The notes beneath the pieces are model-generated. The model did not search any database. It saw only the letters and a list, made by a program, of their open reading frames with translations, and was not told the DNA's origin. From Mitsuokella multacida DSM 20544 (GTDB lineage: Bacteria > Bacillota > Negativicutes > Selenomonadales > Selenomonadaceae): 64,000 nucleotides of DNA. This document shows positions 1-64,000 of this stretch, one piece after another. The position numbers and the translations under genes were made by a program. The stretch lies in NCBI RefSeq assembly GCF_000155955.1, contig NZ_GG697141.2, positions 124,001 through 188,000 on the forward strand. The letters are read 5' to 3'. Each line of letters begins with the position of its first letter. Positions within the stretch are counted from its first letter, which is position 1.

Positions 1-3000
1 TAGCGACGAGAAGAAAAAGAAGTTACTTGAAGATCGTATTGAAACAGAGAACCAGATGGCAAATGTTGTTGGGGGGTCTGCAGTACAACAGATGCAAGCC
101 GATAACTGGACGGATGCATCAACCAAAAAGGTAAGGGACAACTATGTAAATGCAACGGAAGCTAAGAAAAAATCCTTGGCGCAATTCTTGTCGGCAAAAC
201 AACAAGAAGCAGTTAAAAACTATAGAATTGCCACGGAGAACATGCAGAATTGGAAAGAAGAAACTGACCAATTTTGTAGGGCAACTGGCGACAAGATTAA
301 TGCACTACACGCATATGTATCTGCACAGGAATTAGTTGCCACGGTCGAGGAAAAGGTTCATCAATTACAAAAATCAAGTGCAGAACAAGGTCTTGAGAAC
401 TTCAAGCAGAAACAATATGAACTCAGTCAACTACAAAATGACCCAAACCATGAATGGACAAGTAGTGACCAAGAGGCATTAGATAATGCTAATCGCATGG
501 TCAGCCGATTGAATGGCGATGTTGATAGACTAAACAAAGAAATATATAATGATAGACATACTATTCAATGGGAGCAGACAGGCGCGGAACTTGCAAAGGA
601 AGAAGAAGCCGCAAGGAAAGCCTTTATGGATATAGGTGGAGCTAATCTTGTTAATCCTGGTGGCGTCATGAGTCCTGATGACTTTCTACAAAAGTGGGGT
701 TCAGGAGAAGGCGCAGGTGGCGACGAGTATAACCATACACCAACCAGTAAGCAACACCATGAGCGCAAGAAGAAGGACCCGAATTATGTCAAGGAAGACT
801 GGCAGTATGGAGACACGACTTCCCAGATGTTTGCAGAGCTGTCCAAGAAATTCGAGTCGAAGTTCGATACAAAGAATGGCCTTGATATGGCTACGTTGTC
901 TGCTATCGTCACGAAATTGACTGGTATCAACACTTTGGACTTTGACGGGGTGTCTGACCCATTCGGTACTGGTGGACGCAATACATGGGAATCTGGACGT
1001 TTGTTTTATCAGAAGATGGCTCCGTATTTAGCACAGGGGCTCAGTGTGCCCCAAGCACTTGGCCATCTGACTCCTGGTATCACCGACGAGGAATGGAAGA
1101 CATGGCTCGATGATAAAGCACTGTATCTCCGTAACAAATACAATTACACCAAGAATGACCAGAGATTCAGTGACCCTAATGAGCAATCAGGGGGACTCTA
1201 TGACCTCGGTGGTGCACCTACGTCTGGTGGAGGAGACGAAGACTATGTCGGCAATGATGTTGATGAAGGCCACTTATGGGAACTTGCAGTCATAGCGGCT
1301 AATCAGGCAAAGGTTGTAAAGGACCCATTGTATTATTGGCTTATCATGATGCATGAGTCTGGACGAGGTAAAGACGGTACATCTGTAGCAAATCATAACT
1401 TCGCTGGTCTTGGTGGCGGTTCAGGAGTTGACATGCAGACCGATGCTAATTTTGCGAGCACTTTCGCTAGAACGCTCGATGGAATGTTTACGTCTGCACC
1501 GAACAATATTGGAGAACTTGTCTATGGCATGTATACTCATGGCTATTTCACAGGTGATGCTGAAGCATATCAGTCTGACCTTGAGGGGATTAAGAATGAA
1601 GGTCTCGTTAGCGGTGGCAACAACCAGGGCACTGGTGTATCGTCTGCACCCATTGGAGATGCTGTATATGACGAAGCATTAAAAGAGTCCGCAGAACGCA
1701 AAGGACAAGCCCTTGGCGCAAACACATGCGCTGCCTTTGTTTCTTATGTCACTCGCGGTATCGGTGCAAACACAGGTATTGATGACCCATTAGTTAAGAA
1801 TTGGGTTGATAAGGCTCAAGCGAATGGCGCATGGGTTGATTCTTCTAGTGGACAGACAGCTCCTAAAGGCTCGTTGGTTGTATGGAGCCGCGAAGGAGAA
1901 CAGGATGGTAATCCGTGGATGCATATTGGTATTTCCGATGGCCAAGGCGGTTGGATTTCTTCGGATACACACGGACTCAAGCATCACACTGGCCTTGATT
2001 CCTACTATAGTGGGAATGGATATAACTATGCTGGTTATATTGATATGGCAAAGTTAACTGGCGGACAGACTGTATCTGGGTATGCGACTCCAAGAAAGCC
2101 CTCCTTCTGGAATGGCCATAAGAGTTCCCTTGCTGACTTCACGAGAGACCAGATTGCAGAGACCATCTATGACCAAGACCGTCAGCAGAAACTCTATGAG
2201 GCTCGTAAGAAGAACTTTGAGTATCAGATGAAGATTCACGGTGAGACCTATGCATTACTTCGTGCTAACGATGCAAACGAGAAAGCATACTATGAAGCCT
2301 TAGAGAAGAACCGCAAGGGCTGGGCTGATAAATACGATGAACTCACAGATGCTATCTCTCAGAATCTTAATGAACACGTAGAAATCAAGCAGAAGCTCGA
2401 CGGCAAGAATATCTTTGATATGCCACAGGATGAGCTGAATAAGCTCTTAGACCTGTCCAAAGGCGATGACCCAGAGCTTAAGCAACTCGTTGACAATCTG
2501 TTCAAGGTACGTGAACGACTCAGTAATACCGATAGTAAACTCGTTGAAGCCCGTACTGCTGAGAAGATTCGCAACGGTTATATGAACCCTGAACAAGATG
2601 AGGATTATAGGCTCAAACGTCTGGACAAATGGTATAACCGTACAACGGCCAATAAGACAGATGGAGAGAAGTATACGGATACTCATGAGTATTACCAAGC
2701 ACAGCTTGAAATTTATGAGGAACGCCGTGCACGCCAAACGAAAAAGCTCATGGACATTCGTAGACGTGACCAAGAGCAGCTTGAAGACTACTATAACCAG
2801 ATTGATGAGCTAGAGCATGGCAAGAGGAATGAAAAGGGCGAAGTCACACAGAAGGGACTTGACCAGTACAATGGTGATTCTTCAGATGAAGCCAAGGATA
2901 AGATTGCAGAGCTCAAGGCTAAAATCAAGGACCTCAAGGAGAACACCGACCAACTTGCAAAGCATGGCAGTGAGAATTTCCAGAAAGTACAGAAGGAAGT

Positions 3001-4195
3001 CGAAGATACCGAAGCGAAAATCCGTGAGATCGCTGAGAAAGACAATGAAGTCACGAAGAATCTCTGGGATACCATTGAGAATGATATTGATGATATGTTC
3101 TTCGATATTATCAAGCAGGGTGGTTCGTTCAAAGAGTCTTGGAAAAAGCTCTGGGATGACGTTGCCAAGATTGCATTGCAACAAATCATGCGCATGACGG
3201 TCAACAAATGGCTGTTCAAGATGCGCACGACGATTGACGATGCGATTGACAATAGGAATGCAGGGAAAAACGCTGCTATCAATGCAGGCGTCGGGCTTGC
3301 ATCGAGGTTCACAACATCGCCAAAGAGATGGAATCAGGTTGCTACTGGTAATCGTTATCTTGATATGGCGAATGGCGTAACGAATGGCAACTTCTTCCCC
3401 ATGAAATCCAGTGGTGCTTCTGATAAACTTGCGACGAATATCAATAAGTCCGTGCAGGCCACCAGTAAGCTCAGTAACGTCACACAAAAAGCAACTGCGC
3501 TTACCAACGTGTCGAATACATTGACGCAGACAGCAACTGCAAAGGGTGCATTGAATACTTCGGCTACCACAGCGCAGACTATGGCAACTCAGGCTAATAC
3601 TTTGGCAATGCAGGCTAATACCGAGGCAAGGATAATGGCAGGAACCCCAATTACTCAGTTTGCCAATGGTGGCTCTATTTCCTCTCGTCTGCTTACCGCA
3701 GCATATGCTAATGGCGGCTCTATTCCAGGCTATGCAAGCGCAGGGCTTATCCGTGGAGCAGGCACAGGGAAATCCGATAGTATTCTTGCGTATCTTGCCA
3801 ATAAGGATAAGTTTGTATACCTCTCTAATGGCGAATACGTCATGACGGAAGAAGCAACGAATCGCATCGGAAAAGACAATTTAGATGCCATGAATTACGG
3901 TAAATTTGCCGATGGCGGTGCGTTGAATCCAACTCCTTATGTCCCACAAATTTCCCCTAGAATTGCAAGGAGAATTGAGAATATCACACCGAATAATCCT
4001 AATGCACGCATGGAAAAACTCATGCAGGAGCAGACGGATACCATTCGGAATATGGGTAATTCCGATGGTTCTGGCAATGTGATTGTGTTGAATACACACG
4101 CATCTAGTGATGATGTTTTAAATGCAATCCAGAAGAATCCAAGGGCATTCCAGGCTATCACACAAAGACAGAAACGTCACGGTTTCCGTAGTTAA
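1..4195 (+). CDS. Tail tape measure protein with two murein hydrolase domains (5' truncated)
   Basis: The frame is open from base 2, upstream of the first Met at 56, so the gene starts left of the window. Counting from that Met, 1,379 residues are visible. Long charged coiled-coil stretches (about 1-230 and 690-1,020) suit a tail-length ruler. Residues about 405-500 look like a glucosaminidase/lysozyme-like domain (HESGRG, then ANHNFAGLGG). Residues about 550-680 look like an NlpC/P60 or CHAP peptidase, with Cys558 in TCAAFVSYV and His623 in MHIGISDG. The C-terminus has the Gly-rich signature of tape measure proteins (SDSILAYL, NGEYVMTEEA). Such domains open the cell wall as the tail tip crosses it during DNA injection. 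The tape measure call is firm; the exact peptidase family is not. Confidence 0.88.
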   Translation, partial: SDEKKKKLLEDRIETENQMANVVGGSAVQQMQADNWTDASTKKVRDNYVNATEAKKKSLAQFLSAKQQEAVKNYRIATENMQNWKEETDQFCRATGDKINALHAYVSAQELVATVEEKVHQLQKSSAEQGLENFKQKQYELSQLQNDPNHEWTSSDQEALDNANRMVSRLNGDVDRLNKEIYNDRHTIQWEQTGAELAKEEEAARKAFMDIGGANLVNPGGVMSPDDFLQKWGSGEGAGGDEYNHTPTSKQHHERKKKDPNYVKEDWQYGDTTSQMFAELSKKFESKFDTKNGLDMATLSAIVTKLTGINTLDFDGVSDPFGTGGRNTWESGRLFYQKMAPYLAQGLSVPQALGHLTPGITDEEWKTWLDDKALYLRNKYNYTKNDQRFSDPNEQSGGLYDLGGAPTSGGGDEDYVGNDVDEGHLWELAVIAANQAKVVKDPLYYWLIMMHESGRGKDGTSVANHNFAGLGGGSGVDMQTDANFASTFARTLDGMFTSAPNNIGELVYGMYTHGYFTGDAEAYQSDLEGIKNEGLVSGGNNQGTGVSSAPIGDAVYDEALKESAERKGQALGANTCAAFVSYVTRGIGANTGIDDPLVKNWVDKAQANGAWVDSSSGQTAPKGSLVVWSREGEQDGNPWMHIGISDGQGGWISSDTHGLKHHTGLDSYYSGNGYNYAGYIDMAKLTGGQTVSGYATPRKPSFWNGHKSSLADFTRDQIAETIYDQDRQQKLYEARKKNFEYQMKIHGETYALLRANDANEKAYYEALEKNRKGWADKYDELTDAISQNLNEHVEIKQKLDGKNIFDMPQDELNKLLDLSKGDDPELKQLVDNLFKVRERLSNTDSKLVEARTAEKIRNGYMNPEQDEDYRLKRLDKWYNRTTANKTDGEKYTDTHEYYQAQLEIYEERRARQTKKLMDIRRRDQEQLEDYYNQIDELEHGKRNEKGEVTQKGLDQYNGDSSDEAKDKIAELKAKIKDLKENTDQLAKHGSENFQKVQKEVEDTEAKIREIAEKDNEVTKNLWDTIENDIDDMFFDIIKQGGSFKESWKKLWDDVAKIALQQIMRMTVNKWLFKMRTTIDDAIDNRNAGKNAAINAGVGLASRFTTSPKRWNQVATGNRYLDMANGVTNGNFFPMKSSGASDKLATNINKSVQATSKLSNVTQKATALTNVSNTLTQTATAKGALNTSATTAQTMATQANTLAMQANTEARIMAGTPITQFANGGSISSRLLTAAYANGGSIPGYASAGLIRGAGTGKSDSILAYLANKDKFVYLSNGEYVMTEEATNRIGKDNLDAMNYGKFADGGALNPTPYVPQISPRIARRIENITPNNPNARMEKLMQEQTDTIRNMGNSDGSGNVIVLNTHASSDDVLNAIQKNPRAFQAITQRQKRHGFRS

Positions 4196-4253
4196 GATAC
4201 TATAGCATGTATGCATAGGAGCTATATGTTTCTATGCATATTTCTATGGTATC
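4196..4253 (+). terminator. Two-step hairpin directly after the tape measure stop codon
   Basis: Starting at the base after the stop, GATACTATAG (4196-4205) pairs with CTATGGTATC (4244-4253), and inside it TATGCATAG (4210-4218) pairs perfectly with CTATGCATA (4232-4240). No U-tract follows, so it may be an mRNA processing or stability hairpin and not a classical terminator. Confidence 0.5.
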
Positions 4254-4491
4254 TTGAAATAAATGTCCATCGGTAGTGTACAAAATATGCTGAGAAAACA
4301 CATAGAAAAGGCATATGGGCGCATTAAATATGGCAAAAATAGAACATGCTTTAGAACGATAAGTAAAACTTTGATTAAACTTTCAAGATTTACCGAACAA
4401 TATGCCCGAAAAAAGACATTATATATAGAGGGACAAATAAAGAGGGTATCATTGGATATACATTGAAACTCCATACAGACTTCGTGAACAA

Positions 4492-4534
4492 CAATGGATG
4501 AAGCCTTAGAGATTTGACTTTGGTCCTTCCATTG
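4492..4534. repeat. Hairpin repeat A, copy 1
   Basis: CAATGGA (4492-4498) is inverted as TCCATTG (4528-4534), with CCTTAG just inside the left arm. It is a direct repeat of the element at 4875-4916, with the same arms and the same internal CCTTAG. Confidence 0.6.
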
Positions 4535-4605
4535 AGATTCACGATAAGCTATGAGAGTAATGAATGGATACTGAATGGTTTTGACATTCTCCTGTTTATA
4601 AAATC

Positions 4606-4636
4606 ATTTGCGATAGCAAATATTTACGAAGTAAAT
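4606..4636. repeat. Double hairpin repeat B, copy 1
   Basis: Two back-to-back 6-bp stems are present: ATTTGC/GCAAAT with loop GATA, then ATTTAC/GTAAAT with loop GAA. The same arrangement recurs at 4783-4813 with different loops and a compensated base pair. Confidence 0.6.
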
Positions 4637-4671
4637 CCTTCAAGGAGATAACATTGAAAGCATTGTCCTTA

Positions 4672-4752
4672 AAGAAGCTATTGAGTAGTAGTTGAAATAC
4701 TATGAGATATATCTCATAGACAAACAACGAAAATTCAATAGCTTCTTTTTGT
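4672..4752 (+). terminator. Long stem with internal palindrome and T-tract
   Basis: AAGAAGCTATTGA (4672-4684) pairs with TCAATAGCTTCTT (4735-4747), followed by TTT. Inside lies the perfect palindrome CTATGAGATATATCTCATAG (4700-4719). This could end transcription before the tail-tip genes or form part of a larger structured RNA. Confidence 0.45.
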
Positions 4753-4782
4753 ACAATGAATCAAATATATCTCTTTGATTTG

Positions 4783-4813
4783 ATTTGCTTACGCAAATAC
4801 TTACTTCGTAAGT
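4783..4813. repeat. Double hairpin repeat B, copy 2
   Basis: ATTTGC/GCAAAT with loop TTAC is followed directly by ACTTAC/GTAAGT with loop TTC. Relative to copy 1, the second stem changes both strands together (T-A becomes C-G), so pairing is preserved. Confidence 0.6.
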
Positions 4814-4874
4814 GATTTGTTTAATCAAGACAAGCATGTCCCTCCCATTCAAATAACATGAATATCATTGATGA

Positions 4875-4916
4875 CAATGGATAGAACCTTAGTATTAAAC
4901 CTTGGTTCCTCCATTG
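4875..4916. repeat. Hairpin repeat A, copy 2
   Basis: CAATGGA (4875-4881) pairs with TCCATTG (4910-4916) and GAACC (4884-4888) pairs with GGTTC (4904-4908). It is followed within 45 bases by the start of the next tail gene. Confidence 0.6.
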
Positions 4917-4959
4917 AATACAATGAATACCATGAAATACCAATGAAAGGAGGTATGGA

Positions 4960-5652
4960 ATGGCCATTGATACATTCACACTGATTCCTTATGGAAAAGT
5001 CAAAATATCATATGCATGGTCATCCGATGAATATGAATCGGAGAATGGTACGAAACTCTATCGTCGCAAACGTATCCATGCAAAGAAAACATATAGCTTC
5101 ACTATACAGGGCATCCGTGAAGACATGGATAAACTCATGGATTTTTACAATGCACATCATGGGCAGCTCGATCCATTCTTCTTTGAGTACGACGGAATCA
5201 AGGACTTGTGCTATTTCTCTAGTACACTTGCCGTAAAACAGACCGTAGCAATGAAAGAGATTCAGATGTTTTCCTGTGATGTTGCATTGGAAGTCAAAGC
5301 ACAGTCCGTGTCTTATCCCGATGCATCAACCGATGATATATTGCCATCGCCATACAAGGACTTCACGCGGACGATTGACTGGAACGTCCAAGTGCTTGAA
5401 ATGGGTGCTACGGATAGACGTGCGAAGTCCGATAGGAAGCACGAAAAGCTCAATGCAACATGGAGCGGACTGAAACCAGAGAGGGATACGATGATAAATC
5501 TATTCAATTCTCATTGTCGTGTTCCGTTAAAGATGGAGTATGACCATAATACAATCTCTGTGATTCTCCCAGATACAATGGAAATCACGGATTATCGTGA
5601 AGGACACAATATCGTTGGCTATGAGTGCCAGATGGAGGTGACAATCGTCTAA
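4960..5652 (+). CDS. Minor tail protein (distal tail / DUF2460-like)
   Basis: A 230-residue protein with AAAGGAGG just before the ATG. The segment around residues 57-80 (FYNAHHG, then DPFFFEYDG) resembles the core of DUF2460 or lambda gpM-type minor tail proteins, and the second half (about 130-230) looks like a second, diverged beta-rich domain. Position directly before an NlpC/P60 tail protein and a DUF2163-type protein matches the tail-tip gene order of many siphophages. Assignment rests mainly on context; the fold is not certain. Its stop overlaps the next start (TAATG). Confidence 0.6.
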   Translation: MAIDTFTLIPYGKVKISYAWSSDEYESENGTKLYRRKRIHAKKTYSFTIQGIREDMDKLMDFYNAHHGQLDPFFFEYDGIKDLCYFSSTLAVKQTVAMKEIQMFSCDVALEVKAQSVSYPDASTDDILPSPYKDFTRTIDWNVQVLEMGATDRRAKSDRKHEKLNATWSGLKPERDTMINLFNSHCRVPLKMEYDHNTISVILPDTMEITDYREGHNIVGYECQMEVTIV

Positions 5653-6068
5653 TGGAAAACGTGAATAAATACATCGGGATTCCGCACTACTTCGGTGAGT
5701 CCTCATTCAAAAAATGTGACTGCATTGGTTTGTGCCGTTTATTCTATCGCAACCACGGATGGAGCCATCCGATTGAAGATGGGAAACCTGTAGACAAAGA
5801 CCATTTTTCCGAACCATCAGTTTGGCGCAGATTGTATAAATATTGCCTACTCAATATGACTCAGGTGTTTTATGATGAACTGTCCTTTGGTGACTTTGTC
5901 ATCTTCAAGATAGATGGTGATTTGCACACGGGAATCTATCTTGGGTATGGTGATTTGTTATCCATGCAGGTTCCAACGGTATACGGTGCGTCCACATCGA
6001 CAATCTATCATCGTGCATGGTGGACACCGTTCTTCAAGTATGCATTTCGCAAGGAGGGATTATTTTGA
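5652..6068 (+). CDS. NlpC/P60-family tail-tip peptidase (lambda K-like)
   Basis: 138 residues. The likely catalytic Cys is in KCDCIGLCRLFY near residue 24-26 and a His is in DLHTGIYLGYGD near residue 96, the Cys-then-His order and spacing of NlpC/P60 hydrolases. Lambda gpK occupies the same position between minor tail proteins and the J protein. It probably trims peptidoglycan during infection or tail-tip assembly. It starts at the ATG overlapping the previous stop and its own stop overlaps the TTG start of the next gene, so these tail-tip genes are translationally coupled. Confidence 0.8.
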   Translation: MENVNKYIGIPHYFGESSFKKCDCIGLCRLFYRNHGWSHPIEDGKPVDKDHFSEPSVWRRLYKYCLLNMTQVFYDELSFGDFVIFKIDGDLHTGIYLGYGDLLSMQVPTVYGASTSTIYHRAWWTPFFKYAFRKEGLF

Positions 6069-6856
6069 TAACGTTACCAGTCTCTATGGCAAAGGCAAAG
6101 GAATCTGGTAATCCATTTTTCATTGAATTATATATCTTGCAGCTCCGCGATGGCGTCATGCGTATTGCTGCGACAGACGAGAATGTTCTGTTCAACAACG
6201 AGGAGTACACAGCAGTCCCATTTCAGCGTGGAGAAATCACGACAAGCATGGATAATCTCACGGACTCCTGTGAGGTATCTCTTGGTGACTGTACCTATGA
6301 GGCTCTGCGGTATGTCATGGAGGGCTTCGACTTCCGTGGCTGTAATGCTATCATCTTCCGCATCCAGTATCCAGACTCATTGAAGGACCCGACGATCTTC
6401 CAACCAGTCTTTGCAGGATACATTGATGAACCATCGTACACCAATGGTGAGTTCACATGCAAGGTCAAGAGCAGGCTCCCTGAGATTGAATGTCCGAACC
6501 GTGACTTCCGCCTTGCTTGTAACAGTGAGTTTGGCGATGAAGAGTGTGGCATGAGTCTTGCAGAAGAAACCATGACTGTCCAGAGCGTATCTTCGAATAA
6601 CGTGACACTCGACAAGAGTCACGCAGACAACTATTGGAAAGACGGTGTGATTACCGTTGGGGGCGAGTCGAGAATCGTTGTACAGTCCTCTGGCAATACC
6701 GTGACACTCAATGTCAATTTCGTGCAGGATATCACAGGACATTCCGCAACGTTACGCAGAGGTTGCAATAAGACCGTCGATATGTGTCGCGCGTATAACA
6801 ACATGAAACACTTCAGTGGATTCCCTGCAATTCCATTTGAAAATAGTTACCATTAA
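6065..6856 (+). CDS. Tail assembly protein, DUF2163 / phage BR0599 family
   Basis: 263 residues from a TTG start, chosen because AAGGAGGG lies 5 bases upstream and the codon overlaps the preceding stop. The C-terminus carries the Cys and aromatic-rich signature of the BR0599 family (CNKTVDMCRAYNNMKHFSGF, then PAIPFE), and Cys residues around 155-175 (CPNRDFRLAC, ECGM) suggest metal binding or disulfides. Members sit at the tail tip next to the NlpC protein and J-like protein, as here. A frame reading from 6017 includes an improbable N-terminal extension. Confidence 0.8.
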   Translation: MITLPVSMAKAKESGNPFFIELYILQLRDGVMRIAATDENVLFNNEEYTAVPFQRGEITTSMDNLTDSCEVSLGDCTYEALRYVMEGFDFRGCNAIIFRIQYPDSLKDPTIFQPVFAGYIDEPSYTNGEFTCKVKSRLPEIECPNRDFRLACNSEFGDEECGMSLAEETMTVQSVSSNNVTLDKSHADNYWKDGVITVGGESRIVVQSSGNTVTLNVNFVQDITGHSATLRRGCNKTVDMCRAYNNMKHFSGFPAIPFENSYH

Positions 6857-6868
6857 GGAGGTGAGCAA

Positions 6869-9800
6869 TTGGATAAATTTGATTTAGAGTTCCTTATGGA
6901 TAAGAAAACGAACCTTCAGAACGCTCGCAATACTATGTCTGACGGCCACTTACGGTATCTCTATGAACATGCTATGGGTCATACCGCAGCGTTTGACCTA
7001 CAGCGTTTCGGACACCATCATGGTAAGTCTGGCGGTAAGATTTTTGCGAGTATTGCAGGATTCATTGTTGGCTTTACAACTCCATGGCTGTTTGGCGCAA
7101 AAGCGTTCGCAGCTGGTGTCATGGGTGCGTCTCTCTTTGGTTCTGTATGGAGCGCAACGCATCAGCAGAATGTAGACTCTAATGGCTCTGCCGATGTATC
7201 TCGATTTGACCGTGCGCAGGAGACCATGAGCTCTGATGCTCAGATTCCTATTGTCTATGGCACGCGACAAATCAGTGGCAATCAGACCTTCCACCAGACG
7301 AATGCCGATGCAAACACGCTGCATAAGCACGTTGTCCTCTGTGAGGGTGGCATCGAAGGTGTTGTGTCTGTCATGGCAAGTGACATGATTATCCCTACAG
7401 GCTCCCAGACGGGCAATACGGTGTTCACGATTATGAACAACAAGTATTCCGATGCTCGTGTGCGGAAACATGGTCAGGACTTTGACTTGTGGGCAGGAGA
7501 CAATCATCATCACATCCATCTGTGTACCAAGAAGGAAGTAGAGAATAGTCACGATACGTACTGGGAATACCAGGTATCTGTATCGTCTCTTATCTCGTAT
7601 ATCAATCAGTTATATGCCGAGGGATGGCAGGCATTCCCCGTTGCATCTACCAACAATTACCCTGGTGATTTATGGGACGCCGAGGGCAATGTCTATGTAG
7701 AGACGCCTTGGAGTAAGCTGTTCGAGAATCAGGATAAGTACAACGAGCAGAACTATGTGACCATTGACGCGAAGAATAGTTTCATCAACTTCTGCGCTGA
7801 CACAATCAGGGGCGGCACGAACTACACTTTCCATGACTGTGAATCCCCATCGAATTACAATGAAGTCGGTGGCTACCCTGCAATGGCATGGCTCGACATG
7901 AATTTCATTGTGTCCAATGAACTCAACGGCAATCCTAGTGTTACTGCTGTTGTCATGGGCAAGAAAGTCTATGATACTCGTACCAAGACTACGGCTTATT
8001 CAACGAATCCTGCCATGTGTCTTCGTGACTTCATGTTATCGAAACGATATGGATTAGGCCGTTGGATTACAGCAGACGATCTTGACGAGGACTCATGGAA
8101 TCGTGTTGCTGATTACTGTGATGAAGAAATCAGTTTCCTTGACGCATCCGGCGCAATCATCAGGGCAAAACGCTTTGAGCTGAACATGGTCATTGACCAG
8201 AAGAACAGTGCATTGGACTGGGTACAGGAAATCCTTGCTAACTTCCAAGGCTATCTTACACTCACTAATGGCAAGTTCAAGCTGCACATTGAACAGCAGA
8301 CGGATGTCTCGTACAAATTCAATGACGACAACTGCTCTGACCTGAGTGTCACTCCGTTGAGTCTCAACGATACGCCAAATAAGTACACGGTGAAAATCAT
8401 TGACCCGAGAAACAACTGGAGTTCCGTTGCATGTAACGTAGAGGACTATGCAGACCAGAAGGAACGCCAGAAGATTATCACCAAAGAGGTTAATCTGAAC
8501 GGCACTACATCTCAGTATCAGGCATTGAGGTTGGCGCGCTTCTACCGTGACCAGAACTTAGCATGTCCGTTGACTTTATCGTGGAAAACAGGAATCAATG
8601 GTATGCACCTTGAACCAGGCGATGTTGTTACCATCAGCTATCACAAGGTATTTACCGATCTCCCTGTACGTATCACGGAAATCAAACAGGATGACGATGG
8701 AAAATTTGAACTGACAGGCCGTCAGTACAATGATACCATCTATGGCGATGCGCTTGGCGGTGGTGTTCACTGGTATAACTACACGGATACTACGCAGACA
8801 GTCGAGAAGCGCACTCCGTCAAATCCTGCAAACCTAAAAGCATATACACAGTATAGACGCTATGAAGATGGCACAACGGGATACGACGTAATCTGCTCAT
8901 ATGAGTTACCACAACGCTACGATGTAGAGACAGGGCTAGTCTACTATAAGACCAATCATATGACAGCGGCTCAAATCGGGACGTTTAAAGAGGGCGAAAT
9001 AGTTGATTCCGTTGGCTTATCGAGGGAATGGATATATGCAGGGGATTCTCCTACGAAAATCGTTATATCCAACGCAAAAGTCGGCGATATCTATGAGTTC
9101 CGTGTGCAGAGCCGTACAACCGATGGATTAATCTCTAGTGAAGCTAATGCACCTACTGTGACTATTAAGGTAACGGCCAAAGAGACAGTACCGTCACAAC
9201 CGTATAACCTGACCTATGATTTTACTAAGGCGTTCACTTTTAAATGGTCTGACGTCCCTGATTCTGATGTGGTGTACTATGAAGTCCGAACGGATACGAA
9301 CGTAGGAAGTATTAATGGGTTGCTCGGTAAGACACAATCTACTTCTCTCGATGTGAATATCATGGAGCGCAATGGTACAGTCTATGTCTACAGTGTAAAT
9401 ACGCTAAAGAAATACAGCTATCCTGCAAAAGTAACATATAATTATCCAAAGCCAGATGCACCGAGTTACATTCACTTCACTGAGGCTCTACGCGGTGTCA
9501 ATGTACTAGTGGCTCCATTTCCCGCTCATGTGAAGTCCATGCGGCTCTACGTGGAAGGACACAATATCTCCAAGGTATTTGACTTAGACAATGCATCGTA
9601 TACATTCTATGGTGAGCCTGACATTTATAATTTCTGGGCGTCTTACGTTGACCTTATGGGTGAAGGTTACACATCTGTAAAATATGCTTACACGATTAAG
9701 CCTGAGTTGAATCCAGAATGGCTCAAGGACGAAGCTATCTCACTCAAGAAGGTAGACAAAACCATCCAGAGTGCGGTTGCTGATGCGCAAGAAGCTATCC

Positions 9801-11476
9801 CTCGATTAGATAGTGTAGATGGGAACATCGAGACTATTAACACGAATATCTCTGAGTTGCGTCATACAGACACAGAGCTGACGTCAACCATTGTACAGAA
9901 CAAGAAGGACGCCGAGAACTCTGACGCCGCACTTGCTAGTCAAATCGAGCAGACAGCCGATGAAATCAGGACTACAGTCCAAGAGAACAAAGACACAACC
10001 GACAGTGCTATCTCTCAAGTATCACAAAAAGCGGACAACGTAAAAGTTACAATCGAGAATAACCTCAATAACACCGACCCGTCGAAAAGCGTATATAAAT
10101 CTATATCGCAGCTTAAGGTTGATATTAATGGATTGACCACAACTGTACAGAATAATAAGTCTGCAACAGACACTCAGATTTCTCAAATCAAACAGAATGC
10201 AAATTCATTAAGCTCTACTGTGCAAAACTATCATACAGATGCTAACAATCAGATTTCTGGACTGTCATCGCAAATCGAGCAGAACGCAAATAGTATCACG
10301 TCGGTTGTCACAAATCTCTCCGATTCGACCAAAGCAAAGGCAAATTACTCTGCTATTGCTCAGTTAGATAACGATATTGCACTTAGGGTATCTAAAAACG
10401 ATGTTATCAATCAAATCAATATTAGCAAAGAATCTATTCTCATCGACGGCAAAAAGATACATATCACTGGCGATACTCATTTTGACAATAATGTCGTTGT
10501 GCGTGGCATGATAGCCGCAGGAGCCATTACTGCTGATAAACTGAGTGCTAGCACATTAGCATTGAGCAACAATCAGGGTATCAAGGGAGGTAACGTAATA
10601 CTTGATTCCAATGGTATGGCATGTACAGATTCTAGCGGTACAACCATACAGTTTGGACAGGACGGCATGACCTCAAAAGACAAAAACGGGAACAGCTTTG
10701 CAATACTTTCTCAGTGCATGATGGGCGTAGCTAAAAATGGTCAGTATGTGAAATTCTCGAATCCGTGGACGGAAGTCCCTGTTATCATTGTTACGCCACA
10801 GAACATCCAGACAAACAACCCTGCGTACAGCACATCAACGGTAAGATTGCATTGTTATGCCGATGAGGTATCCGTGAATGGATTCAGGATGCGCGCTTAT
10901 AGTGGCATTGCGGATGGTGCTGGTTCAATTGCAAAAAATCAAAGTTGTGGGACAATGACATGGACAATTGGACGTTCGTATGATGCTTGGAATGATTTGA
11001 ATCCAATCTTTGGTAGTAAGAGTATAAACTTCAACGTGTCAATGCCGAGCAATGCAAGTTCGGTTGTATTCCACGGAAGACTACGGACAAATGCTCACTT
11101 TAGAGAACCACAGATGAAGATACCAAGTTCGACAAGATACCAAAGGCTGGAAGTAAAATGTAATGGCACAACTACGTACTCTGACGTTCTGTGGAATAGT
11201 GGAGACGGAGAGGTCGGAATACAAAAGAATACAGATATATACACGTCTATTACAACCAGTAGTATCTCAGTTACAAAGGGAGCTGCACTAAACTGTACGC
11301 TGACAATCGACCCGTGCGTTTTACATCCAGGCGACGGTAACGACTCATTGGATATTGAATTTATACTTGATTCAATTGACTGTAGGATTGATGGTGAACA
11401 GGTACTTGATAACGATGGAACAGGAGCGTTCTTTATTGTGAACAAGAGTAACGGATTGTATACGGTTACAGATTAA
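6869..11476 (+). CDS. Tail-tip host-specificity protein (lambda J-like)
   Basis: 1,535 residues from a TTG behind AAGGAGGTG. A hydrophobic stretch at about 57-92 is followed by the conserved J core (IPIVYGTRQISG near 125; LSKRYGLGRWI near 390). Fibronectin-III-like segments lie at about 650-860, a long Gln/Asn/Ser-rich coiled coil at about 960-1,180 (repeated SQIEQ and QNK motifs, DUF1983-like), then a stalk and receptor-facing C-terminal region. J-type proteins bind the host receptor and join baseplate to fibre. A short FDLQRFG motif near residue 41 resembles an N-terminal motif I remember from Firmicutes phage proteins. The C-terminal third is probably the variable, host-range part. Confidence 0.85.
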   Translation: MDKFDLEFLMDKKTNLQNARNTMSDGHLRYLYEHAMGHTAAFDLQRFGHHHGKSGGKIFASIAGFIVGFTTPWLFGAKAFAAGVMGASLFGSVWSATHQQNVDSNGSADVSRFDRAQETMSSDAQIPIVYGTRQISGNQTFHQTNADANTLHKHVVLCEGGIEGVVSVMASDMIIPTGSQTGNTVFTIMNNKYSDARVRKHGQDFDLWAGDNHHHIHLCTKKEVENSHDTYWEYQVSVSSLISYINQLYAEGWQAFPVASTNNYPGDLWDAEGNVYVETPWSKLFENQDKYNEQNYVTIDAKNSFINFCADTIRGGTNYTFHDCESPSNYNEVGGYPAMAWLDMNFIVSNELNGNPSVTAVVMGKKVYDTRTKTTAYSTNPAMCLRDFMLSKRYGLGRWITADDLDEDSWNRVADYCDEEISFLDASGAIIRAKRFELNMVIDQKNSALDWVQEILANFQGYLTLTNGKFKLHIEQQTDVSYKFNDDNCSDLSVTPLSLNDTPNKYTVKIIDPRNNWSSVACNVEDYADQKERQKIITKEVNLNGTTSQYQALRLARFYRDQNLACPLTLSWKTGINGMHLEPGDVVTISYHKVFTDLPVRITEIKQDDDGKFELTGRQYNDTIYGDALGGGVHWYNYTDTTQTVEKRTPSNPANLKAYTQYRRYEDGTTGYDVICSYELPQRYDVETGLVYYKTNHMTAAQIGTFKEGEIVDSVGLSREWIYAGDSPTKIVISNAKVGDIYEFRVQSRTTDGLISSEANAPTVTIKVTAKETVPSQPYNLTYDFTKAFTFKWSDVPDSDVVYYEVRTDTNVGSINGLLGKTQSTSLDVNIMERNGTVYVYSVNTLKKYSYPAKVTYNYPKPDAPSYIHFTEALRGVNVLVAPFPAHVKSMRLYVEGHNISKVFDLDNASYTFYGEPDIYNFWASYVDLMGEGYTSVKYAYTIKPELNPEWLKDEAISLKKVDKTIQSAVADAQEAIPRLDSVDGNIETINTNISELRHTDTELTSTIVQNKKDAENSDAALASQIEQTADEIRTTVQENKDTTDSAISQVSQKADNVKVTIENNLNNTDPSKSVYKSISQLKVDINGLTTTVQNNKSATDTQISQIKQNANSLSSTVQNYHTDANNQISGLSSQIEQNANSITSVVTNLSDSTKAKANYSAIAQLDNDIALRVSKNDVINQINISKESILIDGKKIHITGDTHFDNNVVVRGMIAAGAITADKLSASTLALSNNQGIKGGNVILDSNGMACTDSSGTTIQFGQDGMTSKDKNGNSFAILSQCMMGVAKNGQYVKFSNPWTEVPVIIVTPQNIQTNNPAYSTSTVRLHCYADEVSVNGFRMRAYSGIADGAGSIAKNQSCGTMTWTIGRSYDAWNDLNPIFGSKSINFNVSMPSNASSVVFHGRLRTNAHFREPQMKIPSSTRYQRLEVKCNGTTTYSDVLWNSGDGEVGIQKNTDIYTSITTSSISVTKGAALNCTLTIDPCVLHPGDGNDSLDIEFILDSIDCRIDGEQVLDNDGTGAFFIVNKSNGLYTVTD

Positions 11477-11493
11477 AGGGAGTGTGATACAAT

Positions 11494-14292
11494 ATGTTAA
11501 ACGCAGGATTTCAATATCTAGAACAACGAGACGCAAATGATACCATCACAAAAAATGGTGTAGTTGGCAAGAATAGCCCCTTTTCTGCGCCGGATAACAG
11601 TGGTATCTATGATGTAATTGCAGAAGATTTACGATGGCTCAAAGAGAATATAGATGATGTGAAAGACACGTCTGACCTAGAAGCCATCAAACAGTCTGTG
11701 ACCGATATGTATAACACCATGAAGAACGATTCTTCGTTTGGTGAAGCAACGGCTAAGGCTCAAGCAGAAGAAGCAAAGAAACAGGCACAGGCGGCGCTAG
11801 AATCTGCAACGAACGCTAAGACATACTATGATGATATTACGACAAAATCTACGGAAGTCAATAATACCATTGCAGAGATTAAGTCCTATATCGAAAAAGC
11901 AGAAGCACTCAATGAGTCCAATAAGACACTTGAACAGTCTATTTCTGATTCTGCCACGGTGGCGACAAATAAAGCTAAGAGCGCGGCCAGCAGTGCTACA
12001 AATGCGGCTACGAGTGAAACCAACGCTAAAGCATCGGAAACCAAAGCTAAGGCAAGTGAGACTAATGCCAAGGTATCCGAGACCAACGCAGCTAAAAGTG
12101 AATCTAATGCAAAGGCTCATATGGACGCTACGGCAACTAGTGAGTCGAATGCGAAAACTAGTGAGACAAACGCAAAAGCATCGCAGGCAGCGAGTAAAAC
12201 GTCGGAAACCAACGCCAAGACCAGTGAGACGAATGCTAAACAGTATTCCATTAATTCTTCCAATAGTGCTGATTTAGCTAAGGCATGGGCAGAGTCCAGT
12301 GATTCTCCTGATTCGGTAAACGATACAGATTCGACAACTGGCAAAACTCAATCGTCTAAGACGTGGGCAATCTATTCAAAAGACCGTGCTATTAGTGCCT
12401 TCACCTCAGAGACTCATGCAAAGACCTCTGAGACCAACGCTAAAACCTCAGAAACAAATGCGGCCAACAGTGCTACCAATTCAGCGTCCAGTGCAACAGC
12501 CAGTGCAAATAGTGCCGAAGAAGCCGCTACTAGTGCTACCAACGCAAAGACAAGTGAGACCAACGCTGCTACGTCTGCATCTAACGCAAAGACCTCAGAG
12601 ACGAACGCTAAGACATCAGAGACTAATGCAAAGGCCAGTGAGACTAATGCGGCAACGAGCGAAGGTAACACGAAGGGGTACATGGAGAAAGCACAGGTTG
12701 CCTATGAGTCCGCAAAAGCAATCCAGTCTGTTGTTGACGTTGCTAAAGCCGATGCGGAGAAGTGTGTTGCTGACGTAGAAGCCGTAAGAGATTCGTTAGC
12801 TAAAATGATGACGTATCAGGGGTCTGTAGATAATTACTCTGATTTGCCGGCAAATCCTCAGGTTGGCTATTCGTATAATGTTAAGAACGCCGACAAAACA
12901 CATGGTGTAAACGCAGGAGATAACCTTGTATGGAATGGTACGGACTGGGACAACCTTGGTGGTACTGTAGATATGAGCCTATTCGCTGAACTTGGTAAGG
13001 ACGTTCGTTTTAATGCTGTCACGGCTACGACTTTCACAGGTGACTTGAAGGGCACAGCAGACAAAGCGACGAACGACAAGAACGGCGCCGATATTGCGGC
13101 AACGTACTTGAAGAAAACAGGAGATACTGCAACAGGTAAGATAACGTTCAATTCAACAGACTTGAACGCGCTCCCCGAAGTCAAAAAAACATCTGATGAC
13201 AATATGAGCGGCATTCGTTTTTCTTCTAAGTCAAAATTCCTCGGCGCCGTCGGCAAGCGTTTGTCGAACGGCGAGGACTTGCTGAACTTGCGAAGCGATA
13301 ATACTACGACAGATATCGTGCTCGACAGCCGGAACTATAATAACTTTGCTCCCACAAATACCGGCTCCGGCGCTTCCGGTACATGGGGTATTAATATCGC
13401 GGGTAATGCCGCGACGGCAACAAAACTCGCCACTGCCCGCACGATTGCCCTCAGTGGCAACGCAAGCGGCTCGGCCACATTTGATGGTAGCGGCAACGCA
13501 ACAATCAACGCGACGGTCAGCGAGAGTGCTCACGCAACGAAGGCGACGCAGGACACGAACGGGCGCGCCTTTACGGATACGAACGCTTATATGCATATCA
13601 GCTATTTAGCGAATGGTACAGACTTTAATGACGTCAAGACGACGGGTATTTACTATTGCACTCAAGATACGTACACTAACCGGCCGCATAATAGTTGGGG
13701 TATCCTCACGGTTTATTCTATCGGCACGGTAAAACAGGAATATAGGCCAGACAATGCGGCAGTCTATTACACGCGCGAATATAATAACTCGAACTGGACA
13801 GCATGGAGCAAAGTCGCCGCTTCTACTGCTGATAATGCAGACACGGTGGATGATTATCATGTTAGCGACATTATAAGCAAGATATATCCGGTTGGTAGCA
13901 TCTACATGAGCATGGTTGCGACGAACCCACATGACTTGTTTGGTGTTGGTACATGGGAACGTATTAGTCAGGGGCGTATGCTTTTGGGTGCAGATGATAG
14001 TGCCTATAAGGCAGGAGCAACTGGCGGCGAGGCTACACATACGCTGACGGTTGATGAGATGCCACGCCATTTTCATAACTATGACTTGTATGTTGGTGAT
14101 TACGGAGTTAGCCAAGGTGATGCTAGACAAGGCAAGTTCTTATCCGCAATCGCCACTGCTCTTACAAATAAATCTTTTCTCTGTGGCGATGGGAAAAGTA
14201 ATGAAAATCACCTTTTGCCTGCTGGTGGTTCCCAGCCACATAACAATATGCCGCCATACATCGTTTGTTATATCTGGCAACGGACAGCTTAA
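11494..14292 (+). CDS. Tail fibre protein with SETNA repeats and tail-collar C-terminus
   Basis: 932 residues. Two blocks (about 165-255 and 305-390) are near-perfect heptad repeats of the type ASETNAK, a trimeric coiled-coil shaft as in lambda Stf-like fibres. A carbohydrate-binding-like insertion follows (about 440-480), then a GDLKGTA/KATKATQ-type knob region. The C-terminus (about 795-932) is a phage tail-collar domain, with YPVGSIYMSM, GTWERISQGRMLLGA, MPRHFHN and a final NNMPPYIVCYIW. The gene follows the J-like gene by 17 bases. Codon and base composition shift to GC-richer between about 13,080 and 13,600, suggesting recombination in the receptor-binding part. Confidence 0.87.
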   Translation: MLNAGFQYLEQRDANDTITKNGVVGKNSPFSAPDNSGIYDVIAEDLRWLKENIDDVKDTSDLEAIKQSVTDMYNTMKNDSSFGEATAKAQAEEAKKQAQAALESATNAKTYYDDITTKSTEVNNTIAEIKSYIEKAEALNESNKTLEQSISDSATVATNKAKSAASSATNAATSETNAKASETKAKASETNAKVSETNAAKSESNAKAHMDATATSESNAKTSETNAKASQAASKTSETNAKTSETNAKQYSINSSNSADLAKAWAESSDSPDSVNDTDSTTGKTQSSKTWAIYSKDRAISAFTSETHAKTSETNAKTSETNAANSATNSASSATASANSAEEAATSATNAKTSETNAATSASNAKTSETNAKTSETNAKASETNAATSEGNTKGYMEKAQVAYESAKAIQSVVDVAKADAEKCVADVEAVRDSLAKMMTYQGSVDNYSDLPANPQVGYSYNVKNADKTHGVNAGDNLVWNGTDWDNLGGTVDMSLFAELGKDVRFNAVTATTFTGDLKGTADKATNDKNGADIAATYLKKTGDTATGKITFNSTDLNALPEVKKTSDDNMSGIRFSSKSKFLGAVGKRLSNGEDLLNLRSDNTTTDIVLDSRNYNNFAPTNTGSGASGTWGINIAGNAATATKLATARTIALSGNASGSATFDGSGNATINATVSESAHATKATQDTNGRAFTDTNAYMHISYLANGTDFNDVKTTGIYYCTQDTYTNRPHNSWGILTVYSIGTVKQEYRPDNAAVYYTREYNNSNWTAWSKVAASTADNADTVDDYHVSDIISKIYPVGSIYMSMVATNPHDLFGVGTWERISQGRMLLGADDSAYKAGATGGEATHTLTVDEMPRHFHNYDLYVGDYGVSQGDARQGKFLSAIATALTNKSFLCGDGKSNENHLLPAGGSQPHNNMPPYIVCYIWQRTA
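11990..12670 (+). repeat. SETNA heptad-repeat coding region
   Basis: Two runs (about 11,990-12,250 and 12,410-12,670) encode repeats of K-[AT]-S-E-T-N-A. Codons vary between copies (AGT/TCA/TCG for Ser, AAC/AAT for Asn), so the protein repeat is conserved more than the DNA. The runs flank a non-repetitive linker encoding an ESSDSPDS segment. Confidence 0.8.
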
Positions 14293-14306
14293 TAGAAAGC
14301 GAGGTA

Positions 14307-14687
14307 ATGCTTACGTTTGACATTAAAGAAAATAAGGTGGTCTATCAGTACGATGCTGAGGGTGTTTTGCTCAAGGCTATTGTGCTGGACGCCACAGACA
14401 GAGCAGAAAATGGCGACTGGATTTATCCAACGAGAACAACTCCGGTTGTCCCGCCGCTTTCCAAGAAGGGATATGAACTCATCTGGAAGAACGGTGCATG
14501 GCAGTATCGTGTGTATGTGCCAAAGCCACTGAAAACCGATGAGCAGATTGCAAAAGAAGAGTATGAATCTATGCAGAACGAGTGCATTAACAATCTCAAC
14601 GTTGCTATGCTGAGAAACGACGATAAAGCCATTGCGTCTGTACGTCAGGACTATGCCGATTTGCAGGAATACTACGGAGAGAATTGA
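14307..14687 (+). CDS. Tail fibre assembly-like protein
   Basis: 126 residues from ATG 14307 with GAGG upstream. Located directly behind the fibre gene. The N-terminal half is beta-rich and ends in a WKNGAWQYRVY-type segment; the C-terminal half is helical (EQIAKEEYESM, QDYADLQEYY). This position and two-part layout resemble fibre assembly chaperones or short fibre-accessory proteins of Firmicutes phages. No catalytic motif is visible, so the role is inferred from context. Confidence 0.5.
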   Translation: MLTFDIKENKVVYQYDAEGVLLKAIVLDATDRAENGDWIYPTRTTPVVPPLSKKGYELIWKNGAWQYRVYVPKPLKTDEQIAKEEYESMQNECINNLNVAMLRNDDKAIASVRQDYADLQEYYGEN

Positions 14688-14712
14688 GTTTTTGAAATGA
14701 GGTGTATATAAA

Positions 14713-14868
14713 ATGGCTAGAAAGAAATTTACATTACCGCCGAGATGCCCGTATTGCGCACATAAACTTCGCGCGGATGGTACATGTCAGAATCCAGAGT
14801 GCATTATCGGGTATGTTCCAGAGAAGACAAAAGATACATCGGACACGTCTAATACGGAAAATAAATGA
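14713..14868 (+). CDS. Small zinc-ribbon protein
   Basis: 51 residues, basic N-terminus, with two Cys pairs (CPYC and CQNPEC) spaced like a zinc ribbon, then an acidic Ser/Thr-rich tail. The stop overlaps the next start (ATGA), coupling it to the lysis genes. The function is not recognisable. Confidence 0.6.
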   Translation: MARKKFTLPPRCPYCAHKLRADGTCQNPECIIGYVPEKTKDTSDTSNTENK

Positions 14869-15110
14869 TGGGACAAGACGATGTTGTGAAGATGCTAGAG
14901 AAGCTCAGTGACATCTCTGAACGTCTAGCAAAAGTCGAAGTAATACTCAATGAACGATCCCGTGCAACCAGTGAGATAGTGGAAACTCTAGAGCAGCACG
15001 AAGAACGCATCCGTGAACTGGAACAATCAGATACCCAAATGTTCACGACGAAGAACCTCTTTGTGTGGGGCGTTGCAACCCTCATTGCAGCTTGGGGGGT
15101 GCTTCATTGA
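14865..15110 (+). CDS. XhlA-like lysis accessory protein
   Basis: 81 residues: an N-terminal amphipathic coiled coil (about 5-55, heptads with KLSDISERLAKVE) and one C-terminal membrane helix (about 64-80, LFVWGVATLIAAWGVL). This matches the layout of hemolysin XhlA-family proteins, which work with a holin and amidase in phage lysis. It overlaps both neighbours by four bases within the lysis cassette. Confidence 0.7.
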   Translation: MMGQDDVVKMLEKLSDISERLAKVEVILNERSRATSEIVETLEQHEERIRELEQSDTQMFTTKNLFVWGVATLIAAWGVLH

Positions 15111-15418
15111 AAGACAAGATATTGCAGTTTGGTAAATGGGCAGAATCTAATCATATGACACTGATATACCTTGCAGGAGCATGGGTATTAGCACTGTTGA
15201 GTCTTTGGAGTCTGTCTATTTTGATGTGCTTCTGGCTCAATGGACTCTTTGGTTATCACTTTGAACTGAATGTGGGTATCAGTGGGATTGCCACGATTGC
15301 CACGGCAGGAGCTACAGTGTATGGCATTGCACGAGCAGCGCAGGCAAAGTACAACACTGACAGTACCGTGAATACACCAATGAGTATCATGCCGTACAAG
15401 GGAGGTAATAGTAAGTGA
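15107..15418 (+). CDS. Holin-like membrane protein
   Basis: 103 residues from the TTG at 15107, which overlaps the previous stop and has GGGGGGTG upstream. Two hydrophobic helices (about 16-45 and 52-75) and a polar C-terminal tail are visible, the general form of small phage holins. It is placed between the XhlA-like protein and the endolysin. The family is not recognised by a specific motif, so the call comes from topology and context. Confidence 0.65.
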   Translation: MKDKILQFGKWAESNHMTLIYLAGAWVLALLSLWSLSILMCFWLNGLFGYHFELNVGISGIATIATAGATVYGIARAAQAKYNTDSTVNTPMSIMPYKGGNSK

Positions 15419-16005
15419 GACAAGTTTCATTGGAAGAAATCAAGGATATGGCAGAGAATTGCCGTGAATCTATCTGGGAACAGGCAAAGGCATACGGTAG
15501 GGAACCTAAGATTTACTTGCACTGGACAGCAGGGCACTATGGTCAATACTATTTGAATGACTACCACATTGCCATTGACTATGACGGCTCCATCTATGTA
15601 GAACACGACCTGGACGAGGTGCTTGCCCATACGTATCGTAGAAATACAGGTGCAGTTGGTATTACACTTGCATGTTGTGTCGGTGCTACATCCGACGATC
15701 TTGGCAGTGAACCACCTACGGCTGAACAGATTGAGGTCATGGCACAGGTCATCACTGTTGTTGCAGATGGACTCTGGCTGACCATTGACAAAGACCATGT
15801 GATGACTCATGGTGAAGCTGCGGATAATGAAGATGGTATCTACCCGCACGATCCGTATGGTCCTAAATCGACATGTGAGAGGTGGGACTTGGAATACCTG
15901 GGAACCAGTGAGTCTCCATCGTTCAATCCGTATGCAACCAATGGCAGCCGTGGTGGTGACGTACTGCGCGGCAAGGCTATCTGGTATCACAATCAGGGGG
16001 TATGA
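15415..16005 (+). CDS. N-acetylmuramoyl-L-alanine amidase endolysin
   Basis: 196 residues from GTG 15415, overlapping the previous stop. It shows the Amidase_2/PGRP zinc site: His in LHWTAGHYG (about 37), a second His in MTHGEAAD (about 131) and acidic/His residues in YPHDPYGPKSTCERWDL. It lacks a signal peptide, so it should depend on the adjacent holin for release, and it has no clear cell-wall-binding repeat. It would cut the amide bond between muramic acid and the stem peptide at lysis. Confidence 0.87.
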   Translation: MRQVSLEEIKDMAENCRESIWEQAKAYGREPKIYLHWTAGHYGQYYLNDYHIAIDYDGSIYVEHDLDEVLAHTYRRNTGAVGITLACCVGATSDDLGSEPPTAEQIEVMAQVITVVADGLWLTIDKDHVMTHGEAADNEDGIYPHDPYGPKSTCERWDLEYLGTSESPSFNPYATNGSRGGDVLRGKAIWYHNQGV

Positions 16006-16565
16006 CTATGGAGAAGGTCAAGGGATTCTTTGTTGACCATTGGAAGCTCATTGTGGCGTTCGTTTTTGTCATTGTCTTATCCTTTGTCTGTGGATGGAAA
16101 GCCTGTGTTCATTTCAACAAGAACGTTGTAGAGGTTCCTGTGACAAAGGTTGAGGTTCGCGAGGTAAAGGTTCCAGTGGAGACACAGGCAAAGACGGAGA
16201 TTCAATACGTCGAAAAGGAGACTCCACAGGATGCCGATGTACAGATCACTAAGCCTGCACCAGAAGTCGTAGTGGACTACAATGGACAGCAGACGAAATT
16301 TGAGACGTTAGACAATGAGACTCAGAAGTTCGACAAGGGAAAGCTACAGGTTGACCAGGCATCCAAGGTAACTCTTGATGTTACACCAATTGTACAGAAA
16401 GAGGTACAGACTGCGGTCGACCAGAACACTAAGGAGATGACCAAGGCGAAAGACAATGAGGTTGCCAAGGTCAAGTCCGAGGAGACCAAGAAGCGGCACA
16501 AGCACGAACTCGGTGCATTCCTTACAGGTGCAGGAGTAGGCGCATTTGGTGTCCTTCTCTTCTAA
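16002..16565 (+). CDS. Spanin-like membrane protein of the lysis cassette
   Basis: 187 residues. One N-terminal membrane helix (about 16-34, LIVAFVFVIVLSFVCGW) is followed by a Val/Glu/Lys-rich extended region, a coiled coil (about 120-165) and a short hydrophobic C-terminal segment (GAGVGAFGVLLF). An inner-membrane-anchored periplasmic rod after the endolysin suits a spanin in a host with an outer membrane, as Negativicutes have. That reading is an inference; no family motif is recognised. Confidence 0.5.
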   Translation: MTMEKVKGFFVDHWKLIVAFVFVIVLSFVCGWKACVHFNKNVVEVPVTKVEVREVKVPVETQAKTEIQYVEKETPQDADVQITKPAPEVVVDYNGQQTKFETLDNETQKFDKGKLQVDQASKVTLDVTPIVQKEVQTAVDQNTKEMTKAKDNEVAKVKSEETKKRHKHELGAFLTGAGVGAFGVLLF

Positions 16566-16573
16566 TATATACA

Positions 16574-16616
16574 GGGAGTTCATCAGTGGAGACGCTGGTG
16601 GCTCCCTCTTTTTTTA
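16574..16616 (+). terminator. Terminator of the lysis operon
   Basis: GGGAG (16574-16578) pairs with CTCCC and CATCAG with CTGGTG across a short loop, followed by CTTTTTTT. It stands just after the last lysis gene. Confidence 0.85.
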
Positions 16617-16636
16617 TTGTATACACAAAATTTCCG

Positions 16637-16665
16637 TTGACAACGATAGTTATACGATGTATACT
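16637..16665 (+). promoter_or_regulatory. Promoter of the small-gene/replication operon
   Basis: TTGACA at 16637-16642 and TATACT at 16660-16665 are separated by 17 bases. The spacer and flanks contain GTATAC palindromes that could bind a repressor. A GGAGGTG ribosome site follows at 16681. This is the only strong promoter seen before the run of genes up to the polymerase. Confidence 0.75.
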
Positions 16666-16695
16666 AGATATTGTCAGACGGGAGGTGATTTGGAA

Positions 16696-16929
16696 ATGCG
16701 CTACTTGAAGTTTGTCGTTGGAAACAATGAAGTCGCAAGGGGTTTCAAGAATAGCGAGAGTACACCTGTGGTCGGAATAATGCATTACGATGGGTATGAC
16801 ATTGAAATATCTGAATGTTCATATAAAGAAAAGTATCGTATCTGGCGCAGGAGGAAGAACTGGTTGTCCGATGTAGTTTCTAAGTTTATCAAGGAGGGTA
16901 AGTATGGGCGTCAAGGAGATTCGACATGA
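16696..16929 (+). CDS. Hypothetical phage protein, 77 aa
   Basis: Starts at ATG 16696, eight bases after GGAGGTG. An open frame reaches back to 16546 but crosses the terminator and promoter. Beta-rich N-terminal half, basic middle (IWRRRKNW) and charged tail. Not recognised. First gene of the early operon; it overlaps the next gene by 26 bases. Confidence 0.65.
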   Translation: MRYLKFVVGNNEVARGFKNSESTPVVGIMHYDGYDIEISECSYKEKYRIWRRRKNWLSDVVSKFIKEGKYGRQGDST

Positions 16930-17152
16930 TGCACTAGAGATACTAGGGCAAATCGATGGGATGCAAATCGTGTTCTGTCTAAGATACCGTATTTGTGATT
17001 CTCCAAATTGGAGATCGTGTAAACAAGAAGAGTGTGAGGAATGTCCATCTTATCTTTCCTCGGATAACGAATGCTTCTTTGATGTACTCAGAGATAAGGC
17101 ATCGGATATTCATAGAGAGACAAGTAGGATGATGATGGAGGGCATGCAATGA
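16904..17152 (+). CDS. Hypothetical Cys-rich protein, 82 aa
   Basis: ATG preceded by AAGGAGG. A cluster of Cys residues (CDSPNWRSCKQEECEECPSY) suggests a small zinc-binding knuckle, followed by a helical tail. Other genes in this operon (20649, 21192, 22163) also encode small Cys-rich modules. Not recognised. Confidence 0.65.
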   Translation: MGVKEIRHDALEILGQIDGMQIVFCLRYRICDSPNWRSCKQEECEECPSYLSSDNECFFDVLRDKASDIHRETSRMMMEGMQ

Positions 17153-17676
17153 CAAATTGGACGATATTCTCGTTACTATCAACTAGATATGGCATTAACC
17201 CAGGAGAAGAGTTCTACGCTATCTCTCCGAAAACTCGCCATAGTGTGCATTGTAAGTTCTCGTCGGATGCTGATAGAATTATCGTTCTGTCAGATGACGA
17301 TGAAAACGATGTAATTTGCGGAATCCTCTATGATAAATATGTTATCAGCCGCAAGAAATTCAAACCAAGACGCGGAGAGAAGTATTACATTGTTGCCGGG
17401 TACAACGCGGAATATTCATACATTGTCATGGAATGGAAAGGTAGCCTAGAGGACTTTGCGAATTACATGTCTGGCAATTGTTTCCCTGCATATGTCGCCA
17501 ATAGCGTCCCTGCCGGTGACATGTATACGTTGCTGCGGAAATGGCAAGATAAACTCTTTGCAGACTCCGATGGAATTCCATATGATGATATTGTAGGTTC
17601 GATAGACCCTATGTATTTAACAAGGGGAAAGAGCATACGAAAGGACATGGATAAACATGAAGCAGAGAATCATTGA
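17149..17676 (+). CDS. Hypothetical phage protein, 175 aa
   Basis: Overlaps the previous stop by ATGA. Mixed alpha/beta, soluble, acidic overall, with Tyr-rich strands (YYIVAGYNAEYSYIV). No motif recognised. Its last 20 bases overlap the following membrane peptide gene in another frame. Confidence 0.65.
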   Translation: MTNWTIFSLLSTRYGINPGEEFYAISPKTRHSVHCKFSSDADRIIVLSDDDENDVICGILYDKYVISRKKFKPRRGEKYYIVAGYNAEYSYIVMEWKGSLEDFANYMSGNCFPAYVANSVPAGDMYTLLRKWQDKLFADSDGIPYDDIVGSIDPMYLTRGKSIRKDMDKHEAENH

Positions 17677-17803
17677 TGGTATTGCAGGAATCATCGGATG
17701 GAGTACTGCATTGTTCATTGTGGCATCCGTTGTATTTGTGTTTGTAGCGATCGCGGCGTTTTACGTTGCCATGTTCATTCGATTGGTGATGATGATGTTA
17801 TGA
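17657..17803 (+). CDS. Small membrane protein, 48 aa
   Basis: Begins MKQRIIDGIAG, then one long hydrophobic helix (about 15-41, rich in Val, Phe, Ala, Ile), ending in Met residues. Begins inside the end of the previous gene and ends in TTATGA, overlapping the next start. One of a series of single-helix peptides in this operon. Confidence 0.6.
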   Translation: MKQRIIDGIAGIIGWSTALFIVASVVFVFVAIAAFYVAMFIRLVMMML

Positions 17804-17901
17804 AAGAGGAAACCATTGCGTTCATGTTCATCATGGGATGCGGCACGGTATTAGCACTGTTTGGTATGTATGTTGCCTATAAAATAGAAATGAGGAATTA
17901 A
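17800..17901 (+). CDS. Small membrane protein, 33 aa
   Basis: ATG overlaps the previous stop. One hydrophobic helix (about 6-26, IAFMFIMGCGTVLALFGMYV) flanked by acidic N- and basic C-terminal residues, so N-out/C-in topology is likely. A longer reading from 17698 would lack membrane character and overlap the previous gene, so the short form is preferred. Confidence 0.55.
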   Translation: MKEETIAFMFIMGCGTVLALFGMYVAYKIEMRN

Positions 17902-17902
17902 C

Positions 17903-18193
17903 ATGAAGACTTTTAGTAAAGATTACTTAGTGAATGAACTTGGACTTCCATATGATTCTGATTGTGTTATCGAGGATACCATAATTGACAAGGAGAGATG
18001 GAGTATCGTACATAGACTCATTTTCAAGGACAATGACAAGGCATATCGCGTGTACTACGAGGAGCCTGCAACGGAAGAACAGGAAATGCAGCCATGGGAA
18101 GACGAGGATGAAATCGAGTGCGAAGAAGTCATCCCCGTAGAGGTCAAGGAAACGGTCTGGGTATCGCCCGATGAACTTCATTGTGCGGGGTGA
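17903..18193 (+). CDS. Hypothetical acidic phage protein, 96 aa
   Basis: ATG behind GAGGAATTAAC. N-terminal half with aromatic strands (WSIVHRLIF, AYRVYYEEP), then a very acidic stretch (about 55-85). Not recognised; the acidity recalls small host-takeover proteins, but nothing specific supports that. Confidence 0.6.
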   Translation: MKTFSKDYLVNELGLPYDSDCVIEDTIIDKERWSIVHRLIFKDNDKAYRVYYEEPATEEQEMQPWEDEDEIECEEVIPVEVKETVWVSPDELHCAG

Positions 18194-18203
18194 GGTGTTG
18201 AAT

Positions 18204-18323
18204 ATGAAGGACATTCTTGATTTTGTTAGTTTCGTGTTCGGGGTAATGATAGCGACATCTGCTGCTGTATTCTCTTTAATCAGCACGGTCGTCTTATGCA
18301 GATGGTTGTTTGGAACAATCTGA
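18204..18323 (+). CDS. Small membrane protein, 39 aa
   Basis: Begins MKDILDFVSFVFG, followed by a hydrophobic helix through Ala/Ile/Val/Leu residues, ending CRWLFGTI. The WLFG-type ending is also seen in the peptide at 18601 (KWLFGCI), suggesting common descent. Confidence 0.55.
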   Translation: MKDILDFVSFVFGVMIATSAAVFSLISTVVLCRWLFGTI

Positions 18324-18341
18324 CGGAACGAGGGGTAAGTA

Positions 18342-18479
18342 ATGGACATTCTGGTAATCAATCAGGATAACATCATCGGATTCGTAGCGGGATGCTTCAC
18401 AACTGTAGCAGTTATTTTTTGTATTTGTTTGTGGGTGCATGGTTGGGGATACAATGAAGTGAGGTATGTCAATGCTTGA
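18342..18479 (+). CDS. Small membrane protein, 45 aa
   Basis: One hydrophobic helix (about 11-33, IIGFVAGCFTTVAVIFCICL) and a Trp/Gly-containing tail. AGGGGTAAGTA upstream serves as ribosome site. Overlaps the start of the next frame by eight bases. Confidence 0.55.
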   Translation: MDILVINQDNIIGFVAGCFTTVAVIFCICLWVHGWGYNEVRYVNA

Positions 18480-18561
18480 GTTTTTTGTCATACTGTTAGA
18501 GATATGTGTCGGAATGATAGATACAAGTGATACCGACGGATACGATGCATATCATGTATAA
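18472..18561 (+). CDS. Possible small protein, 29 aa
   Basis: Overlapping start with GAGGT upstream. A short hydrophobic N-terminus (MLEFFVILLEICVGM) and a polar Asp/Tyr-rich tail. Very short; called because it fits the overlap pattern and membrane theme of its neighbours. Confidence 0.4.
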   Translation: MLEFFVILLEICVGMIDTSDTDGYDAYHV

Positions 18562-18600
18562 CTATATGATTTCTATTAATGATTGTCCCGGGGAACACTA

Positions 18601-18738
18601 ATGCGACTTGATAATTTAGAGTATAATGCAGAGTCATTTCTAATGATATGTATCTATATGGTTTTAGCGACAGGCTGCTTATGCTTGTCAGCTGTTATTC
18701 TCGTATCTTTCTTTAAATGGTTATTCGGATGTATCTAA
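18601..18738 (+). CDS. Small membrane protein, 45 aa
   Basis: Polar N-terminus (MRLDNLEYNAESF), one long helix (about 14-40) and a KWLFGCI end like the peptide at 18204. Upstream GGGG is a weak ribosome site. Confidence 0.5.
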   Translation: MRLDNLEYNAESFLMICIYMVLATGCLCLSAVILVSFFKWLFGCI

Positions 18739-18763
18739 TATATTGCGCTAGGAGGTAATGTAG

Positions 18764-19105
18764 GTGCAGGAATATACATTTAGTGATTTATGCAGACTCA
18801 AGGAACGATTCGATAATGACGATATTCTTGATGATTGGGAGTTTGATGATGCAGAACAATGGGCGTTCCGTGTTGGTCTCGACGCTATGATTGGGATAAA
18901 TGTCACATCTGAAGAGTACGATTTACACGGATACTCTATTAGGTTCTATGCTATGGAGTTGGAAAGAATGATTACAGTTAAAACCATTCATCGGCATGGT
19001 AGTGAAGTTCCAAATGATAGGTTTAATGAGTACGAAAAGGCTATATTGGCAAAAATGAGTCTTGGGCTTTATTTGACCTTGGAACTACTAGGAGAAGAAC
19101 TATGA
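18764..19105 (+). CDS. Hypothetical phage protein, 113 aa
   Basis: GTG start seven bases after GGAGGT. Acidic, mostly helical, soluble (LCRLKERFDNDDILDDW; Trp and Phe in the middle). Overlaps the next gene by ATGA. Not recognised. Confidence 0.65.
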   Translation: MQEYTFSDLCRLKERFDNDDILDDWEFDDAEQWAFRVGLDAMIGINVTSEEYDLHGYSIRFYAMELERMITVKTIHRHGSEVPNDRFNEYEKAILAKMSLGLYLTLELLGEEL

Positions 19106-19452
19106 GTAACATCAATATTGAAATCAGCAATAATGTTGTTGTAGTATCAATAGACAATAAGTATTGCGGTACTTCAGTTATACCTAAAGAATATAACGAT
19201 GAACCAGTATCGGTGTTTGTTGGGCATGTATCTGACTGTATAGCAAAAGCAATAGAAGATACAAAGGAAAAGATGTGGCCTGAAAAAGGGGATGTGTATT
19301 ATATACCAACTATTTCTAATTGTAACCTGTGCGGCGAGTTAACATATGGAGATGATTATTTTGATAGATTGTATAAGAAACGAGGTTTGATTTTCAAGAC
19401 CAAGGAAGAAGCTATCGAAGCAGCCAAGAAGATGTTGGAGGTAGTCAAATGA
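19102..19452 (+). CDS. Hypothetical phage protein, 116 aa
   Basis: The C-terminal half has a pattern I recognise from many small phage proteins: WPEKGDVYYIP, then DRLYKKRGLIFKTKEEAIEAAKKM, a small strand-helix module of unknown function. Two Cys lie in SNCNLCGE. Coupled to both neighbours by ATGA overlaps. Confidence 0.65.
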   Translation: MSNINIEISNNVVVVSIDNKYCGTSVIPKEYNDEPVSVFVGHVSDCIAKAIEDTKEKMWPEKGDVYYIPTISNCNLCGELTYGDDYFDRLYKKRGLIFKTKEEAIEAAKKMLEVVK

Positions 19453-19661
19453 TTGAAGTCGGAGATACAGTAGTGACACGCCTGATAGAGGGGAAGCATT
19501 GTCGTAGCAAGTCTTTTGTACGATTGTATAATGATATGACAGGACGAGTGATTGGGAGAACCTTTATGCCGCATTTAGGATATTTCACGTATTTAGTGGA
19601 AACATCTTGGACTGATGATGCATTGTTCTTTACAGAAGATGAACTTAAGGTGGTCAAATGA
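19449..19661 (+). CDS. Hypothetical SH3-like phage protein, 70 aa
   Basis: Begins MIEVGDTVVTRL and continues as short alternating strands ending in LFFTEDELKVV, the layout of a small SH3-like barrel. Similar VGD-type barrels appear in the next gene and in those at 20887 and 22973. Start overlaps the previous stop. Confidence 0.6.
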   Translation: MIEVGDTVVTRLIEGKHCRSKSFVRLYNDMTGRVIGRTFMPHLGYFTYLVETSWTDDALFFTEDELKVVK

Positions 19662-20329
19662 GTGACTGGACATACCATACTGGGGATATCATCACATTTC
19701 ATCTGCCAGACGGAGATGTTAAAATGAGAATCCTTGGTATTGAGTACGACAGGGAAATTATTCTGAACCATTCAAATGCGTTCACTAATCCATTGGCTAG
19801 ATTGTATGATGTAGATATTCAATGGGATGAACAAGGCAAGCCAAAGCATCTCCGAGGCACTGTCAATGAATGGTGGTTGAGTCGCGTGGTCAAGGAAAGT
19901 CGTGTCGATGTAGAGCATGGTAATCACAATGGAGGTAATAAGATGAAATACAATGTAGGTGATGAAATCCGTTTTAATGGTACGGTGTACAGAATCACGA
20001 ATATAGTAGATGACAACTATGTTATTCGCGATGAGATTAATAGGATAGACTTTAATATCCCGTGCCCAACGATAGACATCCATGCTATTGCCATCAAGAA
20101 GCCTGTAGAGAAGCCCAAAGACCCCGCTGTTGACCATCCATCATATTACCAGGGCAGGATTGAGGTCATTGACTTTATCGAGGACAAACACCTCGGGTTT
20201 AATCTAGGCAACTGTGTAAAATACATCAGTAGAGCTGGTAAGAAGAATCCAGATAAGCTAATTGAGGACTTGAATAAAGCACGTTGGTATCTGGATAGAG
20301 AGATTGCACGTATTGAGAAGGAGAAATAA
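19658..20329 (+). CDS. Two-part protein: SH3-like module fused to DUF3310 protein
   Basis: 223 residues. The first part (1-95) is an SH3-like module (HTGDIITFHLPDGDV, then NEWWLSRVV). The second part starts at Met96 (ATG 19943) and has KYNVGDEIRF and then the DUF3310 signature: DHPSYYQGRIEVIDFIED, FNLGNCVKYISRAGKK, EDLNKARWYLDREI. DUF3310 occurs in phage nucleotide-kinase-like proteins such as T7 gp1.7. A strong internal ribosome site (GGAGGT, 19931-19936) stands six bases before ATG 19943, so the 128-residue second part is probably also made alone. This looks like two genes joined by loss of a stop codon. Confidence 0.75.
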   Translation: MSDWTYHTGDIITFHLPDGDVKMRILGIEYDREIILNHSNAFTNPLARLYDVDIQWDEQGKPKHLRGTVNEWWLSRVVKESRVDVEHGNHNGGNKMKYNVGDEIRFNGTVYRITNIVDDNYVIRDEINRIDFNIPCPTIDIHAIAIKKPVEKPKDPAVDHPSYYQGRIEVIDFIEDKHLGFNLGNCVKYISRAGKKNPDKLIEDLNKARWYLDREIARIEKEK

Positions 20330-20367
20330 CTTGGGGGATTTGATTGTAAGAGTAGAGGAGGATAATT

Positions 20368-20634
20368 ATGGTTGACATTGAGTTTTTACGGAAAAACACC
20401 ACTAATTGCGAGGCATGTATTGATGAGTTCCTGAGAGATATAAGGGACAGGATTGAGGACTACTCCTATTTCAAGGAAGAAAGAGAGGATATAAGGAAAG
20501 AGATTTACGCGGATGTTGTTTATCTGCTTACGTACCTCCGTATTATGGATGTTGACTTTACCAATTGTGATTTTCATCATGACGTGGAGTTAGCCGTAAA
20601 GTTCATAAAAGAAATACAGGAGAATAAAAAATAA
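20368..20634 (+). CDS. Hypothetical phage protein, 88 aa
   Basis: ATG preceded by GAGGAGGATAATT. Largely helical and charged (EFLRDIRDRIEDYSYFKEEREDI), soluble. Not recognised. Confidence 0.65.
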   Translation: MVDIEFLRKNTTNCEACIDEFLRDIRDRIEDYSYFKEEREDIRKEIYADVVYLLTYLRIMDVDFTNCDFHHDVELAVKFIKEIQENKK

Positions 20635-20648
20635 GAGGAGGAGTAACC

Positions 20649-20873
20649 ATGAGCTGGAAAGATACAGACCGCATATGCGAAGGCGTAGGCCGTATCGTCG
20701 ATGCGTTTCAGGACAACCTTCCATGTAAAGGCCATGTATGGAACGAGAATGAAGATAAGGATTTCTACAAGAAGTGCTACGAGTGTCCTGTTTATTACTA
20801 TGATGAGCACTCGAACAAAGATTGTTGCCATATCAGGGACACCTACTATGCTATTGATAAATTGGATGATTAG
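20649..20873 (+). CDS. Hypothetical Cys-rich protein, 74 aa
   Basis: Strong GAGGAGG ribosome site. Cys at CKGHVW, KKCYECPVYYY and KDCCHIRD suggest a zinc-binding knuckle; the CYECP element resembles ECEECP in the 16904 protein. Function unknown. Confidence 0.65.
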   Translation: MSWKDTDRICEGVGRIVDAFQDNLPCKGHVWNENEDKDFYKKCYECPVYYYDEHSNKDCCHIRDTYYAIDKLDD

Positions 20874-20886
20874 GAGGAGTTTCATT

Positions 20887-21195
20887 ATGAACCTCACAGT
20901 TTTGTTTGGAGTGCTGCTAGCATTTGAACTAGTAGGAGATATTTGCTACCGTGTTTTCTATCGTATGGTTGGTAGGAACAAATATAGGGTTGGTGATATC
21001 ATCTGGGTTAGAGTAGGAGATGCTTTAGAGATTGCAGAGGTAATCAGCATTACATGGCGGTGCTACTACCGCAATGAATACGGTGCTAAACCTGAGTATC
21101 ACGTCAAACTTCTCAATGAGGTTGGTCAGTATTGGGACTTTGAGCAGTCTGAAATCATGTGCAAGTTTAATGGAAAGGACGAGAAGAAACAATGA
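20887..21195 (+). CDS. Membrane-anchored SH3-like protein, 102 aa (paralogue of 22973)
   Basis: ATG after AGGAGGAGTTTCATT. An N-terminal membrane helix (about 3-20) is followed by a soluble barrel beginning NKYRVGDIIWVRVGDAL and ending EIMCKFNGK. The 22973 protein has the same plan (NKYEPNDYVYVKTIGGPLL, ILCKFKGE), so the two derive from a duplication. Function unknown. Confidence 0.65.
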   Translation: MNLTVLFGVLLAFELVGDICYRVFYRMVGRNKYRVGDIIWVRVGDALEIAEVISITWRCYYRNEYGAKPEYHVKLLNEVGQYWDFEQSEIMCKFNGKDEKKQ

Positions 21196-21461
21196 AATTA
21201 TCCGGTAAGGAAGTTAATGATAATTTAGATGAACATAAGTCTCAATTCAAAACAGATGCAGATACCTACAAGGAGATGTTTGAGGATGTGGCGTGTCGGA
21301 TAAACTGTAATAAAAACCCTGCTGTGCGATGTGTGTTTTGGCAAAAGTTATGGTTATTCTCTAAGAACTTCACTTGGAATTATGTTCAGCATGACTTTGA
21401 TAAGGGCATCGATTGTTTCAAGGAAGATATAGAGCTTGATATATTAGATTACGGCGAGTAA
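21192..21461 (+). CDS. Hypothetical phage protein, 89 aa
   Basis: ATGA overlap with the previous gene. Charged helical N-terminus, Cys at CRINCNKN and VRCVFWQK, Trp-rich middle and an acidic tail. Not recognised. Confidence 0.6.
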   Translation: MKLSGKEVNDNLDEHKSQFKTDADTYKEMFEDVACRINCNKNPAVRCVFWQKLWLFSKNFTWNYVQHDFDKGIDCFKEDIELDILDYGE

Positions 21462-21498
21462 CATATCGAAGAAAAAATACAGAGAATGGAGGATCAAA

Positions 21499-21792
21499 AT
21501 GACTGTTGATTATATTGAAAAGAGAATGACGCCATATGATTACGAGACTAAGATTTCTATTGATGGCCGTGAGTGCTCAGAGCATTGCATTCGTAGAATC
21601 AATGGAAAGGTAACGGAGTATTTCGTTGACGGATGCACTTTTAATGATGTGTTCACTCGATTATTCCCTAAGGTCAAATCATCACATATCACTGCCCTTG
21701 TCAATGCAATCCGTAGATGTAACAATGATTTCGGAGTGAATGACGTACAGGAGATATTGGAATATGTTGAGGGGTTGAATTACAATGAATAA
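21499..21792 (+). CDS. Hypothetical phage protein, 97 aa (related to 22163)
   Basis: GGAGGATC ribosome site. Contains YETKISIDGRECSEHCI and LFPKVKSSHITALVNAI, which match in order ITIDGKEYTENEVCI and LIPDVDIEFITEFVNDV in the 22163 protein; probable paralogues of unknown function. Confidence 0.6.
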   Translation: MTVDYIEKRMTPYDYETKISIDGRECSEHCIRRINGKVTEYFVDGCTFNDVFTRLFPKVKSSHITALVNAIRRCNNDFGVNDVQEILEYVEGLNYNE

Positions 21793-22054
21793 TCTGAAAC
21801 GTAAGGCTAATATTATAGACCATTCCATTCCTTATCGTGCATTTGGGTGCGCCAAACACAGGAATGACCGTTGGAGACTTGTGAATCGCGCCATAGAAAC
21901 ACGTAGGTTATATAAGGTGACGTACAAAGAGAAGTGTATGGGAGAATACATTACATTCATCATGTATGAGCATGACTTATCCGAACAGGCTGTGCGTAAT
22001 AGATGGAAAGACGAAGATAACATGGATATTGTCGAGGTGGTAGAGGTCAAATGA
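21785..22054 (+). CDS. Hypothetical phage protein, 89 aa
   Basis: Overlaps the previous stop. Basic and Arg-rich (AKHRNDRWRLVNRAIETRRLY), then a beta strand region and an acidic C-terminus ending VEVVEVK. The C-terminal part could bind a ligand with the basic N-terminus facing nucleic acid; this is only a guess. Confidence 0.6.
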   Translation: MNNLKRKANIIDHSIPYRAFGCAKHRNDRWRLVNRAIETRRLYKVTYKEKCMGEYITFIMYEHDLSEQAVRNRWKDEDNMDIVEVVEVK

Positions 22055-22161
22055 CAAATTGTGACTACAGTGTCCCTTATGGTGTTGCATGGGCTATCCC
22101 ATGCTCACCGTATAGTGGAGCAATATACTATGGGTACTATACACTATTTTGGAGGTATTGA
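22051..22161 (+). CDS. Possible small protein, 36 aa
   Basis: ATGA overlap with the previous gene. Rich in Tyr, Trp and Pro (YGVAWAIPCSPYSGAIYYGY), ending two bases before the next ATG. Its stop region carries the next gene's GGAGGT site. Confidence 0.45.
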   Translation: MTNCDYSVPYGVAWAIPCSPYSGAIYYGYYTLFWRY

Positions 22162-22162
22162 G

Positions 22163-22678
22163 ATGCTTGAACATATTAAGCGAGAGATGAGATATATCAA
22201 AATAAACCAATATGGGTTCAAGACAACTATCACTATTGATGGCAAGGAATACACTGAGAACGAAGTGTGTATTGGTGGAGAGTCTACGATTTACCCAGAG
22301 TCTATTGACGAACAGCTCCAAGAACTAATCCCTGATGTAGATATTGAGTTTATCACGGAGTTTGTCAATGACGTAGAGAATGTAAAAACGTCCGATGATT
22401 TTGAGGATACACAAAAGACATGGGATGCTCTTGTAAGAGTCCAGGAACTCATAGATAAGATATCTAATGATAGCGATACCAATAAGTTCGACAGATTGTA
22501 TCGTATTCTCGTAAAGGCTCATGACACAATCTTCAGTAATGGTGGAGGTATCTGCGAGGAGTATACGGCGAAACCTGACCGCAAGAAATGCCCATTGTAT
22601 AAGGATGGTAAATGCATGCTTAATTCTACGCTTACTGCATTAAATTCCTTGCGGGACGCATGTATTGCAAAGAGGTGA
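22163..22678 (+). CDS. Hypothetical phage protein, 171 aa
   Basis: ATG 22163, behind GGAGGT; the open frame extends to 22061 but that part overlaps a likely small gene. The N-terminal 80 residues resemble the 21499 protein. The C-terminus carries a Cys module (GGICEEYTAKPDRKKCPLYK, then GKCML), probably zinc-binding. Function unknown. Confidence 0.62.
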   Translation: MLEHIKREMRYIKINQYGFKTTITIDGKEYTENEVCIGGESTIYPESIDEQLQELIPDVDIEFITEFVNDVENVKTSDDFEDTQKTWDALVRVQELIDKISNDSDTNKFDRLYRILVKAHDTIFSNGGGICEEYTAKPDRKKCPLYKDGKCMLNSTLTALNSLRDACIAKR

Positions 22679-22891
22679 ATGTTATTGAACGCTGTAAATG
22701 TCAATAAGATTCAAGGAATCCATGGTGGTAAATTCACCCATACGAAACCCAATGGGATGACCGTACACGATCTTGTATGGGAACTACAGAAATATCCATC
22801 GGATGAAATGGTTTATATGTACACAGAGAACGGTGACATGGTTCATGTATGCCGTGCTATGAAGGATAAGCGGAGGTTGGTTCTGTTTTGA
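22679..22891 (+). CDS. Hypothetical phage protein, 70 aa
   Basis: Follows the previous stop directly (TGAATG). Contains GMTVHDLVWELQKYPSDEMVY and then a short beta hairpin, a pattern common in small phage proteins of unknown role. Confidence 0.6.
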   Translation: MLLNAVNVNKIQGIHGGKFTHTKPNGMTVHDLVWELQKYPSDEMVYMYTENGDMVHVCRAMKDKRRLVLF

Positions 22892-22980
22892 TTACAGGGT
22901 TTATTTTTGGATGGCTTGGTTCATCTATCACGATTCTGTTGATACTAGCGTTATTTTATGGAGAGTCAAAGCATGATTAA
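22888..22980 (+). CDS. Possible small membrane protein, 30 aa
   Basis: TTG start overlapping the previous stop, GGAGG 11 bases upstream. Almost entirely one hydrophobic helix (FIFGWLGSSITILLILALF), then a short charged tail. Overlaps the next start by eight bases. Confidence 0.45.
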   Translation: MITGFIFGWLGSSITILLILALFYGESKHD

Positions 22981-23272
22981 CGTAATTCTCGGGGCAGTCA
23001 CAGCCCTCATTGTCTTCACTATTTTAGGACATGCTACTGCACGGCTAGTCAAGAAGAACAAGTACGAGCCAAACGATTATGTCTATGTGAAGACCATTGG
23101 CGGCCCACTATTAGCTAGGGTAGAAAAAGTGGTCTGGGAGAGTAGTGTTTCCCCGTTAGTCACTGGTCCTATCTATCATCTCTACTATGTGGAGTCAGAA
23201 ACACGTACACATCTCTTAGAGAGTGCTATTCTGTGTAAATTCAAAGGGGAGCGGTTGGTCAGCAATGAGTAA
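22973..23272 (+). CDS. Membrane-anchored SH3-like protein, 99 aa (paralogue of 20887)
   Basis: ATG 22973 chosen because GGAGAG lies seven bases upstream; an ATG at 22958 is also in frame. N-terminal helix (about 2-22), then a barrel with NKYEPNDYVYVKTIGGPLL and ILCKFKGE at the end, matching the 20887 protein part by part. Confidence 0.65.
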   Translation: MINVILGAVTALIVFTILGHATARLVKKNKYEPNDYVYVKTIGGPLLARVEKVVWESSVSPLVTGPIYHLYYVESETRTHLLESAILCKFKGERLVSNE

Positions 23273-23501
23273 CGGTGGGTATCAACGTCCTATCATGAAA
23301 GTTCCCGGTGAATTTTCATGGGCAGTTGTCCAGTTAATCAAGTGGCGGGACAGTGTAAAGGACAGGAGAAAGGCAATGGCTATCCAACGAGTCATTGATA
23401 AGAAGATAATGTGGGCAAGAGAACACCACATGGACCAGTCACTGTATATGTATTGCGTTGGTTGCAGATATGATTTGTATGGAAGGAAGTGGGGTAAATG
23501 A
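23265..23501 (+). CDS. Hypothetical phage protein, 78 aa
   Basis: ATG 23265 overlaps the previous gene. Basic and helical (AVVQLIKWRDSVKDRRKAM), ending in a small CVGCRYDLYG motif. Could bind nucleic acid; not recognised. Confidence 0.6.
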   Translation: MSNGGYQRPIMKVPGEFSWAVVQLIKWRDSVKDRRKAMAIQRVIDKKIMWAREHHMDQSLYMYCVGCRYDLYGRKWGK

Positions 23502-23617
23502 TGCATTTAGTTGAATCATATGTTGATTGGTTTGTGCTTGCAATCGTCGTCGGGTTCGGCTTTGAACTTGGCGGTGCGCTATATCATATTGTAATCAGTA
23601 AGATTCACAAGGAGTAA
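23498..23617 (+). CDS. Small membrane protein, 39 aa
   Basis: ATG overlaps the previous stop. One helix (about 9-34, WFVLAIVVGFGFELGGALYH) and a basic C-terminal end (SKIHKE). Its last codons form the AAGGAG ribosome site of the polymerase gene, five bases before that start. Confidence 0.55.
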   Translation: MMHLVESYVDWFVLAIVVGFGFELGGALYHIVISKIHKE

Positions 23618-23622
23618 TTTCA

Positions 23623-25911
23623 ATGTATATCTCATTACATAACCATAGTGACGGCAGTCTACTCGATGGCTACCAGACTGTACAGGAAATGGTAGCCCGT
23701 GCAAAGTCATTAGGTATGCCTGCAATCTCTCTGACTGACCATGGAACAATGCGGAATACCATTCGTTTCTACGAGGAGTGCCAGAAAAACGACATCAAGC
23801 CTATTGTTGGCTGCGAGTTCTACTTCTGTCCCGATGTGAATATCAGGGATAAGTCACTGACACACCATTTGGTCATCCTTGCAATGAACGATGAAGGATA
23901 CATGAACCTCAAGAAACTCGATACGTTTGCGTACAATGAGGACTCGTACTACTACAAGCCCAGAATTGACTGGGAAGCCCTGCGGGAACATAGTGATGGA
24001 CTCATTTGTCTGTCTGCATGCATGGCGTCCATTGTCAACACAGAGAATGGCGAGGAGTGGTTCGAGAAATACAAAGAGCTGTTTGGAGATCGTTTCTATG
24101 CAGAGATTCAGCCGCTCAACCTCGAGAAACAGTGGGAGTACAACGACAAGGTCATTGGATTGGCACGGAAATACGATGTTCCCCTTGTTGTAACAACAGA
24201 TGCTCATTACTCTATCCCAGAGGATAAGGTATATCATAGCCATTGGATTCGTATCAATGGCAACCAGTATCACGATGACGAGAACTACATCTGGTCAGAT
24301 GACGAGATACGGAGCACAAAGTGGATTCCACAGGATGTTATTGATGAGTGCATCGAGAACACAGAACACATTGCGAGCCTTTGCAACGTCACAATCCCCG
24401 ACTCTGGTAGTCACTATCCAAAGTATCCCTGTTCCAATCCTAAGGAAAAGGTAAGGGAAATCTGTAGGAGGCACTGGAAAGAACTTGTGCCGAAAGGGAA
24501 ATACAAGGAATACGCTGAACGCTTTGAGATGGAGATGAAAGACCTTGAAGCAACGAATTACCTTGAGTATCTACTGATTATCTGGTCTGTATTGAGTTGG
24601 TGTAAAGAACAGCGTATTCCGTTGGGAGAAGGCAGGGGTTGCTCGATTTCTGGAACCAAGGTTCTTATGTGGAATGGCACAGTGAAAAACATAGAAGATA
24701 TTGTTGTTGGCGACAAGGTTATCTCTCATACTGGTCAGATTCGTGAAGTAACCAATACGTTCAAGTATGAGGTCAATGAGCCAATGATTCAGGTGACGGT
24801 TGAGAAGAGAAATCCAATGACGTTCACTTGTGACCATAAAATTCTCGTATTCAGAGGATCACGTTGCCACAAGAAAGAATCAACTGGGTATAAGTATTGC
24901 AGACCTACATGTTCACAGTCTTGTCGAAAGTATGGTTCATACGAATGGATTCCAATGGATGAAGTAGAGAAGGATGACCTCGTATGCTTCCCGCAGGTTC
25001 GTTTACCTAAACCCCAGCAGACAAGAATAGATGTGAAGGAACTATTCCAAGATGTCATTGAGAAGGATGGATACGTTAATGTATTTAGTAATGATGCGCA
25101 GTGGGAAAAAGGAAAAATTCCTCGATATATCGACATTACTCCAGACCTTTGCAGGCTCATTGGTTATTTCATTGGTAACGGATGGGCAACAAAGGGCACG
25201 CACAAAGATGGGGTTTCGGGAGGATATAAACTCGGCATTGCTTTTCCGACAATTCATATGGAATACGTAGAGGATTGTCGCAGATTACTCAAGCAGATAT
25301 TTGATGCAGATACCTCGGTTAAACCAAACAAAAGGAATACTTGTGTCCAGATACATTGTTATAGAAGTATCATCGCCATGCTTTTTGCCAAGTTGTGCGG
25401 CGTCCATGCAATCAACAAGCACATCCCAGATATTCTAATGGTTGATAATCCATCATGGACAGTACATTTGCTTGAAGGATTGATGAGAACCGATGGTTCT
25501 GTGGCGGGAGGTAGAACAACATACGATTCTATTTCGTACAACCTTGTCTGTCAAATCAAAACTCTGTGGTCGTACCTGGGGAGAGACGCAGTGATTAGAA
25601 TTAGGAACGTAACGCATAAAAACTGGCATACGTCTTATAAACTTGTCCTGCACTCGACGTCGAGATGGCACGGAGACAACATGTTCCACACCGAGGTGAA
25701 GGATGTAAAGCATATTGATAATTTTAAAGGATATGTTTATGACTTCACTACAGATGTAGACCATAGCTACATTGCAAACAATACGGTTGTCCATAATAGT
25801 TCAGCCGGATGTCTCGTTGGCTATCTCATGGGTATCCATAAGATTGACCCGATAAAGTACCACACGGAGTTCTTTCGGTTTTGCAATAGAGAGAGAAGAA
25901 GTCCAGCAGAT
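23623..25911 (+). CDS. dnaE: DNA polymerase III alpha subunit (DnaE-type), exon 1, with intein 1
   Basis: First part of the phage replicative polymerase. Residues 1-250 form the PHP domain with intact-looking metal ligands (LHNHSDGS, LTDHGTM, GCEFYF, TTDAHY). The palm begins after it. Residues 340-725 are an intein in GRG/SSAG. The remaining extein continues SSAGCLVGYLMGIHKIDPIK to FCNRERRSPAD. The frame then hits a stop at 25918. The natural continuation, VDSDLS, is found only at 26894, which completes the catalytic PDxDxD-type motif as ADVDSD. Exon 1 contributes 377 extein residues. Splicing of an RNA intron is therefore required to make the enzyme. AAGGAG precedes the ATG. Confidence 0.93.
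24640..25797 (+). mobile_element. Intein 1 (386 aa) with LAGLIDADG homing endonuclease
   Basis: Begins with Cys (CSISGTKVLMWNG; block A) and ends VVHN followed by Ser as first C-extein residue, the canonical splice junctions. Block B is FTCDHKILV (the TxxH motif). Two LAGLIDADG-like motifs are present: LCRLIGYFIGNGW and LLEGLMRTDGSV. The C-terminal blocks read YVYDFTTDVDHSYIANN. Removing it restores GRGSSAG, the nucleotide-binding turn conserved in DnaE proteins. All splicing residues and the endonuclease appear intact. Confidence 0.93.
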
Positions 25912-26893
25912 AAATATTAATGTCGAGCTGCTTGGAAACAAGTGGTGTTAATTCTCGTGAACGCTTAATTCAGCGGTGTGGGGGAACTCCCTGCTAACGG
26001 TGGAACTCCTTATGATTAAGGACAATACCGTGCTAAGTAATTTCGCAACCTTGTCATCTACAGAAAGGATGATGAGGATATATAGAAATATTCCTGGGTA
26101 TGACGGGAAATACATCATGTATGATAATGGAGATGTATGGAATGCCATATCCCAAAAGAGAATCTTACCCAAGGTAAGAGGTAAGATGAAATTGCCTAGT
26201 TATCGGCTTTATGACGCGAACGGTGTTGGGCATGTGAAATCAGTTGAAACATGGTATTCGGTTGTATTTCCAGAAAAAGGACATGAACGAAAAAATGGAT
26301 TCATGGATATACCAGGGTATCAAGGGCTATATGGTATCTCTACTAGTGGAGAAATATGGTCTTACAGTAAAAAGAGAGTCCTAATATCAAGTCCAACAAC
26401 AACATGTCCTTACCTCTGCATCAAGTTATCGCTCAACAATAAAGTACATTACGAGTTAGTTCATAGGTTAGTTGCTATGACATATATTCCTAACCCAGAT
26501 AACCTCCCAGAGGTTGACCACATAGATAGGAATATTATGAATAACAATGTTAGTAACCTAAGATGGATTAATCGAATTGGCAATCTAAAGAATAGCTCAT
26601 GCGGGTTAGTTCGAAACTTTCGAGAGTGCTCATTGTTTTACAATGGAACGTTCGTCGGAAGGTATCAATCAATATGTGAAGCAAGTAGGGAAGGACATAA
26701 GCTGTTCGGAGCTTCATATAGTGGGCTTAATAGGAATCTTAAAAGTAAAGGCTGCGAAATTAAAAGTGTAACGACTAGTCCGTTGGGACGTAGGGTGGGG
26801 TAATGAATTACCACTCGAAGTGCGAGATACCTAAACCAGAAATGGCATGGTAAAGAGATAGTCTAATCCCTGTGGTAACATAGGGTAGTAATG
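25912..26893 (+). ncRNA. Group I-like self-splicing intron (982 nt) within dnaE
   Basis: Exon 1 ends in U (GAT, 25911) and the intron ends in G (26893), as group I introns require; splicing joins GAT to GTTGAT and restores the polymerase motif. Exon bases GCAG (25906-25909) can pair with CTGC in the intron at about 25927-25930, with CC/GG next to it, giving a P1-like helix. Near the 3' end is GAGATAGTCT (26854-26863), like the conserved P7/S region, followed by a CCCTGTGG...CATAGGG hairpin. ACGGT/ACCGT and CCTT/AAGG stems at about 25988-26035 fit P4-P6. A full fold was not computed. An HNH gene fills the middle. Confidence 0.85.
26072..26803 (+). CDS. Intron-encoded HNH homing endonuclease (NUMOD4-type)
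   Basis: 243 residues from ATG 26072, just after AGAAAGG. Two NUMOD4-like modules (IYRNIPGYDGKYIMYDNGDV and FMDIPGYQGLYGISTSGEIW) precede an HNH core: HRLVAMTYIPNPDN, VDHIDRNIMNNNVSNLRW. The C-terminus resembles a NUMOD1 DNA-binding helix (GRYQSICEASREGH). Such enzymes cut intronless alleles and spread the intron. The reading frame is intact, so homing may still work. Confidence 0.9.
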   Translation: MRIYRNIPGYDGKYIMYDNGDVWNAISQKRILPKVRGKMKLPSYRLYDANGVGHVKSVETWYSVVFPEKGHERKNGFMDIPGYQGLYGISTSGEIWSYSKKRVLISSPTTTCPYLCIKLSLNNKVHYELVHRLVAMTYIPNPDNLPEVDHIDRNIMNNNVSNLRWINRIGNLKNSSCGLVRNFRECSLFYNGTFVGRYQSICEASREGHKLFGASYSGLNRNLKSKGCEIKSVTTSPLGRRVG

Positions 26894-29371
26894 GTTGATA
26901 GTGATCTCTCTACATTAAACCGTGGACGTGTCATTGAACACGTCAAAGAGATGTATGGTAACGTCTGCAAGGTACAGACACTGGGATACACGAAAGACCC
27001 TGATAAACCAAGCGCAGGCAAAGAAGCTGTACTAAAAGCATGGCAGGCACTGTTCAACAAGTACAAAGACAATGCCCCTATGATTCCTTGTGAAGAACAG
27101 GGTGGCCTTATGATTGACCCGTCATGGGAATACAATCCGAAGTTCAAGACTGAGGCATCAAAATACGTCGAGTCTTCCATTGATGATTTACAGGACGCAC
27201 CCATTTCACTCAACGAGGAACAGAAAGCAGAACTCATTGATGTGGCAAAACATTTCTGTGGACGCATCGACAAGATTGGTGTTCATGCATCGGCTGTCCT
27301 TGTCACTCCAGATGACCTCGTGAACTATACACCAGTAGAAGGATGCTATTCCAATGATACATCTACGAAGAAGCGCGAATACATCCGTACTGCATGTTAT
27401 TCATTCCATGAGTTAGAGCAGCGTGGCAATCTCAAACTGGATTTGCTTGGACTCAACACGTTAGACCTCATCGACAAGTGCATGAAGTACATCGGCAATG
27501 ACATGAACCTCGATGACATCCCGATGGATGACGTAAAGGCGTATGAGATGTATTCCAACGGCAACCTCGATGGAGTGTTCCAGATGGAGTCTCCTGGTAT
27601 GCGCAAGGTTGCCAAGGAGCTACACGTGTCATGCTTTGATGACGTTGCGGCACTCGTCGCTTTGTACCGGCCAGGCCCTCTTGACTCAGGGATGATGCAA
27701 CAGTACATCGACGGAAAGAATGGTGCTGCTGTAGATTACCTCTGTGATGCATATAAAGAGGTCACGAAGAATACATTCGGTGTCATTGTCTATCAGGAGC
27801 AGTGTATGAAGCTCGCTATGAAGATGGCAGGGTACTCACTGGGCGAAGCGGATATGCTACGTAAGGTCATTGGACGCAAGGAGATGACAAAGATTGATGC
27901 TGCGGTCAAAGAGTTCATCACTCGCTGCATGAAGCATGGGTATTCCCATGAGGTTGCAGAGAAGGTTGGTATGCAAATCAAGGCGGCGGGCCGATACCTG
28001 TTCAACAAATGCCTGAGTGGCCGTGAGTGTGTTGTTATGCATACAGGAGCAAGGACGAAGCGGTCTATCCGTGAGTTGTACAGGTTCTTTCACGATGACA
28101 AGTATAACAAACGCCAGCTTGACCCTTGGAATGTCAATGGCGTCAAGGCGTGTTCGATGGATAACGATGGCAAGATGGTGGAGAACTATATTGTTGACGT
28201 TAGAGAGTCTGGTATCATGCCCGTGTTTATCCTTGTAACAGAGTCTGGAAAACAGGTAAGATGCACGTTGAACCATAAGATTCCAACACCAGATGGAACC
28301 AAGTTGTTGGTGGAGCTGTCCGTTGGGGACTCTGTGTATGTATCTGATGTACTCAATACACACATTGAGAAGGTCTCGGCTATCTCCTATGAGTGCGACG
28401 AGATGTGCTACGACGTTGAGATGGATGACCCATATCACAACTTTGTGACTAGCAATGGTATTGTCGTATGTAACTCCCATTCTGTTGCCTATGGTCGTCT
28501 CTCGTACAAGACGGCGTACCTCAAGGCTCACTACCCTGTACAATTTATGTGCGCTTTGTTAAATACCAAGGATAAGCAAGAGGATATATTGCCGTATGTT
28601 GCCAACTGTAAGGCCATGGGTATCCGTATCCTTCCACCGAGTCTCTTTGAAGGGAACCGTGAGTGGGAGATTGTCGGCAACAATGCAATCCGTGTCGGAC
28701 TCACGTACATCAAGGGTGTTGGCAAGAAACTGGTCACGGAGAAGTACGGTGCGTTCAATGACAGGGAAATGCTTACAACATGGAAGGACATTGTGGCATA
28801 CAATAGCAGCGATGTTGTGAAAAGCCTTATCAGTGCAGGAGCATTGGACTTCCTGAAGAAGTCTCGTGGTTGGATGATGGGCAACCTACTGGAGACTCAG
28901 AGATTCACGAAACGCATGGCGCAGTGCGAGGAGAGGTTCAACTATTATCGTGACCAGTATGATAACGCAACGAATGACAAGGACAAGGCTCGGGCAATCC
29001 GTATGGCGAATCAGTGGAACGACAAGATCAATGCAACGATTCTCCACGAGAAGCCAGAGGTTTCCTTTGATAACGCCGCAGGAGAGATGAAGGTGCTTGG
29101 GTTCTCTTTTTCGAGTCTGCCTGACATCCTCACAGGTATTGCATCGTCTGTCCATGAGATTACAACAAAGAATGGCAACAAGATGGCATTGGTTACGTTC
29201 AAGACCGACTATGGAGACTTCAAGGGTTCCATCGCACCATTCCTGTGGGGACAGGGCAAGACACGGTATGGACGCAGCAAGCTGTTTGTTGTTCAGGGGA
29301 AGACATATGATTTCATGCTGAAGAAGAATGGCCAGTATACGGATATTGTCGATGTAAAGGAAGTGTGCTAA
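26894..29371 (+). CDS. dnaE: DNA polymerase III alpha subunit (DnaE-type), exon 2, with intein 2
   Basis: Continues the polymerase with VDSDLSTLNRGRVIEHVKEM. Palm and fingers motifs follow: the third catalytic Asp in LKLDLLGLNTLD, VALYRPGPLDSGMM, YQEQCMKLAMKMAGYSLG, ADMLRKVIGRK. The FNK/SHSVAYG motif is interrupted by intein 2. The C-terminal part includes helix-hairpin-helix and an OB-fold-like region (KNGNKMALVTFKTDYGDFKG). After removal of the intein, exon 2 gives 670 residues; the mature enzyme is about 1,047 residues, close to normal DnaE length. The ATG at 26891 is the last intron codon and is not a true start. Confidence 0.93.
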   Translation, partial: VDSDLSTLNRGRVIEHVKEMYGNVCKVQTLGYTKDPDKPSAGKEAVLKAWQALFNKYKDNAPMIPCEEQGGLMIDPSWEYNPKFKTEASKYVESSIDDLQDAPISLNEEQKAELIDVAKHFCGRIDKIGVHASAVLVTPDDLVNYTPVEGCYSNDTSTKKREYIRTACYSFHELEQRGNLKLDLLGLNTLDLIDKCMKYIGNDMNLDDIPMDDVKAYEMYSNGNLDGVFQMESPGMRKVAKELHVSCFDDVAALVALYRPGPLDSGMMQQYIDGKNGAAVDYLCDAYKEVTKNTFGVIVYQEQCMKLAMKMAGYSLGEADMLRKVIGRKEMTKIDAAVKEFITRCMKHGYSHEVAEKVGMQIKAAGRYLFNKCLSGRECVVMHTGARTKRSIRELYRFFHDDKYNKRQLDPWNVNGVKACSMDNDGKMVENYIVDVRESGIMPVFILVTESGKQVRCTLNHKIPTPDGTKLLVELSVGDSVYVSDVLNTHIEKVSAISYECDEMCYDVEMDDPYHNFVTSNGIVVCNSHSVAYGRLSYKTAYLKAHYPVQFMCALLNTKDKQEDILPYVANCKAMGIRILPPSLFEGNREWEIVGNNAIRVGLTYIKGVGKKLVTEKYGAFNDREMLTTWKDIVAYNSSDVVKSLISAGALDFLKKSRGWMMGNLLETQRFTKRMAQCEERFNYYRDQYDNATNDKDKARAIRMANQWNDKINATILHEKPEVSFDNAAGEMKVLGFSFSSLPDILTGIASSVHEITTKNGNKMALVTFKTDYGDFKGSIAPFLWGQGKTRYGRSKLFVVQGKTYDFMLKKNGQYTDIVDVKEVC
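28010..28474 (+). mobile_element. Intein 2, mini-intein (155 aa) without endonuclease
   Basis: Starts Cys (CLSGRECVVMHTG) and ends VVCN before Ser. Block B reads RCTLNHKIPT (TxxH). The end region MCYDVEMDDPYHNFVTSNG is a typical intein block F/G. No LAGLIDADG or HNH region is present. The penultimate residue is Cys and not the usual His. Removal restores FNKSHSVAYG, a motif present in nearly all DnaE proteins. Confidence 0.92.
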
Positions 29372-29374
29372 ACT

Positions 29375-29536
29375 ATGTTCTATACAGTCAAAGATGTTGC
29401 TGAGATGCTCAAGATTCCAGAGTCTACCGTGTATGAGTATGTGAGAAACCATGTCATTCCATCGTTTAAGATGGGGAAGCATGTCCGTATTCGTAAACAA
29501 GACCTGGACGAATGCATCGAGAGATTGATGAAGTAA
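29375..29536 (+). CDS. Excisionase-family helix-turn-helix protein, 53 aa
   Basis: Starts four bases after the polymerase stop. It has the AlpA/Xis or MerR-like HTH pattern of excisionase-family proteins: FYTVKDVAEMLKIPESTVYE, then HVIPSFKMGKHVRIRKQDLD. It is too small for more than a DNA-binding wing. Its place at the very end of the phage, next to the host gene, suits an excisionase that bends the attachment site. It could also be a small repressor. Confidence 0.75.
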   Translation: MFYTVKDVAEMLKIPESTVYEYVRNHVIPSFKMGKHVRIRKQDLDECIERLMK

Positions 29537-29599
29537 GCACTTTTAAGCACTCGTCAATCCAGTGCAACCGTTGAAATACAATGGATTGAGGTGCTCTTT
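29537..29599. other. Phage/host junction with inverted and direct repeats (candidate attachment region)
   Basis: TAAGCACTTTTAAGCACTCG is a short direct repeat of AAGCACT. AGCAC and TCAATCCA (29546-29561) pair with TGGATTGA and GTGCT (29582-29595), and T-rich sequence follows, so it may also end phage transcription. Composition changes from AT-rich to GC-rich inside the first codons of the next gene. No second attachment copy is available in the window. Confidence 0.45.
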
Positions 29600-30172
29600 A
29601 TGTTGTTTTTACTAGATAATTACGATTCCTTCACCTACAATGTCTACCAGCTGCTGTCGGAACTCGGGGCGGACGTCGAGGTCATTCGCAATGATCAGAC
29701 GACGGTACCCGCGGTCGAGGCGAAGCATTACGAGGGCATCGTGATCTCGCCGGGCCCGGGCGTGCCGAAAGACGCTGGCATCAGCGAGGACCTCATCCGG
29801 ACGCTCGGCGGCAAGGTGCCAATCCTCGGCATCTGCCTCGGCCATCAGGCCATCGGCGAGGTGTTCGGCGGCAAGATCGTGCGGGCCGCGGAGATCATCC
29901 ACGGCAAGGTATCGCCCATCCGCCACAATGGCCGCGGCCTCTATGCGGGCCTGCCGCAGGACGTGGCGGTCGGCCGCTATCACTCCCTGATCATCGACCG
30001 CGCGACGCTTCCAGACTGCCTCGAGGTCACGAGCGAGCTCGCCGACGGCACGATCATGGGCGTGCGTCACAGGGAGATGGACATCGAGGGCATCCAGTTC
30101 CATCCTGAGTCCATCCTGACGCCCACGGGCCGGACGATGATGCAGAACTTCCTCGACCACCTGCGCAAATAA
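29600..30172 (+). CDS. pabA: Glutamine amidotransferase of anthranilate/aminodeoxychorismate synthase
   Basis: 190 residues, class I amidotransferase of the TrpG/PabA type: LLDNYDSFTYN at the start, SPGPGVPKDAG, catalytic Cys in GICLGHQAIGE (about 79), His and Glu in GIQFHPESIL (about 168-170). It supplies ammonia from glutamine to chorismate for tryptophan or folate synthesis. No trpE/pabB partner lies next to it here; upstream context has been replaced by the prophage, so TrpG and PabA cannot be told apart. A GTG nine bases upstream is in frame, but the ATG fits the family start. Confidence 0.88.
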   Translation: MLFLLDNYDSFTYNVYQLLSELGADVEVIRNDQTTVPAVEAKHYEGIVISPGPGVPKDAGISEDLIRTLGGKVPILGICLGHQAIGEVFGGKIVRAAEIIHGKVSPIRHNGRGLYAGLPQDVAVGRYHSLIIDRATLPDCLEVTSELADGTIMGVRHREMDIEGIQFHPESILTPTGRTMMQNFLDHLRK

Positions 30173-30183
30173 AATCTGCTAAG

Positions 30184-30220
30184 ACAAGAGAAATCCTTCT
30201 TTCGAGAAGGATTTTTCTTG
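30184..30220 (+). terminator. Terminator after pabA
   Basis: AAATCCTTCT / AGAAGGATTT around loop TTCG, extended by CAAGA/TCTTG, with a T-run inside the right arm. Confidence 0.88.
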
Positions 30221-30313
30221 TATCTCAGAGAATAGTGTAATATCAAGACCAAAACAAAGAACACAGCAGTTCGCAGGCGCCTGCGGCATGCGGGATAGAG
30301 GAGGGACATTTTG

Positions 30314-31408
30314 ATGAAGTTCCAGAAATTCCATTTCATGAATGGCACGATGTGTGCCACGAGCAGCAAGAAGAAGATGACCGCCATCCTGCTGGGGCTG
30401 ACACTGGCCTTGGCACCGTATGGTATGACGGGCGCAGAGGCAGCAGCAAAGAGCGGCACAGAGGCCGCGCTAGCTGTCACGGCCGTTGTTCCTCCTGCTG
30501 ATGCGGCAGCGGCAAAAGATGCCGTAAGTGCCGGCGAAGAGGCCAAGGCCGTAAAGGATGCGGCCAAAGGGGAGGCGCAGTCAAGCCCCGTAAAAGAGGA
30601 TGTCACGATTGATGCGAGGAGTTCGCTCGACCAGTCCTTCGACCAACTGGCAGAAGTCAAGAACGGCACCTATGACATGGACCTCGCCGCTTCGGCGCCG
30701 ATGGGCAGCACGAGCATGACGAGCCATATCACGTTCGTCTCGGAGCCGTACACGCGGGCGAAGGGCACGATGCAGATCACCTTCACGCTGCCGGGGGCGC
30801 CCGTCTTTGAGCGCGAGCTCGATTACTACATCCGCGAGACGGAGAAGGCGACGGCCTTCTACTGCAAGCTCGGCCATGGCGCTTGGGAGAAGTCCGTCAC
30901 GCCGCGCAAGCCGGCGGACAAGAAGGTCAATGACTTCTGGTCAGAAGCCTTCTCGAACGGCTTCATGGACATCGCGAAGGATGTCGAATTCGGCGTGCAG
31001 GACGGCGCGAACCAGACGTATCTCGTGACGGTCGACGGCAAGGTCTTCGGCAAGATGCTCGAGGAGCAGATCAAGCCGACGGCAAAGGACGAGGCGATGC
31101 AGAAGACGGTGGCAGAGATCTGCCGCAGCCTGCCGGACTTTACCTACACGGTCACGATTGACACAGAGAAGAACCTGCTGACGGATGTCCACGCCAACCT
31201 GACGGAGCCCATCCGCAAGGCGGCTTCCATCATCGTCAAGCGGCGCGACCTGCCGCGCTCGGAGCGCGATAAGATTCTCAAGGACATCCGGGAGAGCACG
31301 GTGGACTTCCACCTGCAGGGCCGCGATTTCAACGAACTCGAGGACGTGCAGGTGCCGGCCGAGGTCCTGGCCAATGCCAAGGCCACGGAGCTGCCGCTGG
31401 GCGACTGA
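30314..31408 (+). CDS. Secreted protein of unknown function (DUF6612-like)
   Basis: 364 residues from ATG 30314 after GAGGAGGGACATTTTG. A signal peptide is clear (basic KKKM, hydrophobic AILLGLTLALA at about 24-34, Ala-rich cleavage zone). Residues 45-100 are an Ala/Lys-rich linker, and residues 105-360 form a beta-rich domain with repeated DMDLAASAPMG, FTYTVTIDTEKN and FHLQGRDFNEL strands, reminiscent of DUF6612/LppX-like lipid- or ligand-binding proteins. There is no lipobox Cys. The family call is tentative; export is well supported. Confidence 0.6.
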   Translation: MKFQKFHFMNGTMCATSSKKKMTAILLGLTLALAPYGMTGAEAAAKSGTEAALAVTAVVPPADAAAAKDAVSAGEEAKAVKDAAKGEAQSSPVKEDVTIDARSSLDQSFDQLAEVKNGTYDMDLAASAPMGSTSMTSHITFVSEPYTRAKGTMQITFTLPGAPVFERELDYYIRETEKATAFYCKLGHGAWEKSVTPRKPADKKVNDFWSEAFSNGFMDIAKDVEFGVQDGANQTYLVTVDGKVFGKMLEEQIKPTAKDEAMQKTVAEICRSLPDFTYTVTIDTEKNLLTDVHANLTEPIRKAASIIVKRRDLPRSERDKILKDIRESTVDFHLQGRDFNELEDVQVPAEVLANAKATELPLGD

Positions 31409-31435
31409 GCAATCATCCGCTCGACACAATTGCAT

Positions 31436-31517
31436 ACGATTTGCGGGGGAACCACGTGTTGAGAAGGCATTGCCTGACCCTTAGAACCTGTTGAGCCAAG
31501 ACTTGCGTAGGGAGACA
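31436..31517 (+). promoter_or_regulatory. TPP riboswitch (THI element)
   Basis: The conserved pieces appear in order: GGGGGAACC, GTTGAGA, TGACCCTTAGAACCTG, and GCGTAGGGA. These make the pyrimidine and pyrophosphate sensor arms. It lies just before a terminator and thiM, so thiamine pyrophosphate should lower expression of the thi operon. Confidence 0.93.
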
Positions 31518-31524
31518 AATTCAT

Positions 31525-31561
31525 GAGAAGGAGTTGCCGCTTGGCGTCTCCTTCTTTTTTA
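31525..31561 (+). terminator. Riboswitch-controlled attenuator terminator
   Basis: AGAAGGAG (31526-31533) pairs with CTCCTTCT (31548-31555), followed by TTTTTT. GGAGAC at the 3' edge of the aptamer (31512-31517) can instead pair with GTCTCC (31546-31551), a ready antiterminator when no ligand is bound. Confidence 0.88.
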
Positions 31562-31581
31562 TATTTAAGGAGGAATCTATT

Positions 31582-32409
31582 TTGAATCACGAGACGATAC
31601 AGAAGGAAATCATCGCGGCCGTACACCGGGCAAAGGAAGACTGCCCGCTCGTGCCGTCCATCACGAACACCGTGACGATTGAATTGGTCGCCAATGCCCA
31701 GCTGGCTGCTGGCGGCTCTGCCGCGATGGTCTATCTGCCGGATGAAGGCGAGGCCATCGCAGCGGCTGGTGAGGCGTTCTACATCAATATGGGCACGTTG
31801 ATGCCATTCTATGCAGAGACATTGCCGCGCACGGCCAGAGCCTTGCAGGAACACCGTCGCCCGTGGGTGCTCGACCCTGTCGGCATCGGCATCGGCGGCC
31901 TGCGCAAGGGATTGCTGCAGTGCTTCCGCGCCCTGCCGCCGTCTGTCGTGCGCGGCAATGCGTCTGAGATCATCGCTTTGGCCAATCTCTGGGGGCTCGA
32001 TAGCGGTGTGGCGCGGGACGGCGTGCGCGGCGTCGATGCGACGGACAGCGTCGAGACAGCCCGCCCCGCTGCTGAGGCACTGGCGTCCTTCATTCACGGC
32101 GCTGTGGCGGTCTCTGGCGAGCGCGACCTCGTCACCGACGGCACGCTGACCGTCCGCAGTGAGGGCGGTTCGAAGCTTTTCACGAAGATTACGGGGGCCG
32201 GCTGCTCGCTCGGCGGCGTCACGGCCGTCTATCTGGCCGAAACCTCGCCGTTCATTGCAGCCCTGACCGCTGTCCAGGCCTACAATCTGGCAGGGACTCG
32301 GGCGGCGCGCGAGGCGAAGGGCCCCGGCAGCTTTACCGCGGCCTTCCTCGATGCCCTCTACGCGGCAACGCCTGAGAAAATCGCGGCCAATCCGTTCGTC
32401 GTGCTCTGA
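31582..32409 (+). CDS. thiM: Hydroxyethylthiazole kinase
   Basis: 275 residues from TTG 31582, behind AAGGAGG; the longer open frame overlaps the terminator. Family features: SITNTVTIELVANAQLAAGG, MVYLPDEGEA, WVLDPVGIG, RGNASEI, and the phosphate-binding TGAGCSLGG with the catalytic-site Cys. The enzyme phosphorylates the thiazole alcohol, salvaging it for thiamine. First gene of the riboswitch-controlled operon with a thiamine-binding protein and thiE. Confidence 0.93.
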   Translation: MNHETIQKEIIAAVHRAKEDCPLVPSITNTVTIELVANAQLAAGGSAAMVYLPDEGEAIAAAGEAFYINMGTLMPFYAETLPRTARALQEHRRPWVLDPVGIGIGGLRKGLLQCFRALPPSVVRGNASEIIALANLWGLDSGVARDGVRGVDATDSVETARPAAEALASFIHGAVAVSGERDLVTDGTLTVRSEGGSKLFTKITGAGCSLGGVTAVYLAETSPFIAALTAVQAYNLAGTRAAREAKGPGSFTAAFLDALYAATPEKIAANPFVVL

Positions 32410-32484
32410 GCAGAGCAGGCGATGGATTGTGACGGATTGTTTTGACGGATTGTTGGATTGTTATTGAAGAAAAGAGGGATTTTG

Positions 32485-32823
32485 ATGAATACGCTCATTG
32501 CAGTGGCGATTGCACCGTGCGGGACTGGCGAGGAGATGTCCGCCTATGTCGGCGAAGTCGTCCGCGTCATCCAGGAGTCAGGCCTGCCGAATCGCACGAA
32601 CTCGATGTTCACGGAGATTGAGGGCGATTGGGATGAAGTCATGGATGTGGTCAAGCGCGCGACGATGGTCCTGGCCGAGAAGGGCATCCGGACGGAAGTC
32701 GTGCTCAAGGCTGACATCCGCCCGGGCTATCACGATATGATGCACGGCAAGCTGCAGCGGCTCGAAAAGCGCCTGGCAGAAGACACGGATGCTGGGAACA
32801 ATGAAGGGGAGAGACAGGAATGA
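32485..32823 (+). CDS. MTH1187/YkoF-type thiamine-binding protein
   Basis: 112 residues. Matches the small ferredoxin-fold family PF01910: MNTLIAVAIAPCGTGEEM, a VVRVIQESGLPNRTNSMFTE segment, MDVVKRATMVLAEKG. Family members bind thiamine or its hydroxymethylpyrimidine part. Between thiM and thiE, with a four-base overlap to thiE, it likely buffers or delivers a thiamine precursor. No transporter genes are adjacent, unlike the ykoFEDC operon. Confidence 0.85.
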   Translation: MNTLIAVAIAPCGTGEEMSAYVGEVVRVIQESGLPNRTNSMFTEIEGDWDEVMDVVKRATMVLAEKGIRTEVVLKADIRPGYHDMMHGKLQRLEKRLAEDTDAGNNEGERQE

Positions 32824-33524
32824 ACATGCGCAAGAAACTCGATATCTCTGCATATCTCGTGGTGGGACCGGAGAACACCTTGGGCCGGCCCGTCGGGGAC
32901 ATCATCCGGGCGGCGGTCGAGAATGGCTTCACCTGCCTGCAGATCCGCTCGAAGACGGCTTCGGCCAGAGAGCTCATCGCGCTCTGCTGCGAGGCAGCGG
33001 ATGTCCTGCAGGCGCTCGGCAAGGCGGAAGACGTCGTGCTGCTCGTCGATGACCGGCTCGACGTCGTGCTCGCCGCGCGCGAGGCGGGCATCAAGGTCGA
33101 TGGCATCCACGTCGGCCAGAGCGACATCCCCGTCGCGGTCTGCCGCAAGTTCTTGGGCCCTGAGGCAGTCATCGGGCTGTCGGCGCGCACGCAGGAGCTG
33201 CTCAACTACGTCCGTCAGGCCGATACACGGGACATCGACTACTTTGGCGCCGGCCCGCTGCACGAGACGGCGACGAAGCCCGACTGCGGCCGCGATGCTG
33301 CGGGACACATCATCACGCGCAGTTTCGAGGAACTCACGGAGCTCCATGCCATCAGCCCCGTGCCGGTCGTCGTCGGCGGCGGCGTCAAGGCGCGCGACCT
33401 GCCCGCCCTGCGCAAGACGGGCGTCGATGGCTTCTTCGTCGTCAGCGCCGTGGCAGGAGCCGCGGACCCGGCGGCCGCCGCACGCGAGCTCGTGGCGACC
33501 TGGAAAGCTGCACCGCGTTCGTGA
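32820..33524 (+). CDS. thiE: Thiamine phosphate synthase
   Basis: 234 residues; start overlaps the previous stop (ATGA). TIM-barrel with family motifs: CLQIRSKTASARELI, LLVDDRLDVVLA, DGIHVGQSDIP, GLSARTQELL, DYFGAGPLHETATKPDC and VVGGGV for phosphate binding. It joins thiazole phosphate and HMP diphosphate to thiamine phosphate. With thiM it gives a salvage branch; thiC, thiD and thiG are not in the window. Confidence 0.93.
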   Translation: MNMRKKLDISAYLVVGPENTLGRPVGDIIRAAVENGFTCLQIRSKTASARELIALCCEAADVLQALGKAEDVVLLVDDRLDVVLAAREAGIKVDGIHVGQSDIPVAVCRKFLGPEAVIGLSARTQELLNYVRQADTRDIDYFGAGPLHETATKPDCGRDAAGHIITRSFEELTELHAISPVPVVVGGGVKARDLPALRKTGVDGFFVVSAVAGAADPAAAARELVATWKAAPRS

Positions 33525-33544
33525 TACCTGACCGAGCCTAGAGA

Positions 33545-33578
33545 GACGGGTGCCATTCATGGCACTCGTCTTTTTTTT
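33545..33578 (+). terminator. Terminator of the thi operon
   Basis: GACGGGTGCCA pairs with TGGCACTCGTC (33545-33570), followed by eight T. Confidence 0.92.
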
Positions 33579-33647
33579 CGACAGAGCCTATGATAAAATG
33601 GATAAAATGAGAAGAGAAGTACAGGATAGAGAAAAGAGGGATGTATC

Positions 33648-34223
33648 TTGCGATTGATTGTCGGGATTTCGGGAGCCAGCGGTGTCATCATGGGCTGGTA
33701 TCTCCTGCGGGCGCTGCATGAGATGCCGGAGGTGGAGACGCATCTGATCATCACCGAGGGGGCGGCAGTGACGTTCCCGTATGAGACGGAGCTCTCATTG
33801 GCGGAGGTCTGTGCTCTCGCGGACGTCGTGCACGATAACCACGACATGGCGGCCTCGATATCGAGCGGCTCGTACGAGACGGATGGCATGATCATCATCC
33901 CCTGCAGCATGAAGACGGTGGCCGGCATCGTCAGCGGCTATACGGATGACCTCCTGCTGCGGGCGGCCGATGTCTGCCTCAAGGAAGGGCGCAAGGTCGT
34001 CATCGTGCCGCGCGAGATGCCGATGAGCCGCATCCATCTGCGCAACATCAAGGAGGCAGCCGATTACGGCTGCTGTGTCGTGCCGCCTGTCTTGACGTTC
34101 TACAACGGCGCGGATACGGTCGAGAAGCAGATCCAGCACATCATCGGCAAGGTCCTCATGCAGTTTCACCTCCATTCCCGCGACTTCGTGCCCTGGCAGG
34201 GCAGCGATGCAGCGGGCCGCTGA
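33648..34223 (+). CDS. ubiX: UbiX-family flavin prenyltransferase
   Basis: 191 residues from TTG 33648, behind GAAAAGAGGG. Family signatures: VGISGASGVIMGWYLLRAL at the N-terminus (FMN-binding loop), VPREMPMSRIHLRNI and CCVVPPVLTFYNG. UbiX/Pad1 proteins make prenylated FMN for UbiD-type decarboxylases. No ubiD partner is adjacent, so the client decarboxylase is unknown. It is alone between the thi operon terminator and the clpB promoter. Confidence 0.9.
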   Translation: MRLIVGISGASGVIMGWYLLRALHEMPEVETHLIITEGAAVTFPYETELSLAEVCALADVVHDNHDMAASISSGSYETDGMIIIPCSMKTVAGIVSGYTDDLLLRAADVCLKEGRKVVIVPREMPMSRIHLRNIKEAADYGCCVVPPVLTFYNGADTVEKQIQHIIGKVLMQFHLHSRDFVPWQGSDAAGR

Positions 34224-34234
34224 AAAAATTTAAA

Positions 34235-34281
34235 AATAAAGTCAAAAAGTCAGAAAAACCATTTGACTTTTTGACTTTATT
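34235..34281. promoter_or_regulatory. 18-bp perfect inverted repeat, putative heat-shock operator
   Basis: Arms 34235-34252 and 34264-34281 are exact reverse complements, separated by 11 bases. Each contains AGTCAAA/TGACTTT units in tandem. It overlaps the -35 box of the clpB promoter. The units resemble CtsR half-sites (GGTCAAA type), but their spacing is 8 and not 10 bases, and the whole is an inverted repeat of direct repeats. Confidence 0.7.
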
Positions 34282-34290
34282 CGCTATAAT
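34263..34290 (+). promoter_or_regulatory. clpB promoter
   Basis: TTGACT (34263-34268), 16-base spacer, TATAAT (34285-34290). The predicted transcript starts about 60 bases before the clpB ATG. Confidence 0.85.
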
Positions 34291-34356
34291 AGGATATAGA
34301 AACGATCAAGTTTCAGAATAATGAAGATAATAAGAGCGATTATGGAGGATACGATT

Positions 34357-36957
34357 ATGGGACAAGAAAAATACACAGCGAAGACGCTGGCGGCCCTGCA
34401 ATCCGCTCAGCAGATCGCAGCCATGAAATACCATCAGGAGATCACGTCGGCACACGTCCTGCTGGCTCTGGCCAAAGAGCCGGAGGGGCTGCTGGCCACG
34501 ATCTTTGAGGAGTGCCAGACGGATATGCCGATGCTCAAGGCAAGACTCGAGCAGGAGCTCGCGAAGATCCCGAGCGTCAAGGGCACGGACCGCCTCGGCA
34601 TGGGCATGGACATGGTCCGCGTGCTCGGCCGCGCTGAGGAATACGCCAAGTCCATGAAGGATGACTATGTGTCGACGGAGCACCTGCTGCTGGCTCTCGC
34701 GACGGATGGCAGCAGTGAAGTACAGGACATCTGCCGTCAGTTCCACCTGACGAAGTCCGCGATCCAGGCGTCAATTCGTAAGAACCGCAAGCAGAATGTC
34801 ACGACGGACAACCCGGAGGAAGGCTATAAGTCCCTCGAGAAGTTCGGCCGCGACCTCACGGCAGCGGCGCGCGCCGGCAAGCTCGACCCGGTCATCGGCC
34901 GTGATGAGGAGATTCGCCGCACGATTGAGATTCTTTCCCGCCGCACGAAGAACAACCCGGTGCTCATCGGTGAGCCGGGCGTCGGCAAGACGGCCATCGT
35001 CGAAGGACTCGCGCGCCGCATCGTGGCGGGCGATGTGCCGGAGTCGCTGAAGAACAAGACGCTCTTCTCGCTCGACATGGGCTCTCTGATTGCCGGTGCG
35101 AAGTACCGTGGCGAGTTCGAGGAACGCCTCAAGAGCGTGCTCAACGAGATCGCGAAGTCGGACGGCCAGATCCTGCTCTTCATCGATGAGCTCCACACGG
35201 TCGTCGGCGCTGGCGCGACGGAAGGCGCGATGGATGCCGGCAACCTCTTGAAGCCGATGCTGGCCCGCGGCGAACTGCGCTGCATCGGTGCGACGACGCT
35301 CAACGAGTACCGCAAGTACATCGAGAAGGATACGGCCCTCGAGCGCCGCTTCCAGCCGGTCATGGTCGGTGAGCCGAGCGTCGAGGATACCATCTCGATC
35401 CTGCGCGGCCTCAAGGAGCGCTATGAGGTCCATCATGGTGTGCGCATCCGCGATGCGGCTCTCGTCGCCGCGGCAACGCTCTCGGACCGCTACATCTCGG
35501 ACCGCTTCCTGCCGGATAAGGCCATCGACCTCGTCGATGAAGCCGCGGCAAAGCTGCGCACGGAGATTGAATCCATGCCGCAGCCGCTCGATGAGATCCG
35601 CCGCAAGATTATGCAGCTCGAGATCGAGGAGCAGGCTCTGAAGAAGGAGACGGATGAAGCTTCGAAGGAGAAGCTCCAGAAGATCACGAAGGAGAAAGAG
35701 AAACTCCAGAAGGAGGAGGGCGAGCTCAAGACCCAGTGGGAGACGGAGAAGAACGCCATCCTGCGCGTCCGTGCCATCAAGAAAGAGATTGACGGCGTGA
35801 ACAGCGAGATGGAAGCCGCCGAGCGCGCCTACGACCTCAACCGCATGTCGGAACTCAAGTACGGCAAGCTGCCAGAGCTCCAGAAGAAGCTCAAGGAAGA
35901 AGAGACCATCATCGCGGCGAAGTCGAAGGACAACCGCCTGCTCAAAGAAGAAGTCGGCGAAGAGGATATCGCACAGGTCGTCAGCCGCTGGACGGGCATC
36001 CCGATGACGAAGATGCTGACGGGCGAGCGTGAGAAGCTGCTGCACCTCGAAGATGTGCTGCACGCCCGCGTCGTCGGTCAGGATGAAGCCGTCAAGGCCG
36101 TCAGCGAGGCCATCCTGCGCGCACGCGCCGGCATCAAGGATCCGAACCGCCCGATCGGTTCGTTCATCTTCCTCGGCCCGACGGGTGTCGGCAAGACGGA
36201 GCTCGCGAAGACCCTTGCTGAGGCACTCTTCGATGATGAGCGCAGCATGATCCGCATCGATATGTCGGAGTACATGGAGAAGCACAGCGTATCGCGCCTC
36301 ATTGGCGCGCCTCCGGGATACGTCGGCTACGATGAGGGCGGCCAGCTCACAGAGGCCGTGCGCCGTCGTCCGTACAGCGTCATCCTGCTCGATGAGATCG
36401 AGAAAGCGCATCGCGATGTCTTCAACGTGCTGCTGCAGATCCTCGACGATGGCCGCCTGACGGATGGCAAGGGCCGTGTGGTCAACTTCAAGAATACGGT
36501 CATCATCATGACCTCGAACCTCGGCTCGCATGAGATCCTCAACAAGAGCTACGAAGAGGCGAAGGGCGCGGTCAAGGAAATCCTCAAGGATTACTTCCGT
36601 CCGGAATTCCTCAACCGTGTCGATGACATCATCGTGTTCAAGGCCCTCCAGAAGGAGCAGGTCAAGAACATCGCGGCCATCATGCTCAAGAGCCTCAGCG
36701 ACCGCCTCGAGAAGCAGATCAAGATCTCGCTGACGTGGACGGACGAGGCGTTGACGGCACTGGCCGACAAGGGCTTCGACCCGAACTTCGGTGCCCGTCC
36801 GCTGCGCCGTCTGCTGACACATACGGTCGAGACCTCTCTGTCGAAGCAGATCATCCGCGGCGACGTCCGCGAGGGCGATACCGTCGAAATCGGCTACGAC
36901 GGGACGAACTTCACGTTCAAGACACTCCCCCGTGTCAAGACGGAAGAGGAAGCATAA
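34357..36957 (+). CDS. clpB: ATP-dependent disaggregase ClpB
   Basis: 866 residues. ATG 34357 is chosen over ATGs at 34321 and 34342, because GGAGG lies just upstream and the protein then begins [15 protein letters not shown] like the family. N-terminal Clp_N repeats (1-145), first AAA+ module with [13 protein letters not shown] and [13 protein letters not shown], a Lys/Glu-rich coiled-coil middle domain (about 400-520), second AAA+ module with [12 protein letters not shown] and LLDEIEKAH. ClpB extracts aggregated proteins together with DnaK. Likely heat-induced through the inverted repeat in its promoter. Confidence 0.97.
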
Positions 36958-36987
36958 GCTGCCCCTTCTCATACAACCCCCTGAATA

Positions 36988-37022
36988 AAAAATCCGGGAG
37001 CCTCATGGCTCTCGGATTTTTT
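36988..37022. terminator. Terminator between convergent clpB and deacetylase genes
   Basis: AAATCCGGGAGCC pairs with GGCTCTCGGATTT around TCAT; A-run on the left and T-run on the right make it usable from both sides. Confidence 0.88.
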
Positions 37023-37034
37023 CGCGTTATTGTG

Positions 37035-37880
37035 TTATGGTGCCGGGACGAATTTTGCGAGGATGGTGTGGCCGTTCTTGACGAGGCTGCGGCTCAGCGC
37101 GTCGAGCGGCGCGAAGATCGGCGCGTATTCGAGGCGCAGGCGGAAGCGCAGGAACTGGTGCGAGTTGCAGCCGAAGATTGGCACGCGGTCGAGAATGTAG
37201 GGGTTCTCGTCCGGGTTGGCCAGTCCGTAGTGAACGGTGAAGGCGGCGCGGTAGCCGGCTTCCTTCGTCATGCGCTCGAGCTCTTCGTCGTACGAGCCGC
37301 ACGGGTAGGCGATGAAGTTGATGGGCTTGCCGAGGCGCCACTCGAGCGCCTTCTTGGAGCTGTCGAGCTGATGCCATACCTGGTCAGCCGGAATCTTGTC
37401 GAGTTCCGGATGGGAGAGCGTGTGGCTCTCGAAATCGATGAGGCCGCTCTGCTGCATCTCATCGACCTGCGCCCAGGTCATGTAATTGGGGTAGGTGCCG
37501 ATGAAGTCCGAGATCAGGAAGATCGTGCCCTTGAGGTTATACTTCTCGAGGATCGGGTAGGCGTTCTTGTAGTTGTCGACGTAGCCGTCGTCGAAGGTCA
37601 GGATGACGGGCTTCTCGGGCAGTGGCGTGCCGTTCTCCCAGGCATCCATCATCTCTTCCGGCGTAATCGTGTGGTAGCCGTTGTCGGAGAGGTATTTCAT
37701 CTGCTCGTCGAACTCGTCGGAGTGGACCGTCAGGGAATTCTCGTCGCGGTCGTTGATCTGGTGGTAGTTGAGCACCGGCACGGCACGGGTGGCCGAATGC
37801 ATGCGGTAGGCACAGAGTCCAAGCACCGCCAAGAAGATTATCAACAGGAACAGCAGGATTCGTTTGATCCAGGTAGTCAT
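37035..37880 (-). CDS. Membrane-anchored polysaccharide deacetylase (CE4/NodB)
   Basis: 281 residues with an N-terminal membrane helix (about 6-24). NodB motifs: PVILTFDDGY (Asp97/Asp98), ESHTLSHPELD (His153, His157) and IAYPCGSYDEE, that is, the metal-binding triad of carbohydrate esterase family 4. The HYHQ-like start VPVLNYHQIND resembles PgaB/IcaB-type N-terminal strands. It probably removes acetyl groups from surface polysaccharide or peptidoglycan outside the cytoplasmic membrane; substrate unknown. Minus strand, divergent from map. Confidence 0.88.
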   Translation of the reverse strand: MTTWIKRILLFLLIIFLAVLGLCAYRMHSATRAVPVLNYHQINDRDENSLTVHSDEFDEQMKYLSDNGYHTITPEEMMDAWENGTPLPEKPVILTFDDGYVDNYKNAYPILEKYNLKGTIFLISDFIGTYPNYMTWAQVDEMQQSGLIDFESHTLSHPELDKIPADQVWHQLDSSKKALEWRLGKPINFIAYPCGSYDEELERMTKEAGYRAAFTVHYGLANPDENPYILDRVPIFGCNSHQFLRFRLRLEYAPIFAPLDALSRSLVKNGHTILAKFVPAP

Positions 37881-38017
37881 CGAGACACATCCTTTTCATT
37901 CATACAATACGCTCTTGCGATGGGAACGCGCCCATCTATATACATATCGTTTAGTATATAACAAGCGGGAAATGAGGTCAAGGAAGGGGAGAAGAGCTCA
38001 GCGGAGCAGAAAAGGTT

Positions 38018-38045
38018 TTACAAATCGTCAAATCGGCTTATAATG
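38018..38045 (+). promoter_or_regulatory. map promoter
   Basis: TTTACA (38018-38023) and TATAAT (38040-38045) with a 16-base spacer, in the gap between the divergent deacetylase and map genes. Confidence 0.7.
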
Positions 38046-38142
38046 ATATAGGTATGACATGCATAAGGATTTGGCGGCAGATTGCCGTTCATCCCATGGA
38101 ACATCTCAAGGATATCGCATGGATAAAGGAGTAATTCACCAT

Positions 38143-39015
38143 ATGATGAGAAACGATTTATGCTGGTGTGGCAGCGGCAAGAAGTACAAGAAATGCCACG
38201 AAGATTTCGATGAGCGCATTGCGGAGATGAAGTTTGACATCTTCCGCGGTCAGGTGCGCCCGCCGAAGAAGATCATCAATAACGAGAAGGACATCGCAGG
38301 CGTGCGTGCAGCCGGCGTCATCAACGACGGCGCGCTCGACCTCATGACCGAGATGGTACGTCCGGGCATTGACACGGCGACGCTCGACCAGGCTGCAGCG
38401 GACTACATCCGTGAGCGCGGCGGCATCCCGGCCTGCCTCAACTACGAAGGCTATCCGAAGAACGTCTGCATCTCGATCAATGAGGTCGTCTGCCACGGCA
38501 TCCCGTCGAAGAAGACCATCCTCAAGGAAGGTGACATCGTCAACATCGACATCACGACGATCCTCAACGGCTACTACGCCGATGCCTCGCGCATGTACAT
38601 CGTCGGTAAGACTTCGCCGGAAGCGGAGAAGCTCGTGCGCGTCACGAAGGAATGCATGGAGCTCGGCGTCCAGGCCATCCGCCCCTGGCACTTCCTCGGC
38701 GACATCGGCGCCGCTTGCGAGGCGCACGCGCATGAGAATGGTTACTCTGTCGTCACGGACCTCGGCGGCCACGGCGTCGGCAAGGACTTCCACCTCGAGC
38801 CGTTCGTGCCGCACGTCGGCGAGAAGGACACGGGCATGTTGCTCGTGCCGGGCATGATCCTGACGGTCGAGCCGATGATCAACGAGGGCAGTTACAAGGT
38901 CGTCGTCGACAAGGGCGATGGCTGGACCGTCCGCACGAAGGATGGCAAGCTCTCCGCGCAGTGGGAGAACACGGTGCTCGTCACGGAGACGGGGACGGAA
39001 GTCCTCTCGTCCTGA
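38143..39015 (+). CDS. map: Methionine aminopeptidase with N-terminal SEC-C motif
   Basis: 290 residues from ATG 38143, with AAAGGAG 11 bases upstream; an open frame extends to 38059 without support. The N-terminus has a zinc-binding SEC-C motif (LCWCGSGKKYKKCHEDF), then the type I aminopeptidase fold. Metal ligands are visible: Asp in DIVNIDITT and YYADASRM, His in GHGVGKDFH, Glu in LTVEPMI and WENTVLV. It removes initiator methionine from new proteins; SEC-C may dock it to ribosomes. Confidence 0.95.
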   Translation: MMRNDLCWCGSGKKYKKCHEDFDERIAEMKFDIFRGQVRPPKKIINNEKDIAGVRAAGVINDGALDLMTEMVRPGIDTATLDQAAADYIRERGGIPACLNYEGYPKNVCISINEVVCHGIPSKKTILKEGDIVNIDITTILNGYYADASRMYIVGKTSPEAEKLVRVTKECMELGVQAIRPWHFLGDIGAACEAHAHENGYSVVTDLGGHGVGKDFHLEPFVPHVGEKDTGMLLVPGMILTVEPMINEGSYKVVVDKGDGWTVRTKDGKLSAQWENTVLVTETGTEVLSS

Positions 39016-39052
39016 TGGGCAGGAAGAATAAAAAGGATAAGAGGATAGAGAT

Positions 39053-40378
39053 ATGACAACATTCCAGGAACTCGGCATCCGCCCCGCACTCTGCGACGTC
39101 CTGCGCAGTCACGGCATCAAGGAGGCGACGCCGGTGCAGGAGAAGGCGATGCCGCTCGTGCGCGCCGGCCATGACTGCATCGTCAAGGCGCAGACGGGCA
39201 CGGGCAAGACGCTCGCCTTCCTGCTGCCGATCATCGAGAAGATCAAGCCGCAGGCCGCTGTCACGCAGGCGCTCGTCATCACGCCGACGCGCGAGCTGGC
39301 CATCCAGATCGCCAAGGTCGCGCAGTCGCTCTCTGCTGCAGCCGACATCTCCTCGCTCGTCATCTTCGGCGGGCAGGACATCGAGCGCCAGAAGCAGAAG
39401 CTCCGCCGCCACCCGCAGCTCATCATCGGCACGCCGGGCCGCCTGCTCGACCACCTGCGCCGCCAGACAATCGACCTCTCGCAGGTCAACAAGGTCGTCC
39501 TCGACGAGGCCGATGAGATGATGCGCCTCGGCTTCATCGAGGACGTCGAGACGCTGCTCGAGGCGACGGCCGCGGACCGCCAGCTCATGCTGTTTTCCGC
39601 GACGATGCCGGACCGCGTCAAGGCACTTTCGGCACGCTACATGACAGCGCCGCAGAATCTCGAGATCAAGTCGGAGCACGTGACGCTCGATGCCATCGAC
39701 CAGGTCATCATCGACACGCGCGAGGAGACGAAGATCGACAAGCTCTGCGAGATCATCAATCAGGAGCAGCCGTACCTCGCGATGGTCTTCTGCCATACGA
39801 AGCAGCGCGCACACATGGTCACGATGGCGCTCGCGGCGCGCGGTTACCTCGTCGATGAGCTGCACGGCGACCTCTCGCAGGTCCAGCGCACGCTCGTCCT
39901 CAAGCGCTTCCGCAAGGCAGAGCTCCAGATTCTCTGCGCGACGGACATCGCGGCGCGCGGCCTCGACATCGAGGGCGTCACACACGTCTTCAACTACGAC
40001 ATCCCGCACGATGCGGAGAGCTACATCCACCGCATCGGGCGCACGGGCCGCGCGGGCGAGCGCGGCAAGGCCATCACCTTCGTCAACGCGCGCCAGTACG
40101 ACCTGCTGCGCCGCATTGAGGGCGGCATTAAGGACAGGATCCGCAAGCAGCGCTCGGAGCGCGGCCGCCGTCACAAGGAGAAGCAGGAGCAGATCCTCAA
40201 GGAAATCCGCGAGAAGCGCGAGGAGAAGAAGGCTAAGCGCAAGCCGCTCTCGAAGTACGCCAACCGCAAGGGCGCTTCGCACAAGGGCCGCAACGACCGC
40301 AGCCGCCGCCAGAAGGCACATGGCACGAAGTCGAACCTCGGCCACCGCGCCAAGCCGGGGCGCTCCGGCAAGCACTGA
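39053..40378 (+). CDS. DEAD-box ATP-dependent RNA helicase
   Basis: 441 residues. All core motifs are present: Q motif (TPVQEKAM), AQTGTGKT, PTRELA, GTPGRLLDH, VLDEADEMM, FSATMP, ATDIAARGLDIE and YIHRIGRTGRAG. The C-terminal 70 residues are very Arg/Lys-rich (RNDRSRRQKAHG) and probably bind RNA. It resembles CshA/RhlE-type helicases involved in ribosome assembly and mRNA decay. It follows map by 37 bases, probably the same transcript. Confidence 0.93.
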   Translation: MTTFQELGIRPALCDVLRSHGIKEATPVQEKAMPLVRAGHDCIVKAQTGTGKTLAFLLPIIEKIKPQAAVTQALVITPTRELAIQIAKVAQSLSAAADISSLVIFGGQDIERQKQKLRRHPQLIIGTPGRLLDHLRRQTIDLSQVNKVVLDEADEMMRLGFIEDVETLLEATAADRQLMLFSATMPDRVKALSARYMTAPQNLEIKSEHVTLDAIDQVIIDTREETKIDKLCEIINQEQPYLAMVFCHTKQRAHMVTMALAARGYLVDELHGDLSQVQRTLVLKRFRKAELQILCATDIAARGLDIEGVTHVFNYDIPHDAESYIHRIGRTGRAGERGKAITFVNARQYDLLRRIEGGIKDRIRKQRSERGRRHKEKQEQILKEIREKREEKKAKRKPLSKYANRKGASHKGRNDRSRRQKAHGTKSNLGHRAKPGRSGKH

Positions 40379-40405
40379 GACAGCTGCATCACGATGGAGC
40401 AAGAC

Positions 40406-40442
40406 ATCAGCTGCCCGGACTACCCGGGCGGCTGATTTTTTT
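40406..40442 (+). terminator. Terminator after the helicase gene
   Basis: ATCAGC and GCCCGG pair with CCGGGC and GGCTGAT around a short loop, followed by TTTTTTT. Confidence 0.88.
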
Positions 40443-40470
40443 GCTTTTTGCGCTGTTTTTGCGAAAAAAG

Positions 40471-40499
40471 TTGTCAAAAATTTTACATAACAATAGAAT
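40471..40499 (+). promoter_or_regulatory. Probable pfp promoter
   Basis: TTGTCA (40471-40476) and TAGAAT (40494-40499) with a 17-base spacer; leaves a leader of about 110 bases before the ATG. Confidence 0.6.
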
Positions 40500-40615
40500 G
40501 CAAGCAGGAATATGGAGAAAAAAGACGAATAAATGTAACTGTAATCAGATTCGAGTACGAGTATATCGATGATATGAAGTACCGAACGCACCAAAAGACT
40601 TAAGGGGGAATTTCC

Positions 40616-41917
40616 ATGATCGGCATCAAGAACGTTATCGCAATCGTCTGCGGCGGTGGCCCGGCTCCTGGCATCAACAGCGTCATCTCTGGCATCACGA
40701 ATGAGGCGACGCGCCATGGCTGGGATGTGCTCGGCATCTATGATGGCTTCTCGAGACTCGCGCGTGGTGAGAAGAACTACGTCCGCCTCGAGCCGAAAGA
40801 CATCAGCCACATCCACATGGCAGGCGGCTGCATCCTCAAGATGAGCCGTTTCAACCCGACGAAGAAGGAGTCCGACCTGCGCACGGTCGTCGAGACGCTG
40901 ACGGAGCTCGGCGTCACGCACCTCGTGACGATCGGCGGCGATGACACGGCCTACAGCTCGGCAGCTGTCTCGGAAGAGGCGCGCAAGATGGGCCGCACGA
41001 TCAATGTCGTCCATGTGCCGAAGACCATCGACAACGACCTGCCGCTGCCGGAGGGCGTGCCGACGTTCGGCTTCGAGACGGCCCGCGCCTTTGCGACGAC
41101 GGAGATCGAGAACCTCATGGAAGATGCGCGCACGACGAACAACCGCTGGTACTTCACGATCGCCATGGGCCGCACGGCTGGCCACCTGGCACTCGGCATG
41201 GGCCGCAGTGCCGGCGCTGCCATCACGATCATCCCGGAGGAGTTCCCGCAGAAGAAGATCCCACTGCAGCAGCTCGTCGACATCATCACGGGCTCCATCG
41301 TCAAGCGCTACCTGACGGGTAAGAACTACGGCGTAGCTGTCATTGCCGAAGGCGTCATCGAGAAGATCGCGCCGGAGGACTTCAAGAAGCTCGGCGAGGT
41401 CGTGACGGATGAGCATGGCCACATCCGCTATAGCGAGCTCGACTTTGGTGAGATCCTCAAGCAGGCGGTGCTCGCCGAGGTCAAGAAGATCGGCATCAAG
41501 GTCTCCATCATCGATAAGGAAATCGGCTATGAGCTGCGCTGCACGGCGCCGATTGCTTACGATATCGACTATGCGCGCTCGCTCGGTTATTCGGCCGTCC
41601 GCTTCCTCATGCGCGGCGACAGCGGCGCCCTGATCTCCATCCAGAACAATGAGGCTGTGCCGATGCGCTTCGAGGACATCAAGGACCCGGCCACGGGCAA
41701 GACGCGCGTGCGCAAGGTCAACATCAAATCCGTCCAGTACCGCATCGCGCGCGGCTCGATGATGCGCATGGAGAAGGAGGATCTCGACGATCCGGGTCTT
41801 GCCAATGCTTACCGCATGACGCCGAAGGAATTCAAGGCGCGCTATGCTTATCTCTTTGAGACGGGCGAGGAGCAGCCAGCTCCAGCGGCGAAGGATGCAG
41901 GCGAGAAGAAGGCATAA
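40616..41917 (+). CDS. pfp: PPi-type 6-phosphofructokinase
   Basis: 433 residues behind AAGGGGGAA. Nucleotide/phosphate loop CGGGPAPGINSVI, then GGDDTAYS and PKTIDNDLPLP. In this family an Asp after GGD and Lys in PKTIDND mark pyrophosphate use, whereas ATP enzymes have GGDG and PGTIDND. The catalytic Asp is in TIDND, and MGR substrate residues are present (AMGRTAGHLA). It converts fructose 6-phosphate to the bisphosphate reversibly, sparing ATP in glycolysis. Donor preference is inferred from residues. Single-gene unit with its own terminator. Confidence 0.9.
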   Translation: MIGIKNVIAIVCGGGPAPGINSVISGITNEATRHGWDVLGIYDGFSRLARGEKNYVRLEPKDISHIHMAGGCILKMSRFNPTKKESDLRTVVETLTELGVTHLVTIGGDDTAYSSAAVSEEARKMGRTINVVHVPKTIDNDLPLPEGVPTFGFETARAFATTEIENLMEDARTTNNRWYFTIAMGRTAGHLALGMGRSAGAAITIIPEEFPQKKIPLQQLVDIITGSIVKRYLTGKNYGVAVIAEGVIEKIAPEDFKKLGEVVTDEHGHIRYSELDFGEILKQAVLAEVKKIGIKVSIIDKEIGYELRCTAPIAYDIDYARSLGYSAVRFLMRGDSGALISIQNNEAVPMRFEDIKDPATGKTRVRKVNIKSVQYRIARGSMMRMEKEDLDDPGLANAYRMTPKEFKARYAYLFETGEEQPAPAAKDAGEKKA

Positions 41918-41960
41918 CGTGATGGTTTGCTTCTATATAAAAAAATAGAAAAGAGCCAGT

Positions 41961-41993
41961 CAGGGCAGGAAATATTCCTGCTCTGATTTTTTT
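41961..41993 (+). terminator. Terminator after pfp
   Basis: CAGGGCAGGAA pairs with TTCCTGCTCTG around a short loop, followed by ATTTTTTT. Confidence 0.88.
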
Positions 41994-42024
41994 GCGTTTT
42001 TCTCGATTTTTTTTATTTTAACAG

Positions 42025-42053
42025 TTGACAAGGCGAGGAAAAGGCTCTATAAT
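42025..42053 (+). promoter_or_regulatory. tRNA operon promoter
   Basis: TTGACA (42025-42030), 17-base spacer, TATAAT (42048-42053): a consensus promoter 45 bases before the first tRNA. Confidence 0.88.
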
Positions 42054-42097
42054 TATATCTTGTCAGCCGGAAGTGATAAAGCGACGGCAGACGATAT

Positions 42098-42173
<76 letters not shown>

Positions 42174-42206
42174 ATTTGATAATCCACATAATTGCTATAG
42201 ATTCAT

Positions 42207-42282
<76 letters not shown>

Positions 42283-42293
42283 AATGTGAGGTC

Positions 42294-42369
42294 GCTGATA
42301 TAGCTCAGTCGGTAGAGCGTATCCTTGGTAAGGATAAGGTCACCAGTTCAATCCTGGTTATCAGCTCCA
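42294..42369 (+). tRNA. tRNA-Thr (GGT)
   Basis: Cloverleaf with acceptor GCTGATA/TATCAGC, anticodon loop TTGGTAA (GGT), T-arm GGTTCAA-type CAGTTCAATCC and encoded CCA. Confidence 0.95.
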
Positions 42370-42378
42370 TTCATACAT

Positions 42379-42455
42379 GGCGGCATAGCTCAGTTGGCTA
42401 GAGCATGCGGTTCATACCCGCAGTGTCCGGAGTTCAAATCTCTGTGCCGCCACCA
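42379..42455 (+). tRNA. tRNA with CAT anticodon (elongator Met)
   Basis: Acceptor GGCGGCA/TGCCGCC fully paired, anticodon stem TGCGG/CCGCA with loop TTCATAC, encoded CCA. A CAT anticodon could also be lysidine-modified Ile2, but the body resembles elongator Met tRNAs. Confidence 0.92.
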
Positions 42456-42467
42456 ATTCATCAACTG

Positions 42468-42488
42468 AACCCCTGTTGCAGGGGTTTT
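42468..42488 (+). terminator. tRNA operon terminator
   Basis: AACCCCTG / CAGGGGTT around TTG, followed by TT. Confidence 0.8.
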
Positions 42489-42551
42489 ATTTATGCCATC
42501 TGGCAGATTGCTGCTTTCGCAAAAAGATTTCCTTTCGTCAAGGATTTTGTG

Positions 42552-42580
42552 TTGACAGCGCCTGTCAACTGTGCTAAATT
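42552..42580 (+). promoter_or_regulatory. Promoter of rpmG-secE-nusG
   Basis: TTGACA (42552-42557), 17-base spacer, TAAATT (42575-42580), about 55 bases before rpmG. Confidence 0.78.
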
Positions 42581-42636
42581 GTATTAGTGACATTATGAAA
42601 AAGTCAACTTTTGCAACGTAAGGGGTGTAATAAAGG

Positions 42637-42786
42637 ATGCGCAACAATATCACGTTGGAGTGCACGGAGTGCCACAGCCGCAACTACCGTACGAACAAGA
42701 ATAAGAAGAACAACCCGGATCGTCTGGAGTTCAATAAGTACTGCAAGTTCTGCAAGAAGCACACGGTGCATAAGGAAACGAAGTAA
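42637..42786 (+). CDS. rpmG: Ribosomal protein bL33
   Basis: 49 residues: [17 protein letters not shown] then [14 protein letters not shown]. Two CxxC pairs form the zinc ribbon of the C+ form of L33. In front of secE-nusG as in many Firmicutes. Part of the large subunit near the E site. Confidence 0.95.
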
Positions 42787-42818
42787 GGACGCGTTGTCAG
42801 TACGAACGGGGATGTGAA

Positions 42819-42998
42819 GTGATTGTGAAGAAGTTCCTGGACGAAGTAGTCGCAGAGATGAAAAAAGTGTCCTGGTCCACCAAGAAGGAGCTCGTCAATT
42901 ATACGGTTGTCGTCGGCATCGCAGTAGCGATTGTTTGCGCCTTGATCTGGATCTGCGATACGTTCTTCGCGAGATTGTTCCACATCATTTTAAGGTGA
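42819..42998 (+). CDS. secE: Preprotein translocase subunit SecE
   Basis: 59 residues from GTG 42819; a GTG two codons later is possible. Amphipathic N-terminal helix (FLDEVVAEMKKVSWSTKKEL) with the conserved KKVSWSTKKE core, then a single membrane helix (about 30-52). Stabilises SecY in the translocon. Conserved position between rpmG and nusG. Confidence 0.93.
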   Translation: MIVKKFLDEVVAEMKKVSWSTKKELVNYTVVVGIAVAIVCALIWICDTFFARLFHIILR

Positions 42999-43014
42999 GC
43001 TGGGTGAGATAAGC

Positions 43015-43569
43015 ATGGCAGAAAAAGACGAGATGGATCTTCGTCAGGACAACCCTGGCAGAGCCTGGTATGTAATCCATACGTATTCGGGCTACGAGAA
43101 CAAGGTCAAGGCCAATCTTGAGCGCCTGATCCACACGGCCAACATGGGCAACATGATCTTCAACGTGGTCGTACCGGTTGAAGACGAGGTCGAGATCAAG
43201 GACGGCAAGAAGAAGGTCGTTCCACGCAAGGTCTTCCCTGGGTATGTGCTCGTCGATATGATCGTCGATGAACATTCCTGGTACGTTGTGCGCAACACCA
43301 CCGGTGTTACCGGTTTCGTCGGTTCTGAGAAGCATCCGATACCGCTTACCGATGCTGAGGCAAAACGTATTCTGAAATCCATGGGAGAAGAGCAGGAACA
43401 CAAACCCGAACTCGATGTCGCAGTCGGGGATGTCGTTCGCATCAATTCCGGTGTCTTCGAGAACTACACGGGCACGGTTTCCGAGATCGATACGGAAAAG
43501 GCGCGCCTCAAGGTCATCGTCGAAGAGACGCCGATTGAGCTTGGTTTCGATCAGGTCGAAACGCTTTGA
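43015..43569 (+). CDS. nusG: Transcription termination/antitermination factor NusG
   Basis: 184 residues. NGN domain with RAWYVIHTYSGYENKVKANL and FPGYVLVDM, then a KOW domain with VGDVVRINSGVFENYTGTV. It binds the RNA polymerase clamp and links it to ribosome or Rho. Sixteen bases after secE, same transcript. Confidence 0.97.
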   Translation: MAEKDEMDLRQDNPGRAWYVIHTYSGYENKVKANLERLIHTANMGNMIFNVVVPVEDEVEIKDGKKKVVPRKVFPGYVLVDMIVDEHSWYVVRNTTGVTGFVGSEKHPIPLTDAEAKRILKSMGEEQEHKPELDVAVGDVVRINSGVFENYTGTVSEIDTEKARLKVIVEETPIELGFDQVETL

Positions 43570-43611
43570 GCGGAACCATCATTCCATCATTTTTAGGAGG
43601 TGAAACACACA

Positions 43612-44037
43612 ATGGCTAAGAAAGTTTCTAAGATTGTAAAGCTTCAGGTTATGGCTGGCAAAGCCAATCCGGCTCCTCCGGTAGGTCCTGCACTGGGCCA
43701 GGCTGGCGTCAACATCATGGGCTTCTGCAAGGAATTCAACGAGAGAACTAAGGCACAGGCTGGTCTTACGATCCCGGTCGTGATCACGGTTTTTGAGGAT
43801 AGATCCTTCACGTTCATCACGAAGACTCCGCCGGCTGCTGTCCTTCTGAAGAAGGCTGCTGGTCTTGAAAAGGCTTCTGGTGAGCCGAACAAGAACAAGG
43901 TCGCAAAGCTGCCGCGTGCAAAAGCACAGGAAATCGCTGAGAGCAAGATGAAAGATCTGAACGCTGGCGATATCGAGGCTGCTACCCGCATGATCGAGGG
44001 TACGGCTCGCAGCATGGGCATCGAGATCGTCGACTGA
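43612..44037 (+). CDS. rplK: Ribosomal protein uL11
   Basis: 141 residues from ATG 43612 after AGGAGGTG. Typical [21 protein letters not shown] start and SMGIEIVD end. Forms the GTPase-associated centre with 23S rRNA. Confidence 0.97.
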
Positions 44038-44101
44038 TCCAGGCCCTTTCCTCCTGTGGGAGGCAATACCGTTATAACCACAACAAAGGAGAACAACACA
44101 A

Positions 44102-44782
44102 ATGGCTAAAGCTGGTAAGAAATATCAGGAAGCTGCCAAACTCGTAGAGGTTGGCAAGCTTTACACGGCCGCTGAAGCAATGGAACTCGTCAAGAAGACG
44201 GCTACGAAGAAGTTCGATGAGACCATCGAGCTCCACGTCCGCCTCGGCGTTGATCCGAAGTATGCTGATCAGCAGGTCCGCGGCGCTATGGTCCTGCCGC
44301 ATGGCACGGGCAAATCCAAGCGCGTCCTCGTCTTTGCAAAAGGCGAGAAAGTCAAGGAGGCAGAAGCTGCAGGTGCAGACTTCGTTGGCTCCGATGAAAT
44401 CGTCCAGAAGATCCAGGGTGGCTGGCTCGACTTCGATGTCGCTGTCGCTACGCCGGATATGATGGGTACGGTTGGTCGTCTCGGTAAGATCCTCGGCCCT
44501 CGCGGCCTCATGCCAAACCCGAAACTCGGTACGGTAACGATGGATCTCACGAAGGCAATCAGCGAGATTAAAGCAGGTAAAGTCGAGTACCGCACCGATA
44601 AGGCTGGCAACGTCCATTGCCCGATCGGCAAGGCATCGTTCGACGCTGAGAAGCTTCAGCAGAACTTCCAGGCCCTGATTGATACACTGATCCGCGTTAA
44701 GCCGGCTGCTGCAAAGGGCCAGTACATCCGCTCCATCACGGTTAGCGCCACGATGGGCCCGGGCGTACCGGTTCAGTTCTGA
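44102..44782 (+). CDS. rplA: Ribosomal protein uL1
   Basis: 226 residues. [14 protein letters not shown] start, [15 protein letters not shown] and [15 protein letters not shown] motifs. Forms the L1 stalk and can act as a translational repressor of its own operon. Confidence 0.97.
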
Positions 44783-44784
44783 GC

Positions 44785-44950
44785 ACGGCCCTAGGGATCA
44801 GGCGAGACTCCGGTCTCCAATCGCATATCGAAGGCTGTAGACAGCAGGTTTGATATTTCATCATCTAACGACGATCATGTCGCCTGCCGAGGCCGGAGTC
44901 ACCTAACTTTGAAAATGTGACCTCCGGCGGACAGCCGGAGGTTTTTTGAT
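44785..44950 (+). promoter_or_regulatory. Ribosomal protein L10 leader with attenuator
   Basis: Non-coding leader before rplJ. GCCGGAGTCAC (44892-44902) can pair with GTGACCTCCGGC (44917-44928), an antiterminator with one bulge, while CCTCCGGC also pairs with GCCGGAGG (44934-44941) in the terminator. An upstream GAGACTCCGGTCTC hairpin (about 44804) completes a kink-turn-like leader. L10(L7/L12) binding would favour termination. Confidence 0.85.
44920..44947 (+). terminator. Attenuator terminator before rplJ
   Basis: ACCTCCGGC / GCCGGAGGT around GGACA, followed by TTTTT. Confidence 0.9.
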
Positions 44951-44987
44951 CTGTTTTAAAATCCAAGAAGATAGGAGGTGTAATAGA

Positions 44988-45527
44988 ATGGGTGTTACTT
45001 CCGCAAAACAGGCTGTTGTCGCTCAGCTCAAGGAGCAGCTCGAGTCCGCTAAGGGCGTCGTTCTCACGAGCTACAAAGGTCTGACGGTTGCACAGGATAC
45101 GGAACTCCGCCGCGAACTCCGCGAGGCTGGCGTTTCCTATCATGTCGTAAAGAACACGATGCTCCGCATTGCTGCCAAAGAGGCAGGCATCGAGGGCATC
45201 GAAGAGCACCTCGAGGGCACGACGGCTTTCGCATTCTCCACGGAGGATGCTGTTGCTCCGGCAAAGGTCATCTGCGGCTTCATCAAGAAGAACAAGCTCG
45301 AGGATGCTGAGGTACTGACGGTCAAAGTCGGTATGGTCGAAGGCAAGGTCATCGGCGTCGACGAGGTCAAAGCTCTCGCAGCTCTGCCGTCCCGCGAGGA
45401 ACTCATTGCCAAGCTGCTTGGCAGCATGAACGCACCGATCTCGAATACGGTCAACGTTCTGCAGGGCGTTATCCGCAATGCGGTCTATGTGCTTGACGCA
45501 ATCCGCTCGCAGAAAGAGTCCGCTTAA
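44988..45527 (+). CDS. rplJ: Ribosomal protein uL10
   Basis: 179 residues from ATG 44988 behind ATAGGAGGTG. GVVLTSYKGLTVAQDTELRR and YHVVKNTMLRIAAKEAG motifs. Anchors L7/L12 dimers on the ribosome and regulates its own synthesis through the leader. Confidence 0.97.
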   Translation: MGVTSAKQAVVAQLKEQLESAKGVVLTSYKGLTVAQDTELRRELREAGVSYHVVKNTMLRIAAKEAGIEGIEEHLEGTTAFAFSTEDAVAPAKVICGFIKKNKLEDAEVLTVKVGMVEGKVIGVDEVKALAALPSREELIAKLLGSMNAPISNTVNVLQGVIRNAVYVLDAIRSQKESA

Positions 45528-45618
45528 TTCCATCCAGTGCAGCGCCGCTGCCTGAGGTTTTAAGAAATAAACGCGAAGAATTCAAATCGAAAATAACAAA
45601 ACATTGGAGGAAAATCAA

Positions 45619-45987
<369 letters not shown>

Positions 45988-46005
45988 TTCAGTTTGCTGA
46001 TCATG

Positions 46006-46036
46006 AGACCGTCCCTTAGGGGACGGTCTTTTTTTT
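46006..46036 (+). terminator. Terminator after rplL
   Basis: AGACCGTCCC / GGGACGGTCT around TTAG, followed by eight T; separates the rplJL unit from rpoBC. Confidence 0.9.
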
Positions 46037-46048
46037 ATGCCATCTGAC

Positions 46049-46077
46049 TTGACAGTTGAGAAAAGCTATGGTATAGT
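46049..46077 (+). promoter_or_regulatory. rpoBC promoter
   Basis: TTGACA (46049-46054), 17-base spacer, TATAGT (46072-46077). Follows directly after the rplL terminator. Confidence 0.82.
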
Positions 46078-46130
46078 GTTAAACTACAGGAAATTGAATA
46101 GGGATAACTATGCGTAAGTGGAAAGGAACG

Positions 46131-46168
46131 GAAGCAAGGTGCAAAAAAATAAGCGAACCTTGTTTTTT
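46131..46168 (+). terminator. Weak terminator-like hairpin in the rpoB leader
   Basis: CAAGGT pairs with ACCTTG across an A-rich loop, followed by TTTTTTT. Between the promoter and the rpoB start, so it could act as an attenuator. Confidence 0.5.
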
Positions 46169-46258
46169 TCTTGTTCTATGATTCCGCGTCTATTTGTGTT
46201 GTATCTCTATCTTTCAAAAAACATTCTAGTAAAATCAGGCTAAGGGGTGAAGGATTTA

Positions 46259-49981
<3,723 letters not shown>

Positions 49982-49999
49982 GAAGGGAGTGTCATCTCT

Positions 50000-54037
<4,038 letters not shown>

Positions 54038-54063
54038 GCCAAGAACCCCAACAATAAAAACAA

Positions 54064-54094
54064 AACCTTCCCCGCCAAGGCGGGGAGGGTTTTT
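54064..54094 (+). terminator. Terminator after rpoBC
   Basis: AACCTTCCCCGCC pairs with GGCGGGGAGGGTT, then TTTT. Confidence 0.88.
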
Positions 54095-54150
54095 GCTTAT
54101 CATCGAGAAAGATTGAGAAATACTAGTCTATATAGTCTGGAGGTATCACT

Positions 54151-54996
54151 ATGGCAGAAACATGCAACCATGACTGCGGCTCCTGCGGGACGACCTGCGG
54201 CCAGGATACGCGCAAGAAGGATTTCCACGAGGCGCCGAATGAGCTCAGCACGATCCGCCACGTCATCGCCGTCGTCAGCGGCAAGGGCGGCGTCGGCAAA
54301 TCGCTCGTCACGGGCCTCATGGCTGTGGCCATGAGCCGCAAGGGCAAGCATACGGGCATCCTCGACGCAGACATCACGGGCCCATCCATCCCGAAGATGT
54401 TCGGCACGAAGGGCGAGGTCCGCGGCAATCAGGCCGGTGCTTATCCTGTGCGCACGGCCGATGGCATCGAGGTCGTCAGCATGAATCTCCTGCTCGAGAA
54501 CTCGACGGACCCGGTCGTCTGGCGCGGCCCAATCATCAGCGGCGTCGTCAAGCAGTTCTGGCATGACTTCATCTGGGAGGACATCGACTACCTGTTCGTC
54601 GACATGCCGCCGGGAACGGGCGATGTGCCGCTGACGGTCATGCAGTCGATCAAGCTCGACGGCATCATCATCGTCACGAGCCCGCAGGAGCTCGTCTCGA
54701 TGATCGTCGAGAAGGCGGTCAAGATGGCAGAGGGCATGAAGGTGCCCATCCTAGGCCTCGTCGAGAACATGAGCTACTTCGAGTGCCCGGATTGTGGCAA
54801 GCGCCACGAGATCTTTGGCCACAGCCATATCGAAGAGATCGCGAAGTCGTACGGCCTCGATGTGCTCGCGCGCATCCCAATCGAGCCGCAGCTCGCTGCC
54901 AAGTGCGATGCCGGCCAGATCGAGACGGTCGCCGACACGCACATGCAGGATGCCGTTCAGAAGCTGCTCGACCGCGAGGAGAAGGCAGCGGACTGA
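54151..54996 (+). CDS. mrp: Mrp/NBP35-type iron-sulfur cluster carrier ATPase
   Basis: 281 residues behind TGGAGGT. N-terminal Cys cluster (CNHDCGSCGTTCGQD), deviant Walker A GKGGVGKS, DADITGPSIPKMFG, DMPPGTGD, and the cluster-binding CPDCGKRHEIFG. Mrp proteins hold and transfer Fe-S clusters. The Cys-rich N-terminus is common in anaerobe homologues. Its 3' end overlaps the converging AraC-type gene by 40 bases. Confidence 0.93.
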   Translation: MAETCNHDCGSCGTTCGQDTRKKDFHEAPNELSTIRHVIAVVSGKGGVGKSLVTGLMAVAMSRKGKHTGILDADITGPSIPKMFGTKGEVRGNQAGAYPVRTADGIEVVSMNLLLENSTDPVVWRGPIISGVVKQFWHDFIWEDIDYLFVDMPPGTGDVPLTVMQSIKLDGIIIVTSPQELVSMIVEKAVKMAEGMKVPILGLVENMSYFECPDCGKRHEIFGHSHIEEIAKSYGLDVLARIPIEPQLAAKCDAGQIETVADTHMQDAVQKLLDREEKAAD

Positions 54997-55844
54997 GGCA
55001 CGTGCTCGGCACGCCATTCCTTTGGCGAGCAGTGGAAGAGTGTGCGGAAGGCGCGTGAGAACGTCGAGTAATCGCGGAAGCCTGAGGCGCGGCTGATTTC
55101 CTGGATGGAGGTCTCCGTGCGCAGCAGGTCGCGCGCGAAGAGCAGCCGCTTGCTGCGGATGTAGGCGTGCAAGCTGTAGCCTGTGTCGGCCTTGAATCGC
55201 TTCATGAGATAGTAGCGGCTCAGGAAGACCTGATTCGCGAGTGTTGCAATCGTGAGGTCGTCCGCGAGGTGCTCGTTGATGTAGCGCAGGACCTGCTGGA
55301 TCTTGGGATCGTAGGAGACGGTGTCAAGCGACTCAAGCTCGTGGTCTTCGATGCTGCGGTTGAGCAGGATCAGGAATTCAATAAAGAGAATCTCTGTGTA
55401 CAGCCCATTGGCGAACCCTTCGCCATGGGCTGTTTTTTCGAGCTTGTCCATGTGGAAGAGCAGGTCGTGGCTGCGATTGGGCAACTGGTGCATGACGCGT
55501 CCCTGCTCGCGAGCCGCCGCAAAACACTTGGCGAGCTTGGCACGCTCGTCGAGGCGCTGCAGAAAGTCCGGCGCGATGTAGATGACGATGCGCTCGTACG
55601 GTGTCTTCTCGCCGTCCCCGCCGAACACGGGGCGGTGAATCTCGCCGGCTGCGACGAAGACGATGTCATCTGGCTGCAGGTGATACGAATTGCCCTCGAT
55701 GATGTAGTCGACATCCCCGCCGAGGAACAGGATGATCTTGTGGAAATCGTGGTAATGGAAGGGAATCGTGCGCAGCTTCTCATCGTGCAGATGGAAGACG
55801 CGAAAGTCGCTGCTCAGATAGCCCTTCTTCGGATAGTTCTGCAT
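54957..55844 (-). CDS. AraC-family transcriptional regulator
   Basis: 295 residues from the ATG at 55844, with GGAGGG upstream on the minus strand; a longer frame to 55955 is unsupported. N-terminal cupin-like sensor (FHYHDFHKIILFLGGDVDYI, YHLQPDDIVFVAAGEIHRP) and C-terminal double HTH (IATLANQVFLSRYYLMKRFK, IQEISRASGFRDYSTFSRAFR). Probably senses a sugar or similar small molecule. Divergent from the DapF-like gene; shares a short intergenic region with inverted GGATATG/CATATCC. Confidence 0.88.
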   Translation of the reverse strand: MQNYPKKGYLSSDFRVFHLHDEKLRTIPFHYHDFHKIILFLGGDVDYIIEGNSYHLQPDDIVFVAAGEIHRPVFGGDGEKTPYERIVIYIAPDFLQRLDERAKLAKCFAAAREQGRVMHQLPNRSHDLLFHMDKLEKTAHGEGFANGLYTEILFIEFLILLNRSIEDHELESLDTVSYDPKIQQVLRYINEHLADDLTIATLANQVFLSRYYLMKRFKADTGYSLHAYIRSKRLLFARDLLRTETSIQEISRASGFRDYSTFSRAFRTLFHCSPKEWRAEHVPQSAAFSSRSSSF

Positions 55845-55978
55845 ACATATCCCTCCTGCTTCCATCATAGAGGGATATGACACTTTTTGCAATATATAAA
55901 GCATATTTTGTGATTTTATTGCATATCCATGCCTGCTATAATAAAACCATCGCAAGCAAGAAAGAAAGGGTGACCGGT

Positions 55979-56305
55979 ATGATGATCGTTCGGATCTGCA
56001 AGGTAGAGAAACAGGAATATATGGTAATGGATGGCACGACGGGCTTCATGCCGGGAGCGGCTGCCATTCGCCTGCTCGCACATCGCCGCTTCGGTGTCGG
56101 CGCGGACCGCGTGCTCGTCTTCACGGGCAGTGAGGAGATCCCGTCCTTCAAGGCCTTCACGGCTGACGGGGAAGAGCAGGAGATGCAGGAAGCGGACTAT
56201 GCAGCGCTCGCTAAAGTCAAGGAGGACTTTGAGGTCCATCTGACGGATTCCTTCGTGCGGAGGCTCCGTGCGGCGGACGGCAGCAAGATGGCAGCCGCCT
56301 GCTGA
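55979..56305 (+). CDS. Short DapF-like protein lacking the catalytic cysteine
   Basis: 108 residues. ATG 55979 or 55982, preceded by GAAAGGG. The sequence follows the N-terminal domain of diaminopimelate epimerase: EYMVMDGTTGFMPG, then IRLLAHRRFGVGADRVLVF and FKAFTADGEEQEMQEAD. In DapF the last part reads NADGSEAEMCGNG with the catalytic Cys; here that Cys is Gln and the CGNG loop is missing. The second DapF domain is absent. It is not an epimerase; it may be a stand-alone binding module or a relic. Own terminator follows. Confidence 0.65.
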   Translation: MMIVRICKVEKQEYMVMDGTTGFMPGAAAIRLLAHRRFGVGADRVLVFTGSEEIPSFKAFTADGEEQEMQEADYAALAKVKEDFEVHLTDSFVRRLRAADGSKMAAAC

Positions 56306-56336
56306 ACGGCACGAAACGAAAGAAACATTTGAACGA

Positions 56337-56368
56337 AGAGGTCACTGCTGAAGCAGTGGCTTTTTTTC
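56337..56368 (+). terminator. Terminator before htpG
   Basis: CACTGCT / AGCAGTG around GA, followed by GCTTTTTTT. Confidence 0.85.
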
Positions 56369-56378
56369 TGGAATATCT

Positions 56379-56407
56379 TTGACTTTTTGTTGTTTATGGT
56401 GTATATT
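56379..56407 (+). promoter_or_regulatory. htpG promoter
   Basis: TTGACT (56379-56384), 17-base spacer, TATATT (56402-56407). Confidence 0.82.
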
Positions 56408-56419
56408 ATTATCTGTACG

Positions 56420-56446
56420 TTAGCACTCGCACACATGGAGTGCTAA
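56420..56446. promoter_or_regulatory. CIRCE operator
   Basis: TTAGCACTC, nine bases, GAGTGCTAA: a perfect CIRCE element, the binding site of the HrcA repressor. It lies at the transcription start of htpG, so htpG should be heat-inducible through HrcA. Confidence 0.96.
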
Positions 56447-56503
56447 CACCGAATCGAGGCAATACCATTTCTAGATTTTCCAGATAAAGAGAGGCAGATT
56501 TCC

Positions 56504-58459
56504 ATGGCAAAAGAAACACATGAATTCCAAGCGGAGACGAAACAGCTGCTGGACCTCATGATTCACTCCATCTACACGAATCACGAGATCTTCCTGCGCG
56601 AGCTCATCTCCAATGCATCCGATGCAATCGACAAGGCACATTTCGAGAGCCTGACGGACCGCAGCCTGCTCGAAGGCGATGAGGATTTCCAGATCTTCCT
56701 GACGCCGGATGCCGAGCAGCACATGCTGACGATTGCCGATAACGGCATCGGCATGAACCGCGAAGAGCTCATCGAGAACATCGGCACGATTGCGAAGTCC
56801 GGCACGAAGGCCTTCCTCGAGCAGCTCAAGAAGGCGAAGGAGGAGAACAAGGACCTGACCGACAAAGAGATGATCGGCCAGTTCGGTGTCGGCTTCTACT
56901 CGGCCTTCATGGTGGCCGACCACGTGACGATCGTGACGCGCAAGGCAGGCGAGAAGCAGGCTTGGAAGTGGGAGTCAGCAGCTGACGGCTCCTACACGAT
57001 CGAGGAGTGCGAGCTCGATAAGCGCGGCACGGCCATCACGCTGCACCTCAAGAAAGAGTTCTGCGGCAAGGAGGCAGAGCAGGACTTCACGGACAATTAT
57101 GAGCTCGAGCGCCTCGTCAAGAAGTACAGCGACTACGTCCGCTACCCGATCAAGATGGACTTCACTTTCGAGGAGACGCCGAAGGACAAGGACGGCAAGG
57201 AGATCGAGGGCGCCGATAAGATCAAGAAGGTTGAGACGCGCACGCTGAACTCCATGCAGCCGCTCTGGACGAAGAACAAGTCAGACATCAAGAAAGAAGA
57301 GTACAACGAGTTCTTCAAGCATCAGTTCTACGAGTGGGAAGACCCGATGGAGGTCTTCCACACGAAGGCCGAAGGCACGGTCGAGTACACGGCACTCTTG
57401 GCCATCCCGGCACATGCGCCTTTTAACCTCTATCAGACGGACTACGAGCCGGGCCTGCAGCTCTACAGCCGCCATGTCTTCATCATGGACAAGTGCAAGG
57501 ACCTGCTGCCGGACTACCTGCGCTTCATGAAGGGTCTCGTCGATTCGCCGGACCTCTCGCTGAACATCTCGCGTGAGCTCCTGCAGCAGAGCCGCGAGCT
57601 CAAGGCCATCGGCCGCGCGCTCGAGAAGAACATTCTCAAGACGCTGGCGCGCAAGCTCAAGAACGACCGCGAGTGGTACGAGAAGTTCTGGAACGAGTAC
57701 GGCAAGTCGCTGAAGATCGGCATCTACAACAGCATCTACAGCGGTTCGGACACGGTCGACAAGCTCAAGGACCTCATCCTGTTCATGAGCTCGAAGGACG
57801 GCAAGCTCGTCACGCTCAAGGAATACGTTGACCGCATGCCGGAGAGCCAGAAGAAGATCTACTACGCGACGGCCAAGGACAAGGAGACCATCGAGCAGCT
57901 GCCGCAGATGGAGACGCTGCGCGACAAGGGCATCGAGGTGCTCTACCTGCTCGATCCGGTCGATGAATTTGCCATCGAGACGATCCACCAGTATGAGGAG
58001 AAGCCGTTCCACTCCATCAGCCGCGGCGACCTCGGCCTCGACGATGCCGAGAGCCAGGAGGTCAAGAAGGAGACGGAGGAAATCCAGAAGGACAACAGCG
58101 ACCTCATGAAGGACATCAAGGCAGCGCTCGGCGACAAGGTCGAGGACGTCAAGGTGTCCGCGCGCCTCAAATCGAGTGCAGTCTGCCTCGTGGCCGATGA
58201 GGCGGGCCCGTCGCTCGCGATGGAGCAGGCCTTCTCGCAGATGAAGAACCCGATGTTTAAGGCAAAGCGCATCCTTGAGATCAACCCGCATCACGAGCTC
58301 TTCAGCCGCCTCAAGGAAATCCATGAGACGGGCAAGGACAGCCAGGAGTTCAAGGATTACTGCGACATGCTCTACACGCAGGCTCTGCTCATCGAGGGCA
58401 TCCTGCCGGAGAATCCGGTCGACTTCGCCAATAAAGTGGCCAAACTCATGGCAAAATGA
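56504..58459 (+). CDS. htpG: Chaperone HtpG (Hsp90)
   Basis: 651 residues. GHKL ATP-binding motifs ELISNASDAIDKAHF, IADNGIGMNREELI and IGQFGVGFYSAFMV; middle domain with YSRHVFIMD and NISRELLQQSR; C-terminal dimerisation region. Hsp90-type chaperone of the cytoplasm. CIRCE in front of htpG is unusual compared with B. subtilis, where it controls groESL and dnaK. Confidence 0.97.
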   Translation: MAKETHEFQAETKQLLDLMIHSIYTNHEIFLRELISNASDAIDKAHFESLTDRSLLEGDEDFQIFLTPDAEQHMLTIADNGIGMNREELIENIGTIAKSGTKAFLEQLKKAKEENKDLTDKEMIGQFGVGFYSAFMVADHVTIVTRKAGEKQAWKWESAADGSYTIEECELDKRGTAITLHLKKEFCGKEAEQDFTDNYELERLVKKYSDYVRYPIKMDFTFEETPKDKDGKEIEGADKIKKVETRTLNSMQPLWTKNKSDIKKEEYNEFFKHQFYEWEDPMEVFHTKAEGTVEYTALLAIPAHAPFNLYQTDYEPGLQLYSRHVFIMDKCKDLLPDYLRFMKGLVDSPDLSLNISRELLQQSRELKAIGRALEKNILKTLARKLKNDREWYEKFWNEYGKSLKIGIYNSIYSGSDTVDKLKDLILFMSSKDGKLVTLKEYVDRMPESQKKIYYATAKDKETIEQLPQMETLRDKGIEVLYLLDPVDEFAIETIHQYEEKPFHSISRGDLGLDDAESQEVKKETEEIQKDNSDLMKDIKAALGDKVEDVKVSARLKSSAVCLVADEAGPSLAMEQAFSQMKNPMFKAKRILEINPHHELFSRLKEIHETGKDSQEFKDYCDMLYTQALLIEGILPENPVDFANKVAKLMAK

Positions 58460-58485
58460 TGCAGAGATAACAGATTGTTGTTATG

Positions 58486-58525
58486 GGAGAGATACAGTAT
58501 ACGTTTACTGTATCTCTCCTTTTTT
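58486..58525 (+). terminator. Terminator after htpG
   Basis: GGAGAGATACAGTA pairs with TACTGTATCTCTCC around a short loop, followed by six T. Confidence 0.93.
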
Positions 58526-58597
58526 CTGCGCTCAAAACCCTGAATTGCATGTACAATTTAGAAAACAGATAAAAAAGAAAAAATCCTAAAAACCCTC

Positions 58598-58626
58598 TTG
58601 CTTTTTATTATTTTCTAGCGTATAAT
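58598..58626 (+). promoter_or_regulatory. Promoter of the kinase-symporter unit
   Basis: TTGCTT (58598-58603), 17-base spacer, TATAAT (58621-58626). The rest of the 324-base gap before the next gene is a leader with two cre-like boxes and no gene. Confidence 0.75.
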
Positions 58627-58642
58627 ACAAACTGTAAACAAA

Positions 58643-58656
58643 AGAAAACGTTTGCT
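58643..58656. promoter_or_regulatory. cre-like operator 1
   Basis: AGAAAACGTTTGCT, close to the LacI/CcpA family consensus with AACGTT centre. It lies just downstream of the predicted transcription start. Confidence 0.65.
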
Positions 58657-58748
58657 ACTGCTGAAAGAAAAGACAATAAGGTAGCCAAGAGAACTCATCT
58701 CAATTATTTTCGTTCTACCTCGCAAGGGGAAGCTTTTCTTCTAGACAA

Positions 58749-58762
58749 TGAAAACGTTTACG
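58749..58762. promoter_or_regulatory. cre-like operator 2
   Basis: TGAAAACGTTTACG, one base from the usual cre consensus. It is 106 bases after operator 1, about ten helical turns, and 22 bases before the next start codon. Confidence 0.7.
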
Positions 58763-58783
58763 CTTTGAAAGGGGAAATCCACC

Positions 58784-59389
58784 ATGAAAGAGAATCTCGT
58801 CATCACGATCAGCCGTCAGTATGGTGCGGGCGGACGTGAGCTGGCCGGCATCCTCGCCGAGAAGCTCGGCGTCAAGCTCTACGATCGCCAGCTCGTCCAT
58901 CTGGCTGCGGCCAAGCTCGGCATCCACGACCTCAGCGAAGATGAACTGCTCGAGATGGAGAACACGGTCAAGCCGCTTTCGATGAGCTTCATCCCGTTCC
59001 ATTCGTTCGGCACGCACATGGGCGAATCGAGCCAGGGCATGTTCATGAGCGAGTCGGCTGTCATCCGCAAGATCGCAGAGGATGGCCCGTGCATCTTCCT
59101 CGGCCGCTGCGCGGACTACGCACTGCGCAACAACGACAACCACTTCGACATCTTCGTCTGCGCTGACGATGAGTACCGCGAGAAACGTGGCCAGACAGTC
59201 TACGAAGGCAAGAGCCTCAAAGAGCTCAACCGCGAGAACGAGAAGCGCGCCCGCTACTACAACTACTACACGGGCCGCACGTGGGGCGACGGTGCGAACT
59301 ACGACCTCGTCGTCAACACGAGCAAGGGCGCTTCGCTCGATACGATTGCGGATGGCATCATCGCGTACATCAATAAAGTCAAGGCATAA
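58784..59389 (+). CDS. Cytidylate kinase-like protein
   Basis: 201 residues behind GAAAGGGGAA. P-loop variant ITISRQYGAGGRELAGILAEKL, characteristic of the cytidylate-kinase-like family PF13189, then FLGRCADYALR and FVCADDEYREKR. Members occur in many anaerobe genomes next to sugar or nucleotide genes; the true substrate is not established. Here it is co-transcribed, 45 bases ahead of a sugar symporter, under carbon-control-like operators. Confidence 0.82.
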   Translation: MKENLVITISRQYGAGGRELAGILAEKLGVKLYDRQLVHLAAAKLGIHDLSEDELLEMENTVKPLSMSFIPFHSFGTHMGESSQGMFMSESAVIRKIAEDGPCIFLGRCADYALRNNDNHFDIFVCADDEYREKRGQTVYEGKSLKELNRENEKRARYYNYYTGRTWGDGANYDLVVNTSKGASLDTIADGIIAYINKVKA

Positions 59390-59434
59390 GCTGGACTGAT
59401 AGAAAATGGGGTTTTATTTGGGGAGGCATTCATA

Positions 59435-60847
59435 ATGAATAGCAAATTACTGCAGCGCATCTGCTATGCGTGCGGCACGTTTGGTCATGACGTGTTCTAC
59501 GCCATGATCGGCACGTACTTCATGATTTTCGTCACGAGTAACCTGTTCCACTCGGACAACCCGAGCCATGATGCTTACATGATCGGTATCGTCACGACGA
59601 TCATCCTCGTGCTCCGTATCCTTGAGCTCTTCGTCGATCCGTTCATCGGCAACCTGATCGATAAGACGAAGACGCGTTGGGGCCGCTTCAAACCATGGGT
59701 CATCGTCGGCGCGTTCGTCGCAGCCATCACGCTGGCATTCCTGTTCACGGACTTCGGCGGCCTGACGGTCACGAACCCGACGCTCTACCTGATCCTGTTT
59801 GCCATTGTCTACTTCATCATGGATATCTTCTACAGTGCAAAAGACGTTGCTATCTGGTCCATGATCCCGGCTCTTTCCTTCGATTCGCATGAACGCGATA
59901 TCACGGCTACGATTGCCCGTATCGGTTCCGTCTTCGGTGCCAACCTCGTTACGGTCATCGTCATGCCGGTCGTCCTCTACTTCTCGCTGAACCAGAACGG
60001 CGGTGCTGGTGACCCGACTGGTTGGTTCGCATTCGCCTGCGTCGGCGGCGGTATCGCAACGCTCGGTGCCATCATCCTCGGCCTTGGCACGCACGAGCAG
60101 GAATCTGCACTGCGTGAGAACAAGACGGAGACTTCCGCGAAAGACGTATTCAAGGTCCTGACGCAGAACGACCAGCTCATGTGGACGGCTATCGCTTACC
60201 TCGTCTACGGCATCGGCATCAACATCGTCAACAACTTCAACCTCTACTACTTCATCTACGTCATCGGCGATGCTACGAAGTTCTCCATCCTCGGTGTCAT
60301 CAACACGGTCATCGGCCTCATCGCTGTTGCCCTGTTCCCGGCTCTGACGGCTAAGTTCAGCCGCCGCAAGCTCTTCTTCGCTTCGATCGCGATCATGCTC
60401 GTCGCGCTCCTCATCTATGCTGGTTCCGGCACGAATGTCACGATGGCCCTCATCGGTGCAGGCCTCTTCGCTCTGCCGCAGCCGCTCATCTTCCTCGTCG
60501 TCCTCATGACGATCACGGACTCCGTCGAGTATGGCCAGCTCAAGATCGGCCATCGCGATGAAGCTGTCTGCCTCTGCGTACGTCCTCTCGTCGATAAATT
60601 CGCTGGTGCTGTCTCGAGCGGCATCATCGGCCTCGTCGCTGTCTGGGTCGGCATGACGGGCGGTGCTTCCGCTGCTGACATCAAGCCGGACGCACTCTTC
60701 CACTTCCAGATCGTCATGTTCGCAGCTCCAATCGTCCTCATGGTCATCGCTTCCTTCATCTATCGTGCAAAGGTAACGCTGACGGAAGCTGAGCATGCGC
60801 GCATCGTCCGCGAGCTCGAGGAGAAATGGGAAGACCTCAGCAAATAA
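59435..60847 (+). CDS. GPH-family sugar symporter (probable lactose/galactoside)
   Basis: 470 residues behind GGGGAGG. About 12 membrane helices. Glycoside-pentoside-hexuronide family motifs: LVDPFIGNLIDKTKTRWGRF (helix 2-3 loop) and KDVAIWSMIPALSFDSHERD. It lacks the C-terminal EIIA domain of LacS. The C-terminal 25 residues are charged. Lying just before lacZ, lactose or another beta-galactoside is the probable substrate. Cation use (Na+ or H+) cannot be read from the sequence. Confidence 0.9.
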   Translation: MNSKLLQRICYACGTFGHDVFYAMIGTYFMIFVTSNLFHSDNPSHDAYMIGIVTTIILVLRILELFVDPFIGNLIDKTKTRWGRFKPWVIVGAFVAAITLAFLFTDFGGLTVTNPTLYLILFAIVYFIMDIFYSAKDVAIWSMIPALSFDSHERDITATIARIGSVFGANLVTVIVMPVVLYFSLNQNGGAGDPTGWFAFACVGGGIATLGAIILGLGTHEQESALRENKTETSAKDVFKVLTQNDQLMWTAIAYLVYGIGINIVNNFNLYYFIYVIGDATKFSILGVINTVIGLIAVALFPALTAKFSRRKLFFASIAIMLVALLIYAGSGTNVTMALIGAGLFALPQPLIFLVVLMTITDSVEYGQLKIGHRDEAVCLCVRPLVDKFAGAVSSGIIGLVAVWVGMTGGASAADIKPDALFHFQIVMFAAPIVLMVIASFIYRAKVTLTEAEHARIVRELEEKWEDLSK

Positions 60848-60915
60848 TATGCTACAAGTGAACAGAGTCATGGATGTCATGGATATCGCAATCGCTTGAC
60901 ATGTGACCTTAGGAG

Positions 60916-60953
60916 GGGGCCGTTGTACCAGTTTGATACAGCGGCCCCTTTCT
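60916..60953 (+). terminator. Terminator after the symporter
   Basis: GGGGCCGTTGTA pairs with TACAGCGGCCCC (one G-T pair), followed by TTTCTATT. Confidence 0.88.
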
Positions 60954-60958
60954 ATTGA

Positions 60959-60987
60959 TTGACTATGTCGACAAAATAAGATAAAAT
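60959..60987 (+). promoter_or_regulatory. lacZ promoter
   Basis: TTGACT (60959-60964), 17-base spacer, TAAAAT (60982-60987), so lacZ has its own start site besides any read-through. Confidence 0.78.
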
Positions 60988-61030
60988 AAAGATAAATATG
61001 AGTATGAATGATTAAAGGAGGAAATAGCTG

Positions 61031-64000
61031 ATGTTTACAGTCGATCGTCTTGCAGACCCTACTTTCTTTGAAGAGAACCGCCTGCCGGCCCACAGCGACC
61101 ATGTGTCTTTCGCCGATGCGATGGAGATGGCAGAGGGCGTGTCCTCGCTGCGCCGCAGCCTCGATGGCATCTGGTCGTTCCACTACGCGCGCAATCTCGC
61201 CGCCAGCCCGCAGGGCTTTGAGCAGCCGGACTACGATGTGAGCGGCTGGGAGACCATCCGCGTGCCGGCCCATTGGCAGATGGAAGGTCACGGTGTGCCG
61301 CAGTACACGAACCAGACGTACCCGTGGGACGGCCATGAGGTCGTGCATCCGGGGCAGGTGCCGCAACGCGACAACCCGGTCGGCTCGTATGTCAAGGATT
61401 TCATCCTGCCGCAGGGCTGGGACAACGCCGTACTCTCGCTGCAGGGCGTTGAGTCGGCTGTCGCCGTCTACATGAACGGCCAGTATGTCGGCTACAGCGA
61501 GGATTCGTTCACGCCGTCCGACTTCGACCTCACGCCGTACCTCAAGGAGGGCACGAACCGCCTAGCCCTGCAGGTCTTCCGCTTCAGCTCGGGCAGCTGG
61601 ATCGAGGACCAGGACTTCTGGCGCTTCTCGGGCATCTTCCGCGAGGTCATGCTCTACACGAAGCCGGCCGTCCATCTCGATGACCTGCGCGTCACGGCAG
61701 AGCCCATCCACGATTATCAGGATGGCAAGCTCCACCTCGACATGAAGTGGAACAGCGGCGAAGCCCATAAGGTAGCAATCGAGCTCTACGATGCGGAGAC
61801 AGGCGATTGCCTTCTCGCGGAGGAGCAGCAGGTCGAGGGCCTGAGCTCTTCCTTTGAGGCAGAGCTCAAGGGCGTCAAGCTCTGGAGCGCGGAAGAGCCG
61901 AACCTCTACCGTGCCGTCATTTCCGTCGAGGATGCGGAGGGCCATCTGCTCGAGGTCATCCCGCAGAACATCGGCTTCCGTGAATTCTGCATGGACGGCA
62001 CGATCATGAAGCTCAACGGCAAGCGCATCGTCTTCAAGGGCACGAACCGCCACGAGTTCGACTGTTACAGCGGCCGCGCGGCAGATCCTTCGGAGATCGA
62101 GAAGGACATCATCGTGATGAAGCAGCACAACATCAATGCACTGCGCTGCTCGCACTATCCGAACTCGAGCTACATCTACGAGCTCTGCGACCGCTACGGC
62201 CTCTACGTCATCGACGAGACGAACCTCGAGACGCACGGCAGCTGGATGCGCAACGGCAAGAAGGATATCATCGAGGATACGCTGCCGAATGACCATGAGG
62301 AGTGGCAGGATATCATCCTCGACCGCGCGAAATCCATGTTCGAGCGCGACAAGAATCATGCGGCCATCCTGATCTGGTCCTGCGGTAACGAGTCCTGCGG
62401 CGGCAAGGACCTCTACGTGATGAGCGAGTACTTCCGTCAGGCAGACCCGACGCGCCTCGTCCACTACGAGAACATCTTCTGGGATCGCCGCTACAACGGC
62501 ACGAGCGACATGGAGAGCCAGATGTACCCGACGGTCGCCTCCATCAAGAAGTTCCTCGCGGAGCACCGCGATAAGCCATTCATCTGCTGCGAGTACACGC
62601 ATGCGATGGGCAACAGCATCGGCGGCATGCACAAGTACACGGACCTGACGGACGAGGAACCGCTCTATCAGGGCGGCTTCATCTGGGATTTCGTCGACCA
62701 GGCCATCTGGCACAAGGACCGCTACGGCAAGGATGCGCTGGCGTACGGCGGCGACTTCGGCGACCGCCCGAACGACGGCAACTTCAGCGGTGACGGCATC
62801 CTGTTTGCAGACCGTAAGCTGACGACGAAGATGCAGGAAGTCAAGTTCAATTACCAGAACTTCGATCTCGATGTCACGGCAGAGAAGGTCACGATCCACA
62901 ACAAGAGCCTGTTTACGGATGTCGCTGCCTATGCGCTGCATCTGGAGCTCATGCTCGACGGCAAGGTCATCTGGGAATCGTCCTCGGATGCGCCGCACAT
63001 CCTGCCGGGTGAGACGGGCACGGTGGCTCTTGACGATCTGCCGCTGACGAATGCGGGCGAGGAGACGGTCACGGCATCGCTGCGCCTCAAGGAGGACACG
63101 CTCTGGGCCAAGAAGGGCTTTGAGATCGCCTTCGGTCAGGGAACGTGGCAGGTCGACGAAGTCGAGGTGCCGGAGCCGAAGGAGGCTGTGGCTGCGACGG
63201 ACTTCGCCACGGCAGAGCGCCATTTCCACTACCAGCACAACATGCCGCTCGAGACGCAGCCCGAAAAGCCGCTGCACATCGTCCACGGCGACATCAACCT
63301 CGGCGTGCGCGGCACGGGCTTCGAGATCCTGTTCTCGAGCGCGACAGGCAACCTGTTGTCTTACAAGTGCAATGGCGTGGAGCTCATCGAGGAAGCGCCG
63401 AAACCGTCGTTCTGGCGCGCACCGGTCGACAACGACTACGGCAGCCGCCGCGACTTCATGACGGCACAGTGGAAGCTCGCGAGCCTCTACCGCCGCTGCG
63501 TCAAGAAGGAACTGCTCGACGAGGCGGGCAACTGGCACGAGTTCGACTGGTTCGGCCAGCTCGGCCAGAAGGAGTACGAGGCAAGCTCCGTCTCCGTCCG
63601 CTTCACCTATGAGCTGGCTACGCAGCCGCTCTCTTCCTGCCGCATGACCTATACGGTCGCCGAGGATACTTCCATCAAAGTCGAGCTCGACTACGATGCT
63701 GTCGAGGGTCTGCCGGAAATCCCGGACTTCGCGATGCTCTTCACGCTGCCGGCTGACTACGATCAGGTGCGCTTCTACGGCTACGGCCCGCTCGACAACT
63801 ACGCAGACCGCCAGCGCGGCGCTCGACTCGGCATCTTCGAGACGACAGCCAAGGATGAGGTCGAGCCGTACCTGCAGCCGCAGGAGACGGGCAACCACGG
63901 CGGCATCCGCTGGATCGAGGTCACGGATCACCGCGGCCGCGGCGTGCGCCTCGCCATGGACGAGGAGCCGTTCGAGGCTTCGGCCCTGCCGTACAGCGCG
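61031..64000 (+). CDS. lacZ: Beta-galactosidase, GH2 family (3' truncated)
   Basis: 990 residues to the window edge without a stop. ATG 61031 follows AAAGGAGGAAATAGCTG. Order of domains: sugar-binding jelly roll (1-210, with VPAHWQMEGHGVPQYTNQTY and FRFSSGSWIEDQDFWRFSGI), immunoglobulin-like (210-310), TIM barrel (310-610) with acid/base Glu in WSCGNESCGG and nucleophile Glu in ICCEYTHAMGNS, then second Ig-like domain and the beginning of the small-chain domain (from about 720). Hydrolyses lactose after uptake by the neighbouring symporter. Confidence 0.95.
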   Translation, partial: MFTVDRLADPTFFEENRLPAHSDHVSFADAMEMAEGVSSLRRSLDGIWSFHYARNLAASPQGFEQPDYDVSGWETIRVPAHWQMEGHGVPQYTNQTYPWDGHEVVHPGQVPQRDNPVGSYVKDFILPQGWDNAVLSLQGVESAVAVYMNGQYVGYSEDSFTPSDFDLTPYLKEGTNRLALQVFRFSSGSWIEDQDFWRFSGIFREVMLYTKPAVHLDDLRVTAEPIHDYQDGKLHLDMKWNSGEAHKVAIELYDAETGDCLLAEEQQVEGLSSSFEAELKGVKLWSAEEPNLYRAVISVEDAEGHLLEVIPQNIGFREFCMDGTIMKLNGKRIVFKGTNRHEFDCYSGRAADPSEIEKDIIVMKQHNINALRCSHYPNSSYIYELCDRYGLYVIDETNLETHGSWMRNGKKDIIEDTLPNDHEEWQDIILDRAKSMFERDKNHAAILIWSCGNESCGGKDLYVMSEYFRQADPTRLVHYENIFWDRRYNGTSDMESQMYPTVASIKKFLAEHRDKPFICCEYTHAMGNSIGGMHKYTDLTDEEPLYQGGFIWDFVDQAIWHKDRYGKDALAYGGDFGDRPNDGNFSGDGILFADRKLTTKMQEVKFNYQNFDLDVTAEKVTIHNKSLFTDVAAYALHLELMLDGKVIWESSSDAPHILPGETGTVALDDLPLTNAGEETVTASLRLKEDTLWAKKGFEIAFGQGTWQVDEVEVPEPKEAVAATDFATAERHFHYQHNMPLETQPEKPLHIVHGDINLGVRGTGFEILFSSATGNLLSYKCNGVELIEEAPKPSFWRAPVDNDYGSRRDFMTAQWKLASLYRRCVKKELLDEAGNWHEFDWFGQLGQKEYEASSVSVRFTYELATQPLSSCRMTYTVAEDTSIKVELDYDAVEGLPEIPDFAMLFTLPADYDQVRFYGYGPLDNYADRQRGARLGIFETTAKDEVEPYLQPQETGNHGGIRWIEVTDHRGRGVRLAMDEEPFEASALPYSA

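Follow-up and report, generated by a model that had tools for sequence, protein, structure and literature searches.

Inteins and group I introns favour conserved sites (PMC2814812), and a single gene can host both. Lazarevic (1998), as cited in PMC3653736, described a group I intron together with an intein in the nrdE gene of phage SPbeta, and the RIR gene of Trichodesmium sets a precedent of introns plus inteins in one gene (PMC1635734, PMC4649490). Many introns and inteins are carried by crAss-like phages (PMC7886860), and polymerase genes of Bastille-group phages hold up to three introns, with splicing seen in vivo (PMC11878797). Here we analyse a 64,000-nt window of contig NZ_GG697141.2 from Mitsuokella multacida DSM 20544, a member of the Selenomonadaceae (all coordinates are window positions on the forward strand), in which three selfish splicing elements have very probably invaded a prophage DnaE gene, each at a different active-site motif. 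The literature that we searched, which left most subscription journals outside, yielded no paper on a phage DnaE with such a trio of intein, intron and mini-intein.

A prophage dnaE gene interrupted at three active-site motifs

The gene comprises four exons, or exteins, separated by three inserts, all on the plus strand. Exon 1 (23623–24639; 339 aa) encodes the PHP domain and the start of the polymerase module, as judged by Pfam and by alignment with Thermus aquaticus (Taq) Pol III alpha, and ends in GRG. It is followed by insert 1 (24640–25797), exon 2 (25798–25911; 38 aa, ending in SPAD), insert 2 (25912–26893), exon 3 (26894–28009; 372 aa, running from VDSD to FNK), insert 3 (28010–28474) and exon 4 (28475–29371), which contributes 298 aa and the stop codon. 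When the three inserts are removed in silico, the exons (1,017, 114, 1,116 and 897 nt, each divisible by three) join into one open frame that encodes 1,047 aa and ends in a stop codon. A first-pass annotation, made from the letters of this DNA, had proposed these insert boundaries and a continuous DnaE-type polymerase of 1,047 residues after excision; the boundaries proved exact to the base, given the in-frame exons and, for two junctions, a natural allele (see below), and the polymerase was borne out by the joined frame and by the comparisons that follow.

In the exons Pfam detects PHP, DNA_pol3_alpha, finger and HHH_6 domains, and the fused product aligns lengthwise with Taq Pol III alpha (E=1.5e-121). 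In this alignment D377 at the end of exon 2 corresponds to Taq D463, and D379 and D560 in exon 3 correspond to D465 and D618, the three Taq residues that we take to be catalytic. With a PHP domain, three catalytic Asp residues, a finger domain and homology over most of its length, the product is a DnaE (C-family Pol III alpha) polymerase. In Taq numbering, insert 1 falls between G425 and S426, insert 2 within D463-x-D465 and insert 3 between K815 and S816; each of the three thus interrupts an active-site motif of DnaE. Together, the architecture of the gene and the agreement of its junctions are far above chance. Phage records similar to the fused polymerase number 1,360; in 544 of these the match spans 80% or more of the polymerase, and the best reach about 30% identity.

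The gene lies in a prophage of about 78.5 kb bounded by a 16-bp repeat, TTTTACTAGATAATTA, found at 29607–29622 of the window and at G000:C6:75135-75150 (L088). The prophage sits in the host trp operon where trpE and trpG meet, with an integrase at its left end and dnaE near its right end, adjoining trpG. A separate dnaE (L002) belongs to the host itself.

Natural alleles fix two of the three junctions

The first-pass annotation had also suggested a search for relatives lacking one or more of the elements, and such alleles exist. An IMG/VR contig (L004) encodes a polymerase that is 92% identical to the window DnaE in exon 3, lacks inserts 1 and 2, and retains the mini-intein at FNK|SHS. Its gene is continuous at GEGRGSSAG...RRSPADVDSDLS, with the same junction residues as predicted, and is uninterrupted at both sites (IGEGRGSSAGCLV...RRSPADVDSDLST). 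Two of the three junctions are thus fixed exactly by a natural allele. A more distant locus in family genome G143 (L009; 57% overall identity) is a plain dnaE of 1,043 aa with no insert at all. In L023 intein 1 is the sole insert, and the dnaE of L010 has its intein at G|CHASAILV, a fourth site. Taken site by site, the intein 1 position is empty in L004 and L009, the intron is absent from L004, L009, L010 and L023, and the FNK-SH site is empty in L009 (FNRSHAVSYA) and L010 (FNKAHACSYA). The motifs said to be rebuilt by excision, GRG-SSAG, AD-VDSD and FNK-SHSVAYG, therefore have natural counterparts, the first two uninterrupted in L004 and the third represented by the empty sites of L009 and L010.

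Of 71 DnaE loci that we scanned for large inserts, only that of the window's prophage (also recorded as L022) has three; the trio is known from this single genome. When IMG/VR was scanned for sequences close to intein 1 or the mini-intein, only the same prophage came back; a polymerase profile search recovered L023 and others. Two further architectures appeared among these loci. L081 (6001–13090) is a phage DnaE whose GRG|S site holds an intein; ahead of its HAGG motif lies another region, which resembles a heavily disrupted intein and encloses several additional ORFs. In L052 (6858–7588) and L065 (6675–7631) the PHP and polymerase parts of a phage DnaE are split by small ORFs; no intein was seen in either, and L065 gave no Rfam intron signal. 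The insert-like gaps in L052, L065, L068, L072 and L073 fall outside the active-site motifs, and we counted none of them as an intein or intron.

Compared with L004, the exons show dN/dS of 0.06–0.14. Synonymous divergence is about 0.5–0.75 in exons 1–3 and 1.5–1.7 in the mini-intein and exon 4, and this jump suggests a recombination breakpoint near the mini-intein.

Insert 1: an intein with a probably impaired endonuclease

Insert 1 (24640–25797; 1,158 nt, 386 aa) lies in frame at GRG|SSAG and has the hallmarks of an intein: Cys1 (CSISG...), a block B TCDH and a VVHN end followed by Ser+1. Pfam reports Intein_splicing, LAGLIDADG_3 and Hom_end_hint, with PF14890 at 46 bits, and the PDB matches are PI-PkoII and PI-SceI. 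An active endonuclease of this type has an acidic residue in both LAGLIDADG motifs; motif 2 reads RTDGS, and motif 1 reads GYFIGNGWA, with Asn for Asp, as is also the case in L023 (GNG). Since the catalytic Asp is lost (GNG for GDG), the endonuclease is probably impaired, and we therefore class insert 1 as an intein and not as an active endonuclease. The earlier description of a full intein at this position holds, with the refinement that its LAGLIDADG endonuclease is probably impaired.

Intein 1 is 63% identical to the L023 copy, with 70% identity in the splicing ends and 58% in the endonuclease middle, as compared to 58–66% for the exteins. Because the divergence of the intein resembles that of the exteins, recent homing between the two is not indicated. 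A search of 189 family genomes found no further copy of intein 1. In Lactococcus phage 949, Pol III alpha (HM029250 ORF116) has the GRG|S site occupied by a distantly similar intein, which differs in that its endonuclease GDG is intact and in that it is the only insert of the gene. Residues 76–95 of intein 1 (24865–24924) form a C-x10-C-x3-C-x3-C cluster that is kept in the L023 intein and absent from the phage 949 intein; placed after the N-terminal splicing half and before the endonuclease, it is a possible metal-binding element. AlphaFold2 models built from two-sequence alignments were uninformative for both intein 1 and the mini-intein (mean pLDDT 41 and 32, respectively).

A first LAGLIDADG motif reading GNG, and not GDG or SEG, is what one might expect if the prophage were defective and the inserts were relics in a disused, decaying polymerase gene. 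We rejected this as very unlikely: all four exons and the three insert ORFs are open, exon dN/dS against L004 is low, and the prophage has an integrase and a direct repeat at both ends.

Insert 2: a putative phage-type group I intron

Insert 2 (25912–26893; 982 nt) separates the D377 codon from the V378 codon. It contains an ORF of 244 aa (26069–26803) with Pfam NUMOD4 and HNH_3 domains, as expected for a homing endonuclease; a search of the 189 family genomes with this HNH protein found distant relatives only. Rfam RF00028 (Intron_gpI) matches the 3' part of the insert with 34.9 bits (E=6.3e-7), below the gathering score of 50. Searched alone, the 3' piece gives E=8.3e-6 and the 5' half gives no relevant match; at the gathering threshold, Rfam reports tRNAs only.

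Assigning helices by hand, and partly by analogy with known introns, we found that core helices P3, P4, P5, P7 and P9 pair in the window, as they do in group I introns. P1 (25909–25924) joins exon GAU and A (25909–25912) to UGUC (25921–25924), with only three exon pairs, and places a U25911-G pair at the 5' splice site; the last base of the insert is G26893. Both features are typical of group I introns, and the junction residues are those fixed by L004. P3 pairs UCUCGUG (25953–25959) with UGCGAGA (26821–26827) across the HNH gene. P4 (25997–26001/26027–26031) and P5 (26007–26011/26018–26022) form the element ACGGUGGAA...ACAAUACCGUGCUAAG (25997–26031), and an exact search for the P4-P5 pattern retrieved the same prophage only. 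P7 (GACUA/UAGUC, 26773–26777/26859–26863) was placed by Rfam and hand pairing together with the P7.1 hairpin (26778–26789), both overlapped by the 3' end of the HNH gene; P9 (CCCUGU...AUAGGG, 26868–26885) is a hairpin directly upstream of the 3' splice site. P2 was also assigned, and P8 has three pairs only.

The 3' core is similar at the DNA level to sequence inside terL of phage AR9 (annotated as five joined pieces), to sequence between two pieces of the tape-measure gene of Geobacillus virus E3 (E=2e-5) and to sequence adjoining a lysin gene of a S. thermophilus phage. These resemblances and the predicted fold point to a phage-type, IA2-like group I intron, the subgroup being our presumption from its likeness to known introns such as T4 td.

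In the DnaE gene of Bacillus phage Jayan (PQ299153), the DxD motif likewise holds a group I intron, with the same core helices. The Jayan intron differs in lying 3 nt upstream, before the first Asp (MP|DIDTD), and in lacking a homing gene. Its P1, P3 and P7.1 have other letters that pair in the same places (P3, CCAGAUUG/CGGUCUGG). The intron (L014, 3179–3483) is unannotated, and the database entry gives the gene as two separate polymerase CDS and places a hypothetical protein within the intron, an example of how automatic annotation splits such genes in two. RF00028 does not match the Jayan intron even at E 0.1, which shows that introns of this subgroup are poorly captured by the model; this weakness, combined with the 0.7-kb ORF between P6 and P7, may explain the low Rfam score of insert 2 and the lack of a match in its 5' half.

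Could the insert stay in the transcript, and two polypeptides of 765 (N-terminal) and 826 (C-terminal) residues cooperate as a split polymerase? An ATG at 26891 does open a frame of 826 codons. However, as D377 and D379 correspond to Taq D463 and D465, the catalytic DxD would be divided over two polypeptides unless the intron is removed; moreover, the insert has canonical intron ends and an intact ribozyme core, and frame and junction agree exactly with the empty allele L004. We consider the split polymerase extremely unlikely and rejected it in favour of a spliced intron.

Insert 3: a mini-intein under strong purifying selection

Insert 3 (28010–28474; 465 nt, 155 aa) interrupts FNK|SHS. It starts with Cys1 (CLSGREC), has a block B TLNH, ends in VVCN followed by Ser+1 and lacks an endonuclease. 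While its Pfam Intein_splicing score of 33.3 bits is slightly below the cut-off of 35.8, its PDB matches are the DnaB, DnaE and PolC inteins (best E=4e-9). The penultimate residue is Cys and not the usual His, as it is in L004 and in the gut phage MT835601, all three ending in Cys-Asn; a penultimate His is common but not universal in inteins, and we did not use it as a defining feature. The L004 allele is 83% identical, with dN/dS 0.063 at a dS of about 1.5, comparable to the exteins. The mini-intein is under strong purifying selection and has therefore been kept functional, which suggests that it still works despite the penultimate Cys. At the same FNK|SH site, the MT835601 DnaE carries a mini-intein with 40% identity, and no other insert was seen within the stretch read. 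The cyanobacterial DnaE intein sits a few residues upstream of this site and, unlike the mini-intein of the window, is split between two genes.

Discussion

The identities first given to the inserts (intein, group I intron with an HNH gene, mini-intein) stand on Pfam, Rfam and helix assignments, with the intron refined to a putative phage-type, IA2-like one. From the sequence we infer RNA splicing of the intron and protein splicing of both inteins: the 982-nt intron would leave the transcript by ribozyme splicing, and the resulting precursor of 1,588 residues would lose the 386-aa intein and the 155-aa mini-intein, yielding the 1,047-aa polymerase. The intron probably spread via its HNH endonuclease and intein 1 via its LAGLIDADG endonuclease, now probably impaired, while the mini-intein would persist without one. 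Homing elements generally occupy catalytic motifs because imprecise loss destroys the enzyme. The trio is most simply read as successive invasion of an attractive gene by selfish elements whose splicing load the phage tolerates.

The first-pass annotation had gone further, stating that all three splicings are required before the phage can copy its DNA and that they could act as a timing or stress-sensing control. Sequential RNA and protein splicing would then gate the polymerase as a timer or a stress, redox or GTP sensor of host state, responding, for example, to redox or metal via the Cys cluster of intein 1 or to GTP via the intron, and would delay replication of the induced prophage until conditions suit. 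Introns and inteins that splice conditionally are known, a ‘molecular on-switch’ has been proposed for introns of phage polymerase, RNR and terminase genes (PMC11878797), and the four-Cys cluster is kept in L023. However, relatives carry no element (L009) or one (L004, L010, L023), at varying sites, the host supplies its own dnaE, and no regulatory feature was found in the sequence. Uninterrupted and partly interrupted alleles mean that none of the three elements is required and that any such control is dispensable; the required triple splicing is unsupported, and we regard gating as improbable. Colonisation by selfish elements explains the three inserts with no need for a regulatory function.

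The locus offers a clean natural test case: one replicative enzyme bears three distinct splicing elements, a close allele is without two of them and another allele is without any. Through this series the cost, the homing and the mutual interference of adjacent elements can be compared directly. In phage DnaE, inteins have recurrently targeted the GRG|S and FNK|SH sites, and introns the DxD site.

Mixed introns and inteins in one gene were already known. SPbeta, like the phage described here, is temperate, and its nrdE differs in encoding a ribonucleotide reductase with two elements, as compared to DnaE with three. The Trichodesmium RIR gene is likewise heavily loaded with both RNA- and protein-splicing elements; it differs in being bacterial and in having group II introns. 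AR9 terL and the Bastille/SPO1-type polymerases share phage group I introns, HNH/NUMOD genes and, in some genes, several introns; these are other genes (terminase, a different polymerase family), and the part of PMC11878797 available to us notes no inteins in the same gene. Against this background the dnaE gene of the Mitsuokella prophage is unusually loaded.

Follow-up and report, generated by a model that had tools for sequence, protein, structure and literature searches.

A probable mobile group IA2 intron in the catalytic aspartate motif of a prophage dnaE gene

The dnaE gene of a siphophage-like prophage in Mitsuokella multacida DSM 20544 is interrupted by a 982-nt insert, located between the codons that align with D401 and F402 of the E. 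coli protein. Its anatomy makes it very probably a mobile self-splicing group IA2 intron, one that parts the D401 codon from that of D403 and is spread by the HNH enzyme encoded within it. D401 and D403, together with D555, are the catalytic residues in E. coli. All positions are those of the window, the whole 64,000-nucleotide stretch of DNA that was analysed (contig NZ_GG697141.2, positions 124,001 to 188,000).

The gene, which encodes DNA polymerase III alpha, lies at 23623-29371 on the forward strand near the prophage end. A tape measure and tail proteins are encoded upstream and an excisionase-like protein directly downstream; the genes beyond that, judged by eye, are host-like. IMG/VR holds an identical sequence, a 77,028-base contig with dnaE at its end. 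The parts of the gene are as follows.

23623-25911 (+), DnaE exon 1, with the PHP domain and the start of the polymerase; contains intein 1 (Pfam PHP 2.5e-43, DNA_pol3_alpha 1.6e-19)
24640-25797 (+), intein 1, 386 aa, LAGLIDADG, at GRG^SSAG (Pfam Intein_splicing at 6.8e-11 and LAGLIDADG_3 at 7.7e-9, each passing its cut-off; empty site in L003)
25912-26893 (+), putative group IA2 intron of 982 nt, in phase 0, parting the D401-equivalent codon from that of V (empty allele L003; Rfam 34.9 bits; helices)
26069-26803 (+), NUMOD4-HNH homing endonuclease ORF, encoding 244 aa if read from this ATG, a candidate start (Pfam, PHROG_59)
26894-29371 (+), DnaE exon 2, with the remaining palm, the fingers and the HHH; contains intein 2 (Pfam DNA_pol3_finger 1.1e-49; PHROG_405 7.7e-135)
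28010-28474 (+), intein 2, a 155-aa mini-intein at FNK^SHS (Pfam Intein_splicing 1.4e-5, below cut-off; absent in L005 and L042)

Joined, the two exons form an open frame of 1588 residues, or 1047 without both inteins. To yield its enzyme, this single replicase gene would need splicing once as RNA and twice as protein. The termini of intein 2 fit (C...N, with S at +1), and its penultimate residue is Cys rather than His. A 66% identical phage DnaE (L006/L043) has an intein-like, endonuclease-bearing insert at a third site, KTG^CHAS.

Both junctions of the intron are fixed by the phage contig L003, which has an empty site and reads ...CCTGCGGAC|GTTGATAGTGAT... uninterrupted, the junction being GCGGAC|GTTGATAGTGAT. 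Excision of exactly 982 nt from the window's gene gives an allele of this L003 type. Exon 1 ends in ...RRSPAD, with the last codon GAT at 25909-25911, and exon 2 starts at 26894 with GTTGATAGTGAT, translated VDSD. An earlier sequence-only reading, which had put a phase 0 intron at 25912-26893 between PAD and VDSD, was exact to the base; the mapping of splice sites that it proposed returns, from the empty allele, the predicted bases and an unchanged motif. L003 lacks the intron and intein 1 and has intein 2, and over a 372-residue exon-2 segment its DnaE is 92% identical in protein to that of the window.

In the phmmer alignment to E. coli, S3 of exon 2 stands opposite V404, so that D2 of exon 2 is D403 and the final residue of exon 1 is D401; the alignment is short and weak here, the motif unmistakable. 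The two aspartates are thus encoded in separate exons, as had been proposed. ADVDSD had also been called equivalent to PDxDxD; its aspartates do align with D401 and D403, but it is not a strict PDxDxD. The aspartate of LKLD, farther along exon 2, aligns with D555 (counted along the printed alignment). All 44 DnaEs of a hand-chosen set, viral and cellular, have the motif's three aspartates, while the 10-residue segment around the motif is of average conservation by identity to the prophage DnaE, 39% of such segments being at least as conserved.

The claim that the host polymerase conserves the site holds for the protein, which has PDIDVD, but not for the DNA; since the latter differs from the phage site at many positions, the host dnaE is no evident target for homing. 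The 21-mer that opens exon 2 is present once in the host genome, within the prophage. An intron at the same position is absent from 60 of 60 phage records spread over the 1030 that match, each alignment running unbroken across the junction. Nor was one seen in the tblastn map of 46 viral loci besides the prophage itself (L036) and L003 (L037), some of these loci being too partial or distant to judge and 22 having a split DnaE gene. A literature search, covering few subscription journals, found no group I intron at this dnaE position.

The exon flanks differ from L003 in an uneven way. The last 19 nt of exon 1 (25893-25911) have 8 mismatches to L003 (binomial p 2e-4), those in the last six codons all silent, and the first 65 nt of exon 2 have none (p 8e-4); both lengths were picked after inspection of the data. 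This asymmetry possibly resembles co-conversion during homing. In more distant relatives the last codon of exon 1 is GAT, as in the window, in L039, L040 and L042, and GAC, as in L003, in L043, and this three-to-one split points to no direction for any co-conversion.

The following RNA elements were located, all on the forward strand, with their basis in brackets.

25905-25929, P1, exon AGC-A-GAU with intron GUC-GA-GCU, with a U25911-G25922 wobble at the 5' splice site (pairing)
25915-25921, P10 strand, 7 bp with exon-2 bases 26894-26900 (pairing)
25953-25959, P3 5' strand UCUCGUG, partner UGCGAGA at 26821-26827 (covariation, 21 distinct related introns)
25997-26031, P4 (25997-26002/26026-26031) and P5 (26007-26012/26017-26022) (minimum-energy fold of the 5' part)
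26038-26762, P6a, a perfect 10-bp stem (26038-26047/26753-26762) with a 705-nt loop (pairing)
26773-26863, P7 (26773-26777/26859-26863, GACUA/UAGUC), enclosing P7.1, GUA, P7.2 and P8 (minimum-energy fold)
26778-26781/26786-26789, P7.1 (minimum-energy fold)
26790-26792, GUA linker between P7.1 and P7.2 (minimum-energy fold)
26793-26798/26811-26816, P7.2 (minimum-energy fold)
26828-26831/26849-26852, P8 (minimum-energy fold)
26868-26885, P9, CCCUGUG/CAUAGGG (minimum-energy fold)
26893, terminal G of the intron, 3' splice site (empty allele)

The insert thus has the P3 and P7 helices, the U-G wobble of P1, a guide sequence, P10 and a terminal G, all of them traits of group I. The strands of P1 and P10 abut on the guide sequence, and 7-mers compatible with them number 104 of 63993 and 64 of 63992, respectively, in the window. 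The 3' part of the intron folds by itself into P7, P7.1, P7.2, P8 and P9; the fold energies are unexceptional (z -1.60 and -1.35), and the P8 stem, at only 4 bp, is no better than in shuffles (p 0.29). P7.1 and P7.2 joined by GUA constitute the IA2 criterion, applied to phage Pf-WMP3 (PMC3428280), and by it the predicted structure is of subgroup IA2.

The check for a group I core by covariance model, suggested with the earlier reading, gives a permissive-search match to Rfam RF00028 at 26704-26885 (34.9 bits, E 6.6e-7), below the gathering score of 50; P1 to P10 are supported by sequence, folding and covariation. That score is a curator's cut-off and not a defining trait. Because the core is split by the 705-nt loop of P6a, the match begins within the ORF. 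It was repeated in a search of the whole genome, and at the gathering threshold the window yields only tRNAs. Other identities considered for the insert were an intein, rejected for its in-frame stops, and a group II intron or IStron, rejected since the permissive search gave no such Rfam match and no transposase was seen in the insert.

Relatives were sought in viral contigs by the 16-nt 3' core of the intron, which occurs in 31 stretches, one of them this prophage; the thirty others (L165-L194) carry the identical core and share with the window's intron the J8/7-P7-P9 sequence, P3, the P7.1/P7.2 layout, additional P3-P4 hairpins and a final ATG. A P8 stem, short in the window, is found in most. 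Unlike the window's intron, none was recognised, by eye, in dnaE; the frames downstream, read by eye without a search, resemble terminase, tape measure, NrdD and others. In 23 of the 30 the P4-P6 motif lies within 200 nt of the 3' core, which leaves these introns without a long ORF there.

Of the 31 loci 27 could be scored for P3 and 21 were distinct; L167, L169, L174 and L188 lack a motif and were left out. The strands were located by fixed motifs and distances, not by pairing. All seven positions pair, with many pair types, in 18 of the 21 distinct introns, the window's included, compared with at most 8 of 21 in 5000 shuffles of partners. The rule in use was written after inspecting strands that a first rule had mis-picked in several loci, under which 12 of 24 helices were full (shuffles at most 7). 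The failures are L168, L175 and L183, that of L175 being a mis-picked 3' strand which scored 7/7 under the earlier rule. An early proposal for P3 had CUCCCUGC, directly 5' of P4, pair with GUAGGG downstream of P7.1; hand comparison with the relatives led to its replacement by the covarying helix. A covariance model built on 19 loci aligned by MAFFT alone had poor structure, missed P7 and was used in no search.

Across 12 sibling loci no intron bearing the 16-mer reached the RF00028 gathering score, the one match there being to a different intron. The window's intron belongs to a widespread phage set, and Rfam's threshold is missed by the 12 loci of the set that were tested. L175 has two different group I introns close together (470-708 and 1016-1173), upstream of the NrdD-like frame. 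The genome G009:C1, from the same family, has group I introns of about 340 nt, nearly equal in score, at 12 scattered places on its chromosome (L207, L210, L212, L213, L214 and seven more), perhaps copies of an IStron-like repeat.

Most of the HNH gene is contained in the P6a loop, from which the ORF continues through the 5' strand of P7 and P7.1 into P7.2. It matches Pfam HNH_3 (27.1 bits) and NUMOD4 (29.2 bits), both above cut-off, and PHROG_59, an HNH endonuclease family (2.5e-31). Relatives in known phages amount to 633 records, all below 60% identity; the search of viral contigs with the HNH protein, which matched only itself, reaches close relatives only, and this accounts for the lone self-match.

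We infer splicing, cleavage, homing and activity of the mature enzyme from the anatomy; the empty allele, junctions, helices, covariation and intact ORFs were observed. A mobile group IA2 intron would have inserted right after the D401 codon, parting D401 from D403. Its RNA would fold into a P3-P9 ribozyme core whose guide sequence, 25915-25929, pairs with both exons through P1 and P10; cuts after U25911 and after G26893 would then join GAT to GTT. Translation of the spliced mRNA and excision of both inteins would give the 1047-residue DnaE, and the HNH endonuclease would act on alleles that lack the intron, L003's for example, cutting them so that the intron is copied in.

It is unlikely that the intron, though real, has decayed and no longer splices, leaving the polymerase gene in effect broken. 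The weak fold z-scores are in keeping with decay, as is the location in a prophage of an element whose splicing is a prediction from sequence, but the core helices, the guide pairings and the terminal G are all intact, and the reading frames of the HNH gene, the exons and the two inteins remain open.

DnaE is divided between genes in a number of phages. In 22 of 48 viral loci (L046-L048, L050-L057, L059-L061, L063-L066, L069, L080-L082) the gene restarts some 56-178 residues before PDxDxD, with a separate first piece farther upstream wherever the sequence extends that far, and Cellulophaga phage phiST (L198) has its DnaE split as gp044/gp045. The break is just beside the intron's spot; among the loci read, no intein was seen there. 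DnaE of this marine type has a further break, at ADY^CFNKSHS, which precedes the intein 2 site by three residues; both halves are present in L050, L061 and L065 and the C-terminal half in L055 and L069. By eye, the separate genes at this break look to carry split-intein-like halves.

The intron might accordingly be thought optional, unspliced RNA giving two proteins and a two-piece polymerase like those natural two-gene DnaEs, broken just upstream of PDxDxD, of the 22 loci and phiST. Exon 2 could start at the intron's last ATG (26891), which is in frame, has AGGG upstream and begins an ORF at 26891-29371. We consider this very unlikely; such a break would part D401 from D403, which the marine split keeps together in the second piece, and introns of this set commonly end in an ATG, irrespective of insertion phase. 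Translation of the unspliced RNA runs into a stop at the intron's third codon (PAD-KY-stop), and the earlier statement that any activity requires precise loss of the intron is a sound inference. A related idea, distinctly doubtful, is that splicing acts as a replicase switch: the unspliced message would yield an N-terminal piece, inactive and ending in PADKY, plus a separate C-terminal piece started by that ATG, and splicing alone would unite the aspartates. On this view, since marine phages split DnaE at the same spot, its invasion by an intron or an endonuclease could be a way in which split polymerases arise. That the splice sites lie elsewhere, with the catalytic motif unsplit, is scarcely credible, as no point in its favour was found and the empty allele and the P1/P10 pairing indicate identical bases.

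The self-splicing intron preferred here would be a clean natural case of why mobile introns persist in catalytic motifs, where deletion must be base-exact, and the 92%-identical intronless allele makes homing specificity and the cost to the polymerase directly testable. The type of intron is well known; its position in a catalytic motif is unusually neat, and the natural empty allele is useful. The polymerase genes that carry the introns of phages SPO1, SP82, Bastille and Pf-WMP3 are of family A. Like the prophage's intron, these lie in a phage replicative polymerase gene and encode an HNH enzyme (I-HmuI, I-HmuII, I-BasI and I-PfoP3I, respectively), and that of Pf-WMP3 also has the IA2 core P7.1-GUA-P7.2 and an ORF running from P6a through P7 (PMC3428280); the prophage's differs in being in DnaE, between two catalytic aspartates. 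Swithers et al. (2009; PMC2814812) report that group I introns and inteins favour conserved sites, from which, they argue, removal must be precise. The phage gene nrdE of SPbeta-c2 likewise combines an intron with an intein (PMC3653736), and with these two precedents placement in a conserved motif is expected; the prophage differs from SPbeta in the gene concerned, dnaE, and in having one intron and two inteins.
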